Below are positions 1 to 64,000 of a stretch of DNA of 64,000 bases, one piece after another. Numbering within the stretch: position 1 is the stretch's first letter; each line of letters begins with the position of its first letter. The DNA comes from Gamarada debralockiae (taxonomy: Eukaryota; Ascomycota; Leotiomycetes; Helotiales; Hyphodiscaceae). The notes below the pieces were generated by a model, which saw nothing but the letters and a program-made list of their open reading frames with translations, had not been told where the DNA came from and searched no databases. The DNA lies in NCBI GenBank assembly GCA_002803225.1, contig NXFV01001959.1, positions 124,001 through 188,000 of the forward strand. Direction: 5' to 3'. The position numbers and the translations under genes are program-made.

Positions 1-2075
1 TTTTTCAGGAATCTTGCCATGCTTGGTAGAACATGGTTCATGATCAGAGGTGTCCAATGATCGTTACTGGGACTTGGACAGAGAACTTCGCACCATATCA
101 GGAGGCCAGGGACGACGCCTTTGTGGAAATCCCAGGAATCGACAAGCTGGCGGAACTTGCGCTTGACATCGCTGACCAGACCAGTTGAGCTCTTGGGATC
201 AGCGTGATGTGCGGGCAAGTATTGTAGCCAGGGGAAGAGCCAAAGATGTGGCAGTTCGTGATGGCGTCGTTTTCTTGGATTCCAGGAGGAGACCGCTTCG
301 TTGAGTTTTCCGACAACAGCTTGGTCAAGGATCTGTGAGCGAACAAATTGAGGTAGAAGGCCGTCCCATGCATCCAGCAGTGCTAGAAGTGGAGTAGGAT
401 CGTGTACATCCCAGTTTTGATTGATTGCTGATACGATCTTCGGGAAGATGATCTTGTATACCATGCTCTCATAGTGAGTGGTGGATTTAATCCGAAGTTT
501 ATGCATCCCATTCTCCAGATCTCGAGCCACGATTGAATTAGCATCCGAGGAGGTGGCTCCTAGAATATGACGAATTTTGCGAAGGGCAGGTACCATGCCG
601 GCGAGTTTGGGATCTTCCAGCGGTTGCCAACCTTCCGTGGACTGACGTAGGAATGGATGGACAGCAGCTACGGCAATGCTTGACAATTCGTCACTCCCTT
701 TGGATACTTCAATACTGTCCGCGCCCGTAAGTGCTTCAATGACAGGATCCCATTGACTGTCTTTCACTGCTTCCTCAATACCAGCAACGGTCTGAGCAAA
801 TAATTTGACGTGTTCATGATCCCGATCGAAATCTTCATTTTCTTGCTTCTGTTCGAGGATTTGCATATCAACATAAGCTTTCCGTTGTTGAAGATTGGTC
901 CATTCTTCCACAAATGCTGAAAGATCATTCTGTGCTCGCCGGGCCAGCTTTTTGGACTCTTGATCGATCTCCGTCTGGGGAGTTGTGCTTGCCGGAGCAC
1001 TGGGCGTCAAAAGACCTGAAGTGGTAGTCAAGAGCTTCTGACCAGGTCCGGTCATATCCAATATCGGAGCGAAGGCTTCCGGGATCTGTAGCCCTGGCGC
1101 TGCCCTCTCAATCTCCGCAACGGTTTGGTACTTTGGCTTGACTCGTTTGGGCGTGCTCATCCCACTATCCGTTCCACTCAGGTTGAGTTTCCGAGCTTTC
1201 TTCTTCTTCTCTTTCCTGCGCTCTTCGTCCGAATCTTCATACACCTCCCCTCTAATCTTGGCCTGCCGCTTCTCCTCTTCTTTCTCTTGCTTGGACTTCT
1301 CCTTCACTGCACCTAAACCAACACCTTGGGGCCGTAATTGTACCTCAATAACGCTCGCTCGACCGGTGCCTTCTTTGCCAAGACCCTGACCCTCCTTGTA
1401 ACCCATTTTTGCCATCATCCTAGCTGCAAATGACCCCGCGTTAACCTTTGGCGTTGACGGTCCGGCATCTCCTTTCCTATTCTGTCGTCCATTCGAAGCA
1501 GGCGTCGAAAAAGCACTCGGTCGCGGCATCCTCGGCGTTTCGACCTCTCCGGCATCGTCGCGTAGAGTGGGCATAGCCGCTGACGAAGGCACAAAGCCTC
1601 TACCCAAGGGTGTTCCGTAATTCGAGATTGGCTTTTTTGCGGGGGCAGGACTCTGAAATCCGAAACCTCTAGAAGTACTCGGCCCAAATCCAAGCCCTAA
1701 CCCTCCCCGTATACCCGCAGTCTCCTCCACATTTCCAGCGCCATCCTCATCATCTCCCATCTCTACATCTTCCTCCACATCGTCGGCTTCATCATCGTCT
1801 TCGTCTTCATTCATATTCTTCTGTCCAGTAGAAACGAACGCCATTCCCTTCCCGCGCAAACTCTTGCTCTTCCAACGCTTTCCTGGACCTTCATCTTCGC
1901 TCTCTGATCCGAAGATACCCAGTGCGGCGTTTTCTTTCGGGTCGCGACCTGTTCGTCGCCTTTTTCGAGGATTGTAGTCGTCGGCGTTTGGGTCGGTCGA
2001 AGGGTGTTTGAAGTCATCATCATCCTCGGAGGACTCGGAGGAAGATCCATGGGCAAATGCGCGCATGGTAGCCAT
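1..2075 (-). CDS. G-patch splicing factor TFIP11/NTR1-like (5' part, runs off window)
   Basis: Likely orthologue of tuftelin-interacting protein 11 / yeast Ntr1 (Spp382), which works with the helicase Prp43 to take apart post-splicing lariat spliceosomes in the nucleus. The frame is open from the ATG at 2075 to the window edge (about 690 codons) with no intron needed. The N-terminus is acidic and carries the family motif NAALGIFGSESEDE near residue 50. A G-patch lies at about residues 205-255 (MMAKMGYKEGQGLGKEGTG). Charged linkers follow, then a long helical GCFC-type region continuing past the left edge. The ATG at 2075 was chosen because it precedes the conserved acidic N-terminus; a second Met is three codons in. 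Family members are usually 750-950 residues, so a short C-terminal part is missing only because the window ends. Family assignment is from recognisable domains and order; orthology is inferred. Confidence 0.88.
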   Translation of the reverse strand, partial: MATMRAFAHGSSSESSEDDDDFKHPSTDPNADDYNPRKRRRTGRDPKENAALGIFGSESEDEGPGKRWKSKSLRGKGMAFVSTGQKNMNEDEDDDEADDVEEDVEMGDDEDGAGNVEETAGIRGGLGLGFGPSTSRGFGFQSPAPAKKPISNYGTPLGRGFVPSSAAMPTLRDDAGEVETPRMPRPSAFSTPASNGRQNRKGDAGPSTPKVNAGSFAARMMAKMGYKEGQGLGKEGTGRASVIEVQLRPQGVGLGAVKEKSKQEKEEEKRQAKIRGEVYEDSDEERRKEKKKKARKLNLSGTDSGMSTPKRVKPKYQTVAEIERAAPGLQIPEAFAPILDMTGPGQKLLTTTSGLLTPSAPASTTPQTEIDQESKKLARRAQNDLSAFVEEWTNLQQRKAYVDMQILEQKQENEDFDRDHEHVKLFAQTVAGIEEAVKDSQWDPVIEALTGADSIEVSKGSDELSSIAVAAVHPFLRQSTEGWQPLEDPKLAGMVPALRKIRHILGATSSDANSIVARDLENGMHKLRIKSTTHYESMVYKIIFPKIVSAINQNWDVHDPTPLLALLDAWDGLLPQFVRSQILDQAVVGKLNEAVSSWNPRKRRHHELPHLWLFPWLQYLPAHHADPKSSTGLVSDVKRKFRQLVDSWDFHKGVVPGLLIWCEVLCPSPSNDHWTPLIMNHVLPSMARFLK

Positions 2076-2528
2076 TGTGGGTGGTTGACGTTGGGTGATT
2101 AGAGAGTGACAAAGACCGCGAGTGGATATCAAAATTCGGTTAAGTGGTGAAATTCTTTATCTGCTTTATCCAAATTTTTGAGTGAAATATGAAAAAGAAG
2201 TCCCTAGGGCAGGAAGGAATCGTAAAAATTATAATTGTTCAAATGAATTGAACGACTAAAAGTCACTCGTGTAGAAAGGACTGAGTCTCGAGATGAGCTA
2301 AGATTGCCTTCAACTAGATTTCATATCCAATAACTTTAGATGGTCACGTGCACAGCAAACGTGGAGAATTTCCGCCTTAGGACTTATTATTTCAATTCAT
2401 TGAATGGGCTCATCCTATACATATGCTAAGCATAAGGTCGTGATATGTTGTAGCCAAACCTAGCAAGCATCCGAATGAGCCATGCCCAGCCAACTCCTCA
2501 ACTCCACCTAGCCATTCATCCCTAATCA
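2076..2528. other. Intergenic between NTR1-like start and PAC1 stop
   Basis: About 450 bases between two minus-strand genes: it must hold the PAC1 3' UTR and the promoter and leader of the NTR1-like gene. I see no further gene in it. Confidence 0.6.
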
Positions 2529-4021
2529 TCATGATGCGAACACTCGCACATTCAAATCTACACTGCCTGTTGCTATGACACACCTTATGCTCACTTTGCT
2601 TGCATCGTCCTTCTTGACTCCATTCGGGGTCGCTCCATTCTCGCCATTCGTAGCCGGTACATCTTTAATCACTCCAGGAGCCCATCGAATGCAGCTAACG
2701 AAATGTCCGTGTGCGTCATCTAAGGTCTTCACCAGCTTCCCTTCCTGCGAAAGATCCCAGCATCTGAGTGTCTTGTCGTCCGAGACACTGATTAAGTACT
2801 TGCCGCCAGGATGGAAGACCAGACCTCTCACCCAATTATCGTGACCGAGTAAAGTCTTGATCAAGGTCCCTCGAGCATCCCATATCCTGATACTCTTATC
2901 TCTCGACCCTGTAGCAATGTATTCAGCGGAGCTGCTTGCAGCAGGTGGTTTCTTCACTCCGGCTAACGTCGCCAAATGTCCATAACTTGCAGGCGGTGCA
3001 AAAACGCAGCACTCAATTGTGTGCTCGTGGCCTAGGAAAGTCGCTTTATGTTCGCCGGAGGAGGCATCCCATAGCCTTGCCGTTTGATCATTTCCAGCTG
3101 ATAGGAGCCATCGTCCATCGAAAGACGGCGACACATCTCGAACCCAATCTGCATGTCCTCGAATCGTCTTTACGCAATATCCCGTTGAAACGTCCCAGAT
3201 TCTCAGTGATTTGTCTCGACTTGCTGATACGAGCAGGTTTCCTGAAGACGGAGACCCTGCTGCACCGCTAGGAACAAATCGCACTGCTGAAACAGAGTGG
3301 TCGTGTCCAGGAAGTGTCCGAATGTTCTTATATTCATCGCTTGGGTCCCACAATTTGATAGTAAGGTCGCTCGAGCATGATGCGAGTAAGGTTCCTCCCC
3401 TTGGTCCCCCGAAATCCACATCCAGGACCGCCTTTGTGTGTCCCTTCACCGTCCTTTCGAGCTCTCCAAGCTCCCAATCCCAAATCTTGATAGTATAATC
3501 CTCCGAACCGGATGCGAGTGACGAGAAAACTGGATGGAATGCAACGCAGGTAATCGGATCTCTATGCGATTGTAATGTGTGTCTTGCGGGCGATCTGGGA
3601 AGCCAAGTTGTTGGGTCTTGGTTCCGTCTTGAAAGAGAGGTGGGAGTGGCAGAGTCGAGTTCGCTTTGTAGGCTGGCATTACGGGCTTCAAGGTCCATTA
3701 CCTACGTAGATCGAGTCAGGGCTAAATCTACGAAGTAACCAAAGGAGGGTATGCGCACCTTCTTCTGTAACCGCACCACACTGGTCCATTTCTTCTCCAA
3801 CAGTGTCTCATATTTCTTGCAAGTGGCAGCATCGAAACTGTCGCCAATGTTCAATTCTTCTCGCAACGCCGCGGTACTATTTGGCAGATTTGCCGCGGAG
3901 AGGTATGCTATGATGGATTTATGTCTATTTTCGTTGGATCAGCTACCTAAATCCGAATCGTTGAAATTGTTTGAACGACTTACAGCTCCTCGGCCTGCCG
4001 CGACGTCAGGATCTGGCTCAT
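2529..4021 (-). CDS. PAC1: Nuclear distribution protein PAC1/LIS1 (NUDF)
   Basis: LIS1 homologue: a dynein regulator that acts at microtubule plus ends and the cell cortex in nuclear migration. Three exons: 4021-3984, 3924-3759 and 3701-2529 (458 residues; introns of 59 and 57 nt with GTAAGT and GTGCGC donors). The start [13 protein letters not shown] leads into a LisH motif (residues about 8-40, AIIAYL-type helix), then a coiled coil ending in the phrase [11 protein letters not shown]. Seven WD40 repeats follow, from [12 protein letters not shown] to the last blade ending [10 protein letters not shown]. Length and domain order match fungal PAC1 proteins of 430-470 residues. It is divergent from STU2, another microtubule plus-end factor. 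No damage is seen. Confidence 0.95.
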
Positions 4022-4787
4022 GGTGATCGTGGTAGATACATGAAGCTGGAAGGGTTTCCGTTTGCTATCTTCCTCAGGGCGATGCACCTGGCCCGGTGTG
4101 GATATTTATGCCTGCGGGTTTTATTAAAGAATCGTTGACTCGTTGTGAAGACACTGGAAAGTTGTTTGAAGGTCCGGATGCCTGGGCTTGGGCGCCGTTG
4201 CGATCTGGCAAGCGCACGATTCCGAGATATATTTGAATTCCTCAAAGCCTGAAATTAAATGGGTGATTCTGTTTTGTTGTGCGATGACGAAGTTGATGTA
4301 CAGTATTTTGGAATAATGCAAACCCCACGCGATATGCAGGGGGTTGTCCTAGTTACGGCCTACGGAAAGGAAGTGGGCGTTCGCGAGCGCATCATCAACA
4401 ACACATCATCGGACGAGTTTTCACGAAAAATAATTCTCGCAACATAACAGATCATTCTCTCATAACAACTAAACAACTGCGATACAACACATACACGAGA
4501 TCCACGCGTATCTACCCCGATATAACCTTTGCGATCCAACGAAATAACCTTCATACTTTGCGCCGGTCTATTTAGGTAGGAACTCCGTGCTCCTTCCCCC
4601 TCCAACGATCCGATCATGGGAGTCAAGCGGTCAAGTCGAATGAACGATTCTCCTCTATCATCTCCTTCTTGAGATATTTTGTATAATGTCCTTACGAAAG
4701 CTAACCAAGCGCGTTGTCGCAGGACGACAGCCAAAACCCCCACCACCATCACAGACTAGGCCAACGATATCAGCACCCATACCGATT
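4022..4787. promoter_or_regulatory. Shared divergent promoter region PAC1 / STU2
   Basis: 766 bases between the start codons of two divergently transcribed microtubule genes. Upstream of the STU2 start there is an in-frame ATG at 4686 that would add 34 residues (basic and proline-rich, MSLRKLTKRVVAGRQ...). I prefer 4788 because the protein from there begins with the conserved TOG1 N-terminus. No consensus regulatory element is claimed. Confidence 0.5.
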
Positions 4788-7700
4788 ATGGCGGACCAGG
4801 AAGAGGATTATAGCTCTTTGCCTCTCCCAGATCGATTCCAACACAAGGTGAGTGACTCCTCGAACCCAGTGAACGATTGAAGAGAGGGGCAGATAGAACA
4901 TCCAAGGCTGCCACGCTGCTGGCAATCGTTCAAGTAATTTGAGCGATTCAATAGGGAGGCTTTATCGTTGCCCGAAGTATCGGCTTTTAATCGCTGAAGC
5001 GGATAGAGCGATTGATTTCTTATGTTCCCGAGCAAACGAACTGACCAAAATCTTTCTACAGATCTGGAAAGTTCGAAAAGCTGCGTATGAAGACGCCGCG
5101 AAGCAATTCGAGGTTACACCTGACGAGCACGATCCTGCATTCAGAATATTCCTAAACGACCCAGGATTATGGAAGGGAGCGGTAGCAGACTCGAACGTGG
5201 CGGCACAACAAGACGGAATTGCGGCATTATGTGCTTTCCTCAAATTTGGAGGCCGTGAAGGTTGCACAAGGTGAGCTATCATGAGTAGACTTGTAGCAAT
5301 GGGTTGCTAACGGAATATCACCTAGAACACGAGGTCACACGATAACAGCATTGGTAGAGAAAGGTTTATCCTCGACGCGAGCTGCCACGAAAGCATCCGC
5401 ACTCGAAGCCATCCTATTATACATTGAATTAGATACCCCCGCTCCCGTCATCGAAGATCTTCTTCCCGCTCTTTCGAACAAACAGCCGAAAATTGTTGCA
5501 GCAACTCTGGCGGCATTAACAGCAATTTTCCATAATTATGGGTGCAAGACGGTGGACCCGAAGCCAGTTCTTAAAGTCTTGCCAAAACCATTCGGACATG
5601 CGGATAAGAATGTTCGTGCAGAAGCCACAAACCTGGCAGTTGAATTTTACAGATGGCTGAGAGAAGCCATGAAACCTATGTTTTGGGGAGACCTAAAACC
5701 TACACAACAAACGGAAATGGAAGCTCAATTTGAGAAGATCAAATCAGAACCAGCGCCGAAGCAAGAACGCTTTTTACGATCACAACAAGCTGCGATGGCA
5801 CGGGCGCCGCCTTCAGGAGCAGGAGGGGCAGCTGAAGAGGAGGATGAGCTTGAGGCCGAAGGCGTGGAGATTGATGCGTTCGATCTTGCCGAGCCACAAG
5901 ACGTATTGTCCAAGGTTGCACCAGACCTTTTCGAACAACTGGCCTCAACCAAATGGAAGGAACGGAAAGAAGCCCTTGAGGCTCTTTTTGCAGTTCTCAA
6001 CGTCCCTAGGATCAAGGATGGCGATTATGGCGAGATTGCGAGGGCACTTGCAAAGTGCATGAAGGACGCTAACATTGCCGTTGTCACGCAAGCGGCACAA
6101 TGTATAGAAATCTTAGCCAAAGGTTTGCGGAAGCCGTTTGGAAAGTACCGCTCTATCGTCTCGGGTCCGATCATGGAAAGGTTGAAGGAGAAAAAGGCCT
6201 CGGTTTCGGATGCCCTCGGTGCTGCGCTGGACCAAGTTTTCATTGCAACCAGCTTAAGTGAATGTCTTGAGGAGATGCTAGAGTTCTTGAAGCACAAGAA
6301 CCCACAAGTCAAAGAGGGGACGATGAAGTTCTTGATAAGATGTCTGAAGACAACTCGAGAGGCGCCGACGAAACCTGAGGTAGCGTCGATTGCAGAAGCT
6401 GCAAAGAAGTTGCTCTCCGAGTCTGTCGAGGGTCTCAGAGCTGGAGGAGCTGAAGTTCTAGGTACTGTGATGAAGATCATGGGTGAGCGAGCTATGGGCC
6501 CGTATCTAGAGGGCCTGGATGATATCAGAAAGACCAAGATCAAGGAGTACTTCGATACTGCAGAAGTCAAAGCCAAGGACAAACCAAAACCACCCCCAGC
6601 GGCTGCTGCACCTCGAGCTGTGCCGAAGAAGACTGTGGCAAAAAAGCCAGCGACTAAGAAACCTGCTCCAGCACCAAGTCCATATACTCAAGAAGCTCCT
6701 CTAGCGCCTCAGCCAACAGCAAGAAGTGCGGCCGCCAAACTTGGTGCGCCAAAAGCTTCAGGGCTTGCCACTCCTGGAGGTGGATTGAAGGCACCAATGA
6801 AGAAAACCCTCGCTGGTCCAGGCGGAGCAGCACCTCCCTCCCTCACTTCACCTCGACGTCCTGCTGCACAAGCTGCGCCAGTTGAAGAAGATGCACCTGC
6901 ACCACCTCGTCTGGCTCTTGGTGGCCGAGGTCTAGCTGGTCGTTCCCTCGCCAAAGCCCCGGCTCTCAACGCGGCTCCACCCGCAGTACCAATGTCTCCA
7001 CCACAGAATGCCGGTTTGACCGCTGCTGAACGAGCTGAACTCGAAGAACTTCGTCTCGACAAAGACCGTATGCTTCGACAGGCCGACGAGTTTCGCCAAG
7101 AACGATCACGTCTCAACTCCGAAGTCCAAGAACTGAAGAACCAAAACGCACAATTGATCGAAGATCATACTCGAGATGTTCTGTCCATCAAAGCCAAGGA
7201 AACACAGCTCGTTCGCGCGAGATCAGACTGTGAAGCTTCCGAAGCGATGTGCGGACAATTACGAAGAGAAATGGAGAGACTGAAGCGAGCACTTACCAGC
7301 GCAGAACGAGTCAACAGCCCTCCTGCTCTGAGCCCCGGACGAGATGGTATGACCGATGATACCGGTATCTATCGCGATACAGGCATGTATGTCGGTGCCC
7401 AAGACAACGGCAGAAATGCTTACGGCAACCGCGCTCGCATGTCTTTCACATCCGCACTCAGTGAGGAGAAAGAGAACAGCGGTGACGCGTTGGCAACTCA
7501 ATACGGACGAAGTAAATTGAGCCCGGATCTGAACCGAAATGGACGGACGAGTGCTGCCAGCGGTAGCGGCGGCAGAGGTAGTCCAGCTCCCCCATCGTAT
7601 CGTAGTCGGGAGAGGGATCCTAGTGCTGATGGGGCAAAAGGAGCTGAGGGTGGTAATGGGCAACCTGTGGAGAGTTGGAAGAGAGCAGCGGAAGTGACCA

Positions 7701-7809
7701 GTGCTTTAAAGGCGAAGATTGAACAGATGAAGGCAAGTTTTGCTACTCTCCACACCATTCCTCACCCTAATTGAACGAATAGGCAAGGCAGGGTATCTCA
7801 CGACCATGA
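4788..7809 (+). CDS. STU2: XMAP215/TOG microtubule polymerase STU2/AlpA
   Basis: Fungal XMAP215-family protein (Stu2/Alp14/AlpA) that adds tubulin at microtubule plus ends and acts at spindle poles and kinetochores. Exons: 4788-4847, 5062-5270, 5326-7732, 7783-7809; 900 residues. TOG1 spans about residues 1-235 (starts MADQEEDYSSLPLPDRFQHK, then WKVRKAAYEDAAKQFE) and TOG2 about 280-500 (TKWKERKEALEALFAVL). A basic Pro/Ala/Lys-rich microtubule-binding linker follows, then a coiled coil at about 655-750 for dimerisation. The last intron (7733-7782) starts GCAAGT, a GC-AG intron; splicing it gives the C-terminus MKARQGISRP. Reading through it gives a different tail ending in HTIPHPN. I prefer the spliced form because the donor is the strong GC-type consensus and the acceptor is a clean AATAG. 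Confidence 0.93.
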
Positions 7810-9367
7810 GGAACGAAGGCGCATATCTACTTAATGCATTCTAGGCGAACGAGAATGGGCATTAATTCTTTGGTGCATATCCTTTTGCTCTTTCATGGGG
7901 TTGATGGCTTTGGGAGAAGAAATGACCGCATGATATCCATTCTTGCTTCTGCGCCTTTGGCAGAGCCCTGTACAGATAGATACGATGAGTACTCTTCTAA
8001 TAATACCTATTTCAATCAAGGGGGCTTCATGAATGAAGCTGAAAGTACTCAGATGAAAACGTGATGCAGAGGCTTGGTCGAGCAGATCGCCTTTCGAGGC
8101 TCTTTCTGCCTTTGGAGAAGTCTCCTTAGATAGTGTGGACATGCAGCCCAGTGCTCTGTACTGCAGAACGAAATGGAGAAGTACCCATTGTCATGGGTCA
8201 GGCTTGCTGTTTAACTCTGCTAAAGCGGTGAGGAGGGAGCCTTCCTTTGCTGTGATCTCGCGGACCTTCGAAACTTCTTCAGCTGCAAGTGGCTGTCGTC
8301 CATGCGCGTCATTACTGCTGCAGAAAAGTTTGCCAAGCCAATGGCCGATCAGATGAGAACAGAAAGTACCAGTGTTATACTCAAGGTGTAAGAATACTGG
8401 CAATTCATGGATCCCATTTGTTGTACTTAAGGACTTCATTCGTTCTGTTCACTTGAACCTCTTTCCCATCTAGGAGGCGCTAGGGGCAGTGGTGAAAGTC
8501 CAGGCACCTCGTGCGAAGATTTTCGCCGACCATACCAATAAGAAACGCGGTAGTGCAAACACACTGAAACCTGTACCCCGCACATCGTTTGCCCATACCC
8601 CCCCCCCTTGAACCGTTCTAATGGCTGAATTCTCAGCCAAAGGTCTCTTGGATATGAGCCATGATCAGTCTAACCTTAGTAATTTATGTCATCCGGCACC
8701 TTTGATTTATGATGTCATTGGGATTTTGACATGGAGGCGTGTTTTCCAATTTCGCATGAATGGAAATCATTGGATCATATTGACCTCTCAGAATACTTCG
8801 TCCCATAAGCGGCACTTTACGAACTGGAGTTTCAGCGAACGAAGCTTGGCAATGTGTGTTCTCACTTGACCCAGTGCTTGACCTCCTCCAATGACTCGCA
8901 GATCTCAACCCGAATGCCATTGACAAAGACCTCACCAGAAACCTAGTTGATTTCGTCCAGACAGTGCAGTGCGATTTACGATTTATCTAGCACCGAAAGG
9001 ACCATCCTATGGCGGCTCAGGAGCGACTCTCGAATTATACTTTAGACAACTTCAACTTTAGCTTCCAGCATGATGTCAGATTCTAGAATCGTAATGTGAT
9101 CAGCGGCATCAATAAAACCGTGATAGCGTTTCTTTGCTACACCTCGGCAGGATTTCGACGCTCCTCTTACGGTAGCTCCGCCAGTAAGCCGAGGCAACGT
9201 ACGGCTCCTCCAAACGGGGCCATCGGTGTAGGATGGGGTAGCAACACGTATATTAGCGAATACGCACCCAATCGCAAGCCTGTATATTTTGCGTATTTTA
9301 GCAACTTCGCCGGGAACACTTACTGTGCATACAAGTTTCCCTTGTAAGCAACCTCTTCCCCGTCGAT
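7810..9367. other. Gene-poor stretch downstream of STU2
   Basis: About 1.55 kb with no confident gene. On the minus strand, 8191-8439 is an 82-codon open frame whose C-terminal half looks protein-like (EVSKVREITAKEGSLL), but it has no recognised domain and no supporting exon. A C-run sits near 8598. The stretch 9251-9470 also has a cysteine-rich reading on the minus strand in a frame other than the candidate gene next door. Confidence 0.4.
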
Positions 9368-9764
9368 CTATTCCTCTGCATTGAGCACCAGCTCGGACAC
9401 AACGCATTGGGCATCGTGGAATATTTGCACTGAGTGTGCATCTTGGACATCTATGAAGGGTACAATGGTTTGTTTACTGCTGGTAAACTCGTGGAGAGGA
9501 TGGGTTTTGAAACTAACCACTGAATGCCGTGGGATTATTCTTGGAACCAGTCAGATGGAGAGGAAGTTTGTCCCAAGCACGCTTCATGCACTGATAATGG
9601 ATGATGGCATTTAGGCATTCCTGATCCGAGATTCTGGCACTGGGGATGCAGGGAAAATATTGGTGCCAAATACGGCGTTGTGTAACGCCAGGGAAAGGGG
9701 TATGGCTTTGATTCGATTCTATATTTTTGAATGTCGTCTCTTGTGATGCATCTCGATCGCCGGA
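9368..9764 (-). CDS. Possible small gene, 5' end unresolved
   Basis: Weak candidate built from two exons. The first is open from 9764 to 9518 and reads through WHQYFPCIPSARISDQ and CMKRAWDKLPLHLTGSKNN. A 67-nt intron (9517-9451; GTTAGT donor, TTCATAG acceptor) joins it in phase to 9450-9368, which ends SVQIFHDAQ...ELVLNAEE before a TAG. The joined frame reads like protein and the splice phase closes, which is the only support. No in-frame ATG lies in the first exon, so an upstream exon is needed; one could start at the ATG at 9827 but the joining intron would be only about 42 nt. A competing frame over 9251-9470 is cysteine-rich. No family recognised; it may be a decayed gene. Confidence 0.25.
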
Positions 9765-9827
9765 TCACAGCTTCCCGGGTACCGGTTCCATACAAGATAT
9801 GTAATCTAATTGATAGTATTCATTCAT

Positions 9828-12230
9828 TGTGTCCTGCAGTCTAGAAAATGGCCTTCGTCGCAGCTACTGGAAGCTACTCTGGGTGTTCAGGCAGCTCTCT
9901 CGCGAGGCTCGGCCAAAGGAAGATCTGGCCTTCAGGCCTGAACGAAGCAGAAACCACTGATCCAGATAGATTAAACAATTCAGTACCAATATTGGGGAGT
10001 TCGCAACGACGCTTTCGACAGGACGTTCACATCAGATGGCACCATTGTGCAGGTCAGGAAATGAAGAATCCATTGCCAATTGGTGTGACTTCATACGCTA
10101 TAGTACATGACTATTATTTTACCAATGATTCAATGTTACTACTTGACAGACCTGGAAGCCTCGACTGTCCCAAATCTCCACTGTCCATAGGCCAGAAGCT
10201 GAGGGTCGCCCCCACGACGGCCATACTATTTGCTATCTTTGGTAGAATAGTATTTAGAAGTGTATCAAGAGATCGGCAGGTTTCCTCTTGAAATTGCCCG
10301 TTGGCACTGGGGGATGCGTGTATATCTTTAGATCAAAGTGGACGCGCAAAAGGCGACTCGCTTCTGTTACATCTGGCTTCTGAGGCGCTGGACTTTCGAC
10401 TTTTGATGTTACACAGTCCTGCTGACAAGGATTGCCTTAAGCGCTCCAACCTGCTGGCCCGTTTTCTATACGAAGGATTCAATCACTACAGCAGATGCCA
10501 CGACCAGCGGCCCCAGTCCGAGTTCAGATCTCTATTCTTGTCATTGGATCTCAAAGTAGATCTATGATCTTTTTTGACTATGTCTAATACAGAATTGAGA
10601 CAACTGCAAGCATGCCGTGGGGTTGAGAGGTGCTCGCTTCGTTTTGAGCGACTGACTCACTTGACTGTCCCACGTCAATAAAGCTCGAGTCAAGCGGCTA
10701 TTTTTGACTTACAGCTGAAACATGCTGGACCGTCCTCCTTGATCACGAGTGGCTTGTCAATTCCTGAGGCGGAGAAGGAGCTGAGAAACTTGCTCAACTG
10801 ATCAAGCCAACAACGTGGTGGACCGGCGAGTCTCAAGGCAATAACTGTACTGCTTCCCGCGTGGATGATGGGAGCCACTCACAGTGTCAATTTTGGTTTG
10901 CGACGAGAAGTGGCTGACCGCCAGTTCCGCGAATTGCGCTTCAACCCCTGGATCGCGTGTCTTTGATTGCTGGATACTCCCGATATTTGAGACATGGCAA
11001 TTGCTCAATTGCAGCTAGCAATTAATTCAGCTTCCAGAACAAAAGAAATTGGAAACTGCAGGATTGATTTCAGGGGACTTTGGTTTTCTTGATAACGGCA
11101 CAGATTGGTTTGGGTATTATTGAGAGGACAGTGCTGACTGTCTAAAGTAGTGATGGGAGCAGGGTACAATTGACAAAGAGTGAAGGATTGAGGACCAGTC
11201 TCAGAGGCCGACTGCACTACTAAAAGTAAATGAACGGATACTTATGCGATTGGGTTCTTTAAGTTCGCAGGTGTCCAAACACGGTTGAAAGATTCAAGCC
11301 ATTAAAGTCGCCCGAACGTCCCGCTACGAGAGGAAACGAGAGGCGAACGGAAGCGACTTCTTAACTGTTAACCTGCAAAGTGGGACATTATTATATATTC
11401 CAAATCATCAGATGTGGTAAAATCTCCTCTCGGGCATTCGTCAAATCAACGAACTGCGATTTCTCTACATACGGTTGACACAAATTGGTCGCTACCCCTA
11501 TGTCAATGTTCGAAAACTTCTACAACAGGGAACCCCATCAACCACGAACAAGAACATGTGTTATATCCTCGTGAGCAAGTCGCGAAAGGAGAACATGCAC
11601 GAGTTAACCATGGACCTGGGACAGGAAATTCTCATTCCGACGATCACGGTGATGAAGTCTCAGAAGCTAGAAGAGTAGCAAGGTTGGCGGCGTAGACGTT
11701 GATAGTGGGACATGCCCCGCAGCCTTCCGCATCAAGTCTCGCAAGGGCTTCAAATTTAGCCGTCTTCAACTCCTCCAAACCCCTGAAGGACTGATAAGGG
11801 CCATTGTCCTACGGTGTGTGCCGACTACAGTAGACTCCATTTCCTTCCCCCCTGGCAACCGCATGCGGTGCGCGTTTACTATGATTCCCCACCGTTAGCC
11901 ATGGAAAAAGAAAGTAGATGCAAAACGACCTGTCAGATCGCTCCTGACAAGGTTTCCACGCGAGCGCAGCAGCTCACGCTAGAGTCCCCTGCCACATCGT
12001 TATCACCCACACACCATAGCACTTCTTAAGAATCCCCCGAACAGAGTAATCTTTCAATCGGTGCCAATCGCGGTATTGATTCCGTGCATGTGGCTGACAA
12101 GATTCCACAGTGTTTCTATCTTTCACCCGTGCCGTTGTCAAATGAGAGGAATGCAACCACTATAATCAATTCCGATGCAATCATCTGGAACGATTTGGCA
12201 GCGGAGATTGCGAGCAAGATCTTCAAACAG
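9828..12230. other. Gene-poor stretch, no confident gene
   Basis: About 2.4 kb. The longest plus-strand frame (9848-10291, 147 codons) has no recognisable domain and irregular composition. Frames at 10301-10567 (+), 10690-11008 (-) and 11414-11695 (+) are short; the one splice that would join two of them on the minus strand implies an intron of only 33-38 nt. I see no RNA gene. Confidence 0.35.
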
Positions 12231-12678
12231 TCAATCGTTGTTTTGGCAGCCATACCCCAAAACTCGGTAATCTGAGAGCTGAGCAATCCTACTCCCCGAA
12301 CCGGGTTCTTGCCGATGGCGAGCCAGATCCCGAAGATCTGGGTTTGGCGAGATGCCGTGTAACGTACCTTGAAATATGCGGATATTGGTAGCCGGAGAAG
12401 TCCTCGAGTAGATCCTCTCGAGTCGTGCAGAACTCCTGTACCACCACGGTCACAAAAAAAGGGGGGCAAGCGGAATTGATTAGTACCGCATTGATGGGAA
12501 CATCGTATATTAATCGTTCCATCACTTTCATCGAAGTGATATCTCCAGTAATGCAATCAGGCAAACATAACCCTGAATTCTTAAAAGATACATGGCTTGG
12601 TTTAGGATATTGTCTATAACTGATGGCAGTTCCATGGGTGTCTCCCTCCCAATCGTTGAAATGGATAGAACGACTCAT
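12231..12678 (-). CDS. Possible two-exon hypothetical protein
   Basis: Candidate of 122 residues: exon 12678-12368 starts MSRSIHFNDWEGDTHG, then a 79-nt intron (GTACGT donor, GGAGTAG acceptor), then exon 12288-12231 ending RVLGYGCQNND. The phases close exactly. The middle reads MERLIYDVPINAVLINSA, a plausible folded stretch, but I recognise no domain and there is no signal peptide. The overlapping minus-strand frame 12116-12556 is an alternative reading of the same DNA. It lies in a gene-poor segment with no neighbour to suggest a role. It could equally be a relic or chance. Confidence 0.3.
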
Positions 12679-13692
12679 ATGATGGTATATTCTTATAACC
12701 TAATTTATTGCGGTATCGGATTCATCCCCCCTTTTCTTCGTCGTCTCTGTCTTAGTTTCTCGTATTGGACAGATGGGGCAATGGACACTGCATCTTCGGG
12801 TGATAAAGCGTGTTTGTCGTGCCGGCAGTGAACGGGAGTCGCTGCGTTCTGCAATACCTGCAGATTTGCATCCTTATTGAGGCAGGATAGACAAGTCCTG
12901 GATACGTAGTCCTCGCATCGAGTAAGACGTAATGCCTCGTGAATGTTGTTGTCGACTTAACCCGGTTGTCGGGACTTTTGAGTTGATTCTGGGAGTACAC
13001 GGCTTGCAGCAGTCCAGGAGCTTCAGCCTAATGCAGACCTCCGAAGATCCCGCATGCGAGGGACCTTGAACGGTGGATGGACTTTGGTGCCTTTCCCTTT
13101 AGTGGCGGTTATGGCCGTTGAACTTTGGGGGTGGATTATTTGGCTTCCAGAGGCTTGCGAGAAGAGGACCTGGTAGGTATTACATTGTATTGCCACACGA
13201 ACTGGTTGATACGATGGATGAGAGTACCAATTGTCCATTGATAATACAATGACTGATATATGTACAACCAACCTTTCTTGCGCCGATTCCGAAAGCACTC
13301 CGCCGCCACCTTTCAAACCGTGAACTGATCTGAGCGATCTCCTTTCTGTTCCCCTTCCAAAATCCAATGTCCAATGTCCAGTGCCCAGAACCCTCCGTTG
13401 ACCGTTCGTTAGTGATAACCAGAAATTTATGACCTGACGCCGTGTCCCAGTATAGAGGTGCTAGCCGAACCAAGACCACATCCCGATGATAGATCCAACA
13501 CAGGGCTGGAATTGCTTGAATCGCATATTTGGCATGATCGATAGGGATACCAGATTCCTATGCTTGGATGCGAGAATTCTTTGATTGGCGTACCATCCAA
13601 GATGGATTAATAGCTGGCGTTCGACAGTCTCCTATGTGGAGGACATGTTAACCAAATGATTCTGACGTGGAGGGAGTGGATAAGATGCGTTG
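12679..13692. other. Non-coding or decayed stretch
   Basis: About 1 kb. Minus-strand frames at 13023-13367 and 13180-13479 overlap each other in different frames, which argues against either being a gene. Nothing else is recognised. Confidence 0.35.
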
Positions 13693-13909
13693 TCACGGAC
13701 CACATCGTTCGTCTAATCTGTACACCTCATCAGTCACTGGGCACCCTTCAACTGGGAAAGCTAAATAAATGAAAAAGTACTTACCTAAATTCAATTGCAA
13801 CGACCGTCGGTGGACAACGCTTATGTGTCGTCTCATAACTTGTGCACCAAGCCCGGACTGTATAACGGACGTGACCGCATCGAAACTCGACTTGTGTGTA
13901 GTCACACAT
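13693..13909 (-). CDS. Small two-exon cysteine/histidine-containing peptide (49 aa)
   Basis: A tiny gene that a length-filtered gene finder would miss. Exon 1 (13909-13785) encodes MCDYTQVEFRCGHVRYTVRA followed by WCTSYETTHKRCPPTVVAIEF. A 67-nt intron (GTAAGT donor; CTGAT branch-like site about 15 nt before GTACAG) joins exon 2 (13717-13693), ending LDERCGP. The closer in-frame acceptors all give immediate stops, so this acceptor is the only one that continues the protein. Five cysteines and two histidines (CGH, WC, H..RCPP, CG) suggest a small metal-binding or disulfide-rich fold. Similar short MC[DK]YT..EF.CGH proteins are, as far as I recall, widespread and uncharacterised in filamentous ascomycetes. 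There is no signal peptide, so it is probably intracellular. Confidence 0.55.
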
Positions 13910-16285
13910 CTTGGAGGTGGCCCGGTGGGGGACTGGCTCTGAAAATCGTCGGTCCGAACGCAGGACAAGATGTTGAGAACGGTCTGATTTAGACTGTTTA
14001 AATAAACAGTGTCGACCACAAAGGTAAAGTGGTAGAATGGAGTGGTATGATGTTGGGAGGTTGAGTATGAGGAGGGGTAGCAAGCATATATGCAGGAAGA
14101 GGAAAGTAGTCAAATCTGCTGCAGTCTAAAAGTCTTAAATTGAGACTCTAGTTGTGGGATGAGCGACTACATATGTAGGAGAGCTGCAGCCCATGATCTG
14201 TGGTCGGGTTCCACGCGATGGAATCGGCGCATTCGGGCTCGAGGACGAGGGTTTCTCTCCAGGGTATGGCATTTGGGACTCGAGGAGCACTTCATGTGCG
14301 CTGTATGGACGCCGTCTGAATACCCCCGTAATTAAGCAGTGGACCGTTGTGCCAGGGTATCCTCAGTACCACGGTAGCCCAAGGGCCAAGCGAACAATGC
14401 CGGGCCTAAGCTGCACCAAAAACTGAGTAAAGGTGGGGTATCCATAGAAGGGCCAGATGCTTGTACTGGCTGCGACAGAAGCAAGAGAAGCTTTGCACGT
14501 GGAGGGCCGAGTAGCGCCACGCCTATTCGAGGCAAAGGCTAATATCCTTCTAACTGTATTTGCTTTTGGGGTCTGTTTTGCAGATTTTGAGGAGTCTGTT
14601 ACCCCACCATACAGCCCCGAGTTCGGATTTGTCTGCTATACCGCACCAAAACCGCTATTCAAGAATGTAGCTAGGGATCAACAATCTGATCAAGAACTTA
14701 AAAACTGATCATGACCAGACACAAAAGTTGGTGAGATCTCAAATCTGGCCTGCGTTGGGAATTTGGATAAACAGGGTTATCTGTTGGCCGTGCTGTTTAA
14801 AGCAGCTGCAGACGCCGCCAAGTTAATACTCCGAGATAAGGTAAATTGGACCCCTAGGAGAATTTCACTGCAATGCTGTACCTGGCATTAATATGTTTCA
14901 ATTCTACGAGGCCGTGTGCCAAAAGCAGGTCAACAAGACCAGTAGCCAAAAGGAAATTCGGTGCGCACCCCGCTTGAAGCCTCGAATATTTGAGTTCGAC
15001 GAAAGGTTGACTGCGAAGCTTGTGATCTGCCATATAGCGAGATAATTATTGCGATTGGACAGGGATCGTTATGAGCGTTTTACTGTATCATGGTAAAGAT
15101 AAATTACGCACCTCGCAAGGGCCGGATGTGGAGGATACGCTAGAGTATTTACCATACGGCCGGCTCCATAAATCAGAGCGGCTGATGTACTTCCCTGTAT
15201 TGCCCTGTTTTTGTGCATTATTCGTCGGTTTGGAACCGTGAAGTTATGACAATACTTGCGAGTGTCAAGGGCCTCCAGAGCTTCGGCTGTCAAGATCTTG
15301 AGTCGAACATGTCTCTCGTACCAGTAAGACACAAATGGAGAAAAGTTTCAACTGCCAAGAAACCCTGATCTTCGCATTTTGTCATTTGTGTGAAAAATGA
15401 TGAGGCAATCCTGTCTCTCAAGCTCGAGACATGGGGGATACAACTTGATACAAACTAATACCTTGACAACTCTGTTGCGTAATGACCGTCATCAACAGTC
15501 ATGATCTTGCTGCCGGTAATTTTGGATGATCACGTCAGCAAGACAATCTCGGCCGAAGTTGTGGGTCTTTCCTGCCTTTCCAGCTCCCCAAAATCCGCAC
15601 CGTCGAACTCTAAACTTACTTTATACGGCTCAACACCCGGAAGGAGCACAATGTAATCGAGACACGGGAAGTCGAAGCTAGATATTTTGTGAACCCTTGA
15701 AGGGCACGCAAAGGCGTAGAAAGAAGGCAATGTGTACGTACGCTCGAAGTCGTCTGCGGCCACTGGCCGACGCAAATCTTAAGAAGGTGAAGACATTCAT
15801 CCCGAGCCCTTTATCCTTGAGGAAGATCTGAGTCCATACGTAGTAGTCTATCATTCGCTATCGGTATCGCACTTCTGTATCTCGGTCCCTCGGAAGCCGA
15901 TTCCTTCGTCAATCTACAAATTTCTCATAAATTCTGGCGTCATCTGTGGAAAAGTGGCGGATTTACCAAGCTCTTGGAGACGGAGAATCTGTTCGGGTTT
16001 AGGAGCGTTCCTTCTGTGGATAGAAACCCATCAGAGCACGTTCCCTAACGCCTCAAAATGTCTCACAAGTGGAGGTCACAGGGGTGATTGGCACTAAAAA
16101 GTCCGCTGGGTTACCCGTAGCCGCGGCGCCGGCATTGAAAACTGGACGTCAGAATTGGTCTTCAAAAGAAAAGTTGCGGCAACGCGGCTGAGTAGATAAG
16201 CTGTCCAGGGATTCGGCTAAGAAAGTAGTCTATACTGTATTGATACGGAGTATGCACGTATGTGCGTCTGGAGCCGATTGACGAG
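13910..16285. other. Gene-poor stretch
   Basis: About 2.4 kb without a confident gene. A minus-strand frame near 15530-15775 contains a protein-like phrase (SSFDFPCLDYIVLLPGVEPY) flanked by possible splice sites, but I could not build a consistent start. A plus-strand 83-codon frame at 14457-14708 has no recognised domain. Confidence 0.35.
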
Positions 16286-16294
16286 ACCCCTTTG

Positions 16295-16392
16295 TACTGT
16301 ACTCCCACCCCCTTTAAATGAATGTTACATATTTAGCCGGGTGGCACAGCCAAAAATTTAACATTCATTTAGGGGGAAGAGTACTACTGTAT
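16295..16392. repeat. Inverted repeat (hairpin), left end of element
   Basis: Left arm 16295-16326 and right arm 16359-16392 pair through TAAATGAATGTTA / TAACATTCATTTA, continuing into C-run/G-run and GTACT-type ends. The spacer is about 32 nt. Confidence 0.75.
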
Positions 16393-16719
16393 GATAGGAA
16401 GCATGGATCCGAAGGCGCGGTTCAGCCCTCCTCGCAGCCGTCGGCGAGGATCTGAGTTCAGTAATGGGTTCCGAAGATTTCCAAGTTCGAAATTTCGATG
16501 CCCCAGAATGTTCTGTGGGGGCTGCTGAAGAACGCCGCCGCCACTTGGCTGTGATAGGGCGAGGATCCGGGGTTCTGGTCCCGAGACCCAGGAGCTGGGC
16601 CACAGAAACACTCGGTCAATAATCTTCCAGATCTGTTGGAATCCCAGAGAAAGGACTGATCGAGGGTCCTCGACATCTTTGACCGACCTTTCAGGACCAT
16701 CATCAGCCCCTTCTCAGTA

Positions 16720-16873
16720 TGAGGTACATACTTTGGTACAGGGCGTATCAATCTTGCCTCTTCTGTCCGTGCGTGTACTTCGAAATAGTTGGAAAGTTAG
16801 TTCTAGTAAACCGAAATACCTGCACAGACAGAAAAAGCAAGATTGATACGCCCCTGTACGAAGTATCTCCTCA
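16720..16873. repeat. Long imperfect inverted repeat with C-to-T differences
   Basis: Arms 16720-16785 and 16811-16873 pair over about 63 bases with a 25-nt loop; the core is GTACAGGGCGTATCAATC against its complement. Mismatches are mainly C in one arm against T in the other (for example CCTCTTCTGTCC against CTTTTTCTGTCT), as expected of repeat-induced point mutation or deamination. Confidence 0.75.
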
Positions 16874-16935
16874 CCCTGGTTTAAAGCTTAATTTTTTATA
16901 TGGAACCTGCTAGAAATTTAACCTTTAAACCAGGG
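16874..16935. repeat. Short inverted repeat CCCTGGTTTAAAG
   Basis: CCCTGGTTTAAAG at 16874-16886 pairs with CTTTAAACCAGGG at 16923-16935. The right arm is followed by GGGGAAGAGTAC, also found at 16373-16384. Confidence 0.7.
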
Positions 16936-16953
16936 GGGAAGAGTACAAGGGGT

Positions 16954-18077
16954 GCTGGACACAGGTTCCGTCAAGAAGAAAATACTTGGACGAAGCTGAA
17001 GAACCGGAAGAGCTGAAAGAATCGAAGTCCGAAAACATGGAGAAAAGACAAGAAATTCCTTCAATCAAAATCCAAGTTCAAACTTGGGCTCCGGGCTCTC
17101 AAGATCCTCCACAGTCAACTCGCAACTGGAAGGCTACCATCAAGACTTTAACGAAAAAACAAGAATTTATCCTTCGATTTTGATCTTCATTCGTTCACCG
17201 ACATTACACGCACCTAAGCCCTCTCAGTAGTCCCAGAAATTCCAATTCAAAACGTAAGTTCTTCTTATCAGAGAGCATGACGATGCAACCTTCTAGACTG
17301 AAAGATCACCGCCCACGATGGAAACGTATTGAGTTCGTGGGGGTTTCAAACGCATGCTCAGAAACCACAATGTTCCGCCTTCTCTCCCAAGCCATCATGC
17401 ACCGAAAGCAGCCGCATATCTCCCAGCATGCGTTACCGCCAGACTACAGTAGCATCATGATCTCTCTCAACTGCCGTTCCAGAAGCTCTCCCTACAATCT
17501 CTCAAATCACCTCAACCCTTCCAAGTTCCATCACACTTCAAGAACCGCACAAAAAGCATATGCGAACCAACGGCCATGAGCTATCTCTGCACGTTGCTTT
17601 CTGAAACCTACACACGTAAACTCTATATTGACCCCGCATCGCGTAGATACCGTACGAGCACCTTTGTACGGTCCGATCTAGCTCGCATATTTGGGAAGTC
17701 GGGAGTTTGGGAGGACCGAATAATGGAAGGCACGTAGTGAAAGTGCCTTGCCGCTCGTTCTTGCATTGGCCGGCTCGCTGCCTCTTCATAGTCTTTCTTT
17801 GTTTATATGTCCGACAAGACTGGGGATGCTCTCTGCAGTTTATCCAGAGGCTGACAAGCGATGTTACACAGCATGATGGCACCAGGGTTTCGCATTTTTT
17901 TGTTTCACTTTGTAGGATATTCTGGAAAGCTGAGTATGCACGCGATGATATGGTTTGGATGATTGGAACACTTTCACGCAACGACTCCAATACCCAGCAA
18001 TTCCATGGCCCTATGTACCAAACACCTCAAACCCTCAAACCCTCAATTTGCCAATATACACAATCTAACACATTACT
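16954..18077. other. Intergenic, no confident gene
   Basis: About 1.1 kb at the 3' side of the acidic nuclear protein gene. Plus-strand frames at 16986-17183 and 17277-17579 lack recognised domains. The plus-strand frame 17707-18708 mostly overlaps the 3' end of the minus-strand gene and is taken as its shadow. Confidence 0.4.
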
Positions 18078-20912
18078 TCATGAACGTGCGCGTTTTCTCT
18101 TCGGTGCTGGCGTTCCGTTTACTGCCATTCCAAGCGCGATCTTGCTCCGAATTCCCACCTTGACTGCACTCTTCTTCTCCTCCGCTGAAGCCGTCTTTTC
18201 CGTCATCTTTTCTTTCTCCCTCTTTCCATCCGGTTTCCTCCCCTCCATGATCTGGTACTGTGTAAGTTCCTCTGCCCAAACAACACTCTTTGGCTTGTCC
18301 TTTTTGCTCTTCTGTGCTTTCTCGTCGAAGACTTCTTTCAAAAGTCTTTGGCGAAAGACTGGGTCTTCCTTTTCTTCTGCCTTCTTCGCCAAAACTTCCG
18401 ATACGCTCTGTGATCCCCCTTTGTTCTTGCGTGTATTGACCCGGGTCAATGCTGCAAGTTCTTTCTCCTCACTGCGCTTCAAGGTAACAGTGGTATCTCC
18501 ATCTTGTCCTAATCTGCGTACAGGAATGTGGCTCGGAGCACCGAGTGGTGTCTTGACGACTGGCAACCGAGTCCTGCCGCTACGCCTAATTGGCTTTCGC
18601 TCAGTGATTGTATCATCTTCGTCAACGAGAACGGGATCGTTGCGTTTTAGACGCTTACTAGGAGACGGACCAGGGAGGCCCACGTCGAACTCATCTTTCA
18701 CCTTCTGAGGCGAAGGGGAGATGTTGGTAGTCTCTCCCAAAGGAAGTCGAAGCGGTGAATGAGGCAACGATCGCTTTCTCTGGGGAATGTGGGTTTCTGC
18801 CTTCGCTGCCTTGTTTGCCTTTACTCGAGTGAGAAAGTTCCGAAGCATATCTGTGTCATCGTGGTCGTATGCAACAGGGAGAGCGTTTTCCGAGATAGTC
18901 TCCACGAGTTTGGAAGGAGTTGGATATTGTGTAGATGTCTCTGGAAGATCCTCAGTTGGAGGACTCATCATCTCATTCTCATTCGTCATGTCCTCAGAAT
19001 CAGCTGATATCGAGATGGGCTGTAGACTCTCGAGGACTTCAACAGTAAGTTCTTCCGAGTTGGACGACAATGGGGGGTTTGATTCGTCACCAGTGGGAGA
19101 GAACCTCGCAGACGGTAAGCCCTCCTCAGAAGAATCTCCCGAGGGAGAATTCAAGTCCGCTTCCACTGCAGAACCCTCTTCTAGCTGCATTTCGCCCTGT
19201 AAATTATCTGAAATTTCACTACCTGCCGAGAGAGAAGCCGGTAGGAGCTCAAAGTCCTCATCAACGATATGACGCTCTTGGTCGACCGCAGAAAGTTGTA
19301 AGGTTAGTTGCGTTGAAGTGTTAAAGTTTTTCAACTCTGTCTCATCGGACTCAGCAAGGTCTTCGGATGGCGCCATGCCTCTCGACTTAATAGCTTTATT
19401 CTCCAATTTCGTAACAGTCTCCTCCAAAAGCTCTTCTAACTTGCCTTCGCTGTTTGTTGAGGTTGGTTCAGGCATGATAGTCTCCGTCGTCTCCGTCGTC
19501 TCCCCGACATGGGCATCAGTGACCTGGTCAGGTTGCTTACTGGGCTTCTCCAAAACATTCCCAGCAGCTTGAACGACTGGCTCAGCTGCAAGTCCCCCTG
19601 CAACATCTGCAGCGACCTCGGATGGATGACTTATTGATTCTTCAGAAGCGGTTTGATCCTCCTTGACATCAGGAACAGGCTGATCTTCTACCGGTACGGA
19701 ACTAGCACGTGTTGTTCGGGTACTTCGTCGTGTACCTCTACGTTGACTTGTTCCCCTCTTCTTCTTTGGGGTGCTGGTTGTCTCCACAGGTCGGGCCGGT
19801 TCGTGGCCTGTTTCGATGCTTTCAAGAATCGCGGATTGTATCTCGAGACGTTGACGGCCGCGAGAGGATAGTGCTTCGTCGGTATCCACTATCTGCTTGT
19901 CCTCCTCTGCGATTTCGTTGACTTGAGATGGGTCATAGGGCTTCTCAGAGTGTTCATCAAGATCGTTCAAAAGGACTTTGACAACTTGGCTCAGAGATGG
20001 ATTGGGTCTAGATGGCTGGTCCGTTTCGGCCCCCAAAATCTGCTCATGTTCTCCGGTGCGGGGAAGCTCATTGTGGGTGAAATCGAAGAGCTCATTTAGT
20101 TTGTCGTTTAACGTAACTTCAGCAGCTTGGTCCGCTACCTTCGTGCTGAGTCCTGGTTCGCTCTCAACGATTGCTTCCACCTCCGGCTGAACTACTTCTG
20201 TGGAAGGTTCTTCATTCGTAGATTTGCCTGTAATAGGCGACACAGAGATGTCTGGTAGGCCTCCAGCAACTGATTTTCGGATGCTCTCCCTCATTGACTT
20301 CTTCCTCCGTGGTTTCTCGGGCGATAGCTGTAATGGTTTTGCGAAAGCTTGTGTTTGGGCTTGACCGTTCAGAGTAGCCTGCCGCAAAGGCTTCCTTGGT
20401 GTAATGACATGGTTTGCATTCGTCCGTTTCCTGGGAACGAATTGGAGCGAGTTCGCATCTGCATCGTTAAGAGGAACAGCCGTAGAGTTCTTATTACTCG
20501 TGGCATCATTGTCCCTCATATCTCCGTCCGTGCCAGACTTCTCTAGCAGATCCTTCTTCCATGTCGCGTCTCCAATGTTTTCCTTGGCACCACAAACCCT
20601 CATCCTCTTCCTAGCACCCTTCCCCTCCTTCTCCAGCTCCTTCTGCGCGGCATCAAAGTTCTCCTTATCCTGTTCTCGCTGTGACTTGAAGCCAGCCTTC
20701 TTCCAGATCTTGTGGCCTTGCAATCGCGGGGCATGGGCAGGAACTGGAGCGCGCTCCCAGGCTTTGATTGTGCGCGATGGTTGGAGCGGCGCGAAGGCAT
20801 CTTTGTATACCTCCCTTCACATACAATCAGCATCATTTCCAACTAGAAGATAATGGAGGGGAGAATACCAATTGCCATTAACAGGCTCCGAGGAAAGATC
20901 TACGCTCTCCAT
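18078..20912 (-). CDS. Acidic, low-complexity nuclear-type protein of unknown function (926 aa)
   Basis: Two exons: 20912-20869 and 20814-18078, joined by a 54-nt intron with a CTGAT branch-like site. The join creates NGNWEVYKDAFAPLQPSRT, which connects smoothly to the long frame, so I chose the ATG at 20912 (MESVDLSSEPVNGN). The protein has a basic N-terminal block (HKIWKKAGFKSQREQ, KGARKRMR), a very long acidic Ser/Glu/Thr-rich middle without predicted fold, and a Lys/Arg-rich C-terminus with SPSKRLKRND and ending PAPKRKRARS. These look like nuclear localisation signals. The only compact conserved-looking motif is KSVVWAEELTQYQ near the end, which might be a docking peptide (the V-x-W pattern loosely recalls PP1-binding RVxF motifs; inference). 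I do not recognise the family. Confidence 0.85.
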
Positions 20913-21274
20913 CAGGAAAGAACGCGCATACTACGTATCTATATATTATTAAACGTAACGAATAAGGAATTCTATTCAAACACGCTCTCAAATATTGACA
21001 TGAATTCGATAATAGACAGATATGGGGAACTGGATTATTGTAAGGATGCGCGGTTTTAAAGAGCACACGACCCGGCTTTGTTTACATTGAACTTTTGGCG
21101 AATCAGTAAAATGCGCTAGTGCGAATGCGGTTGGCGCCAAATGTTTGCAGACCTCGAACTTCGAGAACGCCGAGACCGTAAATTCAAGTTTCAACGAATC
21201 GACTCTCAGCGACCCTTCTTCAATTCGATAGATATTAAGCTAAGAGAGCGATTGGGCTGCGATAGGAAGTCATC
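20913..21274. promoter_or_regulatory. Divergent intergenic region, acidic protein / MRP10
   Basis: 362 bases between divergent start codons. It is AT-rich, with no recognised element. Plus-strand frames starting at 20853 and 21141 overlap the true exons in other frames. Confidence 0.45.
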
Positions 21275-21681
21275 ATGCCCCCGAAAGGAACCACCACGAA
21301 GCTGCAGCCAATGCGCCTGCCTCCTTTGCACAAACTGCGAGTCCGACGTCCAAACCAAGCCGATGCGAATCCATGTCTCTCAATCATGAGCTCAGTCCTC
21401 AGTACGTCTTCTGAATCTATACCAAACAATCTACGGTATCACTAATGATAATGCAGCATGTTGGGCCTCGTCAGGATATAATGTTGCGGGATGCCAGGCT
21501 TTGGAGACACAATTGAGGGCTTGTATGGATACACCTGTAAGCCTACCTTCGAGGCTATTGGAAAGGGATTGTGCTGATAAACTTTGCGATTCAGAGACCG
21601 AAAGCTCAAAAGAAGAATACGATCAATTACCATTTGTCGAGGATGTATCCGAACATCGTTGGCCCGAGGAAGAGGAAGTGA
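21275..21681 (+). CDS. MRP10: Mitochondrial small-subunit ribosomal protein MRP10 (CHCH, mS37)
   Basis: Component of the mitochondrial ribosome small subunit (yeast Mrp10, human CHCHD1 relative), imported through the Mia40 disulfide relay. Three exons: 21275-21401, 21457-21536, 21595-21681; 97 residues; introns of 55 and 58 nt. The product starts MPPKGTTTKLQPMRLPPLHK and carries the twin CX9C pattern: C-LSIMSSVLT-C and C-QALETQLRA-C. It ends in a basic tail RMYPNIVGPRKRK. Size and CHCH spacing fit the family (about 95 residues). The gene is easy to miss because every exon is short. Confidence 0.92.
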
Positions 21682-22513
21682 GTGCTGCGCCTTAGATGAA
21701 GGGAATTGTATATTTGGTGGATGATTATGGCGTATGAGGGAGATTGTGTACAATACTGCATTGCGAGGGCACGATGCTAGGGGGCATTTACGGCGCATAG
21801 ATTCGGAAATACAACTAAGTCCAAGAACATTCCTCAGACGGCATTCATTGGGGTTACATCATATCCGTCCTCCTCAATGATCAAAAGGACGGGTGTCAAA
21901 GAGCTTAAAAATGTTCCTGATATCCCTGGGCCCAATTACTCAATCGAAACAAGTCAATCATGCCCGTCTCCTCTAGATAGTCCACTTCAAACTTTGTAGT
22001 TGTTAAAAGAGGTGATTGATTGAATCCACTCTTTTGACCATGAAGTCCTTGACTATTTCATGGATTCACATATTACATCCTCACGAACTTCGATAGGAGA
22101 ACCGTTTTAGTAAATCCACCGCTTCTCGCAGGCTATGTATTCTCTACCATATGAAGCCTATCTGCTGAATCTTCGCAAATACCACTAATGCCCATCAAGG
22201 CATTACGCCATCCATTCCATCACAGTAATTGGGACGCCGTCCAGTGCAAAGTAAAATGAAGCAAAAGTACGCCGATATGAACGCCATTCAAGCAGCAGAC
22301 CCTATTCATGATCCATGTCCTTCCCAGCCCATATCATCTCAACGTTTCAATCGTAATCCACCACGATGTAGCTTCGGATAAATGAGCACACCACTTCCCG
22401 CCCACCACTTTGGGCCCACGTCTCGATCTCTCAAATCCACTGAACGATTCGTTCATGGGAAGACAGGATTGTGATCCGCACACCCTTGCTCCTCTAGCAA
22501 CAACTCACCAGCC
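21682..22513. other. Convergent intergenic region MRP10 / CDC24
   Basis: About 830 bases between converging stop codons; must contain both 3' UTRs. No gene seen. The minus-strand frame 21442-21798 overlaps the MRP10 exons and is a shadow. Confidence 0.55.
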
Positions 22514-25500
22514 TCAGCCGCTCTCTACGCTCAGACAGAAAAGCTCGATTTCGCCGAGTTGTCCAGTATGGTATTGATGCTTTTGTGCTTCGCGCCACTC
22601 TTGGAACGCGATTTGGATGTCGTCGTCCGATTCTATTGTGACAAAGTCTCCATCTTCATCACGGTACCTCAATCGCATCGTCCCTCGTGCAATCGCGTTG
22701 TTCGAAAAGCGCCCAACCTTTGCATCTATTCGATCGATGAGTGATTGATATGTAATGTTGAATGCCACTACCAGTGTGACATAGTTGCCATCGCAATTGA
22801 CCTTGACCTTCAGTTGCGTTGGTAAAGCCATATCGTTGTCTGCTGACCTGGCACTCCCAAGAGGTGGAGACATCGTCCGACTGTCGACTGCGGTCATTGG
22901 CATCTGCGTGGTGTTGGGCCGTGCGTATTGCGGGCCATTGGGATATTGTGCTTGCTGCGTCATACGATCTCTTTGGACTCCTGGAGATTGAGTGTTTGAC
23001 CGGACAGGAAGACCATTTGGAGAGCTGTTTTGCGACCGCGGAATTCCAGCATCATAAGCTGGATGTAAATGAGCTGGAATTCCGGGGACAGCGGGAACTG
23101 GACCACTAGGCGCACCATTTGGTAAGCGGCGAGCTCCATTCTGGCCATTGACGTCAGGAGTACTATAAGAGCGGCTTCGCTGTTGTGCTACACTCGCCTG
23201 GGATGATTGTGACGCCATAGCTGGAAGAGATGGTCTTTGAGGTGTTCGTCCGTTCATCTGGTATGAGTTGGACGGTGTGGAGCTATCCCTCGAAGGTGCG
23301 CGCGCGATAGCCGGGGCCGTGTATCTGTTATGATCTTCCCATCCGCCTTGCGGTGTTCCTTGCCGTGGGAATGGGAACATCCCGGGTGTCGTGCTGGTTC
23401 TCGATGACACCGGCGACTCAGCGACTGGAGAGAAGTATGAGTCACCGCCTCGCTGGCTTGGTGATGGCATTGAAGAGAGCTGCTGGGTTTGTAAACTAAG
23501 TGGAGGATTGTTTAAGCCCATAGGGAATCGTGGAGGGGGCGCTCGAGCGATGCCTGCTAAGGATTGAGAACTCTCTCCGGTTGTGGATCTTGAGCGAAGA
23601 CTGGTGCTGGAAGCATTTCGTGGCAGTCCAGAATTAGGTTGCCCAGGATACGTAGAGCTCGGGGGTGGATATTCGTCCTCCTCCTCGTCATCATCTTGCT
23701 GAGCGTAAGGATTGGGCATTGCGACTGTTTGATCGCGCATCCAAGCAAACTCTGCTGGAGGGGCATCTGGACTACTTCCAGATTGAAGGCCAGAATTGGC
23801 ATGCTCCTTTCGTTGGCCATCAACACCTGCATACCATTTCTTCATTGTCTCCTCATTCGAAAACCGTATGATGAAGTTCTCAACCCCTGGATCCCCTTTC
23901 CAGAAAATTTGGACTGTGTAGGAGCCTATCCAAGTGTTAGCGTAGTTACTGGAAGAAAGGATTAAACGCACTACCTTGCTTTGCAAGTGAGAGGACTTCT
24001 GTGACATTTGTCATGAATATCCGTCCTTTGAGTTGAAGTTTCGCATTTTTGTTGATCTCCCTCTTCTTATCCTTCTTGTCTTTCTTGTCCTTTTGAGCTC
24101 CCATGAGCTTGTCTTTAGACTTGTTCGGGTTGACCTCCTTGCAGCAAAGTAGAATTCGTTCGAAAAGATAAATTGTATACTGTTCAAAATGTGGGCAAAA
24201 GGCGCCCAGATTGTTAGCAAATTGCATGGATAAAGGTTGAGTAGAAGAATGTTGATTGTCAATAAGATGTTGAATACAAAGGTTGTGGTAGAAAATGGTG
24301 AACGGCCAGTGACACTGGTCAAAAGTATGGGAATAACTGTTAGAGGCTGAATCACACTCGGATTCGTCTGCGTTATGCAGGTGGTTCCCAGAGCGTGGGC
24401 GTAGACTCAACTTCAGTGCTGCTTTGCACTTCGAGCCTACTGTGGCCTTGATCTTCCAAATAGATGTAGTTCTGGTAAGGGTGGAATGGTGGGGTCGTAC
24501 TTCTTTTTGAACATCGCTTTTGCCTGTCACAACTGGAAAATGCCCGTGTAGAAGTAAATCCCCGAAGTGATCAACTCGGTGGTTCTTCCAATCATCTACA
24601 CGCGCGCAGAGATCTGTCAATGCCTCGTTCCTCAACTCTCGATCAACGGCGGCGTTGGCTTGCATGAGCACTCGATTTGCGGCGTCAATACCTGCGGAGA
24701 GGTCGGTCTTTGTGGCCTCATTTGCACCTGTGTTGTCTCGCAAGTCCTGTCAAAAGAGATTAGCATGAGAGCAATCGATTTCCAAGTCCATGTAATGGAC
24801 TCACCTTCAATAGCAATGGATACTTGACCAAGCGCTGCATGGGCTTGAGTAAGAACCCATCGAGTGTATTGAAATCCACAACCACGGGATGGTCTGCCAT
24901 AGAGATCTTGTCAAATTCTCTTTTCGCAATGGCAGCGGCTTTGCGTTGATTGGCGATGAAGGGTTGATAGATGCCAAAGGCCTCCTCGTAGTTGGTGAAC
25001 GGTAGACCCCATTCCTGACGATCATCTGGTTGAGAATTCGTTGTCTCAATCTTGATCAGAAATCGTCTTTGAAAGTCCAGTATCGCGTTGATGTTCAGAA
25101 ATATGTCGTGAACCACATCGCCAGGAATGACGCCCTTCTGCTCGATGGTCTTCTTCAATTCGTGCAGGTTCTCGAGGTCTTGGACATATTTCCTCTCTGT
25201 GTCCACCAGCTCCCTAACAACGTAATCTCGACGGCTCATCTGTGATCCTGGCATGGTCGCTGATGGCGCTGCGTCTTCTTTCTCTGATGTTAGAAGAAAA
25301 CCGCGTTGTTGGGCAACATCGAGAACGATATTTATGACTTGAGTGACCTGGAAAGTGAGCGATTAGCTGAGACTCACGAGTGAATTGGATTGTAAGAGTG
25401 AATCATTCTTTTTTAGTGAATGCAAAGCGGCCGCTTGAAATCTGAAAAGGAGGAATTGAACACACCTTCACGAAACCCGTCGTATCGTCACCAAATAGAT

Positions 25501-26044
25501 CCGTCAAAACAAAACACTCTCCGGGAGGTATGTTAAGATCTTTCATACACGCTGCGACAAATTTGAACGCAGCCGCTTTGGGCCTTCTGGCTTCCGTCAT
25601 TTTCTCATCGACTTGTAATGGTTCTGCTGGTCGAAGAGCATTGTAGATCGTGATCAAGGGAACCCCTTTCCGCAAGCACCTCCACAACGAGGAAACAGGA
25701 TCCATATCCTCCCCCTCATCCTCATCCTCTGAATCGTTTAAATGCGTATCGAAGCCAGGTACCTGCGCCAGTCTTTGCCGTAGATTTACACATATTTGAT
25801 ACAGAGATCTCGAAGCGTCTGCCCTTTGATTGATGATATTGTTCGTTGCTTGTACGGGTCCGCCATTCGCCACCAAGGTTGCCGAGCTCGTCATAGAGGA
25901 GAGAGAAGTCGAGGAGGAGTTCGTATACGCGGTTGAGCCGCTCATCTGAGAGGTCCTGCTCATCGTCTGGCTCAGTCCATTGGCGCCTCTTGTATTGAAA
26001 ACAGGAGCAGTGTTAGTTCTGGATAGGGGCCCGTGGGCAGACAT
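22514..26044 (-). CDS. CDC24: Cdc42 guanine-nucleotide exchange factor CDC24
   Basis: Rho-GEF that activates Cdc42 at sites of polarised growth. Five exons: 26044-25466, 25347-24805, 24746-24501, 24179-23975, 23925-22514; 994 residues with all phases closing. Domains in order: Ser/Thr-rich N-terminus (MSAHGPLSRTNTAPVF), Cdc24 calponin-homology domain (about 90-190), DH domain (about 225-410; RELVDTERKYVQDLENL and LLKPMQRLVKYPLLLK), PH domain (about 455-560; YLFERILLCCKEVN), a long Pro/Ser-rich linker, and a C-terminal PB1 domain (about 885-990) with the OPCA acidic motif YRDEDGDFVTIESDDDIQIA. PB1 is the usual contact to the Bem1/Scd2 scaffold. Intron 3 (24500-24180) is 321 nt, a multiple of three and free of stops in frame. 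An in-frame ATG 13 codons upstream (26083) is possible, but MSAHG is the likelier start. Confidence 0.95.
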
Positions 26045-26627
26045 CACAAAGCTGAAGTATAGAAGTTCAGGTTCGGCATTCAAAGGACCCTCGACTTTGA
26101 ATGTGCGGATAGTGAGGTCTGATAGTGTCGTCGAGGGGCTGTTCTTCTTTCAGTCGAGGTCGTCGTCTCAGTTCGACTCTTAGCGCCGAAGCGGCACTGG
26201 ACGATAGCGGTTACCGTACTCAGAATGCCTGGCCTCAGGTAGAACGACCGAAAACAAGCAAATATCCCTCTCTTTTCGTCTCATCTTGCGAGCAAAACAG
26301 ATTTACATTCACTCATTCGCGACATATACGGTCGGCGATGTTGATGTTCGCGTAGTGGTGTTTGTTTTCCCAGCCAACCTTCGACTCCATCATTGACCTC
26401 CGCTCATTCCTAACCTCGATTGGCGGCCACAAGAAGTACCCAGGAGCAAAAACAGAGGTGCCTAATCCAAGATATTTCAGCCTTGTGAGGTCAGCCACGA
26501 AGTGGGATATCGACGTCAGATACGCGCCAGAGACGATTCACTACACTGTGAATCGTTCATTCGGCCAGAGAGATTTAAATCCAACCGCTCCTACTCCTGC
26601 TCCTGCGAAGCGTTTGCATCGCCTAAC
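26045..26627. promoter_or_regulatory. Divergent promoter CDC24 / F-box-WD40 gene
   Basis: 583 bases between the two start codons; expected to hold both promoters and leaders. No specific element is claimed. Confidence 0.5.
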
Positions 26628-29506
26628 ATGGCGTCCTACGATCAATCACCGCAAGATGAAGGCTACAGCGAGGACCCCTTGACCGTTGGGACCGTGTCGG
26701 GCTCTGCGAGTCTACAGAACTGGGTCTCAAGCCTACCAGTAGCCCAACGGACTGGTAAGATTCCCTGGAATTGCAAATTCTACAGTGTTGCTGACATTGC
26801 CGCTCTGCAGAATACGTTATGAGTATCATCGACCAACTTCCCACTTCCCAAGTATGCGAGATAGTCCGCCGCGTTCGCCCTCGTCTTTACATAAACTTCT
26901 TCCAGTATCTCCCTCCAGAGGTATGCCTGAAGATCCTCGGCTTCCTCGACCCCTTGTCGCTGATGAATACGGCTCGAGCTTCTCGAGAATGGATGCTGCT
27001 TGCTCTGGACCGGAAATTATGGGAACAATTGTACTATCTGGAAGGCTTCCGAGTGATCAGATCGGAAGTACAAAGATTTGAGCAAGAAGCCAATATCGAT
27101 AGCTCAAGGTATGGGACGAGTGAGCATGGAGACGACCAACCATCCAGCAAGAGAAGGGCCACTCCACAGCGAATACTGCCAACGTTACATGGGGATGGAG
27201 ACTCTGAAATGTTGGATGCCGATACTCCAGTTGTCAAACAGGAATCCCTCTTTGGGACTGTCATCCATGGGAAAATGTCGAAAGAACCGAAGGATATTGA
27301 TGAGGATATGATTGATTTGCCAAAGTTCTCTCCTCAGGCCTCGAAATCTACTCAATACCCGACCCGACCTGCCAACACTCAACTGCCTCTTCAAGAACAG
27401 ACGAATCCGCGCTTGTCGAGCACCTCGACACAATCCGAATCATCACCAGTTTCGAATATGTCACGCTTAGCTGTGGTGGATCGAGGAGATAAGAGGAAGA
27501 AGTTGAACTGGCAGTACCTTTATTCTCAAAGAAGGCGTCTGGAGGCCAATTGGGAGACCGAGAAATACATCAATTTTCAACTCCCACACCCAGACCACCG
27601 TAAAGAAGCTCACGAGGAATGTATTTACACCATTCAGCACTCTGGGAAATACTTAGTCAGTGGTAGCCGGGACAAGACGCTTCGAATCTGGAACTTGGAC
27701 ACCCGACGACTGGTGCGCGACCCACTGAGAGCACATACTGGTTCAGTATTATGCCTTCAGTTTGACGCGGATCCAGAGGAGGATTTGATTGTATCCGGGA
27801 GCAGTGATTCTACAGTGATTCTATGGAAATTTTCCACTGGTCAGATCATTCAAAGACTTAGGAAAGCACATCGAGAGTCGGTACTGAATGTACGCTTTGA
27901 CAAGCGCGTGTTGGTCACTTGTTCAAAGGACAAGACGATCAAGATCTTCAACCGCCAACCGTTACACCCAGGAGAGCTAGGATATCCTAACTTAACCCAA
28001 GCTGTCAATCCAGTACCGACGTATCTGAACAACTACGGATTCAATCCTACCCCAACGGCTGGCATCCCCATTAAGCCAGCTTACTCCATGATAGGATGTT
28101 TAGAGGGCCACGGTGCTGCAGTCAATGCAGTGCAGATCCACGGGGATGAGGTTGTTTCTGCTTCAGGAGATCGTACTGTCAAGATTTGGAATTGGCCGGA
28201 GCAGAAATGCACACGAACTCTCGTTGGCCATACGAAAGGCATTGCCTGTGTTCAATACGACGGTCGAAGAGTTGTCAGTGGCAGCAGTGACAACGAGGTC
28301 AAGGTTTTTGACAAAGTCTCTGGCCTGGAAGTCGCAAGTCTCCGAGCCCACACGAACCTTGTCCGGACTGTCCAAGCAGGATTTGGTGATTTGCCATACA
28401 GCGAGGAAGAAGACAAAGAGGCTGCTAAGGCTACAGATATTGCATACTTCAATGCAGTTGATAAAGGGGAGGTATCTCGAACAGGACAATTGCGCGGGCG
28501 ACCTCGAAATGCTGGCTCGAGAAAACCGGAGGATATCACTGCTTACGGCGCTGATTTGCCTCCGGGAGGCGGTGGTGGTAAATTTGGACGTATTGTCTCC
28601 GGATCTTACGACGAAACGATCATCATCTGGCGGAGGGATAAGGAAGGTGTCTGGAGAGCTCAACATACTCTTCGACAAGAAGAGGCTGCCCATATTGCGT
28701 CTAGGATTCGACGGTCTATTCAAGTAAACCCAGCAGCCCACAATCCTCCTCAATCAGCAACTTCACAAGACACTGCTCAGGCCCCACCGCAACAACCATC
28801 GACTCCTACCACCCATACAGATGTTGATGCACCCACTGTCCCCTTTGCTCCAGGCAGTATGTCTTTCTACCATCATATGATTGATGTGGCAGTAGCTGCA
28901 GGACCAATTAACTTACGGCACGTTTTGCAAGCCCATCCCCAGATCCTCACATACCCCCGCCTTCAACAAGTGGTAGGGGCTTTACCAGCAGCTATTCAGC
29001 CGAGTTATAGCGCCGAGATAAACGCTGCTCTTGACTCTCTTCAACGATTACCTGGAGGCCAGCCTTCAGACGATTCTGCCACCTTCGAGCTCTCAGGGGT
29101 CACTCAGGGTGGTCAGCCCAGTCAAGCCTCGCAAACAGCCGCACAAGCTCAAACCCAACCTTCAGCCGCGACAACAATTCAGGCTCCTGGTCAAGTATCC
29201 TCAGCTCAACCAGCTGTTCTTCAAGGACCACTCGTGCAGACTCCGGCTCCGGTCCAAACCCCTTCTACCTATACTCAGGTGGCGGCTCAACCACCAGCTG
29301 CTCAGCCTGCAGCACCCGCGCCCGCTCCACACCCCGCTCATCATGGACACCATCTCCCTCCCAACATGGCGCGAGTTTTCAAGCTTCAGTTTGATGCCAG
29401 GAGAATCATCTGCTGCAGTCAAACTTCAGTGATTGTCGGATGGGATTTCGCAAATGGAGATGAGCAGATCATTGAAGCTAGTCGATTCTTTGCGCCAATT
29501 GAATGA
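26628..29506 (+). CDS. fwd1: F-box/WD40 SCF substrate receptor, FWD-1-like
   Basis: Likely substrate-recognition subunit of an SCF ubiquitin ligase. Exon 1 is 26628-26754 (MASYDQSPQDEGYSEDP), the intron is 56 nt, and exon 2 is 26811-29506; 940 residues. The F-box is at about residues 72-118 (LPPEVCLKILGFLDPLSLMN). WD40 blades run from about 305 to 640 (for example GKYLVSGSRDKTLRIWNLDT, VVSASGDRTVKIWNWP, RIVSGSYDETIIIWRRD), with loop insertions after blades 3 and 6. Then comes a Gln/Pro/Ala-rich stretch and a conserved-looking last segment (RRIICCSQTSVIVGWDFANG). This order and the blade sequences resemble Neurospora FWD-1, the beta-TrCP/Slimb-like factor that targets the clock protein FRQ for turnover. 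Orthology is inferred from memory of the family, not from a search. Divergent from CDC24. Confidence 0.87.
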
Positions 29507-31192
29507 TTTTGGCGCACCATATTTTGAGGCGTATGGAGGATTGTTTACATATCTGTACGTATAGAAGGGGAGGGATATCAAAATGGCACGATTTACGCAG
29601 CGAGGTGTTTCCTCTGGGCATCTCTTGGAATGTTGTGATATAGAGCTTTCATAACGGCGGCATGAAATGGAGTTTTTGAAATGGTTACTGTAATGACATA
29701 GCATTAATGATTTTCACGCAAAATAGACGCCTTGCTCTTCAACTCCCCTCTAGGGGGGTTCTGACCATCTCAACCAAGTCCCGTGACTAAAGAGTTTCCG
29801 AGTCTTGATTCTGAAACCTTCTCCTTCCAATTTCCGGATTCGAAACAACATGCATCCATGCACCTCTTCCACATCCTCGTATTTCTCAACGGCGGGCGCC
29901 CCACGATTGCGAAGTCGCCGTATCTTGAAGGATCGGCATCCTGGAGAAATGGGACTTCGAAAATCGCAAAGGGGGAACGGATTGGTACCGAACACACGAA
30001 TCTCCGGAGGCAGCCACGGCGGGTAGGCGCAGCATGAGGAATTTTCCGATGCCAGAAGGTTTAGCGTTGAGGGCAAGTTCATGTTGAGAGCATGACGCCA
30101 CGTCACTATGCATCCATATTTGCACGAATACCTCACGAGTGTACCTCACGTCTTCCTTCTCTTGGTTTTGGCCCGCCTGTCATGTTGAAGTTTGGTTCGG
30201 ATTGAGTGATTTGACACTTCAACTCAATCTACCCACAACTTTGACTCCACTACATTAATCCAACGTCGGAAGTACTAAATTTTGGCCAATCAAATCATGG
30301 CATGTCGTGGATTTAGGGCGCAGACAGCGCAGAGAGCGGTCCGAACGGAACGGTGTAACCTTATAATGTCAATTATCTTCACTAAGACCAAAACGGAACT
30401 TCGGAAGGATGCACTCTCTTCTCGCTACTTCGAGAGTCAAGATGGCAAGAAGCACAGCAAGCTCGGTACGCTCAACCTTGCGCAACTTCTTATTCGATTT
30501 GTAGTCTAAGGTATCTCACCGCTAGGCCCAATGAGGCCATGAATGAATGAAGTCACCACTTACTTTACTGTGTAAGACTGCAAGTTGGCAGTTAGTCGGT
30601 GATTGGAATACCCTATGCCGTTGACCTTGCGTCGCTGGCCTATACCTGCATCGTAAAATCCCACCGCTGTCAAAGGTATTCTCTGTTTGTTAAACGTGTT
30701 GGCGGCCGAACAAGCTTAATATTGTGTGCAGTAAGCAGTGGGATAGGATTGCTTACTTGGATTCTGGAAAGCTTCTACTCAGCCCCTCTCGTATCATTAA
30801 GTCGCGCTGTCACGGAGCTTGGGCATGTTGACAGAACCTGTATGAGGATGCCTTCGTCCTAGTGAATCTAATCTCATCCCCAAGTTTCCGTAAGCCGATT
30901 GAACTGTGTGTCAAGGCAACCTTTCCCATAGGACTGGCCCCTTCGCTCTCGGGGGAAACCCACCCCCAAGGTGGTCAAGTTAAGCTAAGCGCAAATCCAT
31001 CTTCTCACTTCCGTCTCTTCTTCCTTCCTCCTGTCCTATGCTTGACTTCCATTTGCTCGGCCCTTCCAACAATTCACTTCCAGCGCGACTTGACTTCTTC
31101 TCACGTTCCCTTCTGATGAAGTCATCGACTTCCAAATTCACGATTCGTCTCTCCACTGCTCTTCAACACCCACGTTACTACAGTCGGTAACG
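29507..31192. other. Intergenic, 1.7 kb, no confident gene
   Basis: Minus-strand frames at 29750-30136 (128 codons) and 29886-30149 overlap in different frames. Phrases such as VEKYEDVEEVHGCMLFRIRK are protein-like, but no splice pattern makes a single model. The remainder is AT-rich with no recognised feature; the last 200 bases are the pyrimidine-rich promoter side of the glycosyltransferase gene. Confidence 0.4.
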
Positions 31193-32954
31193 ATGATGTC
31201 CCTACGCCTCCGCTACACGGTCCTCACCAGCCTCGCCTTCCTCATAGTCTTCCTATCAACTTACTTCTACCGCTCCGGCCTCACCTTCAACCTAACCAAC
31301 AACGACATCCCAACCCGTCCCATCTTAACACAACTCCACGATGCCATCGTACCACCACCGCTGCCTCCTCCACAATCACCAATTTACAAACCCATACCTT
31401 CAGTCCCAGCCATCCCCATCGTCGACAACTTCCCCCTCGCGGCTTCCTCCCACTCAGCTGCCGACCTACCTCCTCTTCCATCATGGAATGCTCCTCCTTC
31501 CCCGCATGCCAAAGAGAACACCCCGCTATTCATAGGCTTCACGCGCAACTGGCGCCTTCTTCAACAAGGCATGTATTTCTCGGAATACTTCTTTCCTTAT
31601 ATTGTGGGAGCTCGCGAGCCTAAGAGCAAAATATCCTTGAAAGAAGTATCGTTGGGGCAAAGAAAGTGTCGCGGAACTCATGGAACCCTTATGGCTCGAA
31701 TCTTTCAGTCCCTTTGAGCAATTGCTGACTCTGAGATTTTCCACAGTCGTGGTCTCCTATATCACGTCCGGGTGGCCAGCGGAAGACATCTACGTCGTAG
31801 AAAATACAGGCGTGATGGACTCGAACGCTCTCGGCCTCCTCTCCCTCCAAAACCCCTTCTTCCTAAACCACACGCGCCTCCAAATGCTCGGTGTTAACGT
31901 CCTACTCACACCAACCCTCCTGACCTTCGCACAGCTCCAGAACTTCTACCTCTCAACCGCAACCGACAAAGCCTGGCCACACTACTTCTGGTCACATATG
32001 GACGTCGTCGCTCTATCCCTCGAATCCGCTGCCCGGTTCCCTCCCAGCAACCCCACCTTTGCCGAAACTTCCACCCAGCCCGAAGAATGGGAGAAGCACA
32101 CACTCTACGCAAACTGTCTCTCCTGGCTCCGAAACGTCACCTCCCCAGATCCAAGCACAGGCAAGGTTATCAAATGGGCTTCGGTATTCTACTCCTACGA
32201 TCGTTTAGCGCTCGTAAATGTTGCAGCGTTCAAAAGTATAGGGGCTTGGGATACGATGATACCCTTCTATATGACGGATTGCGATATGCACGCGCGTCTT
32301 ACGATGGGTGGGTACGACATTTTTGAACGGAAGGCAGGGTTAGTTTATGATGTCGCCAGCTCATTAGGAGATCTTGCCGTTCTGTACCGACAGAAAAGTG
32401 GACCGAAAGGGGAAATAGGGAAAGCGAGTTGGGTGGATCCGAATTTGTCGGAGGAGACTAGGGACGATGAGGAGAAGGTGGGGCATGCCGGGTTGGAGAA
32501 AGAGGGCCCTGGGAAAGATAGGGGAGATGGTAATAAGGAGGGGAAGGGAGAAGATACAGAACATGAAGCTTGGTCCCTAGCCGCACTCTTCAGCCCGCAC
32601 CCATCCCCGTCCAAACTCTCCACCACTTCCAATCCTCCTCCCAACCCCGATCTCTGGCACGCCGATACCCCCGCATCCTCTTCGTACATACACCTCACCG
32701 ACCTCCTCGACCGCATGCAAGGCTCCAAAGGCTCATCCTCCCACGGGCGGAACACATGGCAAGCACGCCAGAGCGGCGGACAAGGCGAGCCTTTTTATAG
32801 AGATAGCGCGGGGTTCGAGAAAGCCATCCAAATGACAATCGAGCATGGCCGAGCAATGTTTAGAGAGAAATGGGGCCATAGAGATTGTGATATCTATGAG
32901 GTTGGCTTGAGGGCTGGTGATGCTTGGAGGGTGGAGCATGATTGGAAGGACTGA
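31193..32954 (+). CDS. Type II membrane glycosyltransferase-like protein
   Basis: 527 residues from exons 31193-31568 and 31747-32954. A single membrane anchor lies at residues about 8-26 (LTSLAFLIVFLSTYFYR), then a Pro-rich stem and a lumenal catalytic region beginning LFIGFTRNWRLLQQ. Family-like phrases: YITSGWPAEDIYVVENTG, SLQNPFFLNH and HYFWSHMDVVALS, where MDV may be the DxD-type position, plus FYMTDCDMHARL, another candidate acidic metal site. The intron as chosen has a GC-AG boundary (AAG|GCATGT ... CCACAG) and gives LLQQVVVSYIT. A GT-AG alternative (donor at 31573, acceptor after CTGAG) also stays in frame and gives LLQQGIFSTVVVSYIT. A charged Glu/Gly/Lys-rich insertion at about residues 355-410 looks disordered. 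Likely Golgi; sugar and acceptor unknown. Confidence 0.82.
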
Positions 32955-33604
32955 GCAACATTCGCCATTTTGGGAGTGGGTAGTTGGAGCTGTGTTAGCT
33001 TGAGGGGGAGAGGAGAAGACCATGGACTTGATGATTTGGTCTCTGGACTCCGATAGACGTGCTGGGTGAGGGGGAGTTCCGTGTATCAGCTTTGAGAAGG
33101 GAATGGAGGCATGTACAGTACATTAGAAAGCGGCGTCTGCATCTGGGCGTTTCTACGAGGAGTATAAATCTCGCCTTGTAGTCACTATGAACTCGAAATA
33201 AAACTTGCAATCCCTCCAAGTTCAGAAACTTTCTAGTGTATCTTTCTCACAGCCAAGACCAAGAGTCTCTGCCCACTAATCCCATGTTAGAACCAAAGGC
33301 GTAGTAAAATGAGATGTTCATCACTGGATCTGATAGAATGATTGATATTTGAAAAAATTGCAATGTCAATTTCCTATGCCGTAACGAAATGCAAAGCTTT
33401 TACCCCTGAAATATCGTATCCCAATGCCAAGTTCATCCGTTCGTTCATCCATATTTAACCAGTCTCATTGAAATCAACGCAAGAACCTTCCATCATCATT
33501 AAATTTGCAATCCCAAAGCGCCCTCCAAATTCCTGACGACCAGTCAACGAGCCATTGTATTTACAGATGAACGTTGTAGCCAGTAGCTCTAATGTACTGC
33601 ATGT
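32955..33604. other. Convergent intergenic region
   Basis: About 650 bases between the glycosyltransferase stop and the stop of the repeat-peptide precursor; 3' UTRs only, no gene seen. Confidence 0.5.
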
Positions 33605-34926
33605 TCATAGCCTGGCCTGCAATCCAAACAACGCCAGTGATGAGAGTATGAGAGTAGCTTTGGTGACTGAAGAGCCAGTGAGTCCACCTACCACCGACGT
33701 TAAGGCAGCGGCTTGGAGGGGGGAGATGATAGGGACAAGAACTCGGGCGGCGTTGAGCTGCGTACCCTCAAAGCCGGGAAATGAGTATGTTTGGCGCTCA
33801 GCGATTTTAGAGTCTCGGACTTGCTTGGCGTCCCGGGCGAAGGGGTTGATGATATTGGACTCGGTTTGGCTGAGCGGAATAGGAGCTGGGCCACAATCAA
33901 TGTCGATTGGGCTGGTGCCACCGCAGAATTGAGGCTGACGCTTCTCGACTTCATAAACAGATCTTCTGACGGGTCCGAAGCCGATGGCTTCTCCGGTCGA
34001 ACCTTCTTGCTGTTGGGCGTCACCAGGTCCGTTGTTGAGTTGGGTTCCTTCAAAGCCAGGGAATTGACGCTTCTTGACTTCATCGGATCTGGTGGAGCGG
34101 GCGATGATAGCTGATTCATCAGCAGCAGGATGGTTGAGTTGTGTGCCTTCGAAGCCGGGGAAAGTCCAGGTTTGGCGCTTCTCCAAGAGGGCTATAAGGG
34201 GAGACTTCTCAACTTCACGAGCCGACTGCAATTTCGGAGTCAGCAATCATTCAACAGAGGTGAAGAATTAGAGCTGAGCCGGTTTTATGATTTTTGAAAG
34301 GAAATCAAAAAGGACGTACTACAGCACTATCAGTCATGGTGATCTTGGTAGCGTCATCATCACGAGCCAGCTGTGAAAGTTCCAGAGTCAGCAATCGCTC
34401 AACATATGTGCGGGGTTGGAGTTAAAGGGCTTCATTTCCGTTTGACAGGAATCCAAAAAGGACATACCATAGGACCATCAGTCAAGACAATCTTAGCAGC
34501 TTCATCACTGCGAACCCACTGTGAAAGTACCAGTCAGCAATCACTAAATAGAAGTGAAATACTAGTGCTTTGTGCATCTTGTGAGTTGAAAGAAAACCAA
34601 AAATGACATACCATAGGACCATCAGTCAAGGAGATCTTCGCAGCTCCGTCATCACGGGTATTGAGAGGTGAAGCAGACACTACAACGAGGTTGGAAAGGC
34701 CAAGGGTGAGAACGGTAATGAGTGGCATTGTCAAACCAGCGACAGTGAGGATGGCAAGAGAGGACAAAGGTGAGAGGGAGTAGGCACTGCCGTTGTAGAT
34801 GCTCTCCCAATGGTTGACAAGTGATTTGCCGTCGCGAGTCTCAACGAGAGGACCTGCGGGATTGCCTTGAGCATGAGCAAAGGCGGAGGTGGTGAGGACC
34901 AAGCTGAGAGTCTTGAGGGTGTACAT
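33605..34926 (-). CDS. Secreted precursor with Kex2-type repeated peptides (FPGFEGTQLN family)
   Basis: Four exons, all introns phase 0: 34926-34612, 34518-34468, 34370-34320, 34225-33605; 345 residues. Residues 1-20 are a signal peptide (MYTLKTLSLVLTTSAFAHAQ). A second signal-like stretch begins at an internal Met (MPLITVLTLGLSNLVVVSAS), so a shorter start is possible. The end of exon 1, all of exon 2 and all of exon 3 each encode one 17-residue module of the type xxR(D/S)D..A(A/T)KI..TD. The C-terminal half carries peptides that follow basic cleavage sites (EKR, KKR, EKR, ER) and start with Gln: residues 157-170 (QTWTFPGFEGTQLN), 193-203 (QFPGFEGTQLN), 236-251 (QPQFCGGTSPIDIDCG) and 284-297 (QTYSFPGFEGTQLN). 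The last 48 residues end in a hydrophobic tail that could be a GPI signal. Layout matches fungal Kex2-processed repeat proteins (pheromone precursors, dikaritin RiPP precursors). No UstY/DUF3328-type enzyme is seen nearby. Function unknown. Confidence 0.85.
34226..34662 (-). repeat. Tandem exon-intron duplication inside the repeat-peptide gene
   Basis: Three consecutive units, each a 51-nt phase-0 coding block followed by an intron of 93, 97 and 94 nt. The blocks encode NTRDDGAAKISLTDGPM, WVRSDEAAKIVLTDGPM and LARDDDATKITMTDSAV. The introns are also alike: the donor side reads GTAYGTC..TTTTTG and the acceptor side carries GATTGCTGACT followed by a short pyrimidine run and CAG. Whole genomic units were therefore copied, not only the coding part. 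Each middle exon can be skipped without changing frame. Confidence 0.85.
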
Positions 34927-35298
34927 GCTGGCGGTGTGATGAGATTGTGGTGGTTTGTAGGTGGTGTATGTCTGTGTAAATGATTGTCTCTTGAGGTAAT
35001 ATCGTGATCAAGTAAGATGATGTTTCAAATTTCGAGTGTCGATGTTGTTTGTTGGGAGAGGGAGGAGGAAGGAGGTCGCGGAGGGGCCTTTGTACATACC
35101 ACGTAAGCGAGGGAGTCACCTAGATTCACTCGAAATCGGCAGCAGACAGAGAGTGAATCACGGAGCGGCGCTAACACTTGTGGTGTACAATCACGTCAAA
35201 AGGGGCTCAAACATTCAGTTAAAGCCAACGTGTCAGAGTTTCGATCTTGAGCATTGTGCGGAGTATTTCGTGAAGCTACTTTCTGCAAAGCTACTGGC
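34927..35298. promoter_or_regulatory. Promoter side of the repeat-peptide gene
   Basis: 372 bases between the upstream minus-strand gene's stop and this start codon. No regulatory motif is claimed. Confidence 0.4.
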
Positions 35299-36704
35299 CT
35301 AGCAGATATCCTCAATCTTCTGCTCGACACCGTCATGAGGACCAAGATCCAGTTTCAAAGTGCGGCCAAACAGCTCGAGAAGAATCTCAAAGCAGATCTT
35401 CGAAATTGCAGGATCATATCGACCTTTCGAAAGTTCATCTCGAATAAATGCATCTTTTTGCCATCAGCATACTTTAGAGGTTCTTAGAAAGGGGCAATCG
35501 AACTCACGCTGTGCCCAAGCAACTTCATACCAACTGAAAACAACACCCTTCTCCCTCAGTGTCTTCCGAATGAGGTCTCTTCCCTCAGGAGGAACATGAT
35601 TATCTTTGACACCATGAATCATCGCCAACTCAGCCTTGATTTCCCCAGCACGAGCTAAGCTGTCATCTTTCATACCTAAACCGAGCGTCGCACTGTGGAG
35701 GTCGGTTGCAAAGTAGGTTACACCCGCAGAGACACGGGGGTCGAGTGCACAGCGGTATGCGAGGTGACCACCGAGACACATTCCTGTGGTACCGATTCGG
35801 CCATTACAGGTCTTGAGAGAAAGGAGATAGTCGATTGAGAGGGTTGAATCTTCATCGTAGCCAGCTAAAGTCTGCAATTGTCAGAATAATTCCATTTTGA
35901 AGTCTGAATGCTCGGAGTCTTGCAAGGGAATGATATGGACATGGCCATCATAGAAGAATTTGGAAGGAACTGTCCCTTTGTCGAAGACCAACTCGGGAGG
36001 GAGACAACAGAGGTAACAAAGCAGGATGGAACAGTTACCTTTTTGACCTTCCACTCATTTCCGGCATCTGTTCCAGGAACATCATACGCTAAAGGTTCGG
36101 GGCCCGTGAATTCATGATAGGAAGAAGGAGCGGCAACAATGTAGCCTTGACCGGCAATCTGGCGTGCGAATCGTGAAACAGGACCGGTTACTATGGGCGA
36201 ATGAGATTAGCATGCGGAGGAAGTAGTTTTTGGGGACACGTGACTGCATCGACAAGACACTGTTGAGAAGACGAGAAAAAAGAGCGAAGACGTTGAGATA
36301 AGGTTCAGATTGGAGCTGAAACGACCCCCAGAGTAACTACTCGACGAGTTGTTGGAATGATGGGAATGATGCATCTCAACGGTTATGCACCCCGCAGTGA
36401 GGCCACAAAGGAGAAATCAATCCTTGCCAGCCAGGAGGTAAACATCCTTCCTTACCTTGGTAGATCTCGCTGAAGAGAACAACACCCGGAAATCGTCTGG
36501 AGAAGCTTCAGCTATGCTCATGTCCAGTCCTCAGCTAGCTAGATAACCCACGCATTGGGATAATTCGGGATGGTGGGATGGAACAAAAAGATCCCTGGGA
36601 CTGTCAGCCTTGTTCCATGGGATTGAAGAATCCAATTTACTCATTGACCCCTCCTTTCCATCAGCCTTGGTCGGAACGTCTTTATGGGTTTCTTGGATCA
36701 ACAT
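35299..36704 (-). CDS. Dienelactone hydrolase family alpha/beta hydrolase
   Basis: 272 residues from six exons: 36704-36641, 36594-36552, 36496-36456, 36190-36039, 35871-35508, 35453-35299. The phases close throughout, and the small first exons give the typical opening MLIQETHKDVPTKADGKEGS, FLFHPTIPNYPNARFPGVV and LFSEIYQVTGPVSRFARQIA. The nucleophile elbow is GMCLGGH, with the Cys nucleophile usual for dienelactone hydrolases. The acid residue is likely the Asp of IHGVKDNHVPPEGR, and a C-terminal GPHDG may supply His. The family hydrolyses dienelactones in aromatic breakdown or related esters; the true substrate cannot be read from sequence. No signal peptide, so cytosolic. The long intron 36455-36191 contains no exon I can support. 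Confidence 0.93.
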
Positions 36705-37194
36705 CGTGGGATATCTTCGAATTCAATGATTACGGTAGATTGCTGTTGAAGATCTCCTGTCTGATGGTCGTCGAGGCTGATTACACTTTCTTTCTCTTAC
36801 TGTATTCCCTGAAGCAGTGACGAATTAGCGTGCAGCCCCCACGCGGCCGCCGAGCGTCCCGAAGATTCGCGATTTTACCAAGCGGGAGGAGGCTTCCCTT
36901 TCCAGGACACTGCATTTTATTTATTGAGCACGCGATAAGCATTTTTGAACAGAGCCAACTACGACACCTTCCTTCTCAAGACAAGCCTTACTCTTCGCAA
37001 CCCCCCGCTTCTCCAGACTTCTTTTTCAATTCCTATGACATCGAATAACTCCTCCACGTAAATTCGCGGCACAGCTTACGAGTCTTCATCATCCCCAAAA
37101 GGAATACCCATTTCCCTATCAGTCAATCTCGACAGCAAGAACGACCCACGCGACACCAATAGTGGGATCCTGCGATAAGGCTTCACGAGGAAAT
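36705..37194. promoter_or_regulatory. Divergent promoter, hydrolase / PIS1
   Basis: 490 bases between divergent start codons. No gene is supported in it. Confidence 0.45.
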
Positions 37195-38241
37195 ATGTCG
37201 GGCGTGAGGACAAGAAGGCAAGCCGCTGCTGTTTCAACACCATCAACACCATCAACACCTACACCAGCACCCAGAGAACAAGCAGTCATGAATGGGAGCG
37301 GGTCAACTCATAAGTCCGCCAAGCAGGAGCCAAAGGAGAACATCTTCTTGTTCTGGCCCAATATCATCGGTTAGCAATTGCCGCCGAGATGGGAATGCTC
37401 AGTCTAATGGTCTGCAGGATACTCTCGAATTGTGCTGGCGCTCGCGTCCCTATATTATATGCCATTGCATCCGCGAACATGCTCCCTCCTCTACAGTATC
37501 TCCTGTCTTCTCGATGCCCTCGATGGATATGCCGCACGTTACTTTGAACAATCCACGAGATTTGGTGCGGTTCTGGATATGGTTACAGATCGCTGCACTA
37601 CAGCTTGTCTTCTGGTCTTCCTCTCGTCTGCTTGGCCGCGATGGGCTCTGTTGTTCCAAGGACTCATCTCCTTGGATCTTGCAAGCCACTACATCCACAT
37701 GTATGCAACCTTGATCATGGGAGGTGTGGAGACAAGCCACAAGAACGTCGATAAATCCAGAAGCTGGATCTTGAATTTGTACTATACTAATAAGGTACGT
37801 CTACCCTCGCATCCAGTATCTGGAAGACCAGCGTACTCACTGACGTCTTATTAGACCTTCCTCTTCATCTGCTGCGCCCTCAATGAGCTATTCTTCATCG
37901 CCCTATATCTTCTCTCCTTCTCCTCTCCCTATCTCTCGCCATCCCTCCTCCAAGTCACCAACAATGGCGACGCAGCCACCACTCTCCAACCTGGAAACCC
38001 CAATTCTCCGACCGCGTCACTCCTTTTGAACCCATACAGCGCGGCCGCATTAGAGCTTGCGCGAGCGAATAAGATGGATTCTTTCTGGCCCTGGGTGATC
38101 GCGGGAGTCAGCTTTCCAGTTATGGCACTCAAGCAAGGCATCAATGTCGTACAGTTGGTCAAGGCCAGCAGATGGTTGGCGGAGGGTGATATCGCCATGA
38201 GGAAGGCAGCTGGGTTGCCTCGGAAGAATAAGACGAAGTGA
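37195..38241 (+). CDS. PIS1: CDP-diacylglycerol-inositol 3-phosphatidyltransferase (PI synthase)
   Basis: Makes phosphatidylinositol from CDP-diacylglycerol and myo-inositol in the endoplasmic reticulum. Exons 37195-37369, 37418-37794, 37855-38241; 312 residues. After a Thr/Pro-rich N-terminus comes the first membrane segment (FLFWPNIIGYSRIVLALASL). The CDP-alcohol phosphotransferase motif is LDALDGYAARYF...GAVLDMVTD, i.e. DG-x2-AR-x8-G-x3-D-x3-D with all invariant residues present. YATLIMGGVETSHKNVD and the membrane segments TFLFICCALNELFFIAL and WVIAGVSFPVMALKQG match PI synthases. The last exon has an insertion (about residues 205-240, SPYLSPSLLQVTN...) that makes it longer than yeast Pis1 (220 residues), as is common in filamentous fungi. 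The ATG at 37195 was chosen because the upstream in-frame extension has no Met. Confidence 0.95.
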
Positions 38242-39245
38242 GGATGTCGGGAGAATGAGGGATGTCGACATTCGGCCCAAGGGGTGCTTATGCATACATG
38301 CATGTGAATTGGAATAGGATTGTGCACGATTGGAGGGTTTATTACAATCGTTGTTGTACATGTACATTTATTTATTGAGCTGGTATGCTCTTGGGTTTTG
38401 TCGGCATCTTTCTCGATGTTCGTTCTTGTACTCCTTTCAGAATGACAGCGGAAACTAGCCTGTCAATCTGGTTCTGGAGGGGTTAAAGAAGAGGATCGGG
38501 CGTTTTGAAGAGGTGCGTCCAAATTGCTCAATGTGGTTGAAGCATTTTTGATTGTGGCAGTGAATTGCAATAGTACATAATATAATAATGATAATAACTG
38601 AATAAAGTGGAAGTGAATCACAGGAACCAATTGGTATCAAAAGTTAATGCGAAATACGGCCAGCCCTCTGAAGCCTCAACCCCTAAAGTGGATTCCCGGG
38701 CGGGCCCTATGCTGTCTCGCTGTTTGATTTCCATCTGATCGAGACACAATAAGCAAAGCTAAATCAACTTGGTCCAACTTTCCAAGACGATGCTTTTCTG
38801 CTGCTTCATTTTATATCCTCGTGACAAAGCAGAATCTTCCTTCTTCTCTCTTCCCTTACTCAGTACCTTCCCCTTATTACGTATCTCCCCACCTTCTGTC
38901 CAGATCATGTGAGGAGTGGTTGGGAATTGGAATTGACATGTGGGTTTTATCGGATTCAGGTTGCATATCCACCACCCAATTACGAGACACCCACCCGTCT
39001 CCCCCCGTCGACCCTCGAGTAAGACCCCAGTCCCAGTCGTCTCAACCGAGTATTGTACGATTTTTGGCGTCACCGTCCGTCAACTTGGACTTTCCAAAGT
39101 TCTTTCCCCGGCCAGAGGCACACACCGCTGAACTTTGATTACAAGCACGACCAACGCACGGATTTCTCTGACATTGGAATGCGTTCAATTACTCACACAA
39201 ACTGAGCGTTTAAGAAGCTCATTCGTTCAATTCGGGTCAGGTACA
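38242..39245. other. Intergenic, 1.0 kb
   Basis: PIS1 3' side and promoter of the next plus-strand gene. Plus-strand frames at 38821-39138 and 38940-39131 have no recognised domain. Confidence 0.45.
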
Positions 39246-41304
39246 ATGTCAGAACCTGCTCCTCCGCCTTCAAGACGCAGGTTCGCTGTAGAACCTGTCG
39301 AAACATCCGTAAGGAGCAGCAAGAAGCAGGACAAGGAGAACGATGTGTCAACGGCTCCCAATTGTTCAACAGCGTTGAACGATTCCACCGAACGCAAAGA
39401 CTTTGCTGGCAAGAGGAAGTTCCTGCCAACTCCCGTAGAGACGGCCTTTAAATCGAGCAAGCACTCGGCGAATGCTTTACCTACCCCAGAGCCAACACCG
39501 GTATCTGCATCCATTCCCCGAAGCCCTTCACCAGAAGAAACTCCCAAGCCAAGGCGCAAGTTTGCCCCGCAGCTCATTGAAACCACGAAGAGGTCAAAGA
39601 AGGCTGGCGACTCGACGCCAGCTACACTGCCCACCGATAAGGTACGTATTGCCCTTCCAGTGGATCTTCGATGGTTCAGAGCATTTGAACGATTCGAAAC
39701 CCACCCGGCAGATTTCCAGGACCGATCTGTGCTGCCACTTTATGAAAATCTATAAAGGCTAATCCTTGCAATGGCAGACCGATCTTACTCCTGGTGTCCC
39801 GAATATATACACACGGTCGAAAAGGAAGGCGGTTCGACCTCCCGCGAACACTCCGCACTCACTGTCTATAAGTATCCAATCATCGGTCATACTACCTCAA
39901 GCTCCTCGACGCCAAGGATCCATGCGTCCACACCCGAATACAAGGAGGAGTACGAGACAAAACTCCTTCCAACCGGAATTGGAAGACATACCTTCAGAAG
40001 AAAACTCCAATGCCTCGGATGAGGATGTACCGTCTCTGACAGGTTCTTTTACCTCCTCCGACGATTCATTGAGGAGACTCCGCCTATCACGCACAAGAGA
40101 GAGTTGCGATGATCGATTTTCGGGATATCTACTTGAGCTGGCAGCCAAGGCGGCGGAGAAACAACTTAAAGAACAAGCCCTTGCGGCCTTCCCCAACGAG
40201 TCCCTACACCAAATTGTCGAGCATTTCTACGATCGAGAGATAGATCCTGCGTCGGACGAAGAATCAGTGGAGGGAATTGGAATGCTCCTCGACGACAACA
40301 TGCCTTCCGCGATTCGGCGAAAGAGTACGGAGGTGGGATGGATGGTTAAGGAGATGCAAGCACACCAAGAGAAGCTCAATCGTATGCGTGAGGAGGAAAC
40401 AAATGCGAAGATAGCCGCAGAAGCCACAAAACCGACGTTCAAGGACCCCTTCTGGACCAATGGTATGACGTCCAAGCCCATCTTTACCAACTGTCCCAAC
40501 CTTGAGAACACTGACCCCAAGAGAGATGCCGAGCTGCGCTGTATGCGTTCTGCTGCATCACCGCCAATGCTTGGAGCTGATTTAAAGTTCCGGATGTGTC
40601 CGTCCCCAAAAGCCACGAAATTCGAAACGGATCAGAAAGTCGACGTCCAACTCAACAGATCCGAAAATGGTGGTGGACTGTGGGGAGGATATTGTGTGGC
40701 TGACGAAGTTGGGGAGTACCTCTTACCAAGCACCAAAGGTCCCGCTTTGATCCAGACCCCGCATTCAGAGCGCGAGGACCCCTTTTCATCAGCCTTGGCG
40801 TCCGAGTTACCGGGCGGAGGGGCCAAGACACCCAGGAGCAGGGATTCCGGCCTCAGGATGCTAGCAGGTATCGACGAGCGCCTGAATGCCGAAGTTGCAA
40901 AAGCAAAAGCGGAGGAAGCGTTGCTGGAAGAGTTCGATGATACGTTCGTGACGCAAGTCTATAATTACCTTTCTCTTGGATACCCAGCGCTGGCGCGGCA
41001 GTTTGATGAGGAACTTGCGCGCATTTCTAGGATACCGGAGGTGGAGTTGAGGGCGGACGATAATAAGAAGAATGCTAAGGGGTATATTGGTATTGTGGAT
41101 GGATTCAGCAGTCAAGAGACGACGCCGGAGAAGAGGAAACGAGCCAACGGGAATGGCAATTCACATGAAGAATACTGTACGAGGTGGAAAGCTCTCAAGA
41201 TTTATATATTGGAGTGGGCGAGACAGCATCCCAGCATGAGTAACGGGGTGATGGAACCCAGTGCTTGGGGTGTTCGGGCTCGCAGGGGAAGTTGGGCTAT
41301 TTGA
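39246..41304 (+). CDS. Conserved-looking protein of unknown function (640 aa)
   Basis: Exon 39246-39641, 136-nt intron, exon 39778-41304. The N-terminal 200 residues are disordered and carry a repeated motif around RRRFAVEPVETSVRSSKK, GKRKFLPTPVETAFKSSKH and PRRKFAPQLIETTKRSKK: three copies of (R/K)RKF.P..(V/I)ET..(R/K)SSK, which look like short linear binding motifs. The middle has an amphipathic helical stretch (FSGYLLELAAKAAEKQLKEQ ... LHQIVEHFYDREID). Near the C-terminus another helical block (FDDTFVTQVYNYLSLGYPAL) is the most fold-like part. No catalytic motif and no signal peptide. I do not recognise the family; nuclear location is suggested only by basic clusters. Confidence 0.82.
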
Positions 41305-41877
41305 AAGGTCCTTCTCAATTCCTGCGACGCTCTTTCTTTCTTCAAATCAAGGTATAGATTGTCAAAACAAAACCCGGACTGGCAAAATTGGCTGAAGCAT
41401 GGTCAGCGAGGCGTTTGGGATGGCTTGCGTTTCAGTGATGATTTTTTGTGAATAATTGGCCGGTCAACTTTCTCTTCTTGTTTATTGTTATGACTGGCTG
41501 GGTTTGTATATTGTTTGATGAGGAAGGAGGGGAGAGGGTGGTAGATGGACAATTATGAGGATCACGACTTGCATGCAGGGTGTGGATTTACAGGATACAG
41601 CATGAGACGAAAGCACTTAGGACTGAATGGCTGATTGAAAGCCTGGCATTGGGTTGGCGCTATGGGCCGGATTTTATAGGAAATGGAAAGATTTTGTTCT
41701 TACGTTCTGCTCCCTTTGCAAGAGTTGCTGTGTTGTAGCATAGTATGCGTGATAGTGAAGGGGAAATCTTCGATATTTCTGAAATGCTGTGACTTCGAAA
41801 GTTCAAAGTTGCATCTCATCATCATTTACCGAAAGTATATACCCATCGATTCCCCCTATTCAAGCATGCGTGAAATC
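41305..41877. other. Convergent intergenic region
   Basis: About 570 bases between converging stops; 3' UTRs only as far as I can see. Confidence 0.5.
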
Positions 41878-44024
41878 TTAAATACCCAAGTGCTCCTTCA
41901 ACGCCTCCACTACCTTATCACTATCCGCCTTGTCCAAAATCGCCAGAATATGTTGATCAGGCCTAACCAACACCGCCCCTCCCGCTTCTAACCCCATTTC
42001 TCTCACCCACTCACGCCTTCTCTTCCCTTCAACAACGTCAAAGTCCTCCCCGAGTACAGCAACATTGAGTTTGAGCGCACTCGGCATCTGAGCCTTTGCT
42101 CCCTCTACTGCTTCCAACCCGGTATCCTTGGATTCCTTACCCACAAACAAGGTGAATGCATCATACGCACACAGATCCAACACACTCCACTCCCTTGCCC
42201 ACACGTCCCCTTGAGTAAACTCGCTGACATAACTCGAATCAATAGGGCCCATCCAGCGCATCCACTCTACATCTGGCTTGGTTTTCAACCAAACATGAGG
42301 CAGCCTCGCCCCCTTCACGAATTTCCGCTCATACAAACTCGCATTCTCCGGCACCTTAACATCCCCATACACATACCCAATATGCAGGCCATGATTATCG
42401 AAATGTTCTCTCTGTCCCTCTATCCCCTCCTCTATCTCCCTCCTGTCCTCCTCATCCTTACTCCGTACTTTTGCAAACAAATTCTGTTTGGCAATGGATA
42501 CGTCTGGGTCTGTGGCGCCTAGTTGTTTGAGAAAACCGAAGATCTTGAGTCCGTTTTTGACGGATTGGGCGGAGTTTACGAAAGCGATTTGTTTGCGTTC
42601 GGACTGGTAGGTTGAGAGAAGGGACGGGGTGGAATGGAGTGGGAGGTGAAGGTGGTGTTGCAGGGCGATCTTGTAGGCGAGGTTGTGTACGTCTCCTAAG
42701 CCAGAGTTGAGACCCAGACCGCCAGTTGGAGGGAAGGAGTGGGCTGCGTCGCCGGCGCTGTGTGAAGTTGTTAGAGTAACGTCCATCTTTGGGCGGTGGA
42801 TTGATGTGGATGGGCTCACAGAAATACATTCCCAATGCTATAACTCTTTGCAATCCTGCGGCTGAATATCCAGGGACGGAAACTAAGCACGTCGAAAGGG
42901 ATGGATTTGCCGATTGCTGCGGTCACGGTTTTCCGGCAGAGTGGCTCATCCCAGGAGTCCACTGGGTGCTTCTTTGACTACACACGTGATGTCAGTGAAG
43001 TCAAGAAGAAGAGTGGAGAGAGAACTTACATCGAAGTTACATATCAGGGCTTGATTGTCACCGAGATCGTAGCCGATGATGAAGCCTGAGACTTCAGGGT
43101 CTATGACCCAGTGAAGCATGCCGACATACTCTCCAAGCAAGGGTCGGAGGTTGGCGTTGAAATGGATTGTCATCATCATTTCATCTGTTGATTGAAAGAT
43201 CAGCTAGAGACCCAGAAATTTTCGTGCAAGGGTGGGAATACCAGTGCTGGATCCTTCACAACTTATGCCCAAGCAGTCTCTGACTGGACTTCTGGCTCCG
43301 TCACAAGCGATCACTTGATTCGAGCGGATTTGATACTCTCTTTTCGCTGCGCGGTCTTCGATTGTTGTCATGACATAGTTTTCGAACTAGGTCATTGTAA
43401 ACATTTGCTCCTCTAAGCAATTCAGAAGGCTCATCTTACCTGCTCACATTGGACGAAGGAATGATTCTTGCGGACTTCGACACCATCTTCGACGAGGTGG
43501 CGAGCGACGAGTTCTTCAAGTGTGGGTTGAGGAATGTTATGGACCATCTAGATACCGTGAGCTTTATGTTGTCTTGAAATTATCATGGCTAATATTACCG
43601 TCGGTGTATCTTGAAGTACTTCGGCATCCATCCTCTCATATGGGAGACTTCCAATATGAATTCCCGCCAGACTTGTTACAAAATTGACCCAGAAAGCATC
43701 CAGTCTCTTGGTTCCCAGATTTCGAATCTCGTTGACATCGATACCAAATTGGCGACATATTTCCAGGGTCCTTGGTGACAAAGCATGTGCTTTTGGTGCA
43801 TCTAATCTCTTGGGGTATCTTTCAATGACGAGCGATTTGACTGTTGGAGTTCAGTTGTTGAAACGCAATCAGGGATTAACGAATTACAAACCTCCCAACT
43901 TAGAGAGCATATGTGCTTCTAAAAGTCCAGTCGGGCCACCTCCGATAATGAGGACTGGAATATCTATCGTTACGGGCTCATCTAGACCTGAAACGTCGGG
44001 AGAGTTCTCTGAATGAGATGCCAT
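41878..44024 (-). CDS. FAD-dependent aromatic monooxygenase (phenol-hydroxylase type)
   Basis: Group A flavoprotein monooxygenase of the PheA/TfdB/MhpA kind; hydroxylates an aromatic ring using NAD(P)H and oxygen. Seven exons: 44024-43892, 43840-43599, 43547-43440, 43386-43242, 43184-43030, 42971-42820, 42757-41878; 604 residues and every phase closes. The FAD-binding GxGxxG site is VLIIGGGPTGLLEAHM (about residues 24-39), the DG motif is ACDGARSPVRDCLG, and the GD motif is VFLAGDAAHSFPPTGGLGLN. The C-terminal 200 residues form the usual thioredoxin-like domain ending near GAVLVRPDQHILAI. All key motifs are intact. It sits next to a dead C2H2 regulator and a dead MFS transporter, suggesting it was once part of a small gene cluster. 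Substrate unknown. Confidence 0.93.
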
Positions 44025-44672
44025 GGTCTATAATACAACTCCAATAATTCAAAACCCGTGTCGTGAGATGATTTCTTGGTCGTCTCTATGATTGCACTGA
44101 AGGAAAGAAAATTGCAGATGTCGAATTTCAAGCTCACTCGCGCTGCATGGCTTCAACTTAGTCTCCGACGTTGCGATTACTCCGGAAGCTGCAGAAGGAA
44201 CGGAGCCATGGCCTCATCTGGCCACTTGACCCTAAGGTGGGGGGTCTTGCTGCAACAGCTGTGTTGTAGTAGAGGAAGTGGGAGCTCCATTTCATGTCAG
44301 GGGGCGGATGTGGGAAATCAGCCTTCCAGGTAGGGATTGCAGGTGAGAAGTGGGGAAATTTGGACCGACATTCTATCACTCGGTTCGGGAAAGTGAATCT
44401 TTCATCCGAGTTGAGAGATCGGTAAGAGTTCACTCGATCAAGCGGTACTAGGATCTACTAAACTTTCCATGCTTCTTCATGAAAGAACAGTCCACAAAAG
44501 AAATCTTCAGAAGGGGCTTTCCTAGCGACACACCCCTAAATTTAGCGGATTTTCTATCTGACCGCAACCTGAGATCAACATCTTCAACGATGCGTGACCG
44601 CATCTCATCAACTACACTCTATTCGCGGCCGTCAATGCGGCAATTATGTGCAGTGAAGATGCTTCCACTACT
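44025..44672. promoter_or_regulatory. Divergent intergenic region, monooxygenase / dead regulator
   Basis: About 650 bases between the intact monooxygenase start and the first Met of the broken C2H2 regulator. The arrangement (divergent regulator and enzyme) is typical of fungal cluster pairs. Confidence 0.45.
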
Positions 44673-46860
44673 ATGACGAATGGAGAGAGCTCTCCAGCCG
44701 TCACTCTAAAAACATTTCGACGTAGCACATGCAACAGAGTCTTCACAAAATCTGAGCATCTTTCTGTCAGTATCGATTTTCCTTTGTGGAATGACGCTGA
44801 AAATCTTTTCTAGAGACACACAAGAAGCCGTAAGAATCGTCCATTCTCTCTGAATTCCCGTACTTACTTGTCTTCAAAATAGATTCCAAACAAAAACCTT
44901 TCACATGTTCAACATGTGACAAGAGCTTTGGGAGACAGGATGTCCTGACGAGACATCAGAAACCGTATGCCAATGGACGAGAACAAACACCAACTCCATG
45001 GCCAACGCCTTCGTCTGATGATCTCAATGGGAATGCCCGCCACTCCTCCAGCTGGAGGCTTTGGCCAAGCTTCCTACAGTTCCATTTCTCCCATTTCTCA
45101 ACAACCCTTGTCTCAGTCAGTGCTAGAGAATCCACAGCCATGGGGCGATTCTAGCGATATGCTTGGGTTTCTGCTCTCGGATTTCAATAGTGGCTGACCG
45201 TTAACTCTGCCAGTCATGCAATTCGAACCGCTTCTAAATCCGGCCCCTGCCAGCCAACAATCAACAAACTGGACCTGGCCATTTAGCAATGATCCAAATG
45301 AGCAAACTCATTGCAGACTTGTCTTCAACCTTGACTGCTGAGATCGAGTATACGGGAATTACTTCTGCTTTTCTGGATACTTGCATGTACGTTTTCTTCG
45401 AAAAATTTATTCCGTCGTTCTCGGTACTGCACAAACCCTCGTTCGCAGTAAGGGAATCAAGCCACCCGCTTTTGTTGAATATTATTGCTCTTGGTTCGTT
45501 ATTTGTGGGAGCTAAAGATGCGCTTCCGAAGGGAGAGGCTCTCTAGCGGCTCGCACATACCGCTGTGGCTACGTCGTGGAAAGCGTTAATGGCGACGAAA
45601 GGCCCGCGAGACGAATGCAGTGGCGTTCAGTTGGTTCTGACAGCTCTTCTCGGCCAGACTTATGCGATTTTGTCAAAGAATGAAAGTCTCCGAATGACGA
45701 GCCAAGTTTTTCATGGCCTAGGATTTTACTGGGCCCGGTAATGTGGGATGTACGACGTTGAAGATTGCGACGAGTGCGCCATACCAACTCTTGATGCGCC
45801 GGAAAGCCAGAAAATGGAAGCTTGGAAGACTTGGGCGGCAAGAGAGATTATGAAACGATCAGTCTTGGGACATTACATACTGAATGGCCAAATATCTGAG
45901 TTCTTTGGGCACCCCGCTTGCACTCATCATGTTACAAATTCTATGTTTACGCCGGCTCCAGAACCAATATTTTCCAACGACGGTCAATGACTGAAAATTT
46001 GCAATACGCTTGCATGTCAAAAAGAGGACTTCTTTTCGTGAAGTCTTTGTCTTCTTATTCTCAAATGAACCAGACAGTCTAGCAAGTCTGGATCAACCGC
46101 TAACAAACTTTTCGGTCCGTGTGGTTTTGGAAGGACTGCAATCTTTGGCCTCCGACATACAAGTTGCTGGCCCATCTGTTGGAACTCCATCGAAAACGGA
46201 GGTGGCTATGGCGCTTATAAAGCTTCGAAATCAGCGATTGCTTTATCTGATACATCTGTCGAGAATACGGAGCTTCTTATGGATGGCATGCGATATTTCT
46301 CAACCTAGCGGCCCCCTCGATGACGCTTTGTCAACAGCTATGTGGCCTCTATGGCATCCAGCAACTGCTTCACCGGCAACGCCCCATTGCCGCTTTGACC
46401 TGGAATATTCAAATTTGGGCACAATCTGTTGATGGCCTCCGAGCTCTTTTGCACGCAATGGCGATCCAAGACTTGGTGGAAAGATTGCCTCTGGGCGCCC
46501 GCACGCAATTCACCTACCTGCTGCAATCTTTGCAGTGGCAACAATCTACAGTGCAGGTGTCTTGCCGGTTCCCCACAATCACCGTGCCGAAAATGGTCTC
46601 GTGACAGGACGTGTGGGGAATCTCACAGTCAACAGATGGCGATGTGAACGCATTCCTCTGCAGCAAGCCACTTGAAATTTTGAAAGAATCGTCGACACGG
46701 AACTTGATGTACGATCTCAACTCGCTGCAGATAACGCTGAGTTTGATATCCTTGAGGTGGGGAGTGTCACATGTGATGGATGATATCCTCCACAGATGGA
46801 TAGCGATGGCCGACGAAAGTACGCAAACGGGCGTCTAGATCTGATTCACAAACACGACAG
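44673..46860 (+). pseudogene. Decayed C2H2 / fungal-specific transcription factor
   Basis: From 44673 the sequence encodes MTNGESSPAVTLKTF, then a C2H2 finger pair interrupted by two short introns: CNRVFTKSEHLS|RHTRS and FTCSTCDKSFGRQDVLTRHQ. The first finger has lost its first Cys: the codon is CGT (Arg) where TGT would be expected. Downstream the fungal-specific transcription-factor domain (PF04082 type) is readable but broken. The stretch 45289-45990 lies in a single frame interrupted by TAG at 45544 and TAA near 45739, with TGA near 45988. It then shifts frame at about 46000 (SFREVFVFLFSNEPDSLASL, FSVRVVLEGLQSLASDIQ) and again near 46320. Several of the stops are one C-to-T change from Gln or Arg codons. 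It can no longer make a full regulator. Confidence 0.85.
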
Positions 46861-47182
46861 AATACAGTTACTGGGCTTCTGTGGAGTCTGGAAACCCCCA
46901 CTCGGTCCCGCTGTACTTCAGCTAAGATGTGGGGAAGTGGAGATTGCGGGGCGTGGAGCTAGGGGTTCCAAGGAAGTGGGGAGCTTTGTTCATACCACAG
47001 ACCCTTGGAACCGTCGATCTTTGGAAGATAGGCATGCTTTAACCGAAAGTTGTCGTTGCTCATATAGGTCATCTGCCCTTCGTCGCCAAACAAGGTGAAA
47101 GTACAGAATTTTTCTTCATTTCACGTCTTTCTCAAAGCACATTCAATGAATAAACTCAAAAACACAGAGCAAAGTCTTCGAC

Positions 47183-49020
47183 ATGGCCGACCTGCATCCT
47201 TCCCAAACGACTGAGACGGACATCATTGAACGCGTGTTCGTTACAGCCCCCGGAACAGAGATCTTGATGGATGAGACGGTTCCCGCGCAACTGAAAAGAA
47301 GCTCCACTTGGTCCAACACGCAAAATCCGGCGATGGACACATCTTGCTCATTCCACAGCCCTCTCTCACAGATCCCAATGACCCTCTCAGATGGTCGAAC
47401 GCCAAGAAATGGGTCGTTCTTATGAATGGTGTTGCTTATGCCTTCAACGGGGCCGTGACCGATCCTATGATGGCCGGGGGTATGCTTCAATTGACTGCTT
47501 TCTTCCACATCTCGCTCGCGATGATGTCTTACGCCAATGGAGCCACTCTCATATGCCAGGGATTTGGGAACCTATTGTGGATGTAAGCCTCTCTACTTTC
47601 AATCGCACGGAATGAGGACTGACTGCAGACAAGCCACTCGCAATCAAATAAGGCCGTGGACCTGTGTACCTTACATCGAAATTTCTCATGGGCATGGCCT
47701 GTGTCTGGCTCGCTATTGCCGCAGAGAAGACATATACGCCGTTTATCCTTGGTCGAGCATTCTTAGGTCTCTTTGAGGCTCCAATCGAAGCAATTGTACC
47801 AAGCACAGTTACCGACATCTACTATCTTCACGAGAGGAGAAAAGATATCCGTTTACCGGACTCGGTGTCCTTGGTGGCAACGAGATCGGGCCATTGGTGT
47901 CTGCGTCCATCATTCAATCACTCAGCGTCAGATGGCGTTCTTCATTGTGGCCATTTCGATCTTTATCAATATGTTTATATTGATATTTTTCATGCCGGAG
48001 ACAAAGTTCACTGGTCCTAGACCAGCTATATTACCACCGGGAGTTGATGACGGGGAAAATACAGAGGCGCAATCGGATACTTCAGAGGAAGCTACGTCTG
48101 ACCATTTCGAGGGTCCCGTAGCCACTGTTACGAGTATCGACTCCGAGACTGCAGTACTCAGAAGTCCTACCTCAACAGCCTTGCCTTCTGTGCCGGAGTT
48201 GGTTATACCGTTAATCTTCGCAAAACATTCCTCCGACCCTTCATCCTCATGACCTATCCAACAGCCATATGGTCAAGCTTAATCTACGGCATCTCACTCG
48301 GTTGGAATGTCATCCTGGGTATTTGCGGCGCCCAACTCTTCGCACCTCCACCATATAACTTCACATCCGGCGACCAAGACCTTATATTTCTCTCCCCCTT
48401 CATCGGCTCGCTCACGGGAACCTATCTCTGTGGACCCCTCGCTGACCGCATTGCAAACTGAGCCCCGAAACGAAACCACGGTATCCGTGAGCCTGAGATG
48501 CGTTTGCCAGCGCGCATCATCGCCGTTGGATTGACTTCCTTTGGTGCGCTCATTGCAAGTCTGACGTGTAGAGCGAAGACACATTGGGCAGGTCCGATTG
48601 TTGGGTGGGGTGTACTGACTGCGGGGGCACAGATGGGCGCCACGCTTGCAATGGCGTATTCGTTGGATTGTCACAAGGGGGTGTGTCTTGAATTATTTTC
48701 CTATTTCAATGAAGGTGTCATGCTGACTGGGGCTTCAACCGTAGCTTTCTGGTGAACTTATGGTCACGATTTCTTGCTTGAAGCCACTCATTGCTTGGAT
48801 CTGGACGTGGGGGTTAATGATTGGCTGATGAGAGATGGCATGATGGTCGTATTCATGACCGTTGCTGCCGTGAACGCCGTACTATTCTCAACGATGATTC
48901 TCTTCTATATTCGAGGGAAGAGCTTCAGAATGTGGAATCATAGGAACAATCTTCTTCGCAAGGCAGGTGGGATGAAGATCCGGGAATCATATTCGGCGAT
49001 TTCTAGAGAAAGTCAATCAT
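47183..49020 (+). pseudogene. Decayed MFS transporter
   Basis: Fragments in several frames line up into one major-facilitator permease of the fungal anion/toxin-efflux type. The N-terminal segment ends NDPLRWSNAKKWVVLMNGVA and continues QLTAFFHISLAMMSYANGAT to 47580. Then comes a dead splice region around 47583-47650 (the following frame has AAA TAA GGC where Lys-Tyr-Gly would be expected). The next segments are YLTSKFLMGMACVWLAIAAE (47664 on), a frameshift near 47840, FFIVAISIFINMFILIFFMP (47930s), TAIWSSLIYGISLGWNVILG (48250 on), AGAQMGATLAMAYSLDCHKG (48620s) and DWLMRDGMMVVFMTVAAVNA (48820s). At least three stops and two frameshifts. Same orientation and next to the dead regulator, so probably co-inherited cluster members. 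Confidence 0.85.
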
Positions 49021-49459
49021 TGGTATATATTCTGAAAGTATTCCCCATAAAATCTCTCTTTCTCAAATTAAGCCTCACCGATACCTCAATGATCGCCCGC
49101 CAAGTCCGGGGATCTTCCCACGCCTCGAGGTTGAAATAATCACGTGATACATACCCTAGCATGACATTCCCCCGGACCTTTTCCAGTAGAGCTTGATTCC
49201 ACATCTAGAAAATCCCACATCAAAGGATTAAATATGTCGGATCAAAGTGGTTTCTGTAATCTTTCAGCAGCACTGGCGCCAGTATTTCCTTTTGAAGTCC
49301 CTGATTGAATTTGTAACTTCTTACGAGTCAGGAAGACGGCCTAGAAATGACTACTGCAAGGGACAATTTATCGATAACTTTCTGGCTTGCCTCCCTCTAT
49401 AGATTGGTCACGTAAGTCGATTGCGTATTATAGAATTAAGACCGTTACGAAACGCAGAG
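49021..49459. other. AT-rich transition, no gene
   Basis: About 440 bases linking the MFS relic with the retroelement relic; no open frame of note. Confidence 0.4.
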
Positions 49460-49990
49460 ATTTTATTAACGTCTGGCCAGTCCTAACCGCGGGCTTCGTA
49501 GAGAATGCGTTCAAATTTGGCCATATATGCGTGGAGAGAATCGGTGCTCTGCTTGAGAGTATATAGCTTGTCCTCTGCTTCCCGTACCTTGTTTAGATTA
49601 TTATAAACGCGCGTAAGCCAGTCGAGGATTATATAATAGTTATAGGACGTCTTGTCGGCTTAAGACAGCTAGGGAAGCACTATAGCTTACGCGTGGGAAT
49701 CGAGATTAAGGTAGACGTAGTAAAACTGCGCTATAGCATCGCCAATTGCTTTGCTGTCTACGTATAGCTTCGCTGTGATTAAAGGGAGCCAAGTGTCGAA
49801 TTTAAGAGCTTGTCCATTGAACTTTTCAGGGTCTGGGAGGGAGGCTTTGGGCTTCGCAGGCGCCCTGGTCGAGATAATCGATTAAAGGTGATTTTGTTGT
49901 GCTGGCGCTATAGCTTAGCCTGTAACTCGGCGATCGCGGCTTGTATCTGCTCTATTGTAGAAGAGACGTAAAGTCAATAAAAAAAGAGAC
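49460..49990 (-). mobile_element. LTR-retrotransposon gag relic (RIP-damaged)
   Basis: On the minus strand a gag-like polypeptide is readable with stops: PDPEKFNGQALKFDTWLPLI, then AIGDAIAQFYYVYLNLDSHA, stop-rich stretch, then LDWLTRVYNNLNKVREAEDK, LYTLKQSTDSLHAYMAKFER and ILYEARG followed by TAG where Gln would be expected, then DWPDVNKISAF. This is the gag region common to fungal Ty3/Copia-type elements. Several stops (TAA/TAG) stand where Gln codons are expected, the mark of C-to-T mutation. Only gag is left; no protease or reverse transcriptase is seen. Confidence 0.8.
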
Positions 49991-50410
49991 GTGAAAAGAG
50001 AAGTGGTGGTCGGCACGGTCGCAAGTATCGGGAGTAGGAAGCTTCTAGCTCGCTCGCAAGCACTAGAAAACCTTAAACATATTGTAAGGGCACTGTCGTA
50101 ATAACCCAGAGCGAAAGGGGTAACTGTTCAGCACTATTTGTCAAGGCTTAATAAGTCGGGAAACGCTCGCAAGCGCTATAAAGAGAGACCAGTATTAGCC
50201 GAGACCTAGAGTCAGGCTCCTATCCGAAGTGGAGACTAGAATACTCTAAGACTCTTTAGAGGATCTATTATAATATAACGAAAGTACTCTGGACAGGTAA
50301 TATTAAGACAGTACTCTTATTCTTAGGATAATAGATACAGAAGAAGGACGACAAGAGCGGACAGCTATTAACCCCTATATCCTCAAGCCTGAAACACCAG
50401 CGCCGTCACA
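49991..50410. mobile_element. Probable LTR / leader remnant of the same element
   Basis: AT- and CTATAG-rich non-coding block upstream (in minus orientation) of the gag relic. The 11-mer CGCTCGCAAGC occurs twice (near 50050 and 50167). Likely the 5' LTR and leader of the relic; the LTR ends could not be placed. Confidence 0.4.
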
Positions 50411-50464
50411 CGTGACATCAGCGTTTCAGCCACGTCCTGGCAGAACCGTCACAATAAGCGAGTG

Positions 50465-51409
50465 CTATGGCTTGTATTCCTCTAGCAGTTGCGCAGGGGT
50501 TTTTCCATTTACATCCTTCACATCAGTGCGTGCTCCGATACTCTCTAACAGCTTTATGGCGTCGACTTGGCCACCAGAAGCGGCGAAATGCATTGGCGTC
50601 CAGCTAGAATATAGGGATTTATGGGATTGCGGTAGAGTGTCTGCCGGAAGTAGCTCGTTCACATCAGCGCCGTGCTGCATTAGGAGGCGCATGGTGTCGA
50701 GAGCGCCATGATTTGCAGCGGTATGTAATGCGCCAGAACAAGCGACGGAGACACCGTGCTTTAATAGCAATTCGGTCATGCGAGTACCTTCAGCCCTAGC
50801 GGCGAAAGACAGAAGAGACAAACCATAGCTCACGACTTTATCAGTACGTATCGGATTTGCACCATGCTCAAGAAGTACAGCGACTACTTCAGTTTTCCTT
50901 CGCTTTACAGCTTGAACAAGTGGCAGATTGCCGTGACCGAGTGGAAAAGTGACGACTTTTGGGTCTATAGATATCATTGCCTCGAATACAGCGGCGTGTC
51001 CATTGTTGATGGCCCTGTCGACTGCCCACCTCATTATAACAGATATGGGTTTTATGCCTTGCTGCGACGCGAAGCTGAGTAACGTCGAAATAGCTGCAGC
51101 GTGGCCATCCCTAGCTGCTATAATTATTGCCCGTACGAGGTTCGACAGTGGCATCGCCATTACAGTTCGCACATGGTTCTTATCATCGATTGGGCGGTCT
51201 TGGTAATAAATGCAATGCGGCTCTTCAAGCGCAATCTTAATCCACTGTGGCTGCGAGAGCATGCTTCGTAGTGTTGTGTTGTCGCCCGAGGAGAGTGCCT
51301 CAATGAGAGGGAGGGCGGCGTCCTCGCCGATAAGTACGTCGAATACTTCTCTTGATGACTGGTATATGCCTGGACCAGGTTCTAGGTCTGCCATGGTCAA
51401 TTCCGCCAT
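50465..51409 (-). CDS. Ankyrin-repeat protein (314 aa, intronless)
   Basis: Single open frame. I start at the Met at 51409 (MAELTMADLEPGPGIYQSS); the frame is open for 47 more codons upstream, but that part is a repetitive Asp/His string unlike a conserved N-terminus. The first half is divergent ankyrin-like helices (AIIIAARDGHAAAISTLLSF, WAVDRAINNGHAAVFEAMIS). The second half has clear repeats: LPLVQAVKRRKTEVVAVLLEHGANP, GALHTAANHGALDTMRLLMQ and TPMHFAASGGQVDAIKLLES, ending GKTPAQLLEEYKP. A protein-protein interaction scaffold without other domains; partner unknown. It lies directly beside the retroelement relic but shows no damage. Confidence 0.83.
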   Translation of the reverse strand: MAELTMADLEPGPGIYQSSREVFDVLIGEDAALPLIEALSSGDNTTLRSMLSQPQWIKIALEEPHCIYYQDRPIDDKNHVRTVMAMPLSNLVRAIIIAARDGHAAAISTLLSFASQQGIKPISVIMRWAVDRAINNGHAAVFEAMISIDPKVVTFPLGHGNLPLVQAVKRRKTEVVAVLLEHGANPIRTDKVVSYGLSLLSFAARAEGTRMTELLLKHGVSVACSGALHTAANHGALDTMRLLMQHGADVNELLPADTLPQSHKSLYSSWTPMHFAASGGQVDAIKLLESIGARTDVKDVNGKTPAQLLEEYKP

Positions 51410-52270
51410 GACTAGAGTGGAGGAGTTTGTGATGATAATGCTGGAGGTGCTTTGGTATTGGAAGTCGGAAACGTAGACGAGGATTACGTAGTCGTGGTCG
51501 TGGTCGAGGTCGAGCGAAGGACTAGGTGTGAGTCTTGCAAAGGAATACAAATGCGAAGGCGATGTGCAGACCTATGTATTGAAGGTATCCACTATGCAAG
51601 CCGATAGAGAAAAACACCCCTGCTTTCGCTTCGACCTCGCCTCTCCGTGCGAACATCTCTTCCAGTTTCATCGCCGTTCATCCCAAGTCTGTCCACAGCA
51701 TCAAAAACACGCCATGCCGCCTCGATTGGACTCGATTCAACATAAGCATACTTTAGTCCGACACACCCTAAACAACCCTTCATCGACTCCGCGGTTGGGA
51801 GATCATCAGATAAGACGCCAGGGTATCAGACCCTCGGCTACGTATCATCCCTGGCGACAATCCAGACATCAGACCGGATCTGCGACGGGAAGGGTTTCAA
51901 CATGTCAATTCAGCGGCTCTCGGCCAAATTCGCTCTGAGAAACAACCCGATGTTTCCAAAACAGCAAAGCGAGGCCGAAGGATTACAATACTTTACCTTT
52001 TAATTATCCTGAGCTCCATGAAACTTCTTGTCCTGCTCCTGCGTCCTCCTTAACCGCTGCATTTGGGGGGTAGGATGAGTATATTATGTTCCGGGTATGT
52101 ACGTTGTTTTTTGCTTTGAATCATCAGCTTTTGATTCTTTCATTCTTTTTGAGCAATTCACTTCGATTCTTTCATTCCTTATCCGCCCTGCTGTGCAGCT
52201 TTACGTTCCTTTTGCCCAGTGCAGTGCATATTCAATTCTATCCGGACTCTACTCCTTTTTCGATCTAACC
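51410..52270. other. Intergenic, divergent promoter region
   Basis: About 860 bases between the ankyrin gene and the secreted beta-trefoil gene. A plus-strand frame from the ATG near 51715 (MPPRLDSIQHKHTLVRHT) has no recognised domain and is probably not coding. The 180 bases before 52271 are T/C-rich as in fungal promoters. Confidence 0.4.
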
Positions 52271-54060
52271 ATGCTTGCCCCACTTTCTGCCCTTCTCCTT
52301 GGTGCTACCATTGCTCTGGCTTCCCCAGGTATGTGTCCTCGGATTGTTCATAGATTCTGAGCGATTCTGGCCGGATTCATGACTTCTTACTTCTCCTGCT
52401 GAGGGTCGTCAATGTCCGCTTGGCTCTAATCTTTCACCTCTGGGCAATTACTAACACCGAAATTTTCATAGTTGTTCAAGTACGAACTGTTGCGTCCTTG
52501 AATACGGCTGCTTTTGACGAGGCTCAACAAAGAGATGATACCGCTACTCGCGCTTTCTCATCCACCGAGATCAAGGTATGTCAGCTGAGGCGTCCCGAGA
52601 CCAGATCCTGACTGATTTCCAGACTTCTGATGGCCAGTGCCTCTTTGTCGATGAATTATCCGGAGACTTCCGTGCGAACTTAACACCCGTTCAAGTCGCT
52701 GCTTGTAATGGAAGCGCAGGCCAACAATGGGACATCATCACGTCTGGGAAGCATGACGACCAAGCTGGAACAATGCTGATCGTCAGCACATTGGTGGGTG
52801 ATCTTCCCTCCTCACCTATATATGTTCCTAATCCATCCAGACTCAAGCATGCCTCAACTTCGATCCTCGTCGCGCAGCTGGAAACACGGTCATTCTATTC
52901 TCTTGTGGTGGACGAGCAGATGGGGGTGGAGCAGTCACGAACTCTCAACTCTTCAACTTCACTGGTGGGGCTGGACCTTTGTCTCTACAGCCCTTGAACC
53001 AAGGAGGAACTTGCTTAGCAGTCACATCCGCCAATGTCCTTGATGAGGCGAAATGCGCTTCGGGAGATGCGAGTCAAACCTTCACTTTTGGTGGAGGGCC
53101 ATCCGGGTCCGTTTCTTCTTCTGCAGCTCCAGCTTCGACCTCAGCATCAGCTACATCCATCGAAGTAGCAGTAACTTCAGCTCAGGTATTGGCGCCTTCT
53201 ACCTCAGTGAACTCTGATTGTTCGATCACATTTGTCACCGTTACAAGAGGAGCTTCCTCATCCACAACCGCCGAAGCTGTTGCTGTCACGAGTGCTACAT
53301 CATCATCATCATCCTCTATTACTAAACTCGCTACAACCACGAGTTCGACTGAATCTTCATTATCAGCGGCTATAACCACTTCAGCCGCTGCTCAGTCGCA
53401 AGCAGATGCCAACCCAACAACGCCCGTCCCTGTATCACGTGCAGGGGGTGTTCTTCAACCTTCTTCGGCCGCTGAAGCCAATCCTCGCGATAACACAGCC
53501 ACACGAGCATTCTCATCTGTCTCTATCAAGGATGCGAGTGGTCAATGTCTCTTCATCGACCCCACCGCTGGTGATTTCCGTGAGAACTTGATCCCGGTTC
53601 AACTTCAAGCTTGTACTGGAAGTGCGGGGGAGAAATTCGATTTTATCACCGCTGGTGTTCACGTATGTATCAACAGCCCAAATATATTGGGGGAAAGGAT
53701 GCTGACTTTTGCAGAATAACGCCCCGAATTCCACACTCGTGGTCTCGAGCCTTACTCAAGGGTGCTTGAATTTCGATCCTAGAAGAGCAGCTGGCGATAC
53801 TGTGATCATGTTCTCTTGTGGTGGAAGGGCTGATGGAGGTATGTTATCTCCATTCATCTTTTGAGCAACTTCACTGACACTACCTAGGTGGTGCCGTCAC
53901 CAATTCTCAACTCTTCCCCTTCACGGCCGGGGAGACATCATTGACTCTCGCACCGGAGAATCAGAACGGCGCTACCTGCCTCATCCCCTTGAATGGGAAG
54001 CTTGACGAGGCAAACTGCGTCAGCGGTGATGCTGGCCAGTTGTTCACGATCGAGGCATAG
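52271..54060 (+). CDS. Secreted protein with two ricin-B/beta-trefoil-like halves
   Basis: 483 residues, six exons: 52271-52328, 52472-52575, 52623-52793, 52841-53662, 53715-53838, 53888-54060. A signal peptide (MLAPLSALLLGATIALASP) is followed by two homologous halves. Each starts (D)(D/N)TATRAFSS and contains GQCLF(V/I)D....GDFR.NL.PVQ..AC.GSAG, then CLNFDPRRAAG.TVI.FSCGGRADGGGAVTNSQLF and a final C...DEA.C.SGDA.Q.F. The halves are joined by a Ser/Thr/Ala-rich linker (about residues 200-320) that is probably O-glycosylated. The QCL..D....V....C....Q.W pattern suggests a carbohydrate-binding beta-trefoil. No enzyme domain. Secreted or cell-wall lectin-like role is inferred. The intron positions of the two halves do not match, which is odd for a tandem duplication. 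Confidence 0.88.
52520..54060 (+). repeat. Internal duplication: two copies of the same domain in one gene
   Basis: Copy 1 spans about 52520-53091 and copy 2 about 53479-54060. Copy 1 is cut by introns after STEIK and after LIVSTL; copy 2 is cut after ITAGVH and inside RADGG. None of the four positions is shared. Confidence 0.85.
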
Positions 54061-54533
54061 TGAGGGAGGTTGAAAAGGGGGGATTCGGCAATGCTATATA
54101 TTCGTTTCTTGAGGCTCATTTGAGGCCGGGGTTTGGCACGGCCAGTGAAAGCCTACGTTCGTTCAATTCTTGGAGAGCATGTTTGGAGAGATCTTTACTT
54201 TTTGTAACAGTAGTGCATCTGTACTTCTACATTATATCAATATCACTAGATAAATACATGACTGATGAGCCAAAAGTTTCGTATCAACGGTTTTCAAGTG
54301 TAAAGGACCAAGTCGTGTTTACACTCAGTTACGCTTGAAGAGGCATTTTGACGCCCTAGCCTGCGATCTTGATTGGATGAAAAATCGTTGCACGCCCTGT
54401 CATGACATGTCAAATTGATAAAAGCAATTGACAAACTCCTTCATGGCGTAGTTATAAGAAGCGCCTGCGAAACACTCTCCACCTTTATATTACTCCAAGA
54501 GCATCAAAGCACCTGTCTCTAATTAACCCAAAA
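54061..54533. other. Intergenic
   Basis: About 470 bases; 3' side of the secreted protein and promoter of the ACT-domain gene. No gene seen. Confidence 0.5.
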
Positions 54534-54983
54534 ATGCCAAACCACACCTCCAATCCAGCTCCCGCACCAGGTGAGACCTCCCTGTCGACCCTCCTATCCA
54601 CCTTGACAACAACCCTACACCCCTCAAACTACGTCTTCATAAACCTCCCCAGCAGCACACTCATCGCCTCACTCCCTCCGTTAGATCAAATACAGCTCCT
54701 CTTCCGCGAGTCCGAGGGCCTCACGCTAGTCACGACTCTTGAAACCGCCACCCAACATGGATTTGAGTACAGCTTCAAGAGCAAGATGATCACGTTGAAT
54801 GTACAGAGTAGTTTGGATGCGGTAGGGTTCATGGCTGTGATAGCGACGAGGTTGGCGAAATGTGGGATGGGCGTTAATCCTGTTAGTGGGTTTGTGCATG
54901 ATCATCTTTTTGTGCCGGTGGGACGGGAGCAGGATGCACTGGCGGAGTTGGGAAAGTTGGCGGAGGAGAGCAGGCTTGCTTGA
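54534..54983 (+). CDS. ACT-domain protein (DUF2241/ACT_3 type)
   Basis: 149 residues, no intron. It starts MPNHTSNPAPAPGETSL and has the pattern of the small paired ACT_3 domains: LSTLLSTLTTTLHPSNYVFI near the N-terminus, LFRESEGLTLV, and the conserved MITLNVQSSLDAVGFMAVIA followed by GMGVNPVSGFVHDHLFVPVG. ACT folds usually bind amino acids or other small ligands; this stand-alone family has no known role. Cytosolic by absence of targeting signals. Confidence 0.88.
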   Translation: MPNHTSNPAPAPGETSLSTLLSTLTTTLHPSNYVFINLPSSTLIASLPPLDQIQLLFRESEGLTLVTTLETATQHGFEYSFKSKMITLNVQSSLDAVGFMAVIATRLAKCGMGVNPVSGFVHDHLFVPVGREQDALAELGKLAEESRLA

Positions 54984-55251
54984 GGGATGCCTACTCTTAA
55001 GTATCACCTTAAAAGGCGGCTAGGTGTCTGACTGCTGGGTTGGAGGTCAGGGATGGCAGGGATGGCGAGGCGGTCCCGTCTTGTCTGTACTCTTGCCGTA
55101 AATATTTATCTGGTGCAACTCATTTAGTGATGATTTGGGTGTCAGACACTTCAAGGATGTTCATTAACCTCAATAATACTACTGTACAAAATACCCATCA
55201 TCCATCTTGAACACCCAAGTCCATGCACCTATCATACAATGCTGCTCCCCA

Positions 55252-56142
55252 TTACTTCCCCTCCTCAACCCCCTGCATCTCCGCATGTTGAATCTCGATC
55301 AACTCGCCATCATCCTCCCCTCCTTCCACCTTGCCCTCCCCCTTCTCCGCCTCCGCCTCCGCCATCGCAACATGCACAACCTCCTCGTCCTCATCATCAT
55401 CCTCAAGACTCGTCCTCCGCTTCGCCTCAGTCGTAACACTAAGTCTCCTCTTCCCACTATATCCCACCTTACCCTCCGCCCGTCCCTCGCCCCCAAACTC
55501 GTGCGCCTCATCATCGCTATCGCTCTCGTCCGAACTCTGCAATGATTCATCGTCAGCATCTTTCTGAGCACCTCTGAAATGGTTCCTGTCGTATGAGTCC
55601 CCCACTCCCTCAGCTTTCCCACCAAACGGCCATAGTAAGGGGAAACTCGCTTTCCTGTGCTGGTTGTTGCTGCCGCTTCCAGCACCGCTCCCATTCCATG
55701 ATGCCCCATTCTCAAGAGATGAAGATTCAGAACTCGTAGCAAGGTGATGAATACCTACATTCTTTTCCTGTACCTCATCTCCTCCAAGCAAAGGCTCATC
55801 TTTCCGAACGAGCCCCGAACCTGCGGGTAGATGGCCTTTCCCTTCCTCCTCAACCTCCAGATCTCCGATCGTGAAATCCTTTTCTTCGTCATCCGAATCG
55901 TCGTCTTCATCTGTCGCGAACGGGTTTAGGTTCTTCCTGTGCTCGGCCTTCTCCGCTTCTGCGATCTCGAGATTCAGCTCAGCATTTTGCTTCGAGTGCA
56001 GCGCTAGGCGTGCAGCGAGTTGGCGACGGGCGCGAGATGGTGGGATATTGAGCGGTGGAGGGGGAGGTGGAGGAGCGGAAGGTGGCTCGAGATCAGAAGA
56101 TGTGGCGGTAGTTGTTGATGGAGTCGTAATGTAGCGGGAGAA
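55252..56142 (-). CDS. Acidic C-terminal exon of SAPS-type protein (5' join unresolved)
   Basis: Open frame of 296 residues starting after a near-perfect acceptor: branch site TACTAAC at about 56157, then CATCTCCAG. It encodes FSRYITTPSTTT, a Pro-run, then NIPPSRARRQLAARLALHSK, HRKNLNPFATDEDDD and long acidic stretches (SSDESDSDDEAHEFGGEG). Frames upstream of the acceptor are closed, so this is a spliced exon and not a gene of its own. PPSRARRQLAARLALH followed by NPFA and acidic tail is, to my memory, what the C-terminus of fungal SIT4-associated proteins looks like, and the SAPS gene lies just upstream on the same strand. The donor is uncertain, because the SAPS reading frame meets a TAA at 56448 first. 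Confidence 0.6.
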   Translation of the reverse strand, partial: FSRYITTPSTTTATSSDLEPPSAPPPPPPPLNIPPSRARRQLAARLALHSKQNAELNLEIAEAEKAEHRKNLNPFATDEDDDSDDEEKDFTIGDLEVEEEGKGHLPAGSGLVRKDEPLLGGDEVQEKNVGIHHLATSSESSSLENGASWNGSGAGSGSNNQHRKASFPLLWPFGGKAEGVGDSYDRNHFRGAQKDADDESLQSSDESDSDDEAHEFGGEGRAEGKVGYSGKRRLSVTTEAKRRTSLEDDDEDEEVVHVAMAEAEAEKGEGKVEGGEDDGELIEIQHAEMQGVEEGK

Positions 56143-56447
56143 CTGGAGATGACTGTTAGTAACTCTTTACATAAGATTCGATATCACACAATATGAGAGA
56201 CAAATAAGGCAATCGAGCAAGAAAAGGCAGCGCCAGAATCAAAGGAATCATCAGCAATCAAGTCTACAAGAGGAGACGTGGCATCAAAATAGAACAGAGT
56301 TATATTTTGAAACCAACCCATCTCCCAATATCGACGAGATCACGCCCGAAGCCAATGGTAAGATGCCACCATTCCATCCACATCCCATCAATGAACATAA
56401 TGTACAAGAAGAAAGACAAAGATAACTAGCTATGAACCTTGAACGCC
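56143..56447. other. Spacer between SAPS stop and acidic exon
   Basis: 305 bases, most likely intronic or 3' UTR. It ends in a TACTAAC branch site and a CAG acceptor at 56143. Confidence 0.5.
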
Positions 56448-59400
56448 TTATTCAGGGAATAAAGGCGTTTCGCGATCAAGCTGCTCCAAGTATTTGAAAT
56501 CGACTTCGTCATCCGAATCAAACTTGTCAAGATTAGGGGCTGGAGGAACAGAATGACCCACTTCAGCCGCGCCACTGCTATTCTTTGATCCATCATCTTC
56601 GTTATCTTCGTCCATCTCGTCGTCCTCTTCATCGCTCGAGCTTCCAAATCCGCTCAAAAGTGTTCCACCCGATAGTGTGAAGCCGCTTCCACTTGCTCCG
56701 TTGCCATTTGCGAGATCGATGCTGTCGAGTCCTGCCGCTCCGTTGAGCCCTGCTTCCGCTAAGGCCGTCGAACTTCCCCCGAAGCTGTTAGCTGCGTTGA
56801 CAGCATTCATGACTGCTTGTCGTGGTCCAACTGCCATGTCGGGCCTCACACCACCAAGGATGGCGTTATCGCGTTCCCGAGTCTCCGCCAGTGTAACCTC
56901 TACATATGTGATCCACTCGCCATTCATGACCTTCTCCAGAACAGAGTCCGAAAGAAGCTCGGGTGGATGTCGCTCAGTGAACTTCACCACTTCCTCAGCA
57001 ATCAGTGTCAGATGGCCCATATATCCGAGACGCATCCTATTCTTCTCTTGTGCTTCGTCGCTCTTCTTTTGCCCGTCGACAATTCGCATCGTAATATCGC
57101 CGGTTTCGAAGAGGTCGATAGAAAGAGAACGGTTGAAACCACGGTCCATGGGACCATTAAAGACCTGTTGTACAACGTCATAGACGACATTATGTAGGAA
57201 GTTATTCCAAGGAAATCGAAAGAAGAAATCCTGCAATGGTTACTCAATGCTCACAGCCTAGCGGGGAACGACTTACTAAAATAGTCGGAACAACCTTGTG
57301 TTCAACGAACTGCATCTTGAGGAAATCTCCAACAACCGGAGTGATCGCCTCCTCCATTGTCGACTGTTGATGATCATCAGCATTGTCCATCATAATCGAA
57401 TTCGAGCTGTCCCCGGCCTCTCCCATCGTCGTATCCAAAGTCTCCGAGCTAGTATTTTGCTCAGGGATGTTGGCTATGGCCGCAGATTCCTCGGTCAGCT
57501 CGTTCTTCTTGGCAAATAAAGGAGCTGGCTTGTCTTCGGGATGGGGAAGTGATTCCAAGGTCTCTAGAGCCAGAGTCGGTTGTGTCAGTGCAGCCTCCTC
57601 AATCTTCTCATCGGTCCGAAGGGGACTAGGTGCAGATTCCTCTGATGATTCTGGCGAGTGCTTGTTTGAGTCTGGTCTAGGTGCTTCGCTGTCTTCGGTA
57701 TGGGGATCAACGGATGGTGGGGGAGAGGTCATGGCCGTGTCTTCTTCCTGAAAACCAAGAGAGTCGACCTTGTTGGAGAGTTCCTTTGTTGGCGAAAGTG
57801 GCAAGGGGGTCATCTCCAGCTCTTCTGATTGATGGGGTTGAGCCAGCCCGACGTTGTTCAGCCTGGGAGAGCTCAACGGTTCATCGACGAACTCCTCATC
57901 ATCCTTGTCGAGAAAAGAGAGGGGTGTAGTTGGCTTCGGTAATTCAGGCGCCTCAGTAGGTCTGATCATGAAATCTTCAGGTCGCTCCTCGAAGTTGTCC
58001 TTGGTATCATCTCCCAGATCACACGTTACTTCTTCAAATCCATCATCGTCAGAAGCGTTTTGTACTTCGAGTTTTCGTGATCCATCAGGTGACCCAAGCC
58101 GTGTTTGCGTCGAGGATTTCATTGTGAGGTCGCCATCTGAAGTACCAGCTTGGCTTTGAGAGACCCCAAGCTTGCCCTCTGCCTTGAGGCGTTCCCGCTC
58201 GATATCTCTTGCCTTGACAAACTCCTCGCTGCCAATCTCGTTCAAAAGACCCATATTACTGCAGTGCAGAAGTTCTGCCATCAGCTCACAGGTCTTGAAT
58301 CTGTCAAAGCCGAGAGGTTCAATCTTCCCTCCAAATGCCGCGTTCAGCTCTTTTCGTTTGATGCTGACAGGTCCGTCGCCTCCACCAACTATGTGGTTGG
58401 GACTGAGAATGAGATCCATGAAGTCCGGAACTCGCTGGGCGAACATCCTCAGCAGCGTACCCAGGTAGATGGGATCTTTACTTGAGGGAACAGCATTTGG
58501 TTCAGCACCGACATCTGGGTCATAGTCGGAGTTGTTTTTTCGAATGACTTCAATAACAATTCCCACACCAACTGTCAAAGGATTGCCGCCCTTCAGCATG
58601 TCCGAGATGAGTTTCTCAATGCACGGTTGAGATACAAGCTGTCTGGTCAAAGCATTTGGTCCTATGCACGATTGCTCATTTTGGGATGCATTGGCTGAGA
58701 TAGTGATAATGGCCTTTAAGAAGTCTCCAGCCGAAGTCTGTGTTGCCCAGGAGTGTTCAGAGGACAGGAACGAGAGAAGAGTTGGCATCAAATCTTGTGC
58801 GTGAAGCCACTGCAATTTGTTAGCAAGTCTCAGCCCCAGGAGATGTCAAATCATACATCAACTATCCCCGCTCCGCCTTCTTGCTTGTCTAAGCTGATGA
58901 TCTTCAGAAGTAGATCCATAACCATAGGAGAATCGACATGTTGCAGCATATCATTGACCGCGTTATCAAGTGATTTGAAGAGATCCAGCATCTCCTCAGT
59001 CTTCTTGTCCAGCAATGCTTCATTAACCTTGGTGAAGTAACTGGCCTGGAGAGGATCTAAAGGTGTGGATAGCTTCATGAATTTCCAAAATTTTCGCAGC
59101 AAGCCCTGATTCTCCATCAAAGCCTCGCATATTGACCAGTTGTCCGAGGACAGAACCTCTGCTGAGACGTACGCGTATCGATTGCGCTTCTTTTCTTTCT
59201 CGTCTTCGTCATCTTCGGTTTCTCGGGGTCTCGAGAATGAATACTCCTTGCCCTTCGAATCCTTCTCAGGTTTTTCTTCCGTAGCCTCGGGTTCTTCTGG
59301 CGCAGGTGTCTCTGCTTTTGGAGCCACAACGTATTCTAGCAGCCTCTCCAGTATCTTGTCCTCACGTAAATATTCGATCAGCTTGGTATTGTGTTGCTTG

Positions 59401-59513
59401 AGCTCTTGTATGAGATCGCTCTCGTCCAGGAGCTCTTCAAGAGTAACTTCGGGCTTATCGAGAATCGTATCGATTGTCGAGACCGCCGCATAACCTCCGA
59501 ACCGCCAGAACAT
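56448..59513 (-). CDS. SIT4-phosphatase-associated protein (SAPS domain)
   Basis: Regulatory partner of the PP2A-like phosphatase Sit4/PP6 (yeast Sap155/185/190, human PP6R). Exons 59513-58857, 58809-57277, 57230-56448; 990 residues, all junctions phase 0 with introns of 47 and 46 nt. It begins MFWRFGGYAAVSTIDTILDK, the usual opening, and continues with the SAPS helical repeats: LEELLDESDLIQELKQHNTK, LSSDNWSICEALMENQGLL, WLHAQDLMPTLLSFLSSEHS, CIEKLISDMLKGGNPLTVGV, KRKELNAAFGGKIEPLGFDR. An acidic insertion (about residues 435-715) splits the repeat region. The last exon resumes with FRFPWNNFLHNVVYDVVQQV and ends LDRETPLFPE. A further acidic exon at 55252-56142 probably belongs to the same gene through another splice. 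Confidence 0.92.
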
Positions 59514-60763
59514 GGTGGCGTATTTCTGTTTGTATGGTGCTTTGTGAAGAGGGTATTTGCATCGAGATGGGGGCGTCGTGTGCCAGGATTGGTCATGCGA
59601 GGATCGCCAAAGAGCCGCAAATTATGTATTCCGCGAAGCAAGACGCCTTGTCGGATGTCGTCGCGCGTGGGTTGCTCTATCTATGCTGTATCGTGACTCG
59701 TAAGGAAGGTAGCAGGGAGACTGCGGGGTGCGAGACTGTCAGCGTCTGGTCTGTGGAAGTGCGGAGTTTGTGGCTTTGACGGGCACTGATGCCTATCATA
59801 CGACCGGGCGAACTTGCGCCTTGCGGCAAGGAGCCTCTATATCGACGCGCTGCGGGGAAGGGGAAGGGGAAGGGGTTGTACAAGAGTATCGCTCAAAGTC
59901 CAGGAGTGATTGTACAATTGTCGTGTGCTAGGGAAGAAGTGGGTGAGCCTCAAGTTCGCGGCGGGACATAGGAGTAGTTTGGCACTACTTACTTTGGCGC
60001 AAATTAAGTTGGCAACAACAATGGAAATAGGGGCGCTGGGTATAAAGAACAAGAAAGAAGTAAAATTGTTAACTGGACTGAGCGATTGAGGTTGATGGGG
60101 TCGAGTTTGAGATGGAATTGTGTTTGGATGGATTTTCTGAGCAGGTCTTTCGATCTCGGTTTGGCGTCAGTGGAAGGAAATGACGACCGAACAGGGCCGA
60201 GATGATCCCCTTTTATGATACTGTACAACATTCATTCACGGTTGGAGAACGATTCATAGTAGTTATTCGCAGCTATTACTATCAAATTTCCATCCTATTC
60301 AAGATCCCTTTCCAAAATAAATCCTGCATTGATTTTCTGCCACGTCGTTGCATGGATCCACGTCTGCTGAAACAGAACGTTCTTGCCACGTGATAATTTG
60401 CCGAGATACTCGAGAACAAGCCCAATGACGAAAGGCTCGAAATACGGCAGCGTGTAATAGATGCAGCTTGATATAACACAAGGCAGCCATAGTACGACGA
60501 CGACGAATCATTCTGCGTATGTTACTTGAGATACACCCTTCTGCGAATATAATCCGACATACCCTTCAGCGAATACAACTGTTCGAGGATACTGCAAATA
60601 CATTTCTCCTGACGAGCTAACTTTCGAGCACAAGAGCCCCTCCAACGCCCCACCATCGCGCTGTCGCGACAGAGCACCCGGAGCTACTCCCACACAGAAC
60701 AAACACTACGAGAGCCTCTTTACGCTCTAAGAAGCGTGCACATCTCCCGGCCAATCTGCCACA
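59514..60763. promoter_or_regulatory. Divergent promoter region SAPS / VPS60
   Basis: 1.25 kb between divergent start codons; no gene supported. It contains a G-rich tract at 59854-59875, four runs of GGGG separated by AA. Confidence 0.5.
59854..59875 (+). repeat. G-tract repeat (GGGGAA), potential G-quadruplex
   Basis: GGGGAAGGGGAAGGGGAAGGGG, read as four GGGG runs with two-base loops, satisfies the standard G-quadruplex pattern. It lies about 340 bases upstream of the SAPS start. Confidence 0.8.
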
Positions 60764-61455
60764 ATGAATCGACTATTCGGCGCAAAGAGCTCAGCTCCCA
60801 AACCAACTCTAAATTCCGCCATCGCAAATGTGTGCTCTCCTCTCTCTCTCCTCCCCTCCTCCCCTCACCAACTAACCTCCCTCAGGTCGACGAGCGCGTC
60901 TCCTCAATCGACGTAAAACTAGCCAGCATAAACGCCGAACTAACAACCTACCAAACGAAACTCTCCAAAATGCGCGACGGCCCTGGGAAAACCGCCATTA
61001 AGCAAAAGGCGCTCAAAGTGCTGCAACGCCGCAAAATGTATGAATCGCAGCGCGACCAGCTCCAACAACAAGTCTGGAACATGGAACAAGCAGGCATGAT
61101 GCAGGACAACCTCAAGAACGTCATGACCACCGTAGATGCGATGAAGACTACGAATAAAGCGTTGAAACAGCAGTACGGCAAGATTGATATCGACAAGATT
61201 GAGCGCATGCAGGACGAGATGGCGGATTTGATGGATATTGGAAATGATATTCAGGAGAGCATTAGTAGGAGTTATGACATCCCGGAGGATGTGGATGAGG
61301 CGGAGTTGGATGCGGAGCTGGAGGCGCTTGGGGAGGAGGTTGAGCTTGAGGGAGGCATGATGGAGGGTACGCCGGCTTTTATGGTGGATGAGGTGCCGCA
61401 GTTTATTGATGAACCACCGGCGAAGGAGGGGGCGGTTAAGGAGGCTGCTGGGTAG
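60764..61455 (+). CDS. VPS60: ESCRT-III-associated protein VPS60/CHMP5
   Basis: Snf7-family protein acting in the final steps of multivesicular-body formation, binding Vta1 to stimulate the Vps4 ATPase. Exons 60764-60829 and 60886-61455; 211 residues; the intron is 56 nt with a pyrimidine-rich body and CTAAC branch. It opens MNRLFGAKSSAPKPTLNSAI followed by VDERVSSIDVKLASINAELT. The Snf7 helices (QKALKVLQRRKMYESQRDQL, MTTVDAMKTTNKALKQQYGK) and the acidic helix (ELDAELEALGEEVELEGG) are present. The length fits CHMP5 (about 215-230). Confidence 0.95.
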
Positions 61456-61739
61456 GGATGGACTGGGGGGACTTGGTGTTTGGTGTTTGGGTTGGGCATT
61501 GGGACATAGCGTTGAGAATATGGAGCGAGAAAACAATAATCAATCACGTTTTCAAGTCCTTGGGAACTTTGCATGCAAGTAAAGTAGCTGGTACATTTTT
61601 ATCTTTCTTGCGAGATCCATAGCATGGTCTCTTCCTCCACAAGTGAGTTGAAGATCCAAGGGAATCCATCGCTATGGGTCCCGCATGATGGATTGCTGTG
61701 CCACTTTTCAAGAACTGTCAGATAGGGATCAACCTTCTA

Positions 61740-63511
61740 TTAGTCTGTGTTCATAATGTTCGACACAGCCAGTCTATCTACATTGAACCTTCGCCCATTG
61801 AAAAGAGTTACCTCACCACTGCCCAGCACCTGCTCAACAGGCCACCTCAACCACCGCTCCCACATCTTCCCCGGCGGCTCCCCCAACTCCGCAACCACAG
61901 TCCTCAGCAAATTCTCCGCCTTACCCTCAACCCACCACATATACGCCGCCCTCTTCAACGCCACACAATAAAACACAACCAACAGCAACGCTTCCGGGAT
62001 CTTATCCTCAAGCATCTTCAAGTATTCCTCCGTGATCCACGAAAACCACGCCATGACAACAGACAATTTACTAACCTCCGGATGAAATTGGAGCATGCTG
62101 AACGTCCGTTTCAAGCTCTTCAACGTAGCATCTAAAGTCGCTTTGTGCTGAACGCTTAAGTTGCAGTCGTAGTTGTTCCATGCGGATGGCAGCAAGCTGA
62201 GTTCCCGCTCCTCAATCTCGTTCAATGGATCGGGGCGATTGGGATCCAGCCCTACCCAGGGGTGGAAGAGGGGTCCTAGTGGTCCGTTCCGAAGTTCGAG
62301 CAATAGACTTTGAATGATACTATGTGCGCCTCGATGGAGTTTCACCCATTGCACGTTCTCGCCATCAACAACGCCAGGGGATTTCGGGATGAAGAAGAGG
62401 GCGGATGGCTTTGCCTTGTCTTGGGCGGCCCAGCTGTGCGTGAAGACCAATGTCGAGAAGGCAAAACATGCATGACAATTAGCGGCCGTCAGATTGGCGA
62501 TCTCCGGTTGGAAGAGGGAGAGTGCTGTAGCGAGATGGGTGGAGGATGCGTGGATGTATTTTGCTCTCTCTGCTGGGTTGCTTGACATAAGAGATAGATG
62601 GAGGGCGGAGATAGAGAGAATCTCATGCATGAGGCATTTGTGACTAAGTGCTAGTTGGACGACGGTGACTTTGAAGAGCTCAATGCAGGCCGGGAAGTCG
62701 ACATACGTGGCACAACTTTTCGTCGTCCAGGAATGGAGGAGTTCTAGGTCGAGGATGGTGAATTGCGCGGGGAGGGCCGAGAGGGGGGATGGTGATAGGG
62801 GTTCTGATGATCCGGGAGTTGTTGGTACGGAGGATAGCATGGACGATATTGTTGGTGGCCCTCTTTTGGAGGGAAATGTGAGAGGGGTGGTTTGAAGGAA
62901 CGAGCATGTTTGCCCGTGAGCTGCGCATTTTTTGCAGATCGGTTTCGTCTCGTCGCACTTCAGGTTGGTCAGCAGATATCCAGGTCGAGAGATATTTAAA
63001 GTATAAGAGAAAAGGATAATGCAGGTATATGAGAGGTGAGCCTTTGTGTCCCCTCCAACGATCAACGATCAGAGAGGAACATGTTAGCCAACCGCGATGT
63101 CCTCAAATTTGATCCATTTGAAGCGGGAAAAGGGAACAAGAGAGGGGCTTTCCCAAAAGAATTCCTTGAATTTTAGAGTCGTTTCTCTGGATTGAACGAT
63201 TGATCCAGATTTCTGTGGTAGGACGCGGTTTCCAGCCTCAAAGCAAACCTTCCCATCAAGACATACGCTCAACGTCACTTGACCAGCTTGGCCGTTGGGA
63301 AGAAAATTCTGAACGCCAACTCCGGTCCCAATGACCCATCTCATGGAGTTGAAACGAACCGATTCGAAGACGGATACAACAATGTATGTAGCAAACACGG
63401 GGAAGAAATCAAGATCTGTCATACCTTAACCTTCCTCAACTTGCACTGGGCACATCCTAGCCTGCTTTTGTTATGCGGACGACGCGGTTTGATTGCTTTC
63501 GGATCCTTCAT
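61740..63511 (-). CDS. Zn2Cys6 transcription regulator
   Basis: 434 residues. Exon 1 (63511-63425) encodes MKDPKAIKPRRPHNKSRLGC then AQCKLRKVK; a 467-nt intron follows; exon 2 (62957-61740) resumes with CDETKPICKKCAAHGQTC. Together they make a complete binuclear zinc cluster: C-x2-C-x6-C-x5-C-x2-C-x6-C. The remainder is the fungal-specific regulatory region (ILDLELLHSWTTKSCATYVD, SHKCLMHEILSISALHLSLM, AYMWWVEGKAENLL), as in the sterol-uptake (UPC2-like) subgroup of such regulators. No dead residues. The intron is ten times the usual size here, and its 3' part keeps the reading frame open to an ATG at 63065. The target genes cannot be read from sequence. Confidence 0.88.
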
Positions 63512-64000
63512 CGTGTCAACGTCCTTTATGGGTCGAGGCTGAAAGTGTAAAAAATGCACGTCGTCCTCGAATATCGAATGAGAGGTCGCTCTGTCCGAGC
63601 GTGAACGATGGGGAGCCTCATCTCCTTTTGAGGGGTTGCGGGTAAAGTGGAGACGAGGACGAGGCGCAGCTAGGGGCACCCTCGTACCCACCCACCTCTC
63701 ATTGGCCGGGATAAAGCGGCATGAGGTTGAGCTCAGACCACCCCCATATTCAAGATCGCTATTTCCATTTCCCAAGAAGGCAATCGCGATGGCCGCAAAA
63801 GGAAATACCACGCGCGGCTGAACATCCAAATCACCTCTTCTTCACCACACTCTCTAGCTTCAAATCTCTGTCGACTTCATCAACGACTTTCTTTCTTGCC
63901 CTTTGGTACTGCGATCAGATCCTGTCATTTTCAATCTTCAATCCCTCCAACGGTGTGAACAATCCACATTGTCATTATCTCGAGGCTTCGACGCGTTTTC
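63512..64000. other. Upstream region of the Zn2Cys6 gene
   Basis: About 490 bases to the window edge. The 100-plus codon minus-strand extension (to 63829) is open but lacks conserved-looking sequence. The last 170 bases are T/C-rich, perhaps the promoter of a plus-strand gene beyond the edge. Confidence 0.35.

Follow-up and report, generated by a model that had tools for sequence, protein, structure and literature searches.

A probable repeat precursor of secreted fungal peptides

The closest described counterparts of the gene analysed here are the Kex2-processed repeat proteins (KEPs; PMC6339444, PMC7329392, PMC9769878), together with the precursors of dikaritins and of ascomycete alpha-pheromones. 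In the sections of Umemura 2020 (PMC7329392) cited here, most KEP types were found in a single genus, 2560 of 7878 KEPs had no homologue, and the mean distance between a KEP gene and its DUF3328 gene was 3.09 genes, in the 22% of KEPs having one. KEPs were recognized in that survey by three repeats between dibasic sites. The corresponding rule given in the cited sections of Le Marquer 2019 (PMC6339444) was to cut at KR/RR and to look for three matching fragments, with the C-terminal fragment initially set aside and TMHMM-positive proteins discarded. Conserved cores named in the Results of that study include ustiloxin EDYXI, DADAATXYV[AV]D, YVW[GA][GS], SPPHKT, QKLKVD, and XSDW. Pyroglutamated KEP peptides were detected in Coprinopsis cinerea, according to the relevant part of Vogt 2022 (PMC9769878), which provides a precedent for peptides with an N-terminal Gln; KEPs of Coprinopsis were also expressed in Pichia pastoris in that work. 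The dikaritin precursors (ustiloxin, phomopsin, asperipin) resemble the present gene in having a signal peptide, which is putative in the latter, and Kex2-flanked repeats, and the alpha-pheromone precursors resemble it in their architecture of repeated linear peptides for release by Kex2, a release that is predicted for the present gene, with no UstYa nearby.

The window, which is the whole 64,000-nucleotide stretch of DNA that was analysed, contains a gene that shares with the KEPs, as they are presented in the cited sections of the three papers, a signal-like start, repeats bounded by KR, KKR, or RR, an N-terminal Gln, and the absence of any other domain. It differs from them in its core, which was not found in the main texts searched, in having only two cores within internal dibasic fragments, in a composite unit (AR/RR and a spacer before KR), in its hydrophobic segment and tail, and in a second repeat array that derives partly from 51-nt exons. 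The gene and its peptide array are real, occur in four sequences, and are best explained as an undescribed KEP family, and we consider a peptide precursor of the KEP kind to be the probable product. An earlier, sequence-only reading had proposed a new secreted peptide family; the family does appear to be undescribed, but it represents one more type within a known and very diverse kind.

Gene structure and protein layout

The gene was read on the minus strand, from an ATG at 34926 to a stop codon at 33607-33605, as four exons that join without a change of frame into a protein of 345 aa. The introns are all GT-AG, in phase 0, and are 93, 97, and 94 nt long. The span assigned by the sequence-only reading, 33605..34926, was exact, and its exons join into the 345-residue protein. 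Its description of four Gln-headed peptides after basic sites (EKR before QTWTFPGFEGTQLN, KKR before QFPGFEGTQLN, EKR before QPQFCGGTSPIDIDCG, and ER before QTYSFPGFEGTQLN), three of them with FPGFEGTQLN and one, QPQFCGGTSPIDIDCG, a Cys variant, agrees with the translation. Two further elements, array B and the hydrophobic segment at aa 51-88, were absent from that reading. The features are as follows, all on the minus strand.

33605..34926, minus strand: whole gene, ATG to stop; exons 34926-34612, 34518-34468, 34370-34320, and 34225-33605
34870..34926, minus strand: putative signal peptide, aa 1-19, ending in AHA ahead of QGNP; read by eye from the translation
34663..34776, minus strand: hydrophobic segment, aa 51-88, a possible membrane span or helical hairpin; from hydropathy, helix 53-84, and the P0001 alignment
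34612..34659, minus strand: array B copy 1, TRDDGAAKISLTDGPM, at the end of exon 1; from the translation, with a relative at G000:C815
34468..34518, minus strand: array B copy 2, exon 2, 51 nt, phase 0, WVRSDEAAKIVLTDGPM; from the translation and exon-intron comparison
34320..34370, minus strand: array B copy 3, exon 3, 51 nt, phase 0, LARDDDATKITMTDSAV; from the translation and exon-intron comparison
34067..34174, minus strand: unit 1, aa 157-192, QTWTFPGFEGTQLN, tail ESAIIAR, spacer, and KKR; preceded by EKR; core 34162-34133
33938..34066, minus strand: unit 2, aa 193-235, QFPGFEGTQLN, tail AIGFGPVRR, spacer SVYEVE, and KR; preceded by KKR; core 34063-34034
33794..33937, minus strand: unit 3, aa 236-283, Cys variant QPQFCGGTSPIDIDCG, tail ESNIINPFAR, spacer, and ER; preceded by EKR; kept in P0003
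33608..33793, minus strand: unit 4, aa 284-345, QTYSFPGFEGTQLN, which continues into the hydrophobic tail; site ahead of it ER (in P0003, EH); core 33781-33752
33611..33721, minus strand: C-terminal tail, with a low-confidence helix at aa 308-344 and a hydropathy peak at aa 299-321, a possible membrane part or GPI-type signal; from hydropathy and AlphaFold

In order, the protein consists of the signal-like start, a QGNPAGPL..(R)D..LVNHWE..Y.G segment that the alignment showed to be common to the window protein and its relative P0001 (see below), the hydrophobic stretch, three copies of array B, the four Gln-headed units, and a tail that is largely hydrophobic. The signal peptide is plausible, judging by eye from the hydrophobic start and the boundary between AHA and Q. 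No Pfam domain scored above its cut-off in the window protein, its exons, or its relatives. A DUF2213 match to P0001 (E 0.16; 12.4 bits, the cut-off being 22) was disregarded, and the two matches from a PDB profile search (E 1.4 and 1.5) were judged from their alignments to be chance. AlphaFold modeling of exon 4 with four sequences gave a mean pLDDT of 45.5, with one C-terminal helix and otherwise no structure, and modeling of exon 1 from a single sequence gave a mean pLDDT of 55.8, the longest helix being 53-84. The lack of a predicted fold in these low-confidence models agrees with an unfolded peptide precursor.

Relatives and conservation of the core

Protein searches revealed three relatives: P0001 (245 aa, JGI, E 4e-29), P0002 (138 aa, ENA, E 1.4e-20), and P0003 (100 aa, ENA, apparently a fragment, E 4.7e-15). 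These were the sole matches at E values up to 10, with about 8000 candidates scored per search, and more may exist. No relatives were found among viral contigs (34 pattern matches), or among bacterial and archaeal genome contigs (16 pattern matches). Four weak genome matches (C390, E 0.149; C1096, E 0.28; C432, E 0.151; C921, E 0.034) were taken as chance.

The three relatives were found largely to keep the basic sites and the cores, with small changes in the latter, which supports the Kex2-type repeat precursor layout that the sequence-only reading had recognized. The cores of P0001 are QGFEGTQLN, GFPGFEGTQIN, and QGTYTFPGFEGTQIS, those of P0002 are QYPGFEGTQLN and QFPGFEGTQLN, and the units of P0003 are QPQFCGGTSIIDIDCG and QTYSFPGLEGTQLN. 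In the relatives, an Arg precedes the unit in six of seven cases (3/3 in P0001, 2/2 in P0002, and 1/2 in P0003). Across the 11 units of the four proteins, Arg directly precedes 10, a dibasic pair precedes 8, and 10 are headed by Gln. The exceptions, which count against this layout, are unit 1 of P0001, which follows NR, unit 2 of P0001, which is headed by Gly rather than Gln, and the last unit, which follows a monobasic ER in the window protein and EH, with no basic residue, in P0003. The Cys unit is retained in P0003, and QPQFCGGTS.IDIDCGPAP.PLSQ is common to both proteins. Beyond its signal-like start, a pair of KR-Q units, and its tail, P0002 contains little.

In the window protein, FPGFEGTQLN is present three times, at aa 161, 194, and 288, along with one Cys variant. 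This repetition is beyond chance, as neither a repeated 10-mer nor a threefold 5-mer appeared in any of 2000 shuffles of the protein. The three 30-nt core copies differ pairwise at 4, 6, and 6 positions (16 in total), all of them third-position and silent, and there are no amino-acid changes among the three cores. Nine silent substitutions in a row have a probability of p ~ 4e-6 under a random model with a silent fraction of 0.25, transitions weighted 2, and codon bias ignored, nine being the minimum number of substitutions counted from the codons. Since all of the differences are silent, the copies are neither very recent duplicates nor products of conversion, and the core peptide itself is, to judge from this substitution pattern, kept by selection. 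An exact DNA pattern for GFEGTQ was found at 3 places in the 54.3 Mb genome, all within the window gene, compared with 1 place for the reversed control pattern. A ten-residue core that is unchanged within the gene, and that recurs slightly altered in divergent relatives, suggests a defined receptor or target.

Literature searches for FPGFEGTQLN, PGFEGT, GFEGTQ, FEGTQL, and EGTQLN gave no occurrence in main texts, though supplementary tables may carry the family unnamed. LTDGPM, TDGPMWAR, DGPMWA, and QFCGGTS were likewise not found in main texts, and AIGFGP was found in one plant paper that is unrelated judging by its title. Shorter pieces of the core were absent from the main texts of PMC6339444 and PMC7329392, and FPGFEGTQLN showed no likeness to the conserved cores named in the Results of PMC6339444. 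The protein also contains no known pheromone core, in keeping with the earlier view that this core is unlike known pheromone or RiPP cores.

Unit anatomy and predicted cleavage

The units follow a common plan, in which the core is succeeded by a linker of variable length, a tail ending in AR or RR, a spacer, and KR. Alignment of the units revealed that conservation reaches past the core, the residues after TQLN being partly kept. The tails of the seven internal segments read AI[GD]FG..[AR]R in 3/7 and [EK]S[AND]II..AR in 4/7. The spacers are short and often acidic (SDDEVS, SEDEVE, DEDDGVE, SVYEVE), and are followed by KR, RR, KKR, or ER (EH in P0003), and then by the next unit. All seven internal segments contain [AR]R and a subsequent S, D, or E at a distance of 8-13 residues upstream of the next unit, compared with 0.8-8% of shuffled segments, a comparison that is descriptive because the pattern was picked post hoc and the proteins are related.

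The mature peptide had been expected to be pyroGlu-TWTFPGFEGTQLN, ending at TQLN. This expectation has to be abandoned, because no basic residue directly follows TQLN, and Kex2 and Kex1 would therefore not give a peptide with that end. The next Lys or Arg past the core lies at +12 in unit 1 and at +23 in unit 2; in unit 4, it is a single Arg at +3, leading into the hydrophobic tail. As read from the sequence, Kex2 and Kex1 would release peptides of about 25-35 aa, unless another protease trims them further, and the masses expected by the sequence-only reading need to be changed for these longer products.

We propose that the precursor would enter the secretory pathway, that Kex2 would cut after KR, KKR, or RR, and perhaps after ER, that Kex1 would remove the trailing basic residues, and that the exposed N-terminal Gln would be converted to pyroglutamate. 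Each peptide would then consist of the core, Q..[FY]PGFEGTQ[LI]N, the linker, and a tail ending near AR/RR, about 25-35 residues in all, with the short spacer discarded. The predicted peptides are QFPGFEGTQLNNGPGDAQQQEGSTGEAIGFGPV and QTWTFPGFEGTQLNHPAADESAIIA, with the first Gln as pyroglutamate, the second being predicted also with the spacer RSTRSDEV. A Cys peptide, from QPQFCGGTSPIDIDCG onward, is predicted to contain a disulphide. The P-domain of a proprotein convertase (Kex2-type) gave one match in the genome (C647, 58/86 positions). The constancy of the core across copies and relatives points to a specific binding partner, so that a cyclic toxin is less likely than a linear peptide that serves in signalling or interaction; a signalling role as such is put forward tentatively. 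Should the peptides prove real, they would offer concrete molecules, those with QFPGFEGTQLN as well as the Cys variant, with which to test whether peptide hormones outside mating are used by fungi.

Cutting the window protein at KR/RR leaves two of its FPGFEGTQLN cores on internal fragments and one, the third, on the C-terminal fragment, so that the three-repeat rule of the surveys is not clearly satisfied; in P0002, one core is internal and one C-terminal. By the rules given in the cited sections of their reports, the KEP surveys would probably miss this family. The structure of the unit suggests, more generally, that precursors in which dibasic sites are few and hydrophobic parts are present escape current KEP searches.

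Hydrophobic segments and topology

The hydrophobic segment at aa 51-88 (38 residues) has a hydropathy of up to 2.15 over 19 residues, with the peak within aa 51-78. It is kept in P0001 and is missing from P0002. A Pro in the middle of the segment, present in both the window protein and P0001, would permit a hairpin. In each of the four proteins, the last core is also succeeded by a hydrophobic stretch, which extends to the C-terminal end itself only in P0001 and P0002, where its position would be that of a GPI signal. The segment at aa 51-88 presents the chief difficulty for the peptide-precursor reading, since a single stop-transfer span after a cleaved signal peptide would put the cores on the cytosolic side, out of reach of Kex2. 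P0002, which has KR-Q-core units and a signal-like start and lacks the segment, argues for lumenal cores, and on this comparison of sequences a lumenal location is likelier than a cytosolic one.

The same features bear on an alternative in which the product is a protein of the cell surface or wall, kept there by its hydrophobic parts, with FPGFEGTQLN serving as a binding or display motif and the basic sites being incidental or partly used. Both the segment at aa 51-88 and the stretch past the last core in 4/4 proteins would suit such a protein, as would the lack of a dibasic site at unit 4 and the EH of P0003. Against it, Arg stands directly ahead of 10 of the 11 units and Gln heads 10 of the 11, no folded domain was predicted in the low-confidence AlphaFold models, and P0002 offers little more than its signal-like start, two KR-Q units, and tail. 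We regard this alternative as rather unlikely.

A second repeat array

Array B, a second repeat of 16-17 residues around R.D.A.KI..TD, is encoded by the end of exon 1 and by exons 2 and 3. Its exon-intron units are mutually 67-71% identical, and the introns are 66-72% identical, which indicates that the array probably originated by tandem duplication. As exons 2 and 3 are in phase 0, they could be skipped without a frameshift. Array B is absent from the predicted P0001 and P0002, the fragment P0003 being uninformative, and from these sequences it looks like a separate module.

A gene-like frame elsewhere in the same genome (G000:C815:48711-49364) is filled with a repeat related to array B. It contains five G[PL][MI]WAR joints, with a sixth in the next open frame downstream. 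Like the window gene, it has repeats of the AR..A.K...TDGPM type, a preceding hydrophobic stretch, and, in the equivalent position, a possible intron donor (GTAC); unlike the window gene, it lacks the FPGFEGTQLN core. No in-frame ATG was read ahead of the repeats in this frame, so the gene may be broken or may start in another exon.

Taken with the hydrophobic parts, array B allows a further scheme, which we consider improbable, in which a membrane-tethered precursor gives rise to two series of peptides unrelated to each other (array B, encoded in part by 51-nt cassette exons, and FPGFEGTQLN), with some copies released and the last core kept on the hyphal surface. If this were true, fungal cells would obtain from one gene a signal that diffuses between them as well as one that acts on contact, and the class would have been overlooked by surveys in which membrane proteins are excluded and three repeats with dibasic flanks are required.

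Pheromone and dikaritin alternatives

It is very improbable that the gene encodes an alpha-type mating pheromone precursor of the fungus with an unusual core. In favour of this reading, the genome contains a STE2 receptor gene (G000:C777:25202-26090, E 2.8e-66), and the DNA patterns of known cores gave no pheromone precursor. From UstYa, STE2, and the form of the introns, the fungus is taken to be an ascomycete. WCxxxGQxC was found at 8 places, including a single WCxxPGQxC, and PYGxPxG at 1, and none of these nine places, read in frame, was a pheromone precursor, the patterns being blind to other cores, to cores split by introns, and to gaps in the assembly, so that the genome may well hold a canonical pheromone gene. 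The window protein itself has no WC..[PR]GQ.C or PYG.P.G core, and its core has no likeness to the Pezizomycotina pheromone cores described in the cited part of PMC6339444. Its units are longer than those of alpha-pheromone precursors, with a long tail, and they lack repeated STE13-type XA/XP dipeptides, QP following only one of the four unit sites (unit 3).

For the dikaritin alternative, UstYa (DUF3328) was searched for at E <= 0.001. The whole genome contains 67 matching places, many of which are pieces of one gene, and 0 of the 67 lie on C1019, the contig to which the window belongs (274 kb). This bears out the claim of the sequence-only reading that no UstY-type enzyme is nearby, and makes a dikaritin unlikely. 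Of the 33 stop-to-stop frames of at least 170 aa in the window, the Pfam comparison covered 19 in addition to the gene itself. These gave WD40 (2 frames), TOG, G-patch, pieces of a CDC24-type RhoGEF, ankyrin, SAPS, a ricin-B-type lectin match, and an FAD monooxygenase, with 7 assigned to no family, and no typical RiPP enzyme or RiPP cluster was found among them. A dikaritin-type RiPP precursor, with UstYa enzymes from other parts of the genome cyclising its cores, would fit the abundance of UstYa places (67) and the aromatic residues of the cores, but is very improbable given the contig without UstYa, set against the average DUF3328 distance cited above, the 19 frames without a typical RiPP enzyme, and a core that hardly varies among the relatives, in contrast to the high variability ascribed to RiPP precursors in the cited part of a paper on lichen RiPPs (PMC12048977).

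Other observations

UstYa places are spread over many contigs (e.g., C304, C497, C581, and C1048), and several are clustered. On C304, ten of them, some being pieces of one gene, lie at 62.6-74.3 kb. The clustered places are probable dikaritin-type clusters. Within the window, the frame at 52832-53716 has a weak match to a ricin-type beta-trefoil lectin (PF00652, 29.6 bits against a cut-off of 29), and a dienelactone hydrolase frame (PF01738) at 35464-35880 adjoins the precursor gene on the same strand.
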